Of a stretch of DNA of 44,570 nucleotides, positions 1-44,570 are shown piece by piece. This stretch comes from Pseudobdellovibrionaceae bacterium. GTDB taxonomy: Bacteria > Bdellovibrionota > Bdellovibrionia > Bdellovibrionales > Bdellovibrionaceae. Position numbers and translations under genes: made by a program. How positions within the stretch are numbered: the first letter of the stretch is position 1; each line of letters begins with the position of its first letter. Location: the NCBI GenBank assembly GCA_021731025.1, contig JAKFYD010000009.1, positions 1 to 44,570 on the forward strand, in the 5' to 3' direction. The notes below the pieces were generated by a model. It ran no database searches, was not told the DNA's origin, and was given only the letters and a program-made list of their open reading frames with translations.

Positions 1-126
1 CTTGGTTCAACAAGTTCCGTAGACTGTTGGTGCGATGGGAAAAGAAGGCAGCCAATTACGAGGCCTGCCTCCACCTTGTGTCTGCAGTCATTGCTTTTAA
101 AGCAGCCGGTGTTTTCGGATAGGCTC
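1..126 (+). mobile_element. Right end of an IS5-family insertion sequence (cut by window edge)
   Basis: The window opens inside an insertion sequence. A transposase C-terminus reads from position 3 to a TAG at 120-122, and the element appears to end at GGCTC (122-126). On the other strand this reads GAGCCTATCCGAAAACACC, which resembles terminal inverted repeats of the IS5 family (IS427-like subgroup), and in such elements the end sits just after the transposase stop. The next three bases (127-129) are TTA, matching the TNA target that this subgroup duplicates. The left end lies outside the window, so neither the matching repeat nor the other target copy can be checked. The insertion interrupts the lectin-like gene that follows. 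Confidence 0.75.
3..122 (+). CDS. IS5-family transposase, C-terminal fragment
   Basis: The frame starting at position 3 gives 39 codons and a TAG stop. The peptide starts WFNKFRRLLVRWEKKAANYE and ends in a hydrophobic stretch rich in Val, Ile and Phe. This matches the conserved C-terminal tail of IS5-family DDE transposases (W-x-N-x-x-R-R-L-x-x-R-x-E, then N-Y-x-A-x-L-H-L), which includes the catalytic Glu region. The rest of the gene is upstream of the window, so it cannot be judged intact. No other frame in this stretch is convincing. Family assignment rests on motif memory, not a search. Confidence 0.75.
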   Translation, partial: WFNKFRRLLVRWEKKAANYEACLHLVSAVIAFKAAGVFG

Positions 127-193
127 TTATCAAGCTGCTACCGATTTCAATACTAATCGTGGTTTTTCCTACACCACATCTAAAAACGAAACC

Positions 194-1990
194 ATGCTTT
201 ATAGCTCTTCTTTAGGAGCCAGGAAGGCTGGTTCTGAGGCCTATTTATTTATTGCTCGTGATTATATGCATCCAGGAAATTTGGCTGATGCCATACTTCG
301 ATTTACCTCTCCTGGTAAAGGTCAACTGGCAATTACGGGTCGAGTTTACGACGTAGATACTTCTTGTGGTGGTGGGACGGCTTCCTCTGGTGTACTTGTA
401 ACAATTAAAAAGAACAGCACCATACTATCACAAAATACGATCTTAAATGGCAATACAACAGGTTTTAATATTAATCTGAGTGTTGCCGTTATTGCTGGCG
501 ATAAAATTGATTTTGTTGTGAATTCACGCGGTGATTGGTCCTGCGACAGTACGGCCATGAATCCAAAAATTGTTTTTACTGGAACTTCAACTTCTCCAGC
601 ACCCGCTCCCGCGCCGGCTCCAGCACCTGCACCCGCTCCTGCGCCGGCTCCAGCACCTGCACCCGCTCCTGCGCCAACACCAGTAGCTTCAATTCCTGCA
701 GGTTACGCATTTAAAACTACAATGAAAGCTGAGCACAGTGGAAAATGTATTGATGCGGGAACAAGCCTCGCAGCTGGTACTGTCGTCACTCAAAAAACAT
801 GTTCAGGTGTAAAAAATCAAAACTTCGCTTATTACAGCAAAGGCAGTGGTTACTATGAGATCCGTGCCGAACACAGCAATAACTGTTTAGCGAATTTAAA
901 TTCCAACACCGCTGATGGAGCACCCCTAGTTCAAGCCGTGTGTAATGGTGGAACTAACCAGCTTTTCCGTCTTGAAGACAAAGGCAGTGGTAAACAAAAA
1001 ATTCATAACAAAGTGAACGACAAGTGTATTGATATCGAAGGAATCTCTACCAATGACGGTGCTAAAGCCTTTTTGTGGACTTGTTGGAGTGGTACAAATG
1101 AAAACTTTTTCATGAGCACATCAGGAACAGTTCCAGCGCCAGCGCCGGCACCGGCACCGGCACCAGCTCCTGCTCCCGCTCCGACTCCGCAAGTTAACAC
1201 TGGAAAAGCTTGGCCGAATGAGCCTACAGGGATGAGCCTGATCAATGATTGTGCGTGGAGCAATTTATGTTTAGGCTGGTTAGATGATTATAAAACCATG
1301 TCTGTTTCCGGAGGAGGCATTCAGCCAGGAAATGGACCAATTTCGCCGCCAAATTCCTTCAAGTATATCCTGTTCCCCAACGCCTCTTCTGGAGGAACTC
1401 AGTTAGATATTAGATTTGCAGGTGTACGTCATATTTTTATCGGGGCAACGATTAAAAATAACGCCGATTTTGTTGGCTATTCTAACGGCAATAACAAAAT
1501 TTTTCTTATTCGCAACAACGAAACCCCCTCCGTCTTAGAGCTATTCACGAACTTGTCTGATGTCGGCACGGCGCCGCCAAAATGGGTCTCTGGGCGTGTT
1601 GGATACAACAATCAAAATAGCGGTGTTCTGAACAATTGCCATCTTCCCTCTGTATCAGGCGATTGTCCAGGTGGAATAAATATGTACCCGAATGTTGCGA
1701 GTGGGAATTGGACAAGAGGTGTTTACCACAAAATCGAAATGGAGTTACAATCGTCCACAACAAACAGTTCAAGAGATGGGATAGTTCGAGTTTGGTTGGA
1801 TGGCACCTTGATCTTATCTCACACGAATGCCAACACTGGTCAATCTCCTTGGAGTTCGATATCAATCACTCCAACCTGGGACGGTCAGGCTGCAGCGTCT
1901 TGCTGGAACGGATCAACAAATATCTATGGGCGTGATTGTTCCAAGCAGTGGGAATGGGAAATTGACCATTTTTATATCAGCGGCAAATGA
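194..1990 (+). CDS. Secreted multidomain lectin-like protein, 5' end removed by IS insertion
   Basis: The 598-codon frame from ATG 194 has three domains separated by two (Ala-Pro)n linkers. Residues 1-134 form a beta-sandwich-like domain of unknown family. Residues about 168-313 form a ricin B-type beta-trefoil (CBM13-like) with three repeats ending in NQNF, NQLF and NENF, variants of the QxW motif. Residues about 336-598 resemble concanavalin-A-like glucanase or polysaccharide-lyase folds (GW, then DCSKQWEWEIDHFYI near the end). The frame stays open upstream to the IS end at 126 with no other start codon. ATG 194 has no Shine-Dalgarno site and no signal peptide follows, so the true start and export signal were probably lost to the insertion. 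It is probably a pseudogene unless transcribed from the IS. The original product was probably a secreted carbohydrate-binding or carbohydrate-degrading protein; the substrate is unknown. Confidence 0.8.
   Translation: MLYSSSLGARKAGSEAYLFIARDYMHPGNLADAILRFTSPGKGQLAITGRVYDVDTSCGGGTASSGVLVTIKKNSTILSQNTILNGNTTGFNINLSVAVIAGDKIDFVVNSRGDWSCDSTAMNPKIVFTGTSTSPAPAPAPAPAPAPAPAPAPAPAPAPAPTPVASIPAGYAFKTTMKAEHSGKCIDAGTSLAAGTVVTQKTCSGVKNQNFAYYSKGSGYYEIRAEHSNNCLANLNSNTADGAPLVQAVCNGGTNQLFRLEDKGSGKQKIHNKVNDKCIDIEGISTNDGAKAFLWTCWSGTNENFFMSTSGTVPAPAPAPAPAPAPAPAPTPQVNTGKAWPNEPTGMSLINDCAWSNLCLGWLDDYKTMSVSGGGIQPGNGPISPPNSFKYILFPNASSGGTQLDIRFAGVRHIFIGATIKNNADFVGYSNGNNKIFLIRNNETPSVLELFTNLSDVGTAPPKWVSGRVGYNNQNSGVLNNCHLPSVSGDCPGGINMYPNVASGNWTRGVYHKIEMELQSSTTNSSRDGIVRVWLDGTLILSHTNANTGQSPWSSISITPTWDGQAAASCWNGSTNIYGRDCSKQWEWEIDHFYISGK
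601..678 (+). repeat. 30-bp tandem repeat encoding an (AP)n linker
   Basis: Two near-identical 30-bp units (601-630 and 631-660, one C/T difference) and a partial third encode Ala-Pro repeats joining the N-terminal domain to the ricin-type domain. A second, less regular (AP)n linker is encoded at about 1131-1190. Such repeats tend to change copy number by slippage, so linker length may differ between strains. Confidence 0.9.
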
Positions 1991-1997
1991 GTTTGGT

Positions 1998-2023
1998 AAA
2001 AGCCGGGCTTTCCCGGCTTTTTT
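1998..2023 (+). terminator. Rho-independent terminator after the lectin-like gene
   Basis: A perfect 10-bp stem (AAAAGCCGGG at 1998-2007, CCCGGCTTTT at 2012-2021) closes a CTTT loop and runs into six T residues (2018-2023). It begins 7 bases after the stop codon at 1990. Confidence 0.92.
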
Positions 2024-2408
2024 ATTTGTGGTAAACAAAATAATGTTTATAATTTTAGTGTCAGTTCAAGATACTTGGTGGATATCTTTTAATGAAAGAT
2101 AGCTCTGACCCACCATATATTTCGATGGAATGGCAAATGGTTTTCAGCCCAATCTTCATCCCGACATCAAAACAATTTTGACCAGGTGAAATCAATGGCC
2201 CATCGATCTGGAAAGCTCAGCTATTGTGGTCATTCAGTGAAAACGACCAAATAGCTTGGCTCTTTTTCCTTCAAGTCCGTACGAAATTTTCACTAGTGTC
2301 CCAAAGTGAAACGCTATGTGACCACGGCTACAATTTTACTTACTTGAAATATACAAATGTTGACGTTCATAATTAAATTGTATGAGAGACTATAAAGAGG
2401 GGTGGCCA
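2024..2408. other. Gene-poor stretch with an imperfect hairpin
   Basis: No convincing gene lies here. An imperfect inverted repeat (AGCTATTGTGGTC at 2219-2231, GACCAAATAGCT at 2245-2256, one extra base in the left arm) is followed by TCTTTTT and could be a weak terminator or a remnant. On the minus strand an open frame from 2216 to 2064 (51 codons, stop at 2061-2063) reads protein-like but lacks a good start and ribosome site. It may be a decayed gene fragment. The left part is scarred by the IS-disrupted neighbour. Confidence 0.5.
2360..2386 (+). promoter_or_regulatory. Possible sigma70-type promoter for the small lipoprotein
   Basis: TTGACG (2360-2365) is followed after 15 bases by TATGAG (2381-2386). 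The spacing is short, so the call is weak. It would place transcription start near 2393, upstream of the AGAGG ribosome site and the TTG start at 2409, and it would exclude the ATG at 2382 as a start codon. Confidence 0.3.
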
Positions 2409-2627
2409 TTGAAAAAGTGGTATTTTATCATTTTTATCATTCTGGTTGCCGGGTTTAATAACTGCTCAAAATTTCAAACACTCATTTCAGAATACAGCTC
2501 TTGGCTTCAAACGGAGTGGATGATGAATCACCCTCCTCAAGCCTTTGACTACGCAGGTGCTACAAACTCGAAATATTCGACCGGCAGTGATGCAGAAACT
2601 CCTTACGAGTTTCGTCCTTGCTCTTAA
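2409..2627 (+). CDS. Small putative lipoprotein, possibly 3'-truncated
   Basis: From the TTG at 2409 the 72-residue product starts MKKWYFIIFIILVAGFNNCS: two lysines, a hydrophobic core and a Cys at residue 19. FNNC is not a textbook lipobox, but variants like this are frequent in Bdellovibrio-type lipoproteins. TTG is preferred over the in-frame ATG at 2382 because AGAGGGG lies just upstream (about 2395-2401) and the peptide from TTG begins exactly as a signal peptide. The mature part (about 53 residues) has no recognised domain. The last 68 bases overlap the 3' end of folE on the other strand, which suggests that the gene lost its original end or that the overlap is a chance read-through. 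Function unknown. Confidence 0.45.
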   Translation: MKKWYFIIFIILVAGFNNCSKFQTLISEYSSWLQTEWMMNHPPQAFDYAGATNSKYSTGSDAETPYEFRPCS

Positions 2628-3198
2628 AATGTCCTCGCAGATCCGAAGTCACTGTCGAAGAATGAGAATCCTGAATCCCCCGAGCAATCACACAAAAATG
2701 TTTCGCGTTCACATGGACCGCGACATGATCTGTTTCTAAAACCAATTGCAAACAATCGGCGATTTGTTTTGTCATTCGCTCTTGCACTTGGGGTCGTCTT
2801 GCAAAAAATTGCACGACGCGATTGATTTTGGAAAGCCCGATCACTTTTCTGTTGGGAATATAGGCGATGCTCGCTAGTCCTTGAATGGGTTGAAAGTGAT
2901 GTTCGCAACAGGACATCACTTCTATATCTTGAATAACGATCATTTGATCGTACTTCATTTTATTTTCGATGGTGGTTATCTTAGGAAAATTGGCGTTGTC
3001 CAATCCGCTGAAGAGCTCGTTGACATACATTTTAGCCATGCGGTGAGGAGTCTCGCTGAGACTATCGTCTTTCAAATCAAGACCCAAGATCGTCATGATC
3101 TTGGCGAAATGAACTTCGATCTCTTTCACTTTTCGTTCGTTGCTAAAACCATTTTTTATAATGGGTGTCGGAATTACTTTTTTTAGAATTTTATCCAT
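2560..3198 (-). CDS. folE: GTP cyclohydrolase I
   Basis: FolE converts GTP to 7,8-dihydroneopterin triphosphate, the first step of tetrahydrofolate synthesis (and of tetrahydropterin and, in some bacteria, queuosine synthesis). At 212 residues the length fits the family. The zinc site is seen as CCEHH near residue 97 and a second Cys in HFCVIARG near residue 168. The RGI...S-S-T-V-T-S-D-L-R-G-F-K stretch near the C-terminus is also typical. The start is the ATG at 3198, with a GAGG ribosome site. It lies 18 bases downstream of the amine oxidase gene on the same strand, so the two probably share a transcript. The tail after ETRKEFL is slightly longer than usual and overlaps the opposing small lipoprotein frame. 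Confidence 0.95.
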   Translation of the reverse strand: MDKILKKVIPTPIIKNGFSNERKVKEIEVHFAKIMTILGLDLKDDSLSETPHRMAKMYVNELFSGLDNANFPKITTIENKMKYDQMIVIQDIEVMSCCEHHFQPIQGLASIAYIPNRKVIGLSKINRVVQFFARRPQVQERMTKQIADCLQLVLETDHVAVHVNAKHFCVIARGIQDSHSSTVTSDLRGHFKSKDETRKEFLHHCRSNISSL

Positions 3199-3216
3199 GA
3201 GGACCTCATAATCCTT

Positions 3217-4725
3217 TTATTCTTTTTTTGCATGAAGTTTCGCATAGACCTGCGAAATTTTTTCAGCGGCCCAGGTTCCCGTTTCCAGTGCTCCACCCCA
3301 GGAAGACCATTCTAGGGGATGAACATAATCGCCAGCAAAGACCAAGCGATTATCAAAATCACCCTCGTTAAAAACGCCACGGTACTTGTAGAATTGATTC
3401 GCGTGGTAATTAAATAGAGCTCCTTGAATCCATTCTCGCTGAGACCAATCAATGAATTGCAAATTCCCGTTCCAATGCGTTCGAAATTTTTTATAAACCG
3501 AACTCATTTCGCTGAGGGCTTCTTCAGACCAAATTCTTGGCCGCTTGTTCCCCTCAGGAAGAGCCCACAGCAATTCGATCTGTTTTGGCAAATGAGAAAC
3601 TTTAATGAGTTGTTGTTTCGTCAATGACTGAGTATGAATCGGTAAGTTCTCACCGATGGCTTCATGATAATTCGATTCTTTCATACCTAAAACAATTTTA
3701 GCATGAGCACTCAGACCAAGCTGGGTAAGAGCTTCTTTTTTAGCTTGGGCCAAAGGCAATTCGACCAAACCTTGAATATTTTTCAGCTGAGTCACAGGCA
3801 CGGCCAAAATTAAAAATTTCGTCGAGATGCGACGAATTCCCCGTGTCGTTTTAAAAACACATTCAAAGTAACCGCCATTTTCTTTGATACTGAGCAAAGC
3901 GGCTTCGGTCTGAACAAGATGATTGGGAATGACTCCAGCAACCCGGTCGTACATAGCCCTGATTAATTTTTGATTGCCTCCTTGAACTTTGTAGACCGAA
4001 GCATTTGTCGCTTCCCGATCCCAAAAGAGCAACCATTGCAGAGCAGAGATCTGATCTTCGTTGGCCGCCATTTCAATGCGAACCCACCGAATCAAAAGCT
4101 GGATCAATTCGGAATCAATCTTCGGTTTTAAACTTTCAAGATAATCTCGAATTTTCCACTGATCAAAACTGAGGGCTAAGGGATGCACGATCACTTGGCT
4201 TGCACCGCGATGATCAGCGAAGAGTTTTAATCGGGTTAAGGACCAATTTTTCAAGTGGGGTTTCAGGAACTGAACAATCTCTTGCTGTGTCACCCACTTT
4301 GTTTTGTAATAAAAAATCTTTTTCTGCGGAACATTAGGCTCGAGCTCATCAATTTCTAATTTGTATTCTTTGGCCAAATTAAAAATGATTTTATGCTTAA
4401 GATCGAAACTTCCCGCTCCTAATTCCAAGCCATTCTTAAATTCCGGTGTCTCTAAGGTGTAAATCCGTCCTCCAACGCGACGGCTGGCTTCAAAAACTCG
4501 GTAAGGAATGCGCTTCTTTTTTAAATAATGAGCCGCTGCAAGGCCGGCTGACCCAGCGCCAACGATTACAACCTCGTTGTCATAGAATTTTTTATCAACG
4601 TCGAAATAGCTGTCCAGAACAGCGCAAGAAGGCAAAACCATTGAACTGCCAGCAGCCACCCCAATCTGGGCGGCCCCAACTAGAAATTCCCGTCGAGTTT
4701 TTTGAGCTGTTCGTTTTCGCGTCAC
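3217..4725 (-). CDS. Tat-exported flavin-containing amine oxidase
   Basis: The 502-residue protein starts with a twin-arginine signal (TRREFLVGAAQ, residues 10-20) followed by a hydrophobic stretch and LPSC, which may be a lipobox at Cys34. The product would then be folded with FAD in the cytoplasm, exported by Tat and perhaps lipid-anchored. The FAD-binding Rossmann motif is VIVGAGSAGLAAAHYL (about residues 53-68), with the acidic end of the second strand and the RVGGR motif after it. The C-terminal FAD motif (LVFAGDYVHPLEWSSWGGA) is also present. This is the monoamine oxidase/flavin amine oxidase family; the substrate is not predictable. It is upstream of folE in a probable operon. TatA is encoded elsewhere in the window (27544-27795). 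Confidence 0.88.
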   Translation of the reverse strand: MTRKRTAQKTRREFLVGAAQIGVAAGSSMVLPSCAVLDSYFDVDKKFYDNEVVIVGAGSAGLAAAHYLKKKRIPYRVFEASRRVGGRIYTLETPEFKNGLELGAGSFDLKHKIIFNLAKEYKLEIDELEPNVPQKKIFYYKTKWVTQQEIVQFLKPHLKNWSLTRLKLFADHRGASQVIVHPLALSFDQWKIRDYLESLKPKIDSELIQLLIRWVRIEMAANEDQISALQWLLFWDREATNASVYKVQGGNQKLIRAMYDRVAGVIPNHLVQTEAALLSIKENGGYFECVFKTTRGIRRISTKFLILAVPVTQLKNIQGLVELPLAQAKKEALTQLGLSAHAKIVLGMKESNYHEAIGENLPIHTQSLTKQQLIKVSHLPKQIELLWALPEGNKRPRIWSEEALSEMSSVYKKFRTHWNGNLQFIDWSQREWIQGALFNYHANQFYKYRGVFNEGDFDNRLVFAGDYVHPLEWSSWGGALETGTWAAEKISQVYAKLHAKKE

Positions 4726-4874
4726 ATCCCCACCTTAAAACGAAGCCGCATTTCTGACAATTTTTATTCGGTAAATAGTGAGACCGTCCCAAAAATCAAA
4801 TCTCGACCGAGTAATGCTGCGTTATACAGAGAAAAACATCAATTTCTGCAGCAAGAAAGATTAGATTCTCCCCT

Positions 4875-6662
4875 ATGCCGTCCCAGCAAAGCCCTTCATT
4901 ACTTCATCTGATAGCCTTTCATCGCTTGCGCTATCGCTATTTGATTTTATTGGCCTCTTTTGCAGGCTCTCTGTTTGGGATTTTTGCTCCTTACTTTCAA
5001 AAAGAATTTGTCGATGCCTTGACCGGCGAAACAGGATCTAAATTGCATTTTCTGAATGTCTTTAATCCTTGGATCTATATAGGTCTTGCTTTTTTAAGTT
5101 ACCTGATTGCTCAAGCCTTCTCGCTGTGGACCAACTATCTTGGGGCCCGTGAAGCCATCATCATGCAAAGAATTCTTTCCGATAAGCTCTATGAAAAAAT
5201 GCTCAGCTTAAAAGTGGATACCTTAAGTCAGCGGCCCTTGGGTGAAATCGTCTCTATTTACGCAACCGATGTTCAAGGAAGCACAGTTTTTCTTGATCAG
5301 ACTTTACCAACAGGGGCCACAACCCTGTTCCCTCTCATTCTGACTCCTTTCATTCTCATTTTTATGTTCGACACTCCTTTGTGGCCGACCTTTTTGACAA
5401 TGTTTTTGGTTTCGGCTCTCAACACGGGTTTAGCTTTTCGCCAATCAAAATTCTTTTTTCTGTACAAACAATTGGCGGCCGAGCGCATTGGTATCGTCAA
5501 TGAATGGATTCAAAACATTCGCACTCTTCGAGTCCTGGGATGGACAAAGCATTTCGAAAAAACCATTTACAACAAGCGCGTTGTTGAAACCGAAAATCGC
5601 ATGCGCATGCTCACCAATGGCCAGGTGATGAATTCGATCTCTTCCAGTTTCACTTTTTTATTGAATATTCTGACCTTGGGAGTTCTGGTTTTTGTTTCAA
5701 AACAAAAACTCACTTCCGGAGAAATTCTCGCTCTTCTATGGATCCTGGGAGTTTTTCTGACTCGCCCTTTCCGACAGATGCCTTGGTTTTTTACATTTGC
5801 CTTTGATTCATGGACTTCATTGAAAAGACTGCAAGACTTTTTCAGCACTCGCAATGTTTTAACCGAGGCCGTCCCTTCTTTACAACAACCACAACCTGCA
5901 GCGCAGGTTTCCTCTGAACCTGTGCTTGAAGTTAAAAATTTAAATTTGAAAATTGGAAAGCATCCTATTCTCAGTCATATTTCATTGAGTCTGCGGCCCA
6001 AAGAATTCGTGGCTGTCGTCGGTGATGTTGGCTCTGGAAAAAGTCTTTTGTTGCTTTCGCTGTTGGGTGAGACCGGGGCCCACATGGAATCTTTTAAAAT
6101 TAAACAGGGTTTAAAATTAGCCTTTGTCCCCCAAGAGGGCTTTATCATGTCAGCCAATCTGAGAGATAATATTATTTTTGATTACGATCAAAGCTCAAGT
6201 CATGACCAGAAAGTTTTAGATTGTTTAAGCGCCTGCGAATTTCACTTGACCCAAGAAAGAACTGAAAATGGTCTCGAGACCATGATTGGTGAACGCGGGG
6301 TCAATCTTTCTGGCGGTCAAAAGCAAAGGGTCAGTTTAGCCCGTGTGGACTGCAGCGATGCCGATATTCTTTTGCTGGATGATTGTTTTAGCGCCTTGGA
6401 TGTCGATACTGAAAAACGCATTATGGATAAACTGATTTCACAGCGTTGGAAAAACAAAACGAAATTATTGGTCACCCATCGATTGACGGTGTTGGAAAAA
6501 GTAGATCGCATTTTATTTTTAGATTCAGGTCGCATTCTTGCGGAAGGCACTTTTTACGATCTGCTCGAGCAATCGGAAAAATTTCGCGAATTCACCCGTT
6601 CCGTAAACCACGAACACACAAAGGAGATTCATGTCGAAGGATCTAACCTTCAAGGAAACTGA
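4875..6662 (+). CDS. ABC exporter half-transporter, ABCC-like, degenerate-site subunit
   Basis: An N-terminal membrane domain (about residues 20-310, several hydrophobic helices) is fused to an ATPase domain (about 350-580). Walker A is GDVGSGKS (near 384), the signature is LSGGQ preceded by GERGVN (near 477), and the switch is THR (near 534). Walker B reads LLLDDCFSALD, with Asp in place of the catalytic Glu, as in NBD1 of ABCC/MRP-type proteins. ATP hydrolysis at its own Walker site should be weak, so it needs a partner. The next gene overlaps its 3' end by 32 bases and supplies the complementary half. The pair probably forms a heterodimeric exporter in the inner membrane; the substrate is unknown. 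The start ATG at 4875 has no clear Shine-Dalgarno sequence. Confidence 0.9.
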   Translation: MPSQQSPSLLHLIAFHRLRYRYLILLASFAGSLFGIFAPYFQKEFVDALTGETGSKLHFLNVFNPWIYIGLAFLSYLIAQAFSLWTNYLGAREAIIMQRILSDKLYEKMLSLKVDTLSQRPLGEIVSIYATDVQGSTVFLDQTLPTGATTLFPLILTPFILIFMFDTPLWPTFLTMFLVSALNTGLAFRQSKFFFLYKQLAAERIGIVNEWIQNIRTLRVLGWTKHFEKTIYNKRVVETENRMRMLTNGQVMNSISSSFTFLLNILTLGVLVFVSKQKLTSGEILALLWILGVFLTRPFRQMPWFFTFAFDSWTSLKRLQDFFSTRNVLTEAVPSLQQPQPAAQVSSEPVLEVKNLNLKIGKHPILSHISLSLRPKEFVAVVGDVGSGKSLLLLSLLGETGAHMESFKIKQGLKLAFVPQEGFIMSANLRDNIIFDYDQSSSHDQKVLDCLSACEFHLTQERTENGLETMIGERGVNLSGGQKQRVSLARVDCSDADILLLDDCFSALDVDTEKRIMDKLISQRWKNKTKLLVTHRLTVLEKVDRILFLDSGRILAEGTFYDLLEQSEKFREFTRSVNHEHTKEIHVEGSNLQGN

Positions 6663-8508
6663 TTCTCAAAGCGAGGCTCTGTTTTCTAAAAATGTGATTG
6701 ATACACTTTGGATGTCTTATCGTCCCTATGCGGGGCGAATCCTATCGGTTTTGATCTTGGGCTTTCTTGGTCGAGCTTTGCTTTTAGGAAATGCAAACAT
6801 CATTGGTTTATGGGTGGACAGCCTTTGCAAAACGCCGCAGATTTGTCGACCCCTTCCTGGCTTTGCACAAACCTGGGGTTCTCGGGAATTTCTTTTAACA
6901 TTAGCCATTATGGGGCTGACCGGCTTTCTTTTCACTTTGCTTTTTCGCATTTTATTTTCACGCTTATCGGCCCAAGCCGTTTCTTCAATCTATGATGAAG
7001 TGACTTTACGAGTTTCCCGATTTCCCATGTCCTTCTTCGACAAAACCCCCACAGGGCGAATCATCACTCGCTTTTCCAGTGACTATGGAAATGTGTTTCG
7101 TTTGTTCGGTGGCCCCTTGGCCGAGTTTCTAGCCATCATTTTCGATTTACTTTCCATGGTGGTTCTGGTCACTATCGCAAGTCCCTACTATCTCATTTCG
7201 GTTGTGCTGATTGCGATCCTGAACGCTTTTGTTTTTCATCGGAATAAAAATAAACTTCGTCAAACCCGAAGACTTCTTTCGTCCAGTCGTTCCCCATCGA
7301 TCGCTCACTTTGCCGAGACCACCCAAGGGGCCAGCATCATCCGCAGTTTTCATCGGGAAAAAGTATTTCAAAATCGATTTCGGGATTTGGATGCTTATTT
7401 TCTGAATCAAAAGATGAACACTTTGAAAAAAATCATTTCCTTTTCTTTTCAGATGAACAGCTTGTCTGCGCTTTTACTTTTACTGACAGGGACCATGGCA
7501 TATTTTTTGGTGCAAAAGGGAATTGTCAGCGTGGGCTCTATCGGCGTGGCTTTTGGTTTTATCATTCTCTCTGGAAATACCATTCAAATGTTTTTCGAGT
7601 GGCTTTCTCAATTTGAAGAAGCCCTTATTGGTGTGGAAAGATTAGATCGATATCTTCGCCAACCTCTCGAGACCGGAAATCAACTTCCGTCCTCGGCCAA
7701 ATTCCCTACGGGACATCCAGTGGCTCAAGCAGAAACTGAAAAACGGGGCGCTGCCCCTCTGACGATACAAAAAAATATTAAATTAGAAATTAAGGATCTT
7801 TGGTTCAAGTATAACGTTCAAGGGCCATGGGTTTTAAAGAATTTAAATATCGAAATTAAACCCGGCGAAAAAATTGGTGTTGTCGGTCGCACCGGCAGTG
7901 GTAAGTCCAGTCTTGTTCAAGCTCTTTTTTATCTCTATCCCATCGACCGAGGACAAATTAAAATTGGCGAATTCATTCCCAAACTCGATATGAATTCTTC
8001 GGGGGTCGACTTAACTCGATACCGTCAATTGATTTCCTACATTTCTCAGGATCCTACCCTTTTCCAGGGCAGTTTACGAGAGAACGTGGACATGGATCAG
8101 CTCTGCACCGATGAAGAAATTTGGCAGGCTCTTGACCGCGTCGATCTGAAAAGCTGGCTCAAATCGATGGGACAAAATCTTGAGTTCCGCATTGAAGAGC
8201 GAGGAAAAAATCTTTCCCTGGGTGAAAAACAATTGCTGTGCATGGCCCGAGCTCTTTTAAAAAAAGCACCTCTGGTTGTTATGGACGAGGCCACAAGCTC
8301 GGTCGATCCCCAATCCGAAGAGATTTTGGTCAAAGCCACCGAGGAATTTTTTGCCGATCGCACACAAATTATTATTGCTCATCGATTATCAACACTGAAA
8401 AAATGTCATCGCATTCTGTGGCTAGACCGAGGTGAAGTTAAAAAATTCGGGCCGACAAGCCAAGTCCTTCCCGAGTTTGAATCTCAGTCCATGATGGATT
8501 TGGCTTGA
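6631..8508 (+). CDS. ABC exporter half-transporter, catalytic-site subunit
   Basis: This 625-residue membrane-ATPase fusion has Walker A GRTGSGKSS (near residue 420), Walker B VVMDEATSSVD with the catalytic Glu (near 550), and the switch AHR (near 584). The signature is LSLGE rather than LSGGQ. Thus its own Walker site is canonical while its signature is altered, the mirror of the preceding subunit. In a dimer, the site built from this Walker A/B and the partner's LSGGQ is the active one. The reading frame starts inside the upstream gene (32-base overlap), and AAGGAG precedes ATG 6631, so the subunits are made together. Membrane helices lie in about residues 30-320. Substrate unknown. Confidence 0.9.
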   Translation: MSKDLTFKETDSQSEALFSKNVIDTLWMSYRPYAGRILSVLILGFLGRALLLGNANIIGLWVDSLCKTPQICRPLPGFAQTWGSREFLLTLAIMGLTGFLFTLLFRILFSRLSAQAVSSIYDEVTLRVSRFPMSFFDKTPTGRIITRFSSDYGNVFRLFGGPLAEFLAIIFDLLSMVVLVTIASPYYLISVVLIAILNAFVFHRNKNKLRQTRRLLSSSRSPSIAHFAETTQGASIIRSFHREKVFQNRFRDLDAYFLNQKMNTLKKIISFSFQMNSLSALLLLLTGTMAYFLVQKGIVSVGSIGVAFGFIILSGNTIQMFFEWLSQFEEALIGVERLDRYLRQPLETGNQLPSSAKFPTGHPVAQAETEKRGAAPLTIQKNIKLEIKDLWFKYNVQGPWVLKNLNIEIKPGEKIGVVGRTGSGKSSLVQALFYLYPIDRGQIKIGEFIPKLDMNSSGVDLTRYRQLISYISQDPTLFQGSLRENVDMDQLCTDEEIWQALDRVDLKSWLKSMGQNLEFRIEERGKNLSLGEKQLLCMARALLKKAPLVVMDEATSSVDPQSEEILVKATEEFFADRTQIIIAHRLSTLKKCHRILWLDRGEVKKFGPTSQVLPEFESQSMMDLA

Positions 8509-8556
8509 GTTAAATTCCCTAAGAGGGTATCTCTGTAAAAAGGCAGAGGACTTAAC

Positions 8557-9939
8557 ATGAGCACAGATGACCTCAATCCAGAAGAAAATCTATCCAGTGC
8601 TGAATCAACAGATTCCTCGGACTCTAATAGCATCAGTCAAACTCCTTTGATGGAGCTCATGACCCACTGGTCGGCATTGACCGTCAGTGAACGTCGTGAA
8701 AAATTTGCGGCCCTTCCCCGCACTGAAGCTGAAGAACTTTTTTTAAGTTTAAATACTCACGATCAAGCGGAATTGGTTGCTGAGGTCAGCTCTCTCGAGA
8801 AAAGATCTTGGGTACGCCTACTCGCCCCCGATGACGTTGCCGATTTAATTCAAGAATTGGGCGTGGACTCTCGAGAAGAAATTTTGGGCCTTGTTGATCC
8901 ACAAACTCGCCGAGAAGTCAGTGCGCTTCTTGCTTACGCCGAAGACAAAGCCGGGGGCTTGATGAGTTCCCGCTTCGCCCGACTTCGTCCCGAGATGACG
9001 GTGGATGAGGCGATCAGCTATTTGCGCATTCAAGCGAAAACTCAAGTTGAAACCATTTACTACGCTTACGTTTTGGATTCTCAACAAGTTCTGTTGGGTG
9101 TGGTTTCGTTCAGAGAATTATTTTCAACAGCGCCCATTAATATTGTTAAAGACATCATGACCACCGACGTGATTAAAATTCCGGTGAACTTGGATCAAGA
9201 GCAAATCGGTAAGATTTTCTCTCATCAAAATTTAATGGCAATTCCGGTTATTGATGATGATGGGAAAATGCAAGGGATCGTCACCTTCGATGACGTGGCA
9301 ACAGCCATTCAAGAAGAAGCCACCGAAGATATTCAAAAGATCGGGGGGGTTGAAACCCTCGATGCTCCTTACATGAAGATCAGCCTTTTCGAGTTAGTGC
9401 GAAAACGCGGCGTCTGGCTAGGAGCCCTTTTCGTTGGCGAAATGGCAACGGCCTCGGCCATGAGTCACTTCGAAAGCGACATCAAAAGAGCCGTCGTGCT
9501 AGCGATGTTTATTCCATTGATTATCAGTTCAGGCGGAAATTCAGGATCACAAGCTTCCACATTAATTATTCGAGCCATGGCGCTGGGTGAAGTTCGCCTG
9601 CGCGATTGGTGGCGAGTCTTCTTCCGTGAAGTTCTCTGCGGCCTTGCCTTAGGCTTCCTGCTGGGCTTTATGGGATTTCTCCGAGTTATCCTATGGCCCT
9701 ATCGCGAAGAACAGTACGGCAGCCACTATATGCTGATCGGCTTATCCGTCGCCGTCAGTGTTTTGGGAGTTGTCTTATGGGGATCCCTGACGGGAGCCAT
9801 GCTTCCCTTTCTGTTGCAAAAATTAAAACTCGATCCCGCGACAGCCTCGGCTCCTGCTGTTGCGACGATTGTGGATGTGACGGGATTGGTGATTTATTTT
9901 TCTGTAGCAAGTTTGATTTTGAATGGGACTTTGTTATGA
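8557..9939 (+). CDS. mgtE: Magnesium transporter MgtE
   Basis: MgtE is a homodimeric, Mg2+-gated magnesium channel of the inner membrane. The 460-residue protein shows the three usual parts: a helical N-domain (about 25-130), paired CBS domains (about 135-260, with DIMTTDVIKI and IPVIDDDGKMQGIVTFDDV), and a membrane domain (about 275-460). The membrane domain carries the family signature PLIISSGGNSGSQASTLIIR and the later ATASAPAVATIVDVTGLVIYF helix. The length is normal. A GAGG ribosome site precedes ATG 8557. The gene is 48 bases after the exporter pair and overlaps the following lipoprotein gene by ATGA. Confidence 0.95.
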   Translation: MSTDDLNPEENLSSAESTDSSDSNSISQTPLMELMTHWSALTVSERREKFAALPRTEAEELFLSLNTHDQAELVAEVSSLEKRSWVRLLAPDDVADLIQELGVDSREEILGLVDPQTRREVSALLAYAEDKAGGLMSSRFARLRPEMTVDEAISYLRIQAKTQVETIYYAYVLDSQQVLLGVVSFRELFSTAPINIVKDIMTTDVIKIPVNLDQEQIGKIFSHQNLMAIPVIDDDGKMQGIVTFDDVATAIQEEATEDIQKIGGVETLDAPYMKISLFELVRKRGVWLGALFVGEMATASAMSHFESDIKRAVVLAMFIPLIISSGGNSGSQASTLIIRAMALGEVRLRDWWRVFFREVLCGLALGFLLGFMGFLRVILWPYREEQYGSHYMLIGLSVAVSVLGVVLWGSLTGAMLPFLLQKLKLDPATASAPAVATIVDVTGLVIYFSVASLILNGTLL

Positions 9940-10367
9940 GTTTTAAAATTATTTTATTAAGTACAGCAGTGATCTTCTCGGTGTGCAGTTGTGTGTCTGG
10001 TCCAAAAGATCCCGACAGAAGCTTTGCTGAAAAATTAAATGGCGATAATTACAAATCGACAGACATGATCATGGGAGTGCCTGTCTTAGAACGTAAGCCC
10101 ATCCAAAAGAAAATCTACGGAAAAGTATTTTGCGGCGAAGGCATTACTCAAGTTCCTGCGAATCACGCTTCGGTTGCCCTAACTGCAAAAGGGCGAAGCC
10201 TAGCTTCGGTATCCACGGACGTGAGTGGAGCTTATACGGTTTCGACTTCGATTGAAAATCATCAATCCTATGAGCTGAAGGCGAGCGCAACATGCGGGAA
10301 ATCAGCGATGAGTTTGCCAAAGGATTTTCCGAAAGATGGCGTTGAGATAAATGTGTATTTAAAATGA
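9936..10367 (+). CDS. Lipoprotein with a carboxypeptidase-regulatory-like beta domain
   Basis: The true start is the ATG at 9936, which overlaps the mgtE stop (ATGA), because only from there does a lipoprotein signal appear: MSFKIILLSTAVIFSVCSC, with Cys19 as the likely lipidated residue. A much longer upstream in-frame extension lies inside mgtE and is spurious. The 143-residue product has, from about residue 58, a segment like the transthyretin/carboxypeptidase-regulatory-like fold (VALTAKGRSLASVSTDVSGAYTV split by short turns) and two Cys (in FCGEG and ATCGKS) that may pair. The function is unknown. Tight coupling to mgtE may be just operon packing. The gene is followed directly by a strong terminator. 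Confidence 0.82.
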   Translation: MSFKIILLSTAVIFSVCSCVSGPKDPDRSFAEKLNGDNYKSTDMIMGVPVLERKPIQKKIYGKVFCGEGITQVPANHASVALTAKGRSLASVSTDVSGAYTVSTSIENHQSYELKASATCGKSAMSLPKDFPKDGVEINVYLK

Positions 10368-10400
10368 AAAAAGTTACTGCCACCGTGGCAGTAACTTTTT
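10368..10400. terminator. Bidirectional rho-independent terminator
   Basis: A perfect 15-bp stem (10368-10382 with 10386-10400) closes a CCG loop. The arms are A5-GTTACTGCCA and TGGCAGTAAC-T5, so each strand ends the stem in a T run. It starts right after the stop at 10367 and serves the mgtE transcript and the opposing small secreted protein operon ending at 10421. Confidence 0.93.
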
Positions 10401-10420
10401 GAATGAATAATACAAAGCAT

Positions 10421-10735
10421 TCAATAGCACTGGGAATTCATACAAGAGTTGTAGCATTGGATATGAATATAACTCTCACCGCTTGCATTATAGATTGTGC
10501 AACCCGAACCACAATAACGCTTCTTATTTTCCATAGAACAATGTGGCGGCAGACCAACTTTCAGTACATTAAAGTTGCTCGCAATATTCACTCGTGGTCT
10601 ACAGACAACATTGATCCCTGCGCAACGACAACCCGGGGGAGGATTGTCGTTAGGACTTCCGTCACAATATTTTGCAAAAGCGATTTCTGCTTGCAGAAAA
10701 AAAGATAACAATAAAATTAATTTTAAAAATTTCAT
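10421..10735 (-). CDS. Small cysteine-rich secreted protein
   Basis: The 104-residue product has a clear signal peptide (MKFLKLILLLSFFLQAEIAFA) with predicted cleavage after AFA. The mature part of about 83 residues has ten cysteines, an even number, with one CxC near its start (CRC) and close spacing at the end (QCYNSCMNSQC). This pattern suggests five disulfides in an exported stable miniprotein. AGGAG lies 6 bases before ATG 10735. The gene follows the next upstream gene by 3 bases and is presumably co-transcribed with it. No family was recognised. It could be a periplasmic, surface or released effector-like protein; nothing in the sequence decides. Confidence 0.8.
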   Translation of the reverse strand: MKFLKLILLLSFFLQAEIAFAKYCDGSPNDNPPPGCRCAGINVVCRPRVNIASNFNVLKVGLPPHCSMENKKRYCGSGCTIYNASGESYIHIQCYNSCMNSQCY

Positions 10736-10738
10736 TTA

Positions 10739-11098
10739 TTATCTCCTGTAGCAAGCGTTTATAGAAAGAATTTTTCCAGTCGAATACTCAAAGATACCAC
10801 CTGCTGTAAACTGAAACAGGATTTTTCCTGTTGAGTTAGCAAGAGTAAAATAGCCAATTGTTCTTGGCGATTCGACAAATGTAAGTTGGTAGTAAGAACT
10901 TGACCCTGGCATACCAAGGTTTACAGCATGACGAACTGCTACTCCATTTTTTCCAAAAAACCATCCTGCTTGGCTGGTGTCGACGTAACAAAAAGTTCGC
11001 CCAAGAATCTCCTTGCTAATAAGTTGTTGATTGGTCATTGCTGCATGGGCAGAAAAGCCAAACACTGTCATTGCAATTATTTTTAAAACATTTTTCAT
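10739..11098 (-). CDS. Small secreted protein of unknown function
   Basis: The 119-residue product begins with a signal peptide (MKNVLKIIAMTVFGFSAHA, cleavage after AHA). The mature chain has two Cys (TFCYVD and NACYRR at the very C-terminus) that could form one disulfide, and alternating hydrophobic and polar residues typical of a small beta-barrel or sandwich. No known domain was recognised. An excellent AAAGGAG ribosome site precedes the ATG at 11098. It is the first gene of a two-gene unit with the cysteine-rich protein. Confidence 0.8.
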   Translation of the reverse strand: MKNVLKIIAMTVFGFSAHAAMTNQQLISKEILGRTFCYVDTSQAGWFFGKNGVAVRHAVNLGMPGSSSYYQLTFVESPRTIGYFTLANSTGKILFQFTAGGIFEYSTGKILSINACYRR

Positions 11099-11192
11099 AA
11101 CTTTCTCCTTTATATTTAGTTGTTATAATCCTCTTATTATTTTATTTCTCGCAAAAGCGGTAAACCACTCTCCACGGTCAGCATCTCGCAAT

Positions 11193-11462
11193 TTAGACGA
11201 AACTTTTTACAATTTTCAAAGCCTCTTCAAGCAGAGCAATTGCTGAAGCTAAATCCTTTTTTTGAGACGAGGGGCTCTCCATAAATGCTGAAAGTGGAAT
11301 CTCAAACACTTCACTCAGCTTGGATATGACCTCAGCTGGAATTTTACGGCCATATTCCCAATCACGATAAGTTGACACTGGAATTTCTAGTCGCTTTGCT
11401 GTTTCTTTGAGAGTCATTCTTTTATCTATTCGATACTTTCGAATTTTTTGCGAAAGATTCAT
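11193..11462 (-). CDS. XRE-family helix-turn-helix regulator
   Basis: The gene starts at ATG 11462, which overlaps the stop of the upstream oxidoreductase gene as ATGA and has GGAGG just before it; a longer frame reaching 11507 is out of place inside that gene. The 89-residue product has an N-terminal Cro/CI-type HTH (about residues 1-58: QKIRKYRIDKRMTLKETAKR, then IPVSTYRDWEYGRKIP and the LSEVFEIPLSAF helix). A short C-terminal helix with DLASAIALLEEALKIV may help dimerise. Coupling to the oxidoreductase suggests it regulates that operon or the small secreted genes downstream. Its targets are not seen. Confidence 0.88.
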   Translation of the reverse strand: MNLSQKIRKYRIDKRMTLKETAKRLEIPVSTYRDWEYGRKIPAEVISKLSEVFEIPLSAFMESPSSQKKDLASAIALLEEALKIVKSFV

Positions 11463-12481
11463 ACAGCAGCCTCCCACCTGTTGGGTGAAAGCTGTTTCAG
11501 AGACCAATCTTTCGGATCTTCAAGAATTGCACGACCTACAGCCGCAAAATCCAATTTTTCTTCCAAGAGCATTTGATCAATAGCGATTCCACTCACGATG
11601 CCTCCAACTCCAATGACAGGTAAGGAAGTTGCTTGCTTAATAACTGCTGCGTCCTTCACAAGATAGCCTTCGCCACTTCGACCTTCAGGTCGTCTCCAAC
11701 CTCCAATCCCGGAAGAGACATTGATGAGGTCGACACCGGCTTGCTCGAATGTCATTACAGCCCGTTGCATATCCTGAAGACTTAGTCCTCCGGGAAAATG
11801 ATCCTGCCCTGGAATACGTACAGATATCAAAATTCCAGGCACACTCGTTTTAATAGAATGAATAATCTTCACCAATAACTTAAGACGATTTTCAAGTGAT
11901 CCACCAAACTCGTCTCTTCTGTGATTCGTGATTGGCGAAAGCCACTGATTTAATCCATATCCATGGGCCGCATGAAGTTCGACAAGATCAAAGCCGGCGG
12001 CGTAAGCTCGCTTTGCAGCTTCCACGTACCACTGAATATAAGCTCCAATATCTTCAATCGACATTTCAGTAGGCACTTCGGGAGTCCAATCTTTTACCGG
12101 CACAGAAACTGCGCTTGCGCCTAAAAGAGATTGACCCGTCATTTTACGATCTGTTTTTCCACCGGCATGAACGATTTGAAATCCAGCAAGAGCTCCACCA
12201 TGATGAAGAGTCTGAGCAATCTTCGAAAGACCCGATAGCTGTTGATCCGCATAAACTCCGAGTTGATGAGACTCACTTTTTCCTGATGCGTGGACATAGC
12301 TGTACTCAACAAAGATGATTCCTGCTTGGGATTCGCCCAGTCGAGAATAATGTTCAATGGTTTTATCAGTCACAAAGCCATGTTCATTGGCAGTTTGCGA
12401 TGCCATAGCCGGTACCACTACTCGGTTTTTTGCTGTTTTACTGTTAGAAAATTTATAGGGTGTCCATCTGTTCAAGTTCAT
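11459..12481 (-). CDS. Old yellow enzyme-type NADH:flavin oxidoreductase
   Basis: The 340-residue protein is an FMN-dependent TIM-barrel ene-reductase, most like the YqjM class. Diagnostic stretches include KNRVVVPAMAS near the N-terminus, HAGGKTD, the substrate and flavin motif ELHAAHGYGLNQWLSP (near residue 170), the RDEFGGSLENR motif that follows, and VGVGGIV...AVGRAIL near the end. Such enzymes reduce activated C=C bonds of electrophiles using NAD(P)H. The ATG at 12481 opens the gene. It is divergent from a LysR regulator gene (81 bases between) and overlaps an XRE regulator gene at its 3' end, so it sits between two regulators. It is probably induced by an electrophile sensed by the LysR protein; this is inference. 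Confidence 0.93.
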   Translation of the reverse strand: MNLNRWTPYKFSNSKTAKNRVVVPAMASQTANEHGFVTDKTIEHYSRLGESQAGIIFVEYSYVHASGKSESHQLGVYADQQLSGLSKIAQTLHHGGALAGFQIVHAGGKTDRKMTGQSLLGASAVSVPVKDWTPEVPTEMSIEDIGAYIQWYVEAAKRAYAAGFDLVELHAAHGYGLNQWLSPITNHRRDEFGGSLENRLKLLVKIIHSIKTSVPGILISVRIPGQDHFPGGLSLQDMQRAVMTFEQAGVDLINVSSGIGGWRRPEGRSGEGYLVKDAAVIKQATSLPVIGVGGIVSGIAIDQMLLEEKLDFAAVGRAILEDPKDWSLKQLSPNRWEAAV

Positions 12482-12541
12482 AATCCTTCCTTAAAGTTGA
12501 TCTGCTTATACTTTAAAATTAGATGTTGAAAAAGAAATGAT

Positions 12542-12561
12542 ATCGAAATATACATTTCGAT
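12542..12561. promoter_or_regulatory. Perfect palindrome at the LysR start, probable operator
   Basis: ATCGAAAT (12542-12549) and ATTTCGAT (12554-12561) are exact inverted repeats separated by ATAC. The site ends one base before the LysR ATG (12563) and lies in the 81-base divergent intergenic region with the oxidoreductase gene. LysR regulators commonly bind dyad sites of this size in such regions. Binding here would block the regulator's own ribosome entry or transcription, so autorepression is likely. Confidence 0.6.
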
Positions 12562-12562
12562 T

Positions 12563-13441
12563 ATGGAAATATTCGAACTTCGCTATTTTTTAGCTGTGGC
12601 TCAAATTGAAAGCGTCAATCGCGCTGCTGAAAGCATCAATGTGTCCGCTGGGTCCTTAAGTAAGGCTATTTCAAGATTAGAGGATGAACTTCAGACACCT
12701 TTATTCTTTAAAACAGGCCGTGGGATAAAGTTAACCCCTGAGGGTTTAATTCTTAAGAAGAAAGCCCATCAAATTCTTCAACTGGAAGAAGATGTTCGAT
12801 TTGAATTGCGAGGAAAAGAATTAGGAAGTCTGAATATTTCAATCTCTTCCCAAGAAATCCTTCAGACTTATTTTGGAATCGATTTGGTTCAGAAAATATC
12901 AAAGCTTTATCCCCATGCTAAAATACAATTTCTAATTCGATCCGATGATAAAGCCATTGAACAAGTCAAAAATGGTGAAGCCCACTTTGCTCTTATAACA
13001 TCAGAGGCTCCGTCAGAACTTGAATCACAAATTATTTCTAAAGTCGAATTTAAGATAACGGCTTCACCCCTACACCCGCTTTATAAAAAATTTGGCTCAC
13101 AGAAATCGATTCCAATTGAAGAAATACTTCAACATCCCTTTGTTTCACCAGATTCGTCAGTTCTTGGAAAAATTAGCAAATCAGATTCCACCGATGGATG
13201 GCGAGACGATAAGTTTCCTCGTCAAATCAAATACAAAGTTTGCAGCCTTAAACTGATGGAAAATTTAGTTCGGTCAGGAAATGCTCTGGCTTATTTGCCT
13301 GAGTATCTGATTGAAAGTGCAGATCTTAAATTTTTAAAGGCAACTGGGTGTTCATACACCTGCCAACAGACAGTGCGTTTGATAACTAAGGATCCGACTG
13401 CTCTTGGATGGCTTAATAGAATTTGGAGTCAGCTTTCTTAA
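12563..13441 (+). CDS. LysR-family transcriptional regulator
   Basis: The 292-residue product has the standard N-terminal winged HTH (MEIFELRYFLAVAQ, then NRAAESINVSAGSLSKAISR and the LEDELQTPLFFKTGRGIKLT wing) and a C-terminal periplasmic-binding-type effector domain (about 88-292). The start at ATG 12563 gives the canonical LysR N-terminus. No Shine-Dalgarno sequence precedes it, because an operator-like palindrome occupies that place. It is divergent from the old yellow enzyme gene and is its likely regulator, following the usual LysR arrangement. The effector is unknown. Confidence 0.93.
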   Translation: MEIFELRYFLAVAQIESVNRAAESINVSAGSLSKAISRLEDELQTPLFFKTGRGIKLTPEGLILKKKAHQILQLEEDVRFELRGKELGSLNISISSQEILQTYFGIDLVQKISKLYPHAKIQFLIRSDDKAIEQVKNGEAHFALITSEAPSELESQIISKVEFKITASPLHPLYKKFGSQKSIPIEEILQHPFVSPDSSVLGKISKSDSTDGWRDDKFPRQIKYKVCSLKLMENLVRSGNALAYLPEYLIESADLKFLKATGCSYTCQQTVRLITKDPTALGWLNRIWSQLS

Positions 13442-13522
13442 ACAGCGCTCCGAACCTAATCTTCATTGCTGGAAATTCTGTAATTTGAATTTAATATGCA
13501 AAAACTCGTTCTTGGCTTGTCT

Positions 13523-15160
13523 TCATTTTGTATTTAAATTTTTATAGAGTTCTCTATAAACTTGGCTAGCTTCATCCTGAATAAAGGGACTGCGTTCTAT
13601 TGTGTAACTATAGATGAAACTTCGAAGATCCTTCTTTAATTCTTCTGATATTTCGGCACGGTGGATTTTAGTTAAATTTGGAAACTCTTTCAAGGCATTA
13701 ACTGTTGCTTCTGGATTTTTCATTGGATTTTCGAGTGATCTAAAATCTACATTATTGAAAAATTTATTTCTCTTGAGCATTTTTATTCTCGCTTCACGCA
13801 TGGGAAGGACTCGCTTTAGTTTAGTCAAGTAACCTTCAGCAACTGGCATATCTTCAGACAGAAAAGGCGTGATGCTTTTGTAAGTGTTCATTGGTGTATG
13901 GATACCGATTAAATTGCTGTTAATTACTTCTTTTCCCATCGCTTTATTTAGGACAGTAGCGATATAAGAAGAACAATTTTTGGTTAATATATTGTAGTTG
14001 TCCTTTAGGTTTTTAATGTCCCTATTGATAATATAAATTAATACCCGTTTCTGTAAACGAGTCAGCCCTAAAATCCTCTCATGAATGTCTCGTCCTTGTT
14101 GAATTGTTGTATCTAGCCACTTCATAAGGTACTTTACAGGATGGACTTTGAGCTCCAGTTGTCCTGTGGCTCCTTGCCACAAGAAATCATAACGTGAAAT
14201 TGGGTGTTGTTGCCCGTACTCCTGTTTTGCTTTTAGTTCGCTGGGCGTTTCAAATCCATCGAGGGTAGGCATGCCCGAGATATTTCCTGCGGCCTCGATT
14301 AGGTAATCCTCAAATGGTTTTTTAGGATCCATATGAAAACGCATCAGTGCGTGGCCAAAATTACTTTCTGTTTCCTCTGCTGAAGGTGAAACGTATATAA
14401 AACCTATATCAGTGACTTTCTTCGAGTCAATTGGCCTATCCATTTCTTCAGGGCATTCCGACGCCTCCACCATGGACTGTCCTATCCAATAATAAAACCA
14501 AACGTAGGACTGTGGGTGTTTACAAAGGTAATCAGGATCATAAAAATATCCCTCGGCCTGAGTTGCAAGATCTTCTCTGGGATTCCTTTCCCCATATTCT
14601 CTGTATGTTCCTTCTGCTTTGGCTCTATTTACCTTGAGAGAACTAACGTTCCCTTCCCAAGCATTAATTTGACGGAACTCGTCGGTCTTACTGTACCCCA
14701 TTTTGATGTCTAACTGATGAGTTAACTCATGAACGATCAATTTCTTAGACAAAGTATCATTAAGTTGAAATAATTGTTTGTTTTTAACATAGCTGAATAC
14801 TTGGTCAGTGAGTACGATCTTACCTAGCTGACTAAAACCCATATGGACGGTTTCTATGGTCTTGCTATCTAAGCTACTGGTATTCAGATCAAGTTCACAT
14901 TTTTTTTGTATATAAAATTCGTCTTTTATAGATAAATAGGTCTCCGGTAATGCCCGAGAGACCTCTTGAATTAAACTAACTTCTCTTTCGGTAAAATTAC
15001 ATCCCGATTTTTTTGAAAGCTTAAGCGCAAATGGAATTCCATCCTTAAGATAAATTAGAGAATCAGAACTTTCTTTAACGAGAGTCGAGTTTGTACCTAT
15101 GGCAAATGCCATCACAAACGGTAACCCTAAAGCAATAAAAACAAACAAGTTCTTTTTCAT
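13523..15160 (-). CDS. Secreted HExxH metallopeptidase fused to a DUF4105 domain
   Basis: A signal peptide (MKKNLFVFIALGLPFVMAFA) begins the 545-residue protein. The first half has HELTH at residues 144-148 and a downstream Glu in NPREDLATQAEGYF (about residue 196) placed as a third zinc ligand, so it looks like a gluzincin-type metallopeptidase. The second half fits DUF4105, seen in Lnb N-terminal and other periplasmic proteins and thought to have an NlpC/P60-like fold: SNFGHALMRF (His270) and KNCSSY (Cys396) are the expected catalytic pair. The final 100 residues are Lys-rich and helical. AAGGAA precedes the ATG at 15160. A small secreted gene starts upstream (15205-15537), probably in one operon. 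The substrate is unknown; cell-wall or surface protein processing is an inference. Confidence 0.85.
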   Translation of the reverse strand: MKKNLFVFIALGLPFVMAFAIGTNSTLVKESSDSLIYLKDGIPFALKLSKKSGCNFTEREVSLIQEVSRALPETYLSIKDEFYIQKKCELDLNTSSLDSKTIETVHMGFSQLGKIVLTDQVFSYVKNKQLFQLNDTLSKKLIVHELTHQLDIKMGYSKTDEFRQINAWEGNVSSLKVNRAKAEGTYREYGERNPREDLATQAEGYFYDPDYLCKHPQSYVWFYYWIGQSMVEASECPEEMDRPIDSKKVTDIGFIYVSPSAEETESNFGHALMRFHMDPKKPFEDYLIEAAGNISGMPTLDGFETPSELKAKQEYGQQHPISRYDFLWQGATGQLELKVHPVKYLMKWLDTTIQQGRDIHERILGLTRLQKRVLIYIINRDIKNLKDNYNILTKNCSSYIATVLNKAMGKEVINSNLIGIHTPMNTYKSITPFLSEDMPVAEGYLTKLKRVLPMREARIKMLKRNKFFNNVDFRSLENPMKNPEATVNALKEFPNLTKIHRAEISEELKKDLRSFIYSYTIERSPFIQDEASQVYRELYKNLNTK

Positions 15161-15204
15161 GCAATTCCTTGATGATGGATAAATTCATGGCATATCTGAA
15201 ACGT

Positions 15205-15537
15205 TTATTTAACACCATTTTCTAGAACGTACTTAGCAGCATCATGAATTTCCATATTATTTTTCTCTGCATAGGCGCCCAAGAATGAAGGATTAAAAAA
15301 TTTATTCTCTTCAACGACCATAGTGGCTTCACGGAGAACCATTTCTGGGTTCACTTCCGCACAGCTAAGCAACGAAGTTGTACCAGTTGGAGGAGAAGTA
15401 GTTATGGTCAGTGGCAACATTATATCAGCAAGTTCACCAATTTCACTTCCTCCGCCACCCCTCCCACCGCAACTTGCGAACGATTTTACAGATACAAATA
15501 CAAGTGTAAAACCTAACATTAATAATTTCGTTTTCAT
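15205..15537 (-). CDS. Small secreted glycine-rich protein of unknown function
   Basis: The ATG at 15537 is chosen over a frame reaching 15582 because AGAGG sits upstream of it and the peptide then starts with a signal (MKTKLLMLGFTLVFVSVKSFA). The 110-residue product is followed after cleavage by SCGGRGGGGSEIGELADIML, then a Thr/Pro-rich stretch and a helical C-terminus. Two Cys remain in the mature form. No family was recognised. It precedes the metallopeptidase-DUF4105 gene by 44 bases and may be its partner, for example an inhibitor or substrate; that is speculation from position only. Confidence 0.7.
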   Translation of the reverse strand: MKTKLLMLGFTLVFVSVKSFASCGGRGGGGSEIGELADIMLPLTITTSPPTGTTSLLSCAEVNPEMVLREATMVVEENKFFNPSFLGAYAEKNNMEIHDAAKYVLENGVK

Positions 15538-15743
15538 AAAATCCTCTGTACCGTTCCGATTGTGTTGGGATAAATTTCCCATAGTGACACCCTAACGGTT
15601 TTTCAGGTTGCCGACATTGCGAAAATTATTCCAGATGTCTAGTGTTGTTATTGTCGAGTGGGAGGCAAATTGAGTGTCTAAGCACTTAGCAAGTGACGGA
15701 ATAGATCGTCGAACTTTTAGACAAGCATTTTTTAAATTAGTAA

Positions 15744-15772
15744 CGAGTTACATCATCGAATGACATAACTCG
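15744..15772 (-). terminator. Stem-loop after the subtilase-PilZ gene
   Basis: In the minus-strand RNA a 13-bp stem (two G-U pairs) with a three-base loop forms 12 bases after the stop at 15785. The plus strand would have two mismatches at the same places, so selection for the minus-strand RNA is likely. No clear U run follows, so it may protect the 3' end rather than terminate by itself. Confidence 0.5.
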
Positions 15773-15784
15773 CTCACAAAGAAT

Positions 15785-17641
15785 CTAACTCGCCGACTTC
15801 ACCAGTTTCGAAGTCCAATCCTGAATGGAAGACAGCACTCCCTCTTTCGCATTCGAGAATTGCACTCCGTAAGCTTTGTTCTGTTCGTTCCACACGATGC
15901 GACCGGCGATTTCGATCTCTTGCCCATCTGGACCTTTGATCTTCATCGAGACTTCTCCGCCTTTGTCCAGAGCAGCGTCTGCATTGAATGAAGCACCACC
16001 CATAGAGATTGTGTTCATGTGCGCCACCAACTCGCGATCACCGACTTTGATGCGGATATCTGTATCCATCATGAATCGATCATGACGTCGTTGATTTTTA
16101 GGTTTGCGTTGGCGAAGAGCCCACCACAACAACACGGGTAAAGAAATAAGAAAGATCACGGCACCCGCTGAAGCGCCGGGGCTGCCTCCTCGAGGAATTT
16201 GTGTTAAGGCTGTTGAAACCAATCCACATCCAGCGCCGCCACCTGATGAAGAGCCTGCCGAGGCTACTCCGCGGTCGTCTTGATATTTTGGTGAATAGCT
16301 AGGTTGCGAAGCCAAAGTGGAAACATTGGATTTTGCATTTGCAATTAAGTTGTAAGCATTGATTCGCGCCGCTGAAAGAACTTTCCCGCTCAGGTTACCG
16401 AAAGTTTGCGCTGTTGCCATGGCCAATTGTTTAACTTGATAGCCCGTCAAATTCGGAGCTTCTCGCATGGCTAAAGCAGCCATTCCCGCAACGAAGGGCG
16501 CTGCCATCGAAGTTCCTGACATTGATCCGTAGTAACCGCCAGGCAAAGTGCTGTAGATGTAAACTCCAGGACTTGCCAAGTGCACCCGCTGTCCACCGTA
16601 ATTTGAAAATGAAGCTAAGCCGTCGGCATCGGTCGTTGCAGCTACTGAAAGATTTCCTGGAACATCGTAATTTGCAGGATACATATCTGAGGCATCATTA
16701 TTTTTCGAGTTATTACCAGCAGCACTGATCACAAGAGCTTGATGATCGTAAGCATAACTGATGGCATCGAGCAGTGATTTCGAATAACTGGGGCCTCCCC
16801 AAGAACAGTTAATCACTTTCGCGCCCATGTTCACAGCATAATACATCGCTTTGATGGCATTTGAAGTTGAGCCCGAACCATTGGCATCCAAAAATTTTAA
16901 GGGCATCACTTGAATTCGCGATTGATCCAGAGAACTCGAAAAAATATCAAGACTTGCGCCGACGACGATTCCACCCACATGAGTTCCGTGACCTTCATCA
17001 TCCGCAAAATTCGCCGAATTCGTTATAAAATTCCAGCCTGACACGTCGTCAATGTAGCCATTCATATCATCGTCTAAATTATTGTTAGGAATTTCGCGAC
17101 TGTTCACCCACATTGCACCCGTATTATTAAACACACGGTGAGTCTTATCTAAACCTGTATCAATAATAGCAACAACCGTTTTCGAAGCAGCACCCACGGC
17201 CGACATAATTCCCCAAGCTTGCTCCACCTTAACGTTGGCGTAACTTTGCGTGTAGTAAGTCGATGATTGCGCTGTCACGTCGCTTTCCGACAGCACTTCC
17301 ATCACTTCGCCCGGAGTTTGCTCGCTGATTTTATCCATAATGTAATTCGGCTCCACGAATTCAACATCAGGATCATTTTGTAATTCAGTCACTGTGGATT
17401 GCTGATCTTCTTTCACGGAAAAGTGGAACATGTTCATATCAGGAAATGCGGCTTTTAAGCTAGCTTTGCCAGAAATTTTTCCGATCACGTTAACGCTATT
17501 TGTTTGTTTTTTAAATTTAACCAAGTATTCGCCAGGAACTACGCGGGGCTGCTGCGCTAAACCAACAACACTCAGAAACTGAATCATGACTACAAGAACC
17601 AAGTTATATTTGGATTTTAAGAACCACGATTCGGTAGCCAC
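15785..17641 (-). CDS. Membrane-anchored subtilase (S8) with cytoplasmic PilZ domain
   Basis: The GTG at 17641 is the start: AAAGGAG lies 5 bases before it, whereas an ATG 30 bases upstream has none. In the 618-residue product, a signal peptide (ending near GLAQ, residue 30) and an I9-like propeptide (about 32-105) lead into a peptidase S8 domain with Asp161 (AIIDTGLD), His218 (DDEGHGTH), oxyanion Asn310 (AAGNN) and Ser378 (MSGTSMAAP). A Ser/Gly linker with GCG follows, then one transmembrane helix (about 490-509), a basic RQRKPK stop-transfer and a PilZ domain (about 517-600). PilZ keeps RxxxR (Arg518, Arg522) but has TISMGG for [D/N]xSxxG. The protease faces outward and the PilZ inward, so c-di-GMP could control it. 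It stands alone, divergent from the DUF502 gene. Confidence 0.92.
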   Translation of the reverse strand: MATESWFLKSKYNLVLVVMIQFLSVVGLAQQPRVVPGEYLVKFKKQTNSVNVIGKISGKASLKAAFPDMNMFHFSVKEDQQSTVTELQNDPDVEFVEPNYIMDKISEQTPGEVMEVLSESDVTAQSSTYYTQSYANVKVEQAWGIMSAVGAASKTVVAIIDTGLDKTHRVFNNTGAMWVNSREIPNNNLDDDMNGYIDDVSGWNFITNSANFADDEGHGTHVGGIVVGASLDIFSSSLDQSRIQVMPLKFLDANGSGSTSNAIKAMYYAVNMGAKVINCSWGGPSYSKSLLDAISYAYDHQALVISAAGNNSKNNDASDMYPANYDVPGNLSVAATTDADGLASFSNYGGQRVHLASPGVYIYSTLPGGYYGSMSGTSMAAPFVAGMAALAMREAPNLTGYQVKQLAMATAQTFGNLSGKVLSAARINAYNLIANAKSNVSTLASQPSYSPKYQDDRGVASAGSSSGGGAGCGLVSTALTQIPRGGSPGASAGAVIFLISLPVLLWWALRQRKPKNQRRHDRFMMDTDIRIKVGDRELVAHMNTISMGGASFNADAALDKGGEVSMKIKGPDGQEIEIAGRIVWNEQNKAYGVQFSNAKEGVLSSIQDWTSKLVKSAS

Positions 17642-17739
17642 AAATGCTCCTTTACAAACTGCTATTAGCATTGATTATTTATCGGACCTAGGTCGGGAAA
17701 GCTTAAGGACCAACTTGAGACTTACGTCATTAATTGCGC

Positions 17740-17762
17740 TGTCTCATTCTAGGAATGAGACA
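17740..17762. promoter_or_regulatory. 10-bp perfect inverted repeat in the divergent promoter region
   Basis: TGTCTCATTC (17740-17749) and GAATGAGACA (17753-17762) are exact inverted repeats with a TAG spacer. They lie about 99 bases before the subtilase start (17641) and 51 before the DUF502 gene (17813). The symmetry and place suggest a regulator-binding operator rather than a terminator, since no T run follows. The regulator is unknown. Confidence 0.5.
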
Positions 17763-17812
17763 AAGAGTGTTTCAAAATAGACACGTGTTCAAAGACCTTC
17801 TAAGCTGATCTC

Positions 17813-18421
17813 ATGACCATCATTCTTGAAAAAATCAGACAGATTTTCCTTAAGGGATTACTGACATTATTACCTATTGCCGTCTCAATTTATATTATCT
17901 ACGCCGGTTTTTCGATTCTGGAAAATCTTCTGGGGAGTTTACTGAGGGGAATCCTACCCGAACATGTTTACATTCCTGGATTCGGTTTTATACTCACTCT
18001 GATTCTGATATTTCTTTTTGGGTTGATGCTGAACAACCTGATTTCAGTTTCTTTCTGGGGTCAGATCGAGCGTCGTTTGACCGAAGTGCCATTAATCAAA
18101 GCGGTGTATTCTCCCCTTCGAGATTTGATGAACCTTTTCACCAAGGGGCACAAAGAATTACAACGAGTGGTGTTGGCTGAAATTAGCCCTGGCTTTAAAG
18201 TGATGGGGCTAGTGACCCGTGAAAAATTTAATGATATACCCCGAGCCAGTGCAACCTTAGAAAACAAGGTCGCCGTTTACGTCCCACTGAGCTACGCCCT
18301 GGGAGGAGTCACTTTGATCGTCGACAAAAGCAAATTGACCCAGATCGATATCCCTGTTGAAAGAGCACTCAGTTTAGCTGTTACGGGATGGGTGACCACG
18401 CAAAATGAAGGAAAAGATTAA
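17813..18421 (+). CDS. DUF502 family membrane protein
   Basis: The 202-residue protein matches the DUF502 family: an N-terminal pair of hydrophobic helices (about 12-34 and 55-78, with ILTLILIFLFGLMLNNL), then a soluble domain with the conserved run RLTEVPLIKAVYSPLRDLMN (about 87-106), and FKVMGLVTRE. The family is widespread and uncharacterised. No strong ribosome site is seen before ATG 17813. Its TAA overlaps the ATG of the next gene (TAATG), so the two products are coupled. It faces outward from the subtilase gene with a palindrome between them. Confidence 0.85.
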   Translation: MTIILEKIRQIFLKGLLTLLPIAVSIYIIYAGFSILENLLGSLLRGILPEHVYIPGFGFILTLILIFLFGLMLNNLISVSFWGQIERRLTEVPLIKAVYSPLRDLMNLFTKGHKELQRVVLAEISPGFKVMGLVTREKFNDIPRASATLENKVAVYVPLSYALGGVTLIVDKSKLTQIDIPVERALSLAVTGWVTTQNEGKD

Positions 18422-19821
18422 TGGCTCAGCTTCAATCTCATCAGCAGACAACAGCGCACAAAGCATTAACCGTGAATTTGGATTTAGCTCGCTACGGAGC
18501 CTTTGCTGAAATCGGAGCCGGCCAAGAAGTCGCACGACATTTTTTCCAAGCGGGCCGGGCCTCGCAAACAATTGCAAAAACAATTTCTGCTTACGACATG
18601 GTTTACAGCGACGAAATTTACGGCAAAGAAAAGAACGGCCGTTACGTTTGCGAATCGCGACTGAATAAAATGCTCGATAAAGAATTCAGCTTACTGTTGC
18701 GACGTCTCGATGCTCATCGCGGTGATAAAACTTGTTTCTTTGCTTTTGCAAATACAGTGGCTACGGGCACGGCCGAATCCCCTCGCTGCCACGGCTGGAT
18801 GGGAATTCGTTTTCAAAATGAAATTCATGGCGAAGCCAACGATGTCGTTTTGCACATTCGTATGATGGACCGACATCGCTTGCAGCAGCAAGAAACTCTC
18901 GGTGTATTGGGCGTCAACTTGGTTCACAGTGCTTTTTACCATTCCCAGGACCTGAACCAATTCTTAACTCACTTGGTAGACAACATTAAATCCGGTCAAT
19001 TGATGATCGACGCCATTAAATTTCAAGGTCCTCATTTTAAAAATTTTGACACTCGCCTAGCTAATCTTGAATTGGTAAATCGTGGCCTTGCCGAGGTCGT
19101 CCTTTTCAGTCCGCAATTGGAAGTGCTGACTGTAGGTGATGTTGTTTATGATAAAGCCGTTATCCTCCAGCGCGGCAGCTTTCGCCCCGTCACGAACACT
19201 CATATTGATGTCCTTGAAAAAGGAGTTCAACAATTCAAACAACGTTTAAAATCCAGCTCGACAAAATCTTCCGAAATTGTTCCTTTGATGGAGATCACAG
19301 CGCATAAAGAAAAAATGAATGCTCAAGATTTTCTGACACGGATCGAGTCTTTGGCTTCCTTGGGCCATACAACTTTAGTGTCACGATTTAATTTATTTTA
19401 CGAACTGAAATCTTTCTTTCGAAAATTCACTCAAAATGAATTCGCCATTGTCATGAGTGCCCTTCATTTGGAAAAAATCATGGATGAAAGTCATTACCAA
19501 CATCTCGAGGGCGGAATTTTTGAAGGCTTAGGAAAACTTTTCGATCCCAAATCCAGTCTTTTCATCTATCCCCACAAAACAGATAAGATCTGCATGACTG
19601 CACGAACTTTTAATCCTTCGGGGAATAGCTTGCCCTTGTATCGCCACTTCAGCGAAAAACAGCAAATCACTGATATCTTGGGCTGCGACGAAGCTGGCAT
19701 CTATCATCACTCTGATGACATTCAAAAACTTTTGAAGAAAAAAGACAGCTCCTGGGAAAAATTAGTTCCCACTGAAGTGAAAAAGAAAATTATCGCTGAA
19801 AAGATTTTCGGCTACCGTTAG
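18421..19821 (+). CDS. Conserved cytoplasmic protein of unknown function
   Basis: This 466-residue protein has no signal peptide and belongs to a well-conserved family found in several phyla. Conserved-looking parts are NLDLARYGAFAEIGAGQEVARHFF (in two pieces, about 19-43), YGKEKNGRYVCESRLNKML (about 67-85), FFAFANTVATGT, CHGWMGIRFQ, and LQRGSFRPVT (about 249-258). From memory, database records call members TonB-dependent receptor or nicotinate-nucleotide adenylyltransferase, but the sequence supports neither. No P-loop or Rossmann motif was noted. It is translationally coupled to DUF502 (TAATG). Function unknown; the pairing may reflect a shared membrane-related task. Confidence 0.7.
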   Translation: MAQLQSHQQTTAHKALTVNLDLARYGAFAEIGAGQEVARHFFQAGRASQTIAKTISAYDMVYSDEIYGKEKNGRYVCESRLNKMLDKEFSLLLRRLDAHRGDKTCFFAFANTVATGTAESPRCHGWMGIRFQNEIHGEANDVVLHIRMMDRHRLQQQETLGVLGVNLVHSAFYHSQDLNQFLTHLVDNIKSGQLMIDAIKFQGPHFKNFDTRLANLELVNRGLAEVVLFSPQLEVLTVGDVVYDKAVILQRGSFRPVTNTHIDVLEKGVQQFKQRLKSSSTKSSEIVPLMEITAHKEKMNAQDFLTRIESLASLGHTTLVSRFNLFYELKSFFRKFTQNEFAIVMSALHLEKIMDESHYQHLEGGIFEGLGKLFDPKSSLFIYPHKTDKICMTARTFNPSGNSLPLYRHFSEKQQITDILGCDEAGIYHHSDDIQKLLKKKDSSWEKLVPTEVKKKIIAEKIFGYR

Positions 19822-19896
19822 ATTTTTTTCCCGGCTTTCAATTAAAGTTATGCTTATATTTATTCTTAAAAGTAGTCTGTGACTTCAAGCACAGGC

Positions 19897-21399
19897 TCAA
19901 ATTCTCTGCTCTAAAAACTCGATCAAACACTGCACCGCTTGTCCATTTCCCATACCGCCCGAAATCGGTCCCTGGCCCTTATCGGTCCAAGCATAGATAT
20001 CCAAGTGAGCCCACTTTTTTCCGCGCACAAATTTTTGTAAGAACAAAGCAGCGGTGATCGCTCCGCCGAAACCTTCTGAAGAATTTTTGCAATCCGCGAA
20101 ATTTGAACTTAACGAGCTCACGTATTTGTCCACCAAAGGCATTTGCCAATTCCAATCGCCCGCTTTCCAACCGCACTGACCTAATTTCTGAGCCAGCTCA
20201 TTGTCATTCGAAAAAAGTCCAGCAACTTCCGCTCCCAAAGCCACTTTGATTGCGCCGGTTAAGGTGGCTACATCAATCAACAACTCGGGTTCATCGGCTC
20301 CTTTTTGAGTGAGGGCCACATCCATTACGTCGGCCAACACCAATCTTCCTTCGGCATCGGTGTTATCAATTTCCACGCGCATTCCATTGCGAGCCGTAAC
20401 CACGTCACTGGGACGCATGGATCGAGAATCCATCGAATTCTCTGCAAGCGCTAAATAAAAATCACAAGGGCCTGGATACTTTATTTGATCCACCCAATAA
20501 GCTAAAGCCAAGACCGCAGCGGCTCCACCCATATCTTTTTTCATTAATCTCATTCCCGCCGAGGGCTTAAGATCCAAACCGCCCGTATCAAAAGTAATTC
20601 CCTTTCCCACAAAGGCAATGGGCTTCAATTTTGTTTTACTGAGAGGACGATATTTAATGCGCACCATTCGTGGTCCATGTTCAGAACCTTGACCCACAGC
20701 CAAGTGCAAACCCATATTTTCTTTCGCAAGCCTTTTATCATCCCAAATTTCAATTTTGCTGAAGCGGGACCATTTGAAAGTTTTAACCACAGTCGCAAAA
20801 CTTTCGGGATCAAGGCGGTTCGGTGGTAAATTCACCAAGTGCCGCGCTCCGTTGACCGCAAAAGCTCTGGCCTTGGCTTGCCGCCACACATCTTCTTTCA
20901 GGCGCCCTAAGGTTTTGCGAAAATTAATTTGTGGCCATTCGTTTTTCTGATTTTCTTCTCGGGCGCGAAAGCTGTAAGCGGCCAATTCAAATCCCACCAA
21001 AGCTCCAAGATCATGGGCTTCATTGGTTCCACGAAACTCGAGGTCGACGAACTTCAATTGATGAGCTCTAAAGTGAGCTAACAAACTGCCCAAGGTGTCT
21101 CGGGCCCACGAGTAATCCGAGTCCTCAAAACGACCATAATTCCAAACCGAGCGCGGGTTCAGCGGACGAATAATCCAAACCGGGCCATTCAAGCCAATAA
21201 AGTAAATAAGTTCACGTTCTTGACCAAGAAGGCTATTCACTTGCCAGCTGAGAGCTTCTTTCTGCACCAGGCGATCAATCCAGTTCTTATAGTTCTCACC
21301 GAGGAAAAAAACCTGCCCGTGAGGCTCGGATTTCGATGTTTTTGTCAAAGCCTTTTTGGATTGATCCTTTTGAAACTTGTCTAACCATGACGGGATCAT
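19897..21399 (-). CDS. M17 leucyl aminopeptidase family protein
   Basis: The 500-residue protein is a cytosolic dinuclear zinc/manganese aminopeptidase releasing N-terminal residues from peptides. The catalytic domain (about 185-500) shows GKGITFDTGGLDLK, MKKDMGGAAAVL, and the family signature NTDAEGRLVLAD (about 349-360), which carry the metal ligands and the catalytic Lys and Arg. The N-terminal domain is diverged. GAGGTG precedes ATG 21399. It points toward the preceding gene with a stem-loop-like repeat between (19874-19897). In a predator it could process prey peptides; this is inference. Confidence 0.9.
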   Translation of the reverse strand: MIPSWLDKFQKDQSKKALTKTSKSEPHGQVFFLGENYKNWIDRLVQKEALSWQVNSLLGQERELIYFIGLNGPVWIIRPLNPRSVWNYGRFEDSDYSWARDTLGSLLAHFRAHQLKFVDLEFRGTNEAHDLGALVGFELAAYSFRAREENQKNEWPQINFRKTLGRLKEDVWRQAKARAFAVNGARHLVNLPPNRLDPESFATVVKTFKWSRFSKIEIWDDKRLAKENMGLHLAVGQGSEHGPRMVRIKYRPLSKTKLKPIAFVGKGITFDTGGLDLKPSAGMRLMKKDMGGAAAVLALAYWVDQIKYPGPCDFYLALAENSMDSRSMRPSDVVTARNGMRVEIDNTDAEGRLVLADVMDVALTQKGADEPELLIDVATLTGAIKVALGAEVAGLFSNDNELAQKLGQCGWKAGDWNWQMPLVDKYVSSLSSNFADCKNSSEGFGGAITAALFLQKFVRGKKWAHLDIYAWTDKGQGPISGGMGNGQAVQCLIEFLEQRI

Positions 21400-21455
21400 G
21401 AATACACCTCATTTGTCTTGATCTCATGTTGCGAACTTTTTTATGATAACATTCA

Positions 21456-22469
21456 ATGGCGTCAAACGATATCCGCAGTTTAAAAATTAATCTAAAAGTT
21501 TCTCTGCTCAACGCCGAAAATCTTTTTTTATTCTTTGATTCTCCGCCCTCAAAAGACCAGTTGAAAATGGATGAAGCCCAGTGGCAAAAGCTTTCGAGCT
21601 CGGTTTATGAAAATAAATCTCTGGAAAAGCTAAATGCTTTGGCCAAAACCTTCCAAGATATCAATGCCGACATTTTTATGCTTTGTGAAGTCGGCGGCCC
21701 CGAGTCATTAAAGAACTTCAATGAATTGTTCCTGGAATCAAAATATTCGGTGGCCTTGATGGAAGGAAATTCTGATCGCAGCATTGATGTGGGATTCCTG
21801 ATCCGCAAAGATTTGCCCTTTTACTTTGATCTTTCTTCCAATAAAAACCGCTCGATCAATTTTGTTTACCCTCACGAAAGAGGGCAAAACCCTCTCCCGA
21901 ACCATAAATTTTCCCGGGACGTTGCCGAGCTCAAATGCTTCACTAAAAATGCAGATCAGCCTTTTTTAATTGTTTTACTGACCCATTTAAAGTCACGGCG
22001 GGATCCTGAAAAGAAAGATCCCAATGGCTTTGAACGTCGGAAGGCCGAGCTTAAAACCTTACTCGAGATCGAGCAGGAAACTGAAAAGAAATTTCCCCAG
22101 ATTCCTTTGGTCATGGCCGGTGATTTCAACGGGAATGCCAGCCTTGCTAATCCAGACGAAGAATTTAAAATCATTTACAGCGACACCCAGCTTAAGGATA
22201 TTTTAGAATTGCATCAAGTTCCCGCCCCCGAGCGCGCGACTTATTACCAAGTCAAAACTTTGGGAAAAACAGATGGAAAACAAATTGATTTTTGCTTTTT
22301 AAATCCGACGGCGGCCCAACTTCTTAAACCAAATTCGTCTTCAGTTTATCGCTATAAGGACGAGTATGGCTTTAAGATTGACATCCCTCAAAATATCGAT
22401 GCTAAGCTACAGTTACCCTCTGATCATTATCCCTTGGTGTTTGAGCTTGATGGCCTATCCTTGGAGTGA
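21456..22469 (+). CDS. Endonuclease/exonuclease/phosphatase family protein
   Basis: The 337-residue product has the EEP (exonuclease III/DNase I-like) fold motifs in order: LLNAENLF near residue 20, LCEVGG with the metal-binding Glu near 75, THLKSRR near 175, MAGDFNGN near 223 (Asp and Asn of the catalytic site), KQIDFCFLN near 273, and a final SDHYPLVFEL near 322 (Asp-His pair). No signal peptide is present, so it is probably cytoplasmic. Members cleave DNA, RNA, phosphoinositides or other phosphodiesters, and the substrate cannot be inferred. ATG 21456 lies 56 bases from the divergent aminopeptidase. ApaG follows almost at once. Confidence 0.85.
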   Translation: MASNDIRSLKINLKVSLLNAENLFLFFDSPPSKDQLKMDEAQWQKLSSSVYENKSLEKLNALAKTFQDINADIFMLCEVGGPESLKNFNELFLESKYSVALMEGNSDRSIDVGFLIRKDLPFYFDLSSNKNRSINFVYPHERGQNPLPNHKFSRDVAELKCFTKNADQPFLIVLLTHLKSRRDPEKKDPNGFERRKAELKTLLEIEQETEKKFPQIPLVMAGDFNGNASLANPDEEFKIIYSDTQLKDILELHQVPAPERATYYQVKTLGKTDGKQIDFCFLNPTAAQLLKPNSSSVYRYKDEYGFKIDIPQNIDAKLQLPSDHYPLVFELDGLSLE

Positions 22470-22480
22470 AAGGAAAAATC

Positions 22481-22870
22481 ATGGGCATGCAAAAATCAAT
22501 TGTACCTTGCTTCGACATCGAAGTTCAGTGTGACTACAACGTTCAAGAGTCACGCCCCGAGGAAAATTTTTTCTTTTTTGTTTACACCATTCGTATTAAA
22601 AATTCAGGCAACACCAGCGCTCAACTGCTCAATCGACATTGGATTATTACAGATGCCTTGGGCCGTATTGAAGAAGTTCGTGGCCCCGGCGTTGTTGGCA
22701 TCCAACCTCATATCAAACCCGGCAAATCTTTTAATTATGACAGCGCCTGTCCGCTTAAAACTTCCAGTGGTTCAATGAAAGGAAGTTACGAAATGAAGAG
22801 CGAAAACGGGGAAACTTTCAAAGTTGAAATTCCGGAATTTTTTCTTATTTCTCCTCAGTCGCTTCACTGA
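22481..22870 (+). CDS. apaG: ApaG family protein
   Basis: The 129-residue product is a one-domain ApaG (DUF525) beta-sandwich protein. The family core is plain: FFVYTIRIKNSG, NRHWIITDALGRIEEVRGPG (about 48-67), VVGIQPHIKPG, and the C-terminal SSGSMKGSYEM stretch. The ATG at 22481 is favoured by AAAGGA six bases upstream. An alternative GTG at 22466 would lie upstream and overlap the preceding stop. ApaG homologues are linked in enterobacteria to cobalt and magnesium resistance and to a possible phosphate-binding role, but the activity is unsettled. The 3' end overlaps the opposing PEGA-like gene by 26 bases. Confidence 0.92.
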   Translation: MGMQKSIVPCFDIEVQCDYNVQESRPEENFFFFVYTIRIKNSGNTSAQLLNRHWIITDALGRIEEVRGPGVVGIQPHIKPGKSFNYDSACPLKTSSGSMKGSYEMKSENGETFKVEIPEFFLISPQSLH

Positions 22871-23192
22871 CGAGAACCAATTTTATTTTTTCCAAAGTGC
22901 GATAGTAAAAACTTAACTCCGCAGAACTGCGGATCCAGGCGCGATGAGTTTTGTAATGTTCTTTTTGCAAATGAATCTCGGCTTCTTCGTTTAAAGGCAA
23001 TTCAACTAAAGCCGGTGTGATCCATTTCGATTTCTTTTTATTGATCCAAATTTCAGCGCCACAGGGGTCGCTGACGATCATGCAAGCGCCTTTTTGTTTC
23101 AGTCGGTTCAGACGAATTTTTGAAACCAAAGATTCCTTTGGAGTCCAAAACGCAAAGATAAGGAGGCAAAGCCCAAGAAGGTCAAAAACCAT
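22845..23192 (-). CDS. Membrane-anchored PEGA-domain-like protein
   Basis: From ATG 23192 the product has 115 residues: a transmembrane segment at about 2-18 (VFDLLGLCLLIFAFW), a short basic link, and a domain from about 35 to 85 resembling PEGA (CGAEIWINKKKSKWITPALVEL, then HLQKEHYKTHRAW). PEGA domains are small surface-layer-type beta domains. A TTG 18 bases upstream (23210) is also possible; neither site has a clear Shine-Dalgarno sequence. The 3' end overlaps apaG on the other strand by 26 bases. It is probably an inner-membrane anchored periplasmic protein. Confidence 0.65.
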   Translation of the reverse strand: MVFDLLGLCLLIFAFWTPKESLVSKIRLNRLKQKGACMIVSDPCGAEIWINKKKSKWITPALVELPLNEEAEIHLQKEHYKTHRAWIRSSAELSFYYRTLEKIKLVLVSEATEEK

Positions 23193-23262
23193 GGAAGCTA
23201 GAGCTAGCAAAGAGAAAACGGAAAATCAACTTTCAATTTGAGCAGCTGGACTAAGCCTAGCC

Positions 23263-24615
23263 TCAATAATAAGGCTCTATAATTTTTCGTAATCCCGATA
23301 AGGCTAAATACTTCAGTGTTTTCACCGAAGTCCACCGCCCCACCAAGGCTCCAGGATGAACCAATTGCGCCCAAGGAGTCATCGGAAGGGCAAATCGGCG
23401 CTGACGATAGCGCAGTGAGCGGCGCACAGCTGCCGCCAAAGCACGCTCGTTACGAATCAAGACTGCAGATTCCAAATTGGTTTCAAAAGAGCGGGGATCA
23501 ACGTTTAAACTGCCAATATAAGTATCATTGTCGAAAACGTAGGACTTAGCATGGGTCGCAAAGCAGCTGTCGCGGCGGGCTTGAGACTTTTTACGGTTCG
23601 GCCAGGACCGCCCTTTAATGCCCCAAAATTTCATGTTTTGTCTGAAAAGTTCATCAAAATACTTTAAAGATAAAGAAAGAATTTCACCGCTCTCTTTATC
23701 CATAGAGTCGACTCCGTTAGTTAAAACATTCATCTTAACACCCTGAGAAAGTTTTTTTAAAAGCACAGCTTGAAGACGTGGAGTGGGAAGAAAATACAAA
23801 CTTTCGAGGTCAACTTTCTTTTGAGCATTCTCCAGAAGCTCTAAAAAAACTTCAGCGCAATGATCCGATTTCGTCCAATTCAGAATTTTTCCTGGGACCG
23901 GCATTTGATCAAAGTGCAATTCAATCTTGTTGGTTTCCACTTGAAACTTTTCAGGTCGTGATGATTTCATTTCATGATCAAGGCCTTCGGATTTAAAATT
24001 CAAAATTCTTTGATAAATTTTTTCAGCATCACGTCGGCGTAAATAACCATTGTCCTGAAGTTTCCAGGACCAGGGCATCCAACTGATGTCCCAATTTAAA
24101 ACCTGTTCGGGATTGCAGGAACAAACAGAATTCCAAAGTTTTTGCACGGCCTCGTCTGCTTGATCGGCGAAAAATCCCGTCAATGAAATTTCTCGATCTA
24201 AAAAATTGATTTCAGAATTCAGTCCGAAAAAATTTTCGCTCAAATTAAATCCACCAATAAAAACCTGATCGTCGGTCACAAAAATTTTCCGGTGAGTGCG
24301 CAGATTCAACTGCCAGAATTGATAAATCGCTGGATAATTAAAATATTTAATTTCAATTCCAAGACCCTTCATCATCAAAGCTAGTTCTGGCGAAAAATTA
24401 TGGGAACCCCAGTAGTCCAAAAGAATTTGAACCCGCAAATTGGGGTGCCGGCGTTTCGCATCGATGATCTCACTGATCAGCAAAACTCCTAAACTGTCGG
24501 GATTAAGATGATGAGGCTCGATAACGATACGATACTGGGCATTACGGATCGCCTTGATGCGCTCTTGGAGGGCTTGATAAAAATGATCAATCAAGATCAA
24601 TTCCGTTGTCGAAAT
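23263..24615 (-). CDS. Phospholipase D family protein (cardiolipin synthase-like)
   Basis: Two HKD motifs define the family: THRKIFVTDD near residue 107 (H-K-x4-D) and THAKSYVFD near 352. The family includes cardiolipin synthases, which join phosphatidyl groups, and phosphodiesterases. The N-terminal region has no membrane helices of the ClsA type, so a ClsC-like or peripheral enzyme is more likely. The start is unusual: AAGGAG (24622-24627) lies exactly six bases before an in-frame ATT (24615), and no ATG, GTG or TTG is within reach. The nearest TTG, at 24600, is 21 bases from the site. The gene is fourth in the FKBP-pdxH-peptidase run, 19 bases after the previous stop. Confidence 0.82.
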   Translation of the reverse strand: MSTTELILIDHFYQALQERIKAIRNAQYRIVIEPHHLNPDSLGVLLISEIIDAKRRHPNLRVQILLDYWGSHNFSPELALMMKGLGIEIKYFNYPAIYQFWQLNLRTHRKIFVTDDQVFIGGFNLSENFFGLNSEINFLDREISLTGFFADQADEAVQKLWNSVCSCNPEQVLNWDISWMPWSWKLQDNGYLRRRDAEKIYQRILNFKSEGLDHEMKSSRPEKFQVETNKIELHFDQMPVPGKILNWTKSDHCAEVFLELLENAQKKVDLESLYFLPTPRLQAVLLKKLSQGVKMNVLTNGVDSMDKESGEILSLSLKYFDELFRQNMKFWGIKGRSWPNRKKSQARRDSCFATHAKSYVFDNDTYIGSLNVDPRSFETNLESAVLIRNERALAAAVRRSLRYRQRRFALPMTPWAQLVHPGALVGRWTSVKTLKYLALSGLRKIIEPYY

Positions 24616-24634
24616 AAAATGCTCCTTAAAGTCA

Positions 24635-25261
24635 TTACTCTTTAAAGAATTTAAGGATCTCCCAAAAAGCTTTCTGTTGAGTTTCCCAGGGCAAGAACTT
24701 TCCTTCTGAATTTCCCACTAACTGCTCTTCGAGAAAAGGAAAATGAACAAAAAGACCAGGAACACGAGCTCCACACTGATTAAAAAATTCATAGTACAAG
24801 CGGTTGCAGACAAATCCACCGGCACTCAGTGAAATTTCCACCGGAATACTTAAGCCTTCCAGCTGTCGTCGCAGTCGGGGCAAGTCCATCGTCGAAAAAT
24901 AAACTTCCTTTCCCGATTCCGCAATTTTTCCTGTTGATGGGCAAAATCCAAACTCATCGGCGCTCGAGGTTTCTTGCCAATTCAAAGCTACTCGTTCAAG
25001 TCGAATTTGAGTCGCTCCCCCTGCCTGTCCTAGCATCAGAACCTTGCTGGGTTTAAATTCCTGAATTTTACCTTTAAGAATTTCTGGAGCTTCTTTGAAA
25101 CCAACCGGAAGTATTACGGTCTTAAAATTATCGAAGCCTTTGGTGTTGGCTTTTACTTTTTCAAGCTCTTGAATTAATTTTTTTGAGGGATTGATTTTTT
25201 GATTTTGAAAAGGCTCGAAGCCGCAGACAAGAATTAAGGGAATTTCATGAAGCGTTTCCAA
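24635..25261 (-). CDS. Pyroglutamyl peptidase family (C15) protein
   Basis: The 208-residue protein fits pyrrolidone-carboxylate peptidase, which removes N-terminal pyroglutamate. The N-terminal VCGFEPFQ...NPS motif is typical. The catalytic Glu is in GQAGGATQIRLERVALN (about 85), the Cys is in SLSAGGFVCNRLYYE (about 152) and the His is in LFVHFPFLEEQ (about 173), so the Glu-Cys-His triad appears intact. The start is TTG at 25261, with AAGGA five bases upstream. It overlaps pdxH by 28 bases on the same strand, so the two are coupled. Confidence 0.85.
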   Translation of the reverse strand: METLHEIPLILVCGFEPFQNQKINPSKKLIQELEKVKANTKGFDNFKTVILPVGFKEAPEILKGKIQEFKPSKVLMLGQAGGATQIRLERVALNWQETSSADEFGFCPSTGKIAESGKEVYFSTMDLPRLRRQLEGLSIPVEISLSAGGFVCNRLYYEFFNQCGARVPGLFVHFPFLEEQLVGNSEGKFLPWETQQKAFWEILKFFKE

Positions 25262-25827
25262 GAAGTTCCTTCTTTTTCATAAATGTATCTTTCATGAAGA
25301 CGACCTTTGCGCCCGAACCAGAATTCAAAATGATCTGGTCGAACAATGAACCCACCCCAATGAGGAGGACAAGGCACCTCTTGCCCGGCAAATTTCTTTT
25401 TTGTCTCTTCAAATCGCAGATCCAGTTCATCCAAATTTTTAAGCAGCTCACTTTGAGCAGAAGCCCAGGCCCCAATTTGACTTTCCCGAGGGCGCTGACG
25501 AAAATACTCTTCGGATTCGGCCCTGGTCATTTTTTCTGACTGACCTTGAATGCGAATTTGCTGTTCCAGAGTTGGCCAAAAAAAATTCAAAGCCACATTG
25601 GGATTGCGGGATATCTGTATGGATTTGCTGCCCTGATAATTGGTGTAAAAACTTAAGCCTCCACGAACAAGGCCCTTAAATAATACCACTCGGCTTGATG
25701 GTTTTTCATCAAGCCCAACAGTAGAAAGTGTCATTGCATTGTATTCGGGAACTTTGTGGCTTTCAGCTTCCGCTAAAAGCCCAAGGAAACTTTCGAAAGG
25801 ATCTTTCTCGAACGAGAAATCAGGCAT
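25234..25827 (-). CDS. pdxH: Pyridoxamine 5'-phosphate oxidase
   Basis: PdxH oxidises pyridoxine or pyridoxamine 5'-phosphate to pyridoxal 5'-phosphate with FMN and oxygen. The 197-residue product shows the family motifs: NAMTLSTVG...SSRVVLFKG near residues 29-52, FYTNYQGSKSIQI near 60-72, NFFWPTLEQQIRIQGQ near 81-96, and the C-terminal FWFGRKGRLHERYIYE...W. The length is normal for short PdxH proteins. Its ATG (25827) overlaps the TAA of the FKBP gene by one base. It is in the minus-strand operon with FKBP isomerase, pyroglutamyl peptidase and phospholipase D family genes. Confidence 0.94.
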   Translation of the reverse strand: MPDFSFEKDPFESFLGLLAEAESHKVPEYNAMTLSTVGLDEKPSSRVVLFKGLVRGGLSFYTNYQGSKSIQISRNPNVALNFFWPTLEQQIRIQGQSEKMTRAESEEYFRQRPRESQIGAWASAQSELLKNLDELDLRFEETKKKFAGQEVPCPPHWGGFIVRPDHFEFWFGRKGRLHERYIYEKEGTSWKRFMKFP

Positions 25828-26555
25828 TATTTCTTTTCTTTGCTTTTACCTGGTTTTCCAGCGTCTTTAGCAGCACCTTTTTTCACTTCTAACAGCTCAA
25901 CATCAAAAAGCAGAACTGAATTTGGTGGAATTCCAGGTCGGCCCATGGGTCCATAAGCAAGTTCGGAAGGAATAACAAGTTTGTATTTTGCGCCTTCTTT
26001 CATCAGTAGAAGAGCTTCGGTCCATCCCGGAATAACTCCGCCCACTGGAAATTCAGCTGGCTGTCCTCGATCCATCGAAGAATCAAACTTTTCTCCGTTG
26101 ATCAAAGTTCCTGTGTAGTGAACTTTAACTTCGTCATCACGAGTTGGAGTTTTGCCAGTTCCTTCTTTTTCAACGATGTACTGCAAACCAGAGCTTGTTG
26201 TTTTAACACCCTCTTTGGTTTTATTTTTCTCGAGATATTCTTTACCTTCTTTTATATTTTTCTCGCCAGCTTCAGCTTGCTTCTTCTTCATATTTTCTTG
26301 AAGCTTTTGCATCGCCTGTTGCATCTCTTCCGGCTTCATTTCACTTTTACCTTTAAGCGCATCTCTCATGGAAAGAGCCAAAGTGTCAGTGTCGACTTCG
26401 ACGCCCGAAGTTTTTAAGTTCTGACCAATTTGTTGGCCGATGGCATAACTGATTTTTTTACTGTCGTCGTTAAGATTTGCCTTTTTTTCACAGGCACCAA
26501 CGAAAACCACAAGTGCTGAAGCCACTACAATTTTTACATGAGGTTGCAAACGCAT
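25827..26555 (-). CDS. FKBP-type peptidyl-prolyl isomerase lipoprotein
   Basis: The 242-residue protein resembles Mip/FkpA-type isomerases. The N-terminus is a lipoprotein signal ending in VGAC (Cys22). A helical dimerisation region follows (about 30-115, FKBP_N type, starting with SYAIGQQIGQNLKTSG), and an FKBP domain (about 118-225) contains VHYTGTLINGEKFDSS, PGWTEALLLMKEGAKYKLVIP and SELAYG. The tail is Lys-rich. It should fold outer-membrane or periplasmic proteins and catalyse prolyl isomerisation. It is the first gene of a four-gene minus-strand run. Confidence 0.93.
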   Translation of the reverse strand: MRLQPHVKIVVASALVVFVGACEKKANLNDDSKKISYAIGQQIGQNLKTSGVEVDTDTLALSMRDALKGKSEMKPEEMQQAMQKLQENMKKKQAEAGEKNIKEGKEYLEKNKTKEGVKTTSSGLQYIVEKEGTGKTPTRDDEVKVHYTGTLINGEKFDSSMDRGQPAEFPVGGVIPGWTEALLLMKEGAKYKLVIPSELAYGPMGRPGIPPNSVLLFDVELLEVKKGAAKDAGKPGKSKEKK

Positions 26556-26635
26556 TCTTTCTCCTTAGTTGAATTTACTGGATGATTGTCGTCAAGAATG
26601 ATGGAATTGAACACTCATAACATCTCGCGCCACCT

Positions 26636-27541
26636 GTGGACTTCACGATTCTTTTCATCTCACTGTCATTTATGACCCTCTTTTTCTACTTCATTTCGGT
26701 TTCGAGTCTCGCCATGGCGGCTCCTCTGATTCGTTGGTCAGGAACAGCGCCCGAAATCCTCGGTCTATGGCGTCTCTTGGGGGCCAGTCTCATAATGTTG
26801 CCCTTGGTGATCCATCAAAAGGAAGTTTTCAAGCTTCTGCGACGACCTTCTTGGGAAAGCTTATGGATTTTTGCTTCGGCTTTCTTTTTTTTCTTTCATC
26901 AGTGGACCTACTCTTTGGCCGCACAAAATACGAAAATTACCCACTGTATGATTTTGTTCGCCACTAACCCACTGTTTGCCTCTGCGGGTGCTGTCTACTT
27001 CTTTAAAGAAAAACTCTCGTGGAGATGGTCTGTTGCCTATTTTTTATCCTTTTTAGGAGTTTTCTTATTGGTTAAACAAGATATCGATATCAATCATTCT
27101 TCAACGGCAGGAAATGTCTATGCCATTTTGGCCGCTGTTTTTTATGCGGCTTACGTTTTGACCGGGAAAAAAGCGCGGCTGACGGTAAATAACATTCCCT
27201 ACAGCTTTTTTGTTTACTTTTTAACGGGCGTGGGATTTTTGATCGTCTCCATTTCACGCCACAGTTCTTTATTACCCACCCACACTTATTCTTGGTGGGC
27301 CATTGCAGGAACAATTTTAATTCCCACTTTTTTGGGGCATTTGCTTTTTGCTTACTTGATGAAAAGAATGGACTTAAATATTATGACCTGCGGTAAACTG
27401 ATGGAACCGCCAATTTCTTCCATACCTGCATTTTTTATTTTTCAAGAGCTTCCTGATGCTAGCACTTATCAGGCTTTTATTTTGACAGCTGTCGGAGTTC
27501 TGATTTTATTTTTACCGCGAATTAAAACTTCTCGAGCTTAA
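26636..27541 (+). CDS. EamA/DMT family transporter
   Basis: The 301-residue hydrophobic protein has about ten transmembrane segments in two EamA repeats, with the family's RWSGTAPEILGLWR and the second-repeat pattern starting STAGNVYAILAAVFYAAYVL. These are drug/metabolite exporters; the substrate is unknown. The start is either the GTG at 26636 or the ATG at 26672, since neither has a good ribosome site. It ends 2 bases before the opposing tatA stop and is divergent from the FKBP operon (80 bases between). Confidence 0.85.
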   Translation: MDFTILFISLSFMTLFFYFISVSSLAMAAPLIRWSGTAPEILGLWRLLGASLIMLPLVIHQKEVFKLLRRPSWESLWIFASAFFFFFHQWTYSLAAQNTKITHCMILFATNPLFASAGAVYFFKEKLSWRWSVAYFLSFLGVFLLVKQDIDINHSSTAGNVYAILAAVFYAAYVLTGKKARLTVNNIPYSFFVYFLTGVGFLIVSISRHSSLLPTHTYSWWAIAGTILIPTFLGHLLFAYLMKRMDLNIMTCGKLMEPPISSIPAFFIFQELPDASTYQAFILTAVGVLILFLPRIKTSRA

Positions 27542-27543
27542 TT

Positions 27544-27795
27544 TCAAGACTGACGGTTTTTTTCAGCTTCCATTTTTTTGCGCTCTTCAACACTCATCGG
27601 CTGAGAGTCATGAGCCAGTTGTGTCGGTTTTCGCTGAGCCTCTGTCTCTTCGTCGGGGGCATCTTCCGTAATTCCTTTTTTAAAACCACGGATTGCCTGA
27701 CCAACAGATTTTCCTAAACCAGGCAAACGAGATGGTCCAAAAAAGAGTAAAGCAACGCCGGCCAGCAACAGCAATTCCGTCATTCCTAAATTCAT
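27544..27795 (-). CDS. tatA: Sec-independent translocase protein TatA
   Basis: The ATG at 27795 has a GGAGG site and gives an 83-residue protein with one N-terminal transmembrane helix (TELLLLAGVALLFFGPSRLP), then the amphipathic LGKSVGQAIRGFKKGI and an acidic, charged tail. The FGP and LP motifs are those of TatA/TatE, and the short size favours TatA over TatB. TatA forms the oligomeric pore for folded Tat substrates. No tatB or tatC is next to it. A Tat signal is present on the amine oxidase encoded at 3217-4725. Confidence 0.92.
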   Translation of the reverse strand: MNLGMTELLLLAGVALLFFGPSRLPGLGKSVGQAIRGFKKGITEDAPDEETEAQRKPTQLAHDSQPMSVEERKKMEAEKNRQS

Positions 27796-27902
27796 AAATC
27801 CTCCACAAGTCTCTACTTTAGCACAGGAAAGGGCTTGCTCACCAGCTGCTTTATTTGTTGCGGCGTTCAAAGATCCTGGGCAAAATAGGAAGAGGAGATC
27901 CT

Positions 27903-28340
27903 ATGAAAATCAGCAAGTCACTGCAAGCTCTTTGTGCCTTTTCGATACACTCTACCAAGCTTATAATTTTAGCACTTCTTTTGACTCAACCAACCGAGGC
28001 TCAGCCTCCGAAAGCAAAATCCAAATTAAACACTCAGATCTTCGAAGCCGAAAGCGACCAGCAAAGCTTTTCAGGCAAAGTTCGCATCATCAGAGACATT
28101 GCAACTGAAACGGAAGTTTTTTTTGAAGACAAAAAAAATTCGGGTCCATTCGTGTTACCAGAAACTTTACCCAGCTATGGATTGTACAAGGCGCGTTTAG
28201 AAAAAAGCCGGAAGCCCGGTGGTCCTTTGGTGAAGGTCGTTATTGACAATGACCGCATTAAAAGTGTTGAAATAGACGAAAACAAAGACCGATCGCCCAG
28301 TGGCGAGAAAGACGTGATCGATTCACTTTTCAAAAAATAA
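27903..28340 (+). CDS. Periplasmic protein of unknown function upstream of a two-component system
   Basis: The ATG at 27903 has GAGGAG just before it. The 145-residue product has a somewhat long signal (hydrophobic core LIILALLLTQ, likely cleavage after TEA). The mature part contains a regular beta pattern (FSGKVRIIRDIATETEVFFED, GPFVLPETLPSYGLY) but no known domain. Its TAA overlaps the ATG of the response regulator (TAATG), so it is made with it. It may be a signal input protein for the histidine kinase; this is inference from operon position. Confidence 0.78.
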   Translation: MKISKSLQALCAFSIHSTKLIILALLLTQPTEAQPPKAKSKLNTQIFEAESDQQSFSGKVRIIRDIATETEVFFEDKKNSGPFVLPETLPSYGLYKARLEKSRKPGGPLVKVVIDNDRIKSVEIDENKDRSPSGEKDVIDSLFKK

Positions 28341-29020
28341 TGCGAATTCTTGTTGTCGAAGATCAACCCAAAATGTCCAATTTCCTTAAACATGGCTTGC
28401 AAGAAGTTGGGTATGCCGTTGATATCGCCGAAACAGGTTCTGCAGCAGAATCCTATTTAGCCCAAGGCGAATACGATTTGGTGATTCTCGATGTGATGCT
28501 CCCCGATCAAAGTGGCTTCGATACGGCCCGACATATTCGTCGCGATGCCTATCACGGTCCTATACTGATGGTGACCGCTCTTTCAACAACAAAAGATAAA
28601 GTTCACGGACTTGATGCCGGCGCTGATGATTATCTAACTAAACCTTATTCCATCGAAGAACTTTTAGCCCGAGTTCGCGCTCTTTTAAGACGTCATTCCC
28701 ATCAACAGGGAAGTTCTTCGATTTTAAAATACAGCGACATCGAAATGGATTTGGTTCACCGTAAAGTTAAACGTGAGAACCAAGAAATCAGTTTAACGAC
28801 GAAAGAATTTGCTCTACTCGAATATTTCATCCGCAATCCTGAAAGACCTTTAGGTCGAGTGTCTATTGCTGAACATGTTTGGGATTTACACTTCGATTCG
28901 GAAAGCAATGTGATCGATGTCTACGTCAATTTATTAAGAAAAAAAATCGATGCGCCTTTTAAAACGAAATTAATCCACACGGTGGTGGGCGTTGGCTACG
29001 TACTTCGACAAAATACTTAG
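28340..29020 (+). CDS. OmpR/PhoB-family response regulator
   Basis: The 226-residue protein has a receiver domain (about 1-118) with the acidic pair VVEDQ, the phosphoacceptor Asp in VILDVMLPDQ (about 51), the switch Thr in MVTALS, and the Lys in LTKPYS. The C-terminal winged-helix DNA-binding domain (about 125-224) ends with NVIDVYVNLLRKKIDAPF...GVGYVLR. The order periplasmic protein-regulator-kinase is an operon, with TAATG and a 29-base overlap. Confidence 0.95.
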   Translation: MRILVVEDQPKMSNFLKHGLQEVGYAVDIAETGSAAESYLAQGEYDLVILDVMLPDQSGFDTARHIRRDAYHGPILMVTALSTTKDKVHGLDAGADDYLTKPYSIEELLARVRALLRRHSHQQGSSSILKYSDIEMDLVHRKVKRENQEISLTTKEFALLEYFIRNPERPLGRVSIAEHVWDLHFDSESNVIDVYVNLLRKKIDAPFKTKLIHTVVGVGYVLRQNT

Positions 29021-30455
29021 TCCCTACCGAAAAATCAGCCTGCGTGCCAAGCTGACTGGTCTTTTTGTTTTTATCTTTGGCGTGACCACAGTTATTTTTA
29101 ACCTGACTGTCTTTAACTACATGATTAAAGCGCTGGAAGACGATTTTGACATCGCCTTATACAATTATTCGGTCGACGTTGCCAAATCCATCAATCAAAC
29201 TCTTCGCGAAACATCATTTCCCTCACCTTCCGAGGAAGGAGCCCTACCCCATTTTGAAATCGATCAAGGAAAAATTCTTCCCTTCCCTTTGGGAAATGCT
29301 CTAATTCTTGTAAGAAATAATGAAGGGAAAATTCTTTCCCAAGTGGGAGACTTGCAAGAATTTGTTCTTCCCTATCGCACAGATTTCGAACGAATTCGCA
29401 TTGGTGAAGATGCTTCCTATAGAACGGTGAACTATTCGACGGATGAAGCCGACAGCTATCGCATGATTACTTTTGCTTTGGACGATGAACGAAAACTCTT
29501 TTTGCAAATCGCCGCGCCCCTAACTCTTCTTGAATCTCAAATTAATAAACGGCTTGATCTGCTTAAGTTTGGTATTCCTCTGGTTCTTATCATCGCCACC
29601 CTCGGAGGAATTTATGTTTCGGGAAGGGCACTGAAGCCCTTGAATAATATGATCGCTACGGCGAAAAAAATTAATGCCAATGATCTTTCAGGTCGTGTCC
29701 CTGTACCTCTGGCGAAAGATGAAATTCAAACTCTTGGGCTCACACTCAACGAAATGCTCAGTCGAATCGACCGCGCTTTTCAGAGCCAAGAAAAGTTTGT
29801 GGCCGATGCTTCCCATCAGCTGCGAACTCCCCTGGCCATCTTGAAGGGCGAACTGGAAATGATCCAAAAAAAAATCACCGACGTAGACAGTGGAAAATTA
29901 ATCCAAAGTTCCCTTCAAGAAGTCGAAAACCTTTCAGGCATTGTTCACGATATGTTATTGCTCGCACGTATCGATGCCGGGATAGGTGCTCTGCAAATGC
30001 AAAATTTGTATTTGGACGAAGTTCTTCTGGAAACAATTCGCCGAAGCGAAAGATTAGCTCAGAAAAAATCGATAAAGATTTCCTTTAATATTTCAGGAGA
30101 GCAAGAGCGACCCACCACCCGTGGCGACTGGGATTTGTTGATTCAGCTCTTTATTAATCTTATTGAAAATGCCATTAAGTATTCCCCCGAAAGCTCACAT
30201 GTCTCACTGATTTTAATCTGGCAAAAAAATAATTCACATATCATCATTCAGGATCAAGGTCCTGGCATCCCTGATTCCTATCAAGAACATCTTTACGAAA
30301 GATTCAGTCGAGCCAGCCAAACCCAAGGCACTGGCGGATTTGGCCTAGGGCTATCTATTGCTCACAAAATAAGCCAGCTACACGGAGCTCAGCTTTACGC
30401 CCGCAATCGAAAGGAAACTGGAACCGAGTTTCGTTTTGAGATTAAAAATATTTAA
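28992..30455 (+). CDS. Sensor histidine kinase
   Basis: The 487-residue kinase starts at a TTG inside the response regulator gene; no ATG is available in the first part. It has a first transmembrane helix (about 18-42), a periplasmic sensor region (about 43-190), a second helix (about 192-212), a HAMP domain, a HisKA domain with His273 in ASHQLRTPLAIL, and an ATPase with FINLIENAIKYSPE, DQGPGIP and GFGLGLSIA. It is paired with the regulator upstream. The signal is unknown; the upstream periplasmic protein is a candidate partner. Confidence 0.93.
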   Translation: MATYFDKILSPYRKISLRAKLTGLFVFIFGVTTVIFNLTVFNYMIKALEDDFDIALYNYSVDVAKSINQTLRETSFPSPSEEGALPHFEIDQGKILPFPLGNALILVRNNEGKILSQVGDLQEFVLPYRTDFERIRIGEDASYRTVNYSTDEADSYRMITFALDDERKLFLQIAAPLTLLESQINKRLDLLKFGIPLVLIIATLGGIYVSGRALKPLNNMIATAKKINANDLSGRVPVPLAKDEIQTLGLTLNEMLSRIDRAFQSQEKFVADASHQLRTPLAILKGELEMIQKKITDVDSGKLIQSSLQEVENLSGIVHDMLLLARIDAGIGALQMQNLYLDEVLLETIRRSERLAQKKSIKISFNISGEQERPTTRGDWDLLIQLFINLIENAIKYSPESSHVSLILIWQKNNSHIIIQDQGPGIPDSYQEHLYERFSRASQTQGTGGFGLGLSIAHKISQLHGAQLYARNRKETGTEFRFEIKNI

Positions 30456-30542
30456 TTTCCATTTAATCTGGGTTTTAGCTTCATAGGGTAGATTGAATCT
30501 ATCGGACAAACAAACAAACCCATTTAAACCCTAGGAGGTTTT

Positions 30543-30761
30543 ATGAAATTATCAGCTTTAGTTATGACTTTGGCTCTTGTTGGATTCGTTGCTCACGCCG
30601 ACAACCACGAAGGTGGACACGGAACTGCTCCTGGCGCGGCTGCTACTCCAGCTGATGGCACTGTTGCTCCTGGCCACGGTGACCATGATGCAACTAAGCC
30701 AGCTCCAGAAATGAAAAAAGATAAAACTAAAAAGAAAATGAAAAAAGAGAAAACTAAGTAA
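30543..30761 (+). CDS. Small secreted histidine/lysine-rich protein
   Basis: A strong AGGAGG site precedes ATG 30543. The 72-residue product starts with a signal peptide (MKLSALVMTLALVGFVAHA), and the mature part has a short Gly/His-rich section (EGGHGTAPG, PGHGDHD) and a highly basic C-terminus (MKKDKTKKKMKKEKTK). The pattern could bind metal or anionic polymers, but nothing is known. It has its own strong terminator, so it is a single-gene unit, possibly abundant. Confidence 0.78.
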   Translation: MKLSALVMTLALVGFVAHADNHEGGHGTAPGAAATPADGTVAPGHGDHDATKPAPEMKKDKTKKKMKKEKTK

Positions 30762-30795
30762 TTTCATTTTTGAACTTTTGAGCTTCGGCTCTTCG

Positions 30796-30827
30796 AAAAC
30801 CCACAGTTGAAAAATTGTGGGTTTTTT
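30796..30827 (+). terminator. Rho-independent terminator after the His/Lys-rich protein
   Basis: AAAACCCACA (30796-30805) pairs with TGTGGGTTTT (30816-30825) around a ten-base loop and leads into six T residues (30822-30827). It starts about 35 bases after the stop at 30761. Confidence 0.88.
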
Positions 30828-30857
30828 GTTTTTACGGCAAGGTCGCAGTAAGTTTCA

Positions 30858-32147
30858 TCAAATCAAATACATCATCACGATGGTCACCAAAGTTGGCGGC
30901 AAAGCCGCAACCAACAAAGCCAAAGGTGAAATAATTCTTCCCGGAAATAAATGAGCCAAAATAGAATAGCCAGCGGCATTGGGCGCATTGGCGATCACTG
31001 TTAATCCCCCGCCCGTAATCGCTCCTGCGACTAAGGCGTATTTTGAAGCTTCCGACAAATTTTGCACCTGGGATCCTAAATAAGTTAATGCCGCATTATC
31101 AGTGATTGCCGTTAATGCAACCGAACTAAAAAACAAAGTTCCTTCGGTCATACTCGACAATAAAGGTTGCAACCACCATTTTTGAAAGGCGCCGAAGACA
31201 ATGATTCCCGCTAAGAAAAAGGCGACTAATAAACTTTCACGAAAGCGCAACTGATCTTGGAATTTTTTGGTGGCCACAGTGATGCCCAAGAAGAACATAA
31301 ATATTCCCATAAACATGCTTTGGTGATGAGCCGTTAGAACAATCAGAAGCAGTATCGCCAAGTGAAGAACGATGATTCCCGCAGGAACTGACTTATTCTT
31401 TTGTTCCACGTTAAGAGTTAAAGCATTTAAGCTTTGAAAAGCACCCGTGATCTCCCGGCGGAAAAAGATCACGAACAGAAACGTGTTCAGAAAAACTGCA
31501 GCCATGGCTCGCAGGCCGAAATTAAAAAATATAAAATTAAAATCCCAGGCCCAGGTTTTTGCCACCATCAAAATGGGCGGAGCCGCGAAGGGAGTTAAGG
31601 CCCCACCGATTGAGACATTGACAAAAAGAATTGCCAGTAAGGCGTAGAGCAATTTTTTTGAAACCGACTGAGCTAAATTTTTGATCAATAAAGCCGTGAC
31701 CGTCATTGCTGCCGGTTCAGTGATGAGGCTTCCCAACAATGGCCCCAAACTCAGAATCACAAAAAGATCTGTTTGTTGCGCTGGTGTTCGAAAAATTCTT
31801 TGTAAACTTGAACTTAAACTCTGAATGATATTCTGAGCAAAAAACAAAACAGGTCGTGTTGCCGCCACAACCATAATAACAAAAACAAACAAAGGCTCCG
31901 TAAAATTAAGACTTTCTTGATAAGCGATGACGGCATGCGGGCTATCCCACAAAGCAAAGTACAGAAAAAAAACTCCCGCCCAAAATCCAAAAACGACTTC
32001 GATTTCACCCAACAGATGAAATAATCCATGGCGAAAACTGTCCCGTGGAAATCGATGGGACAGCTTCAGCATTTGCGAGGTTAAAAAAGTATGAAGGACT
32101 GCAACTCCAAAAAAGACGCTGCCGACAACATCAATGTTCAAGTGCAT
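30858..32147 (-). CDS. Putative Na+/H+ antiporter
   Basis: The 429-residue protein is mostly hydrophobic with about eleven transmembrane segments and fits the putative Na+/H+ antiporter family (PF07399 type). Conserved-looking motifs are SLGPLLGSLITEPAAMTVTA, FVNVSIGGALTPFAAPPI and TAITDNAALTYLG, each with the polar residues typical of ion-binding helix breaks. ATG 32147 is placed at MHLNIDVVG. It lies 5 bases downstream of the secreted nuclease gene on the same strand and faces away from the terminator at 30796. The ion and direction are inferred from the family only. Confidence 0.82.
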   Translation of the reverse strand: MHLNIDVVGSVFFGVAVLHTFLTSQMLKLSHRFPRDSFRHGLFHLLGEIEVVFGFWAGVFFLYFALWDSPHAVIAYQESLNFTEPLFVFVIMVVAATRPVLFFAQNIIQSLSSSLQRIFRTPAQQTDLFVILSLGPLLGSLITEPAAMTVTALLIKNLAQSVSKKLLYALLAILFVNVSIGGALTPFAAPPILMVAKTWAWDFNFIFFNFGLRAMAAVFLNTFLFVIFFRREITGAFQSLNALTLNVEQKNKSVPAGIIVLHLAILLLIVLTAHHQSMFMGIFMFFLGITVATKKFQDQLRFRESLLVAFFLAGIIVFGAFQKWWLQPLLSSMTEGTLFFSSVALTAITDNAALTYLGSQVQNLSEASKYALVAGAITGGGLTVIANAPNAAGYSILAHLFPGRIISPLALLVAALPPTLVTIVMMYLI

Positions 32148-32152
32148 TTCCT

Positions 32153-33043
32153 TTATTCAGGTTGATGAGGAGCCGCATAATCACAGTACAAAGCATTTGC
32201 AGTGATGGTGCTTCGCTGCCTTTGCAATTCCGCAGCAGTCATTTGAAAATCATTCGCATTGCATTTCAGAGCTGAAGCTAATTTAGCGATTCCTTCAGCT
32301 TCAGGAGGAGTCATCACCAAATTCCAAATGAATTTAACTTTCAACCAATTCGCCAGATACCCACACCAAATTTGTTTGTTCGCTGGCATGTATTCATCAG
32401 GAGCGTTATCGCTTTTCTTAAGATTTTCAGCACCACTCACCGCTAAAAGCTGAATCTCATTGAACAGGTAATTTCCAAACAGACAGCGAGTCTTTCTGTT
32501 CCAGGTCCAAGCCCCCGTGACATAAGCTTGTTTCAAAGGAACAAAATGATCGATCTGGATGTCAGATGCTTTCCGAAAAACTCGATTCGTATAGGGGTCT
32601 AGCCATTCGCCCGTAGCCACAATACATTTTTGGGCGTTTGTGTAAGTGACCGGTACCCTTGACGAACGCACCAAAATTTTTCCTCGAGTATCCAGACAAT
32701 TGTTGTCTCGCGAATCATCAATCCAACCCCCGAAATGTTTATCCCGGTCATAAGGCTCGTTAGGATCAGGCAATGTCTTACCTGCTTTTTCCCACTTCAT
32801 TAAGTTGAAGGCCGCAACAGCGTTCGTTGATACGTTTCCAAAAGCCGCCGAAAAAGTTTTTACTGGACTTAAATCTGAAGTCGCCATCAAAGCCTGGGGC
32901 TGAGTTGAAATATAATAATAATCAGGAAAAGAAACCTGTCTGTTGACCAACGCAAAGGCCGAGTTTTCGCAAAAAACCACCATTGCAATTTGCAACAGAC
33001 TACAGACGTGAAACGCTGAAAACAATTTGTGCCTAAAATTCAT
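32153..33043 (-). CDS. Secreted HNH nuclease (DUF1524-like)
   Basis: The 296-residue product has an N-terminal signal (hydrophobic stretch with predicted cleavage after SAFA, near 31). The C-terminal half carries the nuclease pattern DIQIDHFVPLKQAYVTGAW (about 169-187) with Asp-His, then LFNEIQLLAVSGAENLKKSD (about 200-220), where Asn and Glu fit the second and third metal/catalytic residues of DUF1524/HNH proteins. GWIDDSRDNNCLDTR and WCGYLANWLK match related secreted nucleases. AAGGAGG precedes ATG 33043. Export suggests degradation of extracellular or prey DNA; this is inference. The antiporter gene follows after 5 bases. Confidence 0.85.
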   Translation of the reverse strand: MNFRHKLFSAFHVCSLLQIAMVVFCENSAFALVNRQVSFPDYYYISTQPQALMATSDLSPVKTFSAAFGNVSTNAVAAFNLMKWEKAGKTLPDPNEPYDRDKHFGGWIDDSRDNNCLDTRGKILVRSSRVPVTYTNAQKCIVATGEWLDPYTNRVFRKASDIQIDHFVPLKQAYVTGAWTWNRKTRCLFGNYLFNEIQLLAVSGAENLKKSDNAPDEYMPANKQIWCGYLANWLKVKFIWNLVMTPPEAEGIAKLASALKCNANDFQMTAAELQRQRSTITANALYCDYAAPHQPE

Positions 33044-33164
33044 GGGAGCCTCCTTGTTTCATGTAGGCCCAATTAAAGTCTAGCAATCTGGACCAGGCAA
33101 GCTGAGATCGCAAAAAATAGTTTTTTTATCACCAATGTGGAAAAACTAAGTTATAAACGTTTTT

Positions 33165-34139
33165 ATGGCTTCTCATTTAGAAAATAATTTTGCGGAAATT
33201 GCAGAAAAAATTCTTGCGTCGATTTATAAAAATCTTGATCAGGGCTGGACTCCGGCTGAATTCACCCTCTTCTCACTTTTTTTATTGGCGGGACTCCGCA
33301 ATCCTAATCGTCCGCATTTGCAGATTGATGCAAGAGCCCAAAATCTTTCTCCGGCTGAGCTTCAGGCCAATGGGCTTGATCTGAAATTTTTATTTCAGCA
33401 TCTCTCTGAAAATTTACCGCAGCCGATTTTTGAATCTTGTTTCGCTTCTTCGTTCAAAGCTTTAAAAAATATTCCCCCAGAGCAAAAGCTCATTCAACTT
33501 TGTCCTTATTGGCGCTGGCGAAATGTGCCCGCTGTCGTTTGGAAAAGTTTGCAACAGTGGCATGAAGGGAAATTTGATCTTCAATTGCGATTTGATATTC
33601 CGACCCCACAACAAGTCCTTCAGTTACAAATTAAGGGTCAACGTTGTGTCAGCGTTTTCAATGAAGCTCAAGATTTAAAAAAAATCCACGATCACGAGCG
33701 CGATGCTTTTTTATTTACGGTTCACGACCTCGAGCATGCTTGGCAATTTTTTTCTCGCCCAAGTCTTTTTTCTTATCAGAAAGAATGGTGCCGTTTACTG
33801 CATCTAGCATTTGCCCTTGGTCCATGGAAAAGTTTTATCGAGCCCGCTGTCAGCGACTCTTTTAATTATCTTATTTCCGATATGAATTCTCACCCTTGGC
33901 ATGCCTACCTGACTCTTCGCCATCTGTGGCGACAAAATTGGAAATGCAAACACGGAATCACTTTGAAAGATCAACTCTCTGTCGATGAAGAAAAATTATG
34001 TAACCAAGCTTGGCAGCAATTGCTTCAGTTTTGGAATTTGTCCGAGCTTGAACAAATCGAAGCCTCCGAACAAATTCCCTTTTTTTTAAAACGAATCAGT
34101 CCGTCCCATGACGATCTTTTGGAAAATCGAATTATTTAA
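33165..34139 (+). CDS. Uncharacterised protein with an HDLEH motif
   Basis: The 324-residue protein has no signal peptide and no domain was recognised. It is rich in aromatic and His residues. The central stretch FTVHDLEHAWQFF (about residues 185-197) has HDxxH spacing as in metal-binding HD-like or COQ4-like proteins, and later segments contain conserved-looking NYLISDMNSHPWHAYLTLRH. This could be a helical metalloprotein or a lineage-specific protein. The ribosome site at ATG 33165 is weak. Its end overlaps the opposing ZrgA-like gene by 8 bases. Confidence 0.7.
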   Translation: MASHLENNFAEIAEKILASIYKNLDQGWTPAEFTLFSLFLLAGLRNPNRPHLQIDARAQNLSPAELQANGLDLKFLFQHLSENLPQPIFESCFASSFKALKNIPPEQKLIQLCPYWRWRNVPAVVWKSLQQWHEGKFDLQLRFDIPTPQQVLQLQIKGQRCVSVFNEAQDLKKIHDHERDAFLFTVHDLEHAWQFFSRPSLFSYQKEWCRLLHLAFALGPWKSFIEPAVSDSFNYLISDMNSHPWHAYLTLRHLWRQNWKCKHGITLKDQLSVDEEKLCNQAWQQLLQFWNLSELEQIEASEQIPFFLKRISPSHDDLLENRII

Positions 34140-34641
34140 GATAAACTTTTGCACCTGACTTACTGACGGGCAAACTTTTTTGAATGTTGCCGAACAAGAC
34201 TTCAAAGTTCACCAAGCGAAATCGGGGAAAAAACTTTTGGATATTAAAAGTGATTTCCGCGCCTGCAAGATCTTTTTGACATACAACTTCGAACTCGCCA
34301 TCAACTTCACTGTGTTTAGAGTCACCTTCAGCTCTTAAAATATCCAAAGCATTTTTACTCCAAACACAGGAGTACTCGGCTGGAATGACGACCATCAGAG
34401 CAATTGTATTTTCGAATTTTTGCAAAGCCGCGGCGGATTTTTTTATATCTTTTTTCTTTTTAGGTTCATACTCAAAGCCCACAACGCTGACTGCAGGAGC
34501 ATTGATCAGCAATTTCCCTGAATTTCCTTCAAGGGCCAATGACCAAGTCGATTCCCCATGAGTATGGGCCTTTACGCTTTTAGCGAATACTGGGGAGTGC
34601 AATCCCCCGATCAATATCATTAAAGCAATTCTTGTTAGCAT
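34132..34641 (-). CDS. DUF2796 (ZrgA-like) periplasmic zinc protein
   Basis: The start is ATG 34641, preceded by GAGGAG; the frame extends upstream to 34722, but that part is no signal peptide. The 169-residue product then has a signal (MLTRIALMILIGGLHSPVFA) and the DUF2796 pattern: AHTHGESTWSLALEG near the mature N-terminus, SVVGFEYEP, a helix with Lys, YSCVW, and FEVVCQKD. The family includes Vibrio ZrgA, which is zinc-regulated and supports zinc uptake. The usual long His-rich loop is short here. It is divergent from the znuCBA operon with 82 bases between, so it is likely to share its regulation and act as a periplasmic zinc chaperone or sensor. Confidence 0.85.
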   Translation of the reverse strand: MLTRIALMILIGGLHSPVFAKSVKAHTHGESTWSLALEGNSGKLLINAPAVSVVGFEYEPKKKKDIKKSAAALQKFENTIALMVVIPAEYSCVWSKNALDILRAEGDSKHSEVDGEFEVVCQKDLAGAEITFNIQKFFPRFRLVNFEVLFGNIQKSLPVSKSGAKVYLK

Positions 34642-34723
34642 TTTGACCGTCTCCTCAAATCCAATTTTTTCATTCTGAATCAAATGATTTGCCTTTAAAA
34701 GTCTTTTCCAATACCTAGACAAT

Positions 34724-35359
34724 ATGAATCATTCGGATAGCCCAGTTCTTCGGGTTAAACATCTGCATTTATCCTACGGTCATCGCCAACTTGTTAAAGA
34801 TCTTTCTTTTGATCTGCTGCAAGGACAATGGCTAGCGATCACCGGGACCAATGGAAGTGGCAAAAGCACTTTATTGCGAGCCATTGTCGGCTTGCATCCC
34901 TACGCCGGGGAAATTCAGTTCCCTACACTTCCCGTCATTGGTTACCTGCCTCAGCAGTCTTTGCTGGATTTTCAGTTCCCTTTACGAGTCAGTGAATTCG
35001 TTGCTTTGGGTTTATGGCATTCGAAAACACCAGAAAAAAATAAGAGTGTCGAGGAAGCTCTTCGAAAAGCGAACGCACTCAACTTAAAAGATTGGCCTCT
35101 CCAAGAATTATCTCGGGGTCAATTTCAAAGAATTGCATTGGCCCGCGCTTTAGTTCATCAACCGCAACTCCTCATTCTTGATGAACCCGTGACAGGCCTT
35201 GATGAATCCACGATCAGCGACTTGTTTCAACTGATCAACCAATTCCGTCAGCAAGGCGGCTCTGGCCTGATCGTTTTGCACGATGAAGCTCGACGCATGC
35301 AATTGGAAATCGAGAAGTTAGATCTCAACCAAGCGACAGCAACAAAGGCTTTAGCTTGA
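34724..35359 (+). CDS. znuC: Zinc ABC transporter ATP-binding protein
   Basis: The 211-residue ATPase has Walker A GTNGSGKST (about 38-46), a Q-loop LPQQSLLDF, the signature LSRGQ (about 128), Walker B LLILDEPVTGLD and an H-loop LHDE. It is the metal-type (ZnuC/MntB) subclass by its small size and by operon partners. The start ATG at 34724 has no clear Shine-Dalgarno sequence. The following permease gene starts at a TTG overlapping its TGA. Confidence 0.9.
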   Translation: MNHSDSPVLRVKHLHLSYGHRQLVKDLSFDLLQGQWLAITGTNGSGKSTLLRAIVGLHPYAGEIQFPTLPVIGYLPQQSLLDFQFPLRVSEFVALGLWHSKTPEKNKSVEEALRKANALNLKDWPLQELSRGQFQRIALARALVHQPQLLILDEPVTGLDESTISDLFQLINQFRQQGGSGLIVLHDEARRMQLEIEKLDLNQATATKALA

Positions 35360-36186
35360 CCCAGATTTTGCTTGATCCTTTTTTTGAGTTTGATTTTTTA
35401 CGCCAAGCTTTGTTGGCCTGCATCCTCCTCAGTTTCGCGGCTGTGCCCTTGGGACTTTTTGTTTCTTATCGCCGCCTAAGCCTTACCGGAGATTCTTTAA
35501 GCCACGCTATCCTTCCAGGTATTGCATTGGGCTTTTGGTTTTACGGTCTCTCTATTCCCGCAATGACCATCGGCGGTTTTATTGCCGGTTTTATTATCGT
35601 CTTGATTTCTACTTGGACCAGCAAAGTGACTTTACTTAAAGAAGATTCCACCTTGGCTGTCACTTACTTATTGTCTTTGGCTCTTGGAGTTTTTCTGGTC
35701 AGCCTCAAAGGCAGTCCCTTGGATCTTTTTCATTTCCTTTTCGGCAATATCCTCTCGATCGATTCTGAAAATTTACTCTATCTGGGTTTTGCAACTCTCT
35801 TTATTTTAATTATTTTATTTATTATCTACGAGCCTTTAAAAGTTTTAACGGTGGATTTCGAATTTGCCCGCTTTTTAAAAGTTCGAACGACTCTAGTTCA
35901 TGTTTTGTTTATGACTCTCGTTGTATTGAATCTCGTCATTTCATTTCGACTCCTTGGTACTCTTTTGAGTGTGGGCGAATTAATCATTCCAGCGATTACG
36001 GCCCGATTGTTTTTTCGTAAATTCACGTCCCAAGTGATCGGCGGGGTCATCATCAGCGGTTTATCTTGCCTGATTGGTCTTTTGCTATCCTTCCATCTTA
36101 ATTGGCCTTCGGGACCGACTTTGATTTTATGCATGGGAATGTTTTTTATCCTGGGACTTTTTCGACGCTGGGTTCGAGAAGGATAA
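35356..36186 (+). CDS. znuB: Zinc ABC transporter permease
   Basis: The 276-residue permease has about eight membrane segments and the ABC-3 family motif SYRRLSLTGDSLSHAILPGIALGF near residues 39-62 (split here only by reading). The start TTG overlaps the znuC TGA by four bases (TTGA), so translation is coupled. It is the inner-membrane channel for zinc or manganese; the zinc call rests on the neighbouring binding protein and the ZrgA-like gene. Confidence 0.9.
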   Translation: MTQILLDPFFEFDFLRQALLACILLSFAAVPLGLFVSYRRLSLTGDSLSHAILPGIALGFWFYGLSIPAMTIGGFIAGFIIVLISTWTSKVTLLKEDSTLAVTYLLSLALGVFLVSLKGSPLDLFHFLFGNILSIDSENLLYLGFATLFILIILFIIYEPLKVLTVDFEFARFLKVRTTLVHVLFMTLVVLNLVISFRLLGTLLSVGELIIPAITARLFFRKFTSQVIGGVIISGLSCLIGLLLSFHLNWPSGPTLILCMGMFFILGLFRRWVREG

Positions 36187-36194
36187 TTTCACGA

Positions 36195-37049
36195 ATGAAA
36201 AATATTTTAATCATTTTAGTTCTCTTTTTGTTTAGCACTTTATCTAAGGGCCAATCCCCTGCAAGCGCTTCTCGCCCCCTAGTTCTCGTGAGCTTCGGCG
36301 TTTTACAAAGTATCGCGAAAGAGATTGGCGAAGATCACTTTTCCTTTCTGAACATCAGTGAAAAGAGCGATGGACATGAATTTGAACCCCAGCCGGAACT
36401 CATAAAAAATTTTAAGAAAGCTCAAGGTTTAATTTTAAATGGTCTTGATTATGAACCTTGGTTCCCACAAGTTAAAAAACATTATTCTGGCCCCGTATTG
36501 ATTGCGAGTGAGGGAGTTTCCCGTCTGAAGCAACCCGATCCCCACGCTTGGCTTGACCCCATGAATGGCATTATCTACGCCGAAAATATTAAAAATTTCC
36601 TGATCAAGTTGCAGCCCGAAGCTAAATCTCAGCTCGAAGCACGATTCGAAAATCTGCGAAAAAAATTAGTGGCTATTTCAATTGAGGCCAAAACAAAATT
36701 CCGCAGCATCAAAAATAGAAAAGTGGTCACCAGTCATTCCAGTTTTAATTATCTCGCAAAGGCCTTGGATCTGACATTTTATTCTCCCCAAGGATCTAAT
36801 GCCGAACAGGAACCTTCAGCGCGGGATCTCAAAAAAATTATTGAGACCGTACGCCAAGAAAAAATAAATGCACTGTTTTTAGAACATGGTATTGCTTCAG
36901 GAACTCTGAAAACGATTGCTCGCGAAACCAAGCAAGATATCTCTGGAACTCTTTACAGTGATAAATTAACAGATGCGACTGGTCCTGCAGCTGATTATCT
37001 TTCTCTGGTAAAGGCCAATTTAGAAAAGCTTTACGAAGCCTTAAAATAG
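36195..37049 (+). CDS. znuA: Zinc ABC transporter substrate-binding protein
   Basis: The ATG at 36195, 8 bases after znuB, gives a 284-residue protein with a signal peptide (MKNILIILVLFLFSTLSKG); the frame extends upstream inside znuB but is spurious. The expected metal ligands are seen: His in KSDGHEFEP (about 58), His in DPHAWLDP (about 115), His in VVTSHSSFNYLAKAL (about 180) and Asp in LYSDKLTDATGPAADYL (about 257). There is no long His-rich loop between helices as in E. coli ZnuA. The neighbourhood favours zinc over manganese. Confidence 0.9.
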   Translation: MKNILIILVLFLFSTLSKGQSPASASRPLVLVSFGVLQSIAKEIGEDHFSFLNISEKSDGHEFEPQPELIKNFKKAQGLILNGLDYEPWFPQVKKHYSGPVLIASEGVSRLKQPDPHAWLDPMNGIIYAENIKNFLIKLQPEAKSQLEARFENLRKKLVAISIEAKTKFRSIKNRKVVTSHSSFNYLAKALDLTFYSPQGSNAEQEPSARDLKKIIETVRQEKINALFLEHGIASGTLKTIARETKQDISGTLYSDKLTDATGPAADYLSLVKANLEKLYEALK

Positions 37050-37073
37050 TTCAGACAAATTTTTCATCAAGTC

Positions 37074-37370
37074 TTAAGGGCAAAAGTAGGCCTGGCCACG
37101 CACAGCGGTACCATAAACCGAAGCCGATTCGATTTTTACAAAGTTAGCGCCTTTGGCGGCCGCTTCCTTTTTCATATCATTAACGGCTAAGTCTAAATTA
37201 GGTTTTGTACCGATCAGTTTTCCTGCGACAGGTCCCAGATCTTGGCATGAATCAGCAACGGTCTCGCGCGAGACTTTGACATCTTTTGCTTCCATGATCA
37301 CAGGATGAGAGGAACAACCTGCTATCATCACACCGACCACCAAAATAATTCCCGTTAATTCTTTTTTCAT
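37074..37370 (-). CDS. DUF4156-like small lipoprotein
   Basis: The 98-residue product begins MKKELTGIILVVGVMIAGC, with IAGC as the lipobox (Cys19). The remainder (VKVSRETVADSCQDLGPVAG... with a C-terminal FCP) matches the DUF4156 pattern of small lipoproteins with two Cys that may form a disulfide. GGAGG precedes ATG 37370. It is convergent with znuA and divergent from the phosphonate-binding-like gene. Function unknown. Confidence 0.8.
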   Translation of the reverse strand: MKKELTGIILVVGVMIAGCSSHPVIMEAKDVKVSRETVADSCQDLGPVAGKLIGTKPNLDLAVNDMKKEAAAKGANFVKIESASVYGTAVRGQAYFCP

Positions 37371-37471
37371 TTTTCCTCCAGAAAAAAGTCTAAGTGGACA
37401 TCCCCGAACCAGCTAGTAATAACGCTACGGGTTTCAATTTGTTTGACACCCTCATCGAACAGACCGATATC

Positions 37472-38380
37472 TTGGCTGTGACCACAACTCTAAAAATAGT
37501 CCTTCTTTTCTTTAGCCTGACCTTCATCCTCTCATGCACCTCCAAATCTCCCTTGGGAACTGCCGATAATCCTATTGAATTCTTCCTGGTCCCTGGTCAA
37601 GATGCTCAAGTTCTGGAAACGAATGGCAAGACCATTGAAAAGTGGTTAGCACAGGAAACGGGTTTACACTTTAAAATTCGCATTCCTTTGAATTACATCA
37701 CTGTCGTCGAATCCTTTGGCTCGAAAAAAGCGGATATGGCTTTGATCAACACCTTTGGAGCCATACTTGCCAAAGAAAAATATCAAGCCAGCATTCGCCT
37801 GCGAGGAATCCATTTCGGTCGTGATTTTTATAACGGCCAAATCATCGTAAAAAAAGGAAAAATTAAAAGTCTGAAAGAACTCAATGGCAAAAAATTCGCC
37901 TTTGTCGATCCCGCATCAGCCTCGGGTTATTTAATGGCCGCAGACCTCTTTCAAAAGAAAAATATTCGTCCCAAAGAAATTGTCTTTGCGGGAGCTCACG
38001 ACACAGCCGTGATGATGGTCTATCAGGGCAAAGTCGACGGAGCTGCCACCTTCTATTCCCCGGAATCCAAAGGAGCCCCACAAGACGCGCGGAAACTCGT
38101 AAAAACCCAACTGCCAGATGTTTTCGAAAAAATTGCGATCCTAAGTTTAACCGAAGCCATCCCCAATGATCCCGTGATCTTCAGCAAAGAATTCCCCGTC
38201 GAATTGCGGGAAAAAATCGCGACCTCATTGAAAAAATGGATCAAGACCCCCGATGGCCAAGAAGTCATGATGACTTTGTACAATATGAATGACATCCGCG
38301 ACAGCTCAAACGAAGAGTACGAGGAAATCACCAAAGTGCTTTTAAGATTGGGGAAGTCAGCTGCGGATTTTATTAAATGA
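37472..38380 (+). CDS. PhnD-like phosphate/phosphonate-binding lipoprotein
   Basis: A frame beginning at a GTG (37394) exists, but a lipoprotein signal appears only from the TTG at 37472 or GTG at 37478: MTTTLKIVLLFFSLTFILSC from the latter, with the Cys at residue 20. The start is therefore uncertain and no Shine-Dalgarno sequence decides it. The roughly 300-residue rest resembles PhnD/PtxB periplasmic binding proteins: WLAQETGLHF, FGSKKADMALINTFGA, GKKFAFVDPASASGYL and DGAATFY. No permease or ATPase is nearby, so it may be an orphan binding protein serving a distant transporter or a sensor. Confidence 0.8.
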   Translation: MAVTTTLKIVLLFFSLTFILSCTSKSPLGTADNPIEFFLVPGQDAQVLETNGKTIEKWLAQETGLHFKIRIPLNYITVVESFGSKKADMALINTFGAILAKEKYQASIRLRGIHFGRDFYNGQIIVKKGKIKSLKELNGKKFAFVDPASASGYLMAADLFQKKNIRPKEIVFAGAHDTAVMMVYQGKVDGAATFYSPESKGAPQDARKLVKTQLPDVFEKIAILSLTEAIPNDPVIFSKEFPVELREKIATSLKKWIKTPDGQEVMMTLYNMNDIRDSSNEEYEEITKVLLRLGKSAADFIK

Positions 38381-38462
38381 TTTCAGCCTTTGTTGAGGTA
38401 AGTTTTCACTGACTCAAAAAACTGAATCATCAAAAATTCGCGGCGCCGAGAAAATCCTTTGC

Positions 38463-38941
38463 CTACCCCAAAAATAATTCCCACTCACTGGAGGATAAAC
38501 CTTTTAACCGAAGCTTCGAGTAAGGAATTCTTCCCAAGGCTTCATATTCATTAAGCTGAATGTAATCTCTCACCACCTTATACGCTCTCCAACACTTCAC
38601 GACTCTAGTAAATGGCCTGTACTTCCAAAGCCTTGGGGACTTACCGGGGGTATCGGTCACCAAGGTTTTCTGCGGAGCCAAGAGTCCCTGCTTTTCCAAT
38701 TGCTGAGAGATTTGCCCTGTAAATACCCGAAAGAAATTTTGGTATTGAACTCTTCGCGAAGAGCGAATGAGTAAGTGAATATGATCATTTTGAATCGAGT
38801 ACTGCTCAATTTTAATAAAGAATTTTTTCGAATAGCGGTCCTTGCTCCCCGCCCTTTACGGAAATTCCTAAGACCTCCGCCATAAGAGTAACGAAACTTC
38901 CACGGTATTTTTTCAAACCCAAATCTTTGTTGTTTTATCAT
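38463..38941 (-). pseudogene. Frameshifted REP-associated-type (Y1) transposase
   Basis: On the minus strand two frames together read as one degraded transposase. From 38941 the first frame gives WKFRYSYGGGLRNFRKGRGA, the typical N-terminus of Y1-type transposases in Bdellovibrio-like genomes. About 40 residues that usually follow are missing, and the frame changes near the run of A's at about 38825 to one giving QNDHIHLLIRSSRR (the HxH metal site), a helix with FFRVFTGQI, FTRVVKCWRAYKVVRDYIQL (the Tyr that attacks DNA lies in this region in relatives) and RLKGLSSSEWELF, ending in TAG at 38463. A frameshift and deletion make it inactive. It is flanked and crossed by a perfect inverted repeat. 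Confidence 0.75.
38646..38660 (+). repeat. 15-bp inverted repeat, copy inside the transposase remnant
   Basis: GGGGGTATCGGTCAC at 38646-38660 is the exact reverse complement of 38942-38956. It lies within the second frame of the pseudogene (the VTDTPG codons). Confidence 0.75.
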
Positions 38942-38956
38942 GTGACCGATACCCCC
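38942..38956 (-). repeat. 15-bp inverted repeat, copy before the transposase remnant
   Basis: GTGACCGATACCCCC at 38942-38956 abuts the ATG of the pseudogene (38941) and is the exact inverse of 38646-38660. It may be a REP-like site recognised by this transposase type, or a rearrangement scar. The following stretch to 39115 holds no gene. Confidence 0.75.
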
Positions 38957-39115
38957 TGCTCTCCATTGAAGGAAAGCAAGTAGCGGGGAGTTGTGGTCAG
39001 CAAGTAAAATTAGAGTCCAGTTCCACGCTCAACCGGCGAGCGAATATGAAATGGTAAAACTTGTAAGGTTATTTTTACGGTAGCCCTATTTTTATCTCTT
39101 AGATTTTAAGTTAGA

Positions 39116-40747
39116 TTAACCCTGGCTCTTCCGTCGAACATACTCAGGATAAGTTTCATCAAAAGTTTGTATCTTATTGTGATGAACCTCAAACACTCGG
39201 GTCGTCACTTCCTTCAAGAAATGGCGATCATGGCTTACGATCATAACAGTGCCAGGGAATCGCTTGAGAGCTTCCAACAGAACCTGTCGTGAACCAATGT
39301 CCAAATGATTTGTCGGCTCATCCAAAATTAAAAAATTAACTGGAGCTCCCAAAATCGTCGCTAAAACAACGCGGCTCTTTTCACCACCAGAGAGAATTTT
39401 AATTTTCTTTAAAACATCATCACCGCTAAATTTGAAAGCTCCCAACAAACTGCGAAGAAAACCCAATCCTGCCTGAGGGAAATGACTTTGCATCTCTTCC
39501 AAGATGGTTGCTTCAGGATCTAAGACATCCATCGAGTTCTGACTGAAATAGCCAACCTGAATCGAAGCCCCCAAGTTAGCTTTTCCTTCAGAAGGCTCAG
39601 CATGCCGAGCGATAATTTTCAGCAATGTCGATTTTCCCGCACCGTTAACTCCGATGACAGCCACTCGATCAAGACGTTTTACTAAAGCATTTACATTTTC
39701 GAACACTAGTTTTTCGCCGCCATTCTCACGAGGCCACGCTTTTTTTAAGTTTTCCAACTTAACGACTTCGTCGCCTCCCCGAGGAGGAACTGGCCATTCC
39801 ATTTGAATCAATGATTCTTCAACAGGAATTTCGATGCGTTCAATTTTTTCTAACTTTTTAACTCGCGATTGAACTTGGGCCGCATGGGAAGCACGGGCCG
39901 CGAAACGGGAAATAAATTCTTCTTCTTTCGCAAGCATTTCGTCTTGTCGGCGAGCCGCTGCGACCAGTTGGTCTTTGCGAATCTCTTTTTCTCTCTCGTA
40001 AAAATCGTAGTTTCCAGAATAGGTTGTGATTGTTTGATGCGCGACTTCGACGATTTTAGTCACCAAACGATTCATAAATTCACGGTCATGGCTTGTCATC
40101 AAAACAGCACCTGAGTATTGTCGCAGCCACTCTTCCAACCAAATGATAGATTCCATATCCAAGTGATTCGTTGGCTCATCCATCAAAAGTAAATCGGGCT
40201 TGATCAAAAGAATTTTTGCCAAGGCGATTCGCATCTTCCAACCACCGCTAAAACTTTCGGTAGGTCGGTTGTAATCATCAGGACCTATCCCCAGGCCCGT
40301 CAAAATTTCTGCAGCTTTTGATTCAACCGAGTAGCCACCGATATCATCGAAGAGACTTTGCAATTCGCCGTAGCGGTCTAACCATTGAGCCATGGTTTCA
40401 TCACTCACCGTTTCAGTTGCTGATTTTTCTAAATTTTGTTCAATCTCGCGAAGCTCAGTTTGAATTTTTTCGATGTCACCGACAGCAGACTTTACTTCTT
40501 CCAGAGCCGTTCGCCCTTTCATCTCTTCAATGTTTTGAGAGAAATAACCTACGCGAACTTTTTCAGGTTTTGAGAGTGAACCCGAATCATAACCTTCTTC
40601 GCCAACGATGACTCGGAAAACTGTGGTCTTGCCGGCGCCATTAGGACCAACTAAACCGACTTTTTCACTGGCGTTAATTTGAAACGAAGCCTTCTTGTAA
40701 AGAATTCTTGGACCGTACTGTTTCGTGATGTTTGAAAAGTGAAGCAT
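39116..40747 (-). CDS. ABC-F family ATPase
   Basis: The ATG at 40747 gives a 543-residue soluble protein with two ABC ATPase domains and no membrane part, as in the ribosome-acting ABC-F group. Domain one has Walker A GPNGAGKTT, the signature FSGGW and Walker B LLLMDEPTNHLD; domain two has GVNGAGKST, LSGGEKSR and LILDEPTNHLD. A linker of about 80 residues rich in Arg and Glu (AAHPR-like helical region) joins them. It may rescue or protect stalled ribosomes; the specific member is not settled. It starts 2 bases after the upstream gene's stop and is probably coupled to it. Confidence 0.92.
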   Translation of the reverse strand: MLHFSNITKQYGPRILYKKASFQINASEKVGLVGPNGAGKTTVFRVIVGEEGYDSGSLSKPEKVRVGYFSQNIEEMKGRTALEEVKSAVGDIEKIQTELREIEQNLEKSATETVSDETMAQWLDRYGELQSLFDDIGGYSVESKAAEILTGLGIGPDDYNRPTESFSGGWKMRIALAKILLIKPDLLLMDEPTNHLDMESIIWLEEWLRQYSGAVLMTSHDREFMNRLVTKIVEVAHQTITTYSGNYDFYEREKEIRKDQLVAAARRQDEMLAKEEEFISRFAARASHAAQVQSRVKKLEKIERIEIPVEESLIQMEWPVPPRGGDEVVKLENLKKAWPRENGGEKLVFENVNALVKRLDRVAVIGVNGAGKSTLLKIIARHAEPSEGKANLGASIQVGYFSQNSMDVLDPEATILEEMQSHFPQAGLGFLRSLLGAFKFSGDDVLKKIKILSGGEKSRVVLATILGAPVNFLILDEPTNHLDIGSRQVLLEALKRFPGTVMIVSHDRHFLKEVTTRVFEVHHNKIQTFDETYPEYVRRKSQG

Positions 40748-40749
40748 AC

Positions 40750-41433
40750 TTATTGATTCTTTTTTTTCCAAAAACCAAAGTAGCCGAAAGATCGACCGAG
40801 CCACTTTTGAGTTCGCTCATTCCAATTCGGATCCCCTGTCATCCAATCTCCATCTAAAGAAACCTGACACAATAAAAAGTCTTCTGATTTAAATTGCCTT
40901 TTCCGACATCGATAAGAGTACCAGGCATCAGTTTTCCAGTCCAGAGAAGGCGTCATTCCAAACTGTTGAAAACGAATTGTTTCACTTTCAAAATACAGGC
41001 AGTGAGGTCCCTGGTTTAAACCGATGTAAAGGATATTTCGCACTTCAATGGAATAACCCCCAGGGCAAGTGCTTTGAATATTCGGGCTAATAGAAAGAAC
41101 GTTGTACTCGGACCCATCAAACTTGTTGCGAAATCCATTTTCGTTCAATTTTTCTTCAACGGTTGAAACCCACCACAAGTCCCCTTTTGCCAAAGGATCG
41201 ATGGTGTAGAGAATAAATTTCCAATCCCCCACCAAAGAAGTATCTTGAGTGTAATCCCATTGCGAGTACTGCCTTTGCACTTTGGCGAAATCCATTTCAG
41301 AAAAAAGTTGTCGTGCCGCTGATGCTTGAGATTTTGTAAAAATTTCTGATTCAAGTGAAGGAGGTAAGGCCAATGAAACAACAGGAATAAATCCGAAAAT
41401 TAGGGGCAAAACTATTTTTTGAAGCATGCTCAT
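40750..41433 (-). CDS. Secreted protein of unknown function
   Basis: The ATG at 41433 (or 41427) gives a protein of about 227 residues with a signal peptide (hydrophobic IVLPLIFGFIPVVSLA). A longer GTG start at 41472 is less likely. The mature chain is rich in Trp and has three Cys pairs at best (STCPGGYS, GPHCLYF, YRCRKR, LLCQVS). Features such as GDWKFILYTIDP and WYSYRC suggest a beta-rich fold, but no family is recognised. It is upstream of the ABC-F gene with a 2-base gap. Confidence 0.72.
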   Translation of the reverse strand: MSMLQKIVLPLIFGFIPVVSLALPPSLESEIFTKSQASAARQLFSEMDFAKVQRQYSQWDYTQDTSLVGDWKFILYTIDPLAKGDLWWVSTVEEKLNENGFRNKFDGSEYNVLSISPNIQSTCPGGYSIEVRNILYIGLNQGPHCLYFESETIRFQQFGMTPSLDWKTDAWYSYRCRKRQFKSEDFLLCQVSLDGDWMTGDPNWNERTQKWLGRSFGYFGFWKKKNQ

Positions 41434-41711
41434 TGCTAACAGTTTGCTTAAGGGGAAGCAACTCTTTTCCACGACCTTGATCGGGCTCCACTAGGCCTAT
41501 TTTACCCGAAATATCAAATGCTTACGAGATCTGGCTAGCCGGAGAAAACCTCGATAAAGACTCACTTTAAAGAAAAACAAATAAAAAAGAAAAATCGCTT
41601 CAAAATACAACGACTCGGAACTCAGATCTAAGTCTATTTTTATTAAATCGAAGAGAGCAGCTATCTCAATTTGAATCTACAGAATCCATGTAAAAATACC
41701 GATAGGCACCC

Positions 41712-44384
41712 ATGGGCTTAAAACAATCAAAGTTGTTTTTGATTTTAACAGGATTTTTGTTTTTAATCGCTTGCACGAATGCAGTGCCAAAGCTTTCCGG
41801 ACTTAATTTGGATGGTCTATCTACCGACTCTCCTGATGCTATAGCTATTGTGAGTGGCAATACTTTTTCGAATACCCTTGTTAACTTTTCAAGCCAACAG
41901 ACGGTAACTCTTAAAAATCAAGCGACTAAGTCTCTCACTCTGAATTCATTGAGCTTTGCCGATGGAACTCATTTTAGTTTTGTGGGTGGCAGCTACCCGG
42001 GTTCAGGTGTCACTTCGGGCTGTGGGACAAGTCTCGCTGCGGGTGCAACTTGCAATCTCAAAATTAAGTTCGCGCCTCAAACGGCATCGATCCATTTAAC
42101 AACAAATATAAATGTTTCTTTTAGCGATGGGACAAAGACCACTGCGGGAACAATGGCCATCAGCGGAGTTGCATCGACGTCTTACGCAGTGACAGTTAGT
42201 GATGTCTACACGACCGGCAACACTTGGAATAAATATATTAAGAATGATGGCTCGAAATCTTATAACGCCACTGGCGCGACTTGTGCGGGCACCGAGACTG
42301 GCGATTACACTGTGGCCTGCGTTCATGCTGCTGAAATCAAAAAGGTCCAAGTCACTGCATTGACCGACATGTCTTGCTCAAACCTGACTATTACAGACAA
42401 CTTAGGTTTGTTCAATTGGACCTGTGACGATAGCGCTGCAAGCACCACAGGATTAATCATTTTTTACAGCACTTCCTTAAAAAGAGGAAAAGGCCTTCGG
42501 CATCTCATTCAAAGCAGTGGCAGCTCGGGAACTTGGTCACCCAATAACATTGAAGTTCGTGTTTCCAGCGGAGGCCAGTCGGGAACGCTCTACGCTTCAA
42601 GCACTGCGGGAGCTTGGTGGGCCAATTCTATTCAACAACTTCCTGACAACCTGGGCACTTCATCTTCGACTTTACTTTCTGATACCAGTCACCCCATCTA
42701 TGTTATTGGCACCGATCAAAGCACAGAGGGTGGTTACCAAATTGGCGCCGACGGAATCTCGATTGTCACTTTAGGATCAAATATTCTGTCACAAGTAGGA
42801 TCCACGTTGTCGCCGAATTGTAAAAATGATGGGGGATCAACTAATACTGGTTTAGATGTGCGTGCCGTATTTTGCAGCTATCAGAAAAAATTTTTATGGC
42901 TTGAAGTCAATGTTCATGGAGGCTACGGCACTGGCGGTGTCGCAAACTATGCAGGACCTGGAATTATTTTAAATGGGGCACTGCTCAGCCGCATCCAAGA
43001 TTCAAAATTATCTAATTTTAATGCCACAACATCTTACGCTGCGGTTCGCTTAATTGATTCTTCAAAAAATCTAATTAGAGATGTAGAAACTTACAATACG
43101 AATGCGGCTTTAAGCTTAGATAATTCTAGTACAAACCTTGTACAAACATTTAAAGCAGCAAAAATCGTCTACAGCGGAACAGCTTCTGGGATTTCACTGA
43201 ACTCTTCAAATTCCAATAAGCTCACAGATCTGCAAATATCAGGCATGACCACTGGCGGAGTCGCCAATGGAATTTATTCAAACTTCAGCGATGGAAATAT
43301 TTTCCAACGTATTTTAGTTTCTAATATAGATGCGCAATCAAATTTAGGCGTCGGCACAGGGATCGAACTAAGCGATGCAACGAACCATGTTGTTTCTCAA
43401 GTTACCGTTTCCGGGGTTGAAGGCACAGGAATCATGTTAGATGGTGTGATCAGTGTTAGCTCCAACTATTTGTCCCACATCAATTTAATTAACAACACCG
43501 ACTTTGGTTTACAACTGTGGGGAGGTTTGGTTTCAAATAACATCTTCCATTCTTTAGTGGGTGGAAATGGCGACGTTAATATTTCAATCTATGGTGCGGA
43601 CGCAAGCCCTAGCATCAATAACACTTTTTACAACACGGTAAGCACCAGCTCCTTAAATAGTGATGGATCGATCCAAATAGATAAGAATTACGAAGCGAAT
43701 TTCCATGGCTTTACTGTGACTCGAGCTAGCGGAGCTAACAGCTGTTCAGTCGGGATTGATGCAGTAACAACAAATTTAACTTCAGCTTGCCGAGGTACCG
43801 CGGAATCATCTGCGGGAATTTCGCTGAGTTCTTTTGTTGGCAAGGTCACTTCGGATGACAGTATGAATCCTATCGACACTTCGGGACTTTCGGCTCTTTC
43901 TTCCCTATCGAGTATTGCGAAATGGTTCGACTTCGCATTTGGCTTTCGTCTGTGGTCTCGAGATGGAAATATTTTTCCTGACAGCACCAATCAAGGCCCC
44001 TGTGATGCCACCTTCAGTTGCCGCATCTGGGATTTCCGCCTGAAAGCAGGAAGCGCTTTAGTTAATAATAGCTTCAGCTACTCGACAGCTAACCCTAATT
44101 TTACTTTTTCCGGCGGAACTTGCGGCGGTTCATTGGATGGAAGTGACATCTTTACAGTCGGCTCGCGCAATTTCCTTAAACACGCGATCGAAATTGAAGG
44201 CGACACTATCGGTAACGATAACGGTCTTTGCGAAAGTAACGAGTCTTGCGTCTATGCCCCTAACATCGGTGCTTACCAAGGCGAAGACGGTATTAATACG
44301 AGCAACTACTGCACAACAGAAGCAGCCAGCGTCAGTGTGACGAATGCTAAAATCTACAAATACACGACCACCAGTGTACCTTAG
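41712..44384 (+). CDS. Large beta-helix lipoprotein
   Basis: The 890-residue protein begins with a lipoprotein signal (MGLKQSKLFLILTGFLFLIAC, Cys21). Residues about 45-155 fit a choice-of-anchor D-like Ig domain (VTLKNQATKSLTLNSLSF, CGTSLAAGATCNLKIKFAPQ). From about 280 to 660 the sequence shows repeated short strands with Asn, Ser and Gly turns (NKLTDLQISGM, NIFQRILVSNI, NHVVSQVTVSGV), as in right-handed parallel beta-helices. Several Cys pairs occur near the C-terminus. It is likely to be a surface lipoprotein, perhaps for adhesion or polysaccharide binding; no catalytic residue pattern was seen. The 278 bases before it are gene-free. Confidence 0.82.
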   Translation: MGLKQSKLFLILTGFLFLIACTNAVPKLSGLNLDGLSTDSPDAIAIVSGNTFSNTLVNFSSQQTVTLKNQATKSLTLNSLSFADGTHFSFVGGSYPGSGVTSGCGTSLAAGATCNLKIKFAPQTASIHLTTNINVSFSDGTKTTAGTMAISGVASTSYAVTVSDVYTTGNTWNKYIKNDGSKSYNATGATCAGTETGDYTVACVHAAEIKKVQVTALTDMSCSNLTITDNLGLFNWTCDDSAASTTGLIIFYSTSLKRGKGLRHLIQSSGSSGTWSPNNIEVRVSSGGQSGTLYASSTAGAWWANSIQQLPDNLGTSSSTLLSDTSHPIYVIGTDQSTEGGYQIGADGISIVTLGSNILSQVGSTLSPNCKNDGGSTNTGLDVRAVFCSYQKKFLWLEVNVHGGYGTGGVANYAGPGIILNGALLSRIQDSKLSNFNATTSYAAVRLIDSSKNLIRDVETYNTNAALSLDNSSTNLVQTFKAAKIVYSGTASGISLNSSNSNKLTDLQISGMTTGGVANGIYSNFSDGNIFQRILVSNIDAQSNLGVGTGIELSDATNHVVSQVTVSGVEGTGIMLDGVISVSSNYLSHINLINNTDFGLQLWGGLVSNNIFHSLVGGNGDVNISIYGADASPSINNTFYNTVSTSSLNSDGSIQIDKNYEANFHGFTVTRASGANSCSVGIDAVTTNLTSACRGTAESSAGISLSSFVGKVTSDDSMNPIDTSGLSALSSLSSIAKWFDFAFGFRLWSRDGNIFPDSTNQGPCDATFSCRIWDFRLKAGSALVNNSFSYSTANPNFTFSGGTCGGSLDGSDIFTVGSRNFLKHAIEIEGDTIGNDNGLCESNESCVYAPNIGAYQGEDGINTSNYCTTEAASVSVTNAKIYKYTTTSVP

Positions 44385-44523
44385 TTGTGCTGGGATCTTT
44401 CTAAATTCAGTGGGAAAGATGTGGATAAGTAAGCTAGACCAACAATAAAAAAGCCCCGGACAACCGGCTGAAGTTCTGGTTTGATTTTTGTGCGACGAAA
44501 ACTCAAACAAAGGAGCTTCAGGC

Positions 44524-44570
44524 ATGGATGCCAAGGGCAACAATATTTACATTCCCTATGTTTTTCGATC
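44524..44570 (+). CDS. Start of an unidentified gene (cut by window edge)
   Basis: ATG 44524 is preceded by AAAGGAG (44510-44516) at a good distance and opens MDAKGNNIYIPYVFR before the window ends. Too little is left to name it. The stretch from 44385 to 44523 holds a GC-rich CCGG...CCGG dyad and no clear gene. Confidence 0.4.
   Translation, partial: MDAKGNNIYIPYVFR

Follow-up and report, generated by a model that had tools for sequence, protein, structure and literature searches.

Results

A subtilase, a membrane helix, and a PilZ domain in one predicted chain

The window analyzed here is a stretch of 44,570 nucleotides (contig JAKFYD010000009.1) from a Pseudobdellovibrionaceae bacterium. 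Its minus strand carries a single open reading frame encoding an S8 subtilase joined through one transmembrane (TM) helix to a PilZ domain (Table 1). Translated from a GTG at 17641, the frame runs for 618 codons to its stop, and the start is preceded by AAAGGAG-CATTT, of which AAAGGAG is Shine-Dalgarno-like. An alternative in-frame ATG at 17671, ten codons upstream of the GTG, would yield a product of 628 residues. Positions of Pfam matches are given below in the 628-residue numbering, and residue names (Asp161, Cys472, R518, and so on) in that of the 618-residue form. Neither a structured RNA near the gene nor a promoter clearly above chance in a scan at the gene was found. The architecture first observed in the earlier note is confirmed: a chance or annotation artefact was rejected given the Pfam domains and an architecture conserved across the class, and a peculiarity of this one genome was rejected given orthologs found across the class.

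Table 1. Features of the subtilase-PilZ gene and its divergent neighbor, in window positions
Feature	Position	Strand	Remarks
S8 subtilase-TM-PilZ gene	15785..17641	-	618 aa; GTG start; stop at 15785-15787
Predicted Sec signal peptide, residues ~1-28	17558..17641	-	Cut near GLA/QQ; residue bounds inferred
Inhibitor-type prodomain, residues ~30-99	17345..17554	-	PF22148, 7.3e-6
Peptidase S8 catalytic domain, residues 153-412	16406..17185	-	PF00082, 4.1e-50
Linker and Gly-rich spacer, residues 413-491	16169..16405	-	GCGLV motif with Cys472
Transmembrane helix, residues ~492-510	16112..16168	-	Pro502; hydropathy and charge
PilZ domain	15815..16096	-	PF07238 over cut-off; R518/R522 of RxxxR; T544-I-S-M-G-G549
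DUF502 membrane protein, divergent neighbor, conserved context	17813..18421	+	PF04367, 1.9e-22

Conservation of the exported protease and its tether

To describe conservation, we aligned 84 orthologs chosen as near full-length matches, so that the residue counts given here describe intact members of the family. The signal peptide proposed in the earlier note is supported by a lysine in the n-region, the hydrophobic core YNLVLVVMIQFLSVVGLA, and an N terminus that is hydrophobic by hydropathy in 76 of the 84 sequences. Behind it, Pfam matched a fervidolysin-type prodomain (39-109) and Peptidase_S8 (163-422). The catalytic residues Asp161, His218, and Ser378 and the oxyanion Asn310, which had been read correctly in the 618-residue numbering, are invariant (84/84). 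The chain thus combines the catalytic Asp, His, and Ser and the oxyanion Asn of an S8 peptidase with a signal peptide and an inhibitor-type prodomain. Among solved sequences, the protease is closest to deseasin MCP-01 (2.7e-58).

Conservation is uneven along the chain. Mean pairwise identity among orthologs was 57% for the protease and 47% for PilZ; the spacer averaged just 21% and the TM helix 30%. Within the spacer, Cys472 is present in all 84 orthologs, in the motif GCG[LMT][VI], and 47 of them have no other cysteine in the mature chain; the distance from this cysteine to the helix varies from 11 to 41 residues. Inside the helix, Pro502 occupies one aligned position that is proline in every sequence. 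Median net charge among the orthologs is +5 over the 15 residues after the helix and 0 before it. From this basic flank, the positive-inside rule strongly predicts a cytoplasmic C-terminal PilZ domain and a periplasmic protease, in agreement with the topology originally proposed.

A PilZ domain with a family-wide variant of its second motif

The PilZ domain, which begins about 8 residues after the helix, was matched by PF07238 (8.2e-16 at 526-619), so that both domains named in the earlier note were recovered by profile search. R518 and R522, the arginines of the RxxxR motif of canonical c-di-GMP-binding PilZ domains, are invariant (84/84), as are G548 and G549, and S546 is kept in 83 of 84 orthologs. 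The second canonical motif, [D/N]xSxxG, reads TISMGG here, with the serine and glycine kept. It had been called imperfect, and it does depart from the consensus; the departure, however, is shared by the family and is not peculiar to the window copy, since the first position is T in 47 orthologs and S in 30 (T/S in 77/84), with D in 2 and N in 1. As judged from the alignment, T/S is a family trait and not decay of the window copy, and decay was rejected on this ground. Other PilZ proteins of the same genome mostly have D or N at this position; E and S also occur.

We built a structure model of the PilZ domain from three sequences, with modest confidence (pLDDT 61.5). Foldseek matched it to PilZ structures with probability 1.00 and E values down to 8e-5. 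Its best matches were the c-di-GMP-binding PilZ domains of Alg44, MotI, BcsA, YcgR, and VCA0042, and the non-binding tetrameric type ranked behind them. The profile match and the six-stranded barrel of this model both place the domain in the PilZ family.

Distribution across the class and mainly vertical inheritance

Within the order, about 110 of the 141 genomes searched had a match extending from the protease into PilZ, at 40 to 61% identity. All three genomes of a sister family in the same class had one as well. The search for the same architecture in other Bdellovibrionota that the earlier note had called for thus found it class-wide. A search of the phylum covered 369 genomes, and outside the class it gave subtilase-level matches only (E about 1e-38 to 1e-81). 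In a subset of 103 genomes of the order that were ≥90% complete and ≤5% contaminated, the full gene was missing from eight or nine, the majority being small genomes from a single family; a copy truncated by a contig end was not scored as an absence. Possession of the gene is close to universal in the class. In a maximum-likelihood tree built on the protease portion of 89 sequences, grouping is largely by family, some long branches excepted, so inheritance has been mainly vertical.

The window genome also carries a degraded partial copy of the gene on another contig (C74, ~1113-1408; locus L116, 914-1209). It corresponds to residues 387-427 (83% identity) and 465-544 (69%), which lie in different frames with stop codons.

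Repeated loss of PilZ from a retained protease

Five relatives (L087-L091) have the protease, the cysteine, the TM helix, and the basic end but no PilZ domain. No PilZ remnant was found in any frame at these loci, and frameshift artefacts were rejected on that basis. The protease tree requires five separate changes, although L087 and L088 are on long branches. On at least five independent occasions, then, PilZ was lost and the Cys-TM-basic tail kept, so the protease has a PilZ-independent role. Three of these copies share their genome with a full-length copy (G119, G015, and G053), and L087 and L088 are the sole copies found in their genomes (G120 and G092, respectively). Since GGDEF genes remain in the latter two genomes, loss of c-di-GMP synthesis is not supported as the cause of PilZ loss.

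More broadly, GGDEF enzymes are kept in all 28 tested genomes of ≥90% completeness. Eight small genomes of one family (G102-G105 and G123-G126; 1.4-2.0 Mb), several of them incomplete, gave no PilZ match of any kind; they also lack the subtilase-PilZ gene, and each had 0 to 2 GGDEF matches.

Gene neighborhood

The divergent DUF502 gene recurs at 39 loci, the window among them and almost all within the window's family, and a gene for a 466-residue protein is a conserved neighbor at 39 loci of that family too. At 30 loci, nearly all outside this family, the protease gene adjoins a SurA_N/rotamase (PpiD-like) gene, and mreC and mreD are often close by, a context that hints at envelope biogenesis. 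Examples from other families of the order are L083 (2542-7260) and L087 (772-4500), where the protease gene has as its neighbor a gene for a PpiD-like chaperone, which itself adjoins mreC. The PilZ-less gene of L087 is in this usual place, with a racemase gene directly after it.

Two further genes lie on the minus strand of the window. One (13523-15160) encodes a 545-residue protein with an Lnb_N match (2e-8) and a sub-threshold M90-like stretch. Beside it, a gene at 15205-15582 encodes a small protein of 125 residues that may carry a signal peptide and matched nothing in Pfam.

Discussion

Relation to known systems

The earlier note knew of no described protein of this kind, a claim that holds in part. 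A survey of 2008 lists a Subt-PilZ protein of B. bacteriovorus, NP_969350.1, in a table entry labeled "Signalling" (Tripathi & Sowdhamini 2008, PMC2605481). Given the same pair of domains (subtilisin and PilZ) in the same lineage, this protein is very probably an ortholog of the window protein; the survey entry itself gives no topology, conserved Cys or Pro, distribution, or mechanism. In literature that included few subscription journals, we found no study of what the subtilase-PilZ fusion does. A protease and a C-terminal PilZ domain also share one membrane protein in Leptospira, in the PrsW-PilZ fusion LIC_20173 of L. interrogans (PMC12943098, PMC11800159). In contrast to the periplasmic serine protease predicted here, however, that fusion is an intramembrane metalloprotease that crosses the membrane with nine helices, and its PilZ domain is non-canonical.

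In Alg44 and BcsA, PilZ is likewise attached to a protein of the inner membrane whose action reaches past the cytoplasm, but they serve polysaccharide synthesis and export and have no protease. The receptor LapD has no PilZ domain and carries degenerate GGDEF-EAL domains; a Pfam scan of the window protein found no LapD-type HAMP and no degenerate GGDEF-EAL. In the LapD/LapG system, the state of c-di-GMP in the cytoplasm governs, across the inner membrane, proteolysis in the periplasm (PMC3032545, PMC3032553). It is a functional analog of, and a precedent for, control of periplasmic proteolysis from inside, although it consists of two proteins and LapG is a cysteine protease.

A proposed mechanism and its alternatives

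We propose, at roughly even confidence, that a c-di-GMP-responsive PilZ domain, or a c-di-GMP-dependent partner of it, controls the assembly or position of a tethered single-pass periplasmic protease. The Sec signal peptide would export the subtilase as a zymogen, whose prodomain would then be shed. The mature protease would stay tethered in the inner membrane by its long, flexible Gly-rich spacer and single helix. c-di-GMP would act on the cytoplasmic PilZ domain right at the membrane; if the altered motif no longer binds ligand, the input could come from a c-di-GMP-dependent partner acting on PilZ. In either case, PilZ would control the assembly state or position of the protease and hence which periplasmic targets are cut, through recruitment, clustering, or dimerization, possibly fixed by Cys472-Cys472 disulfides. 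The ligand, the direction of control, and the substrate in this scheme are putative.

Because the spacer is variable and Gly-rich, rigid conformational pressure on the active site is less likely than recruitment, clustering, or dimerization. With PilZ so near the helix and the protease on a long, variable spacer, a signal could readily alter helix packing, oligomer state, or position, whereas a push on the active site would hardly be possible. The proposal is consistent with the class-wide orthologs, which largely follow the families on the tree, the invariant catalytic, PilZ, Cys472, and Pro502 residues, the basic cytoplasmic flank, and a PilZ domain better conserved than the spacer and the TM helix. 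It also agrees with a PilZ model closer to c-di-GMP-binding than to non-binding structures, with the GGDEF enzymes of all 28 tested genomes of ≥90% completeness, and with the lack of the gene in the eight small genomes that gave no PilZ match. Against it stand the T/S motif, the decoupling effect of a flexible spacer, the PilZ losses, and the modest confidence of the structure model.

The same T/S substitution would also suit an unlikely reading in which PilZ no longer binds c-di-GMP and instead places the protease at a protein complex, for example the machinery of cell elongation or of envelope folding. PilZ scaffolds of a non-binding kind are known (PMC10333796), and the 30 loci adjoining SurA_N/rotamase genes, often near mreC and mreD, would fit such a docking role. 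However, a ligand-free scaffold need not keep the RxxxR arginines, invariant here, or the almost invariant S546, E or S stands at the variant position in other PilZ proteins of the window genome, and the model, at its modest pLDDT, resembles ligand-binding and not non-binding PilZ structures. The invariant cysteine lends itself to two further readings. If Cys472, in the periplasmic spacer and often the sole cysteine of the mature chain, formed an intermolecular disulfide, the protease would be constitutively dimeric and PilZ would have a minor tuning role. Repeated loss of PilZ without loss of the protease would agree with this, but the great majority of orthologs keep PilZ with invariant signature residues, and we regard such a covalent dimer as very improbable.

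Quite unlikely, in our view, is a role of Cys472 as the core of a sorting tail, with the cysteine lipidated and the chain cut after it; this would leave a lipid-anchored protease in the periplasm or at the surface and a TM-PilZ stub in the inner membrane, and PilZ could control the processing. The earlier note had pointed to a resemblance to MYXO-CTERM tails, and the likeness stands as far as the order of invariant cysteine, TM helix, and basic cluster. Cys472 is preceded by GG or AG and followed by G, it is the lone cysteine in just over half of the orthologs, the helix has an invariant proline, the Cys-TM-basic ending persists in each of the five PilZ-less copies, and MXAN_5598 provides a precedent for an internal MYXO-CTERM (PMC11980579). 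Against this reading, no CPBP/Rce1 protein is present in the window genome; among 30 genomes of the class that were tested, 12 have none, and the cysteine is kept in most of these 12. A search of the window genome with a tail profile returned the subtilase-PilZ protein, its degraded copy, and one insignificant match, hence no second convincing or intact carrier, where several would be expected of a MYXO-CTERM system. The tail is also internal, with PilZ following it except in the PilZ-less copies, and the spacer between cysteine and helix is long and variable. As for GlyGly-CTERM processing, three rhomboids of the window genome are weakly similar to rhombosortase, but they score 30-33 bits against TIGR03902, whose cut-off is 84, and a fourth has no match. 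The CPBP and tail-profile results weaken the case for myxosortase processing.

Implications for Bdellovibrio and its relatives

Extending the proposal of a PilZ-controlled tethered protease, a bolder and rather doubtful version holds that this is a one-chain inside-out system ancestral to the class, to which the Bdellovibrio predators belong. The T/S-variant PilZ domain would bind c-di-GMP and hold, cluster, or release the periplasmic protease, by way of the invariant-proline helix and a single modified or cross-linked cysteine. Such a system may be linked with envelope folding and cell-shape machinery, as well as with the transition from one to the other of the attack and growth phases. c-di-GMP controls the life-style change of Bdellovibrio. 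B. bacteriovorus HD100 has 15 PilZ receptors (PMC3271064). Most Bdellovibrio PilZ receptors are without a known output; subtilase-PilZ has a clear and testable one, proteolysis beyond the inner membrane. The invariance of Cys472 and Pro502 offers precise handles for mutants. Subtilase-PilZ would be a single-chain counterpart of LapD-LapG, and its architecture suggests one-piece control, from inside, of cutting outside the cell.
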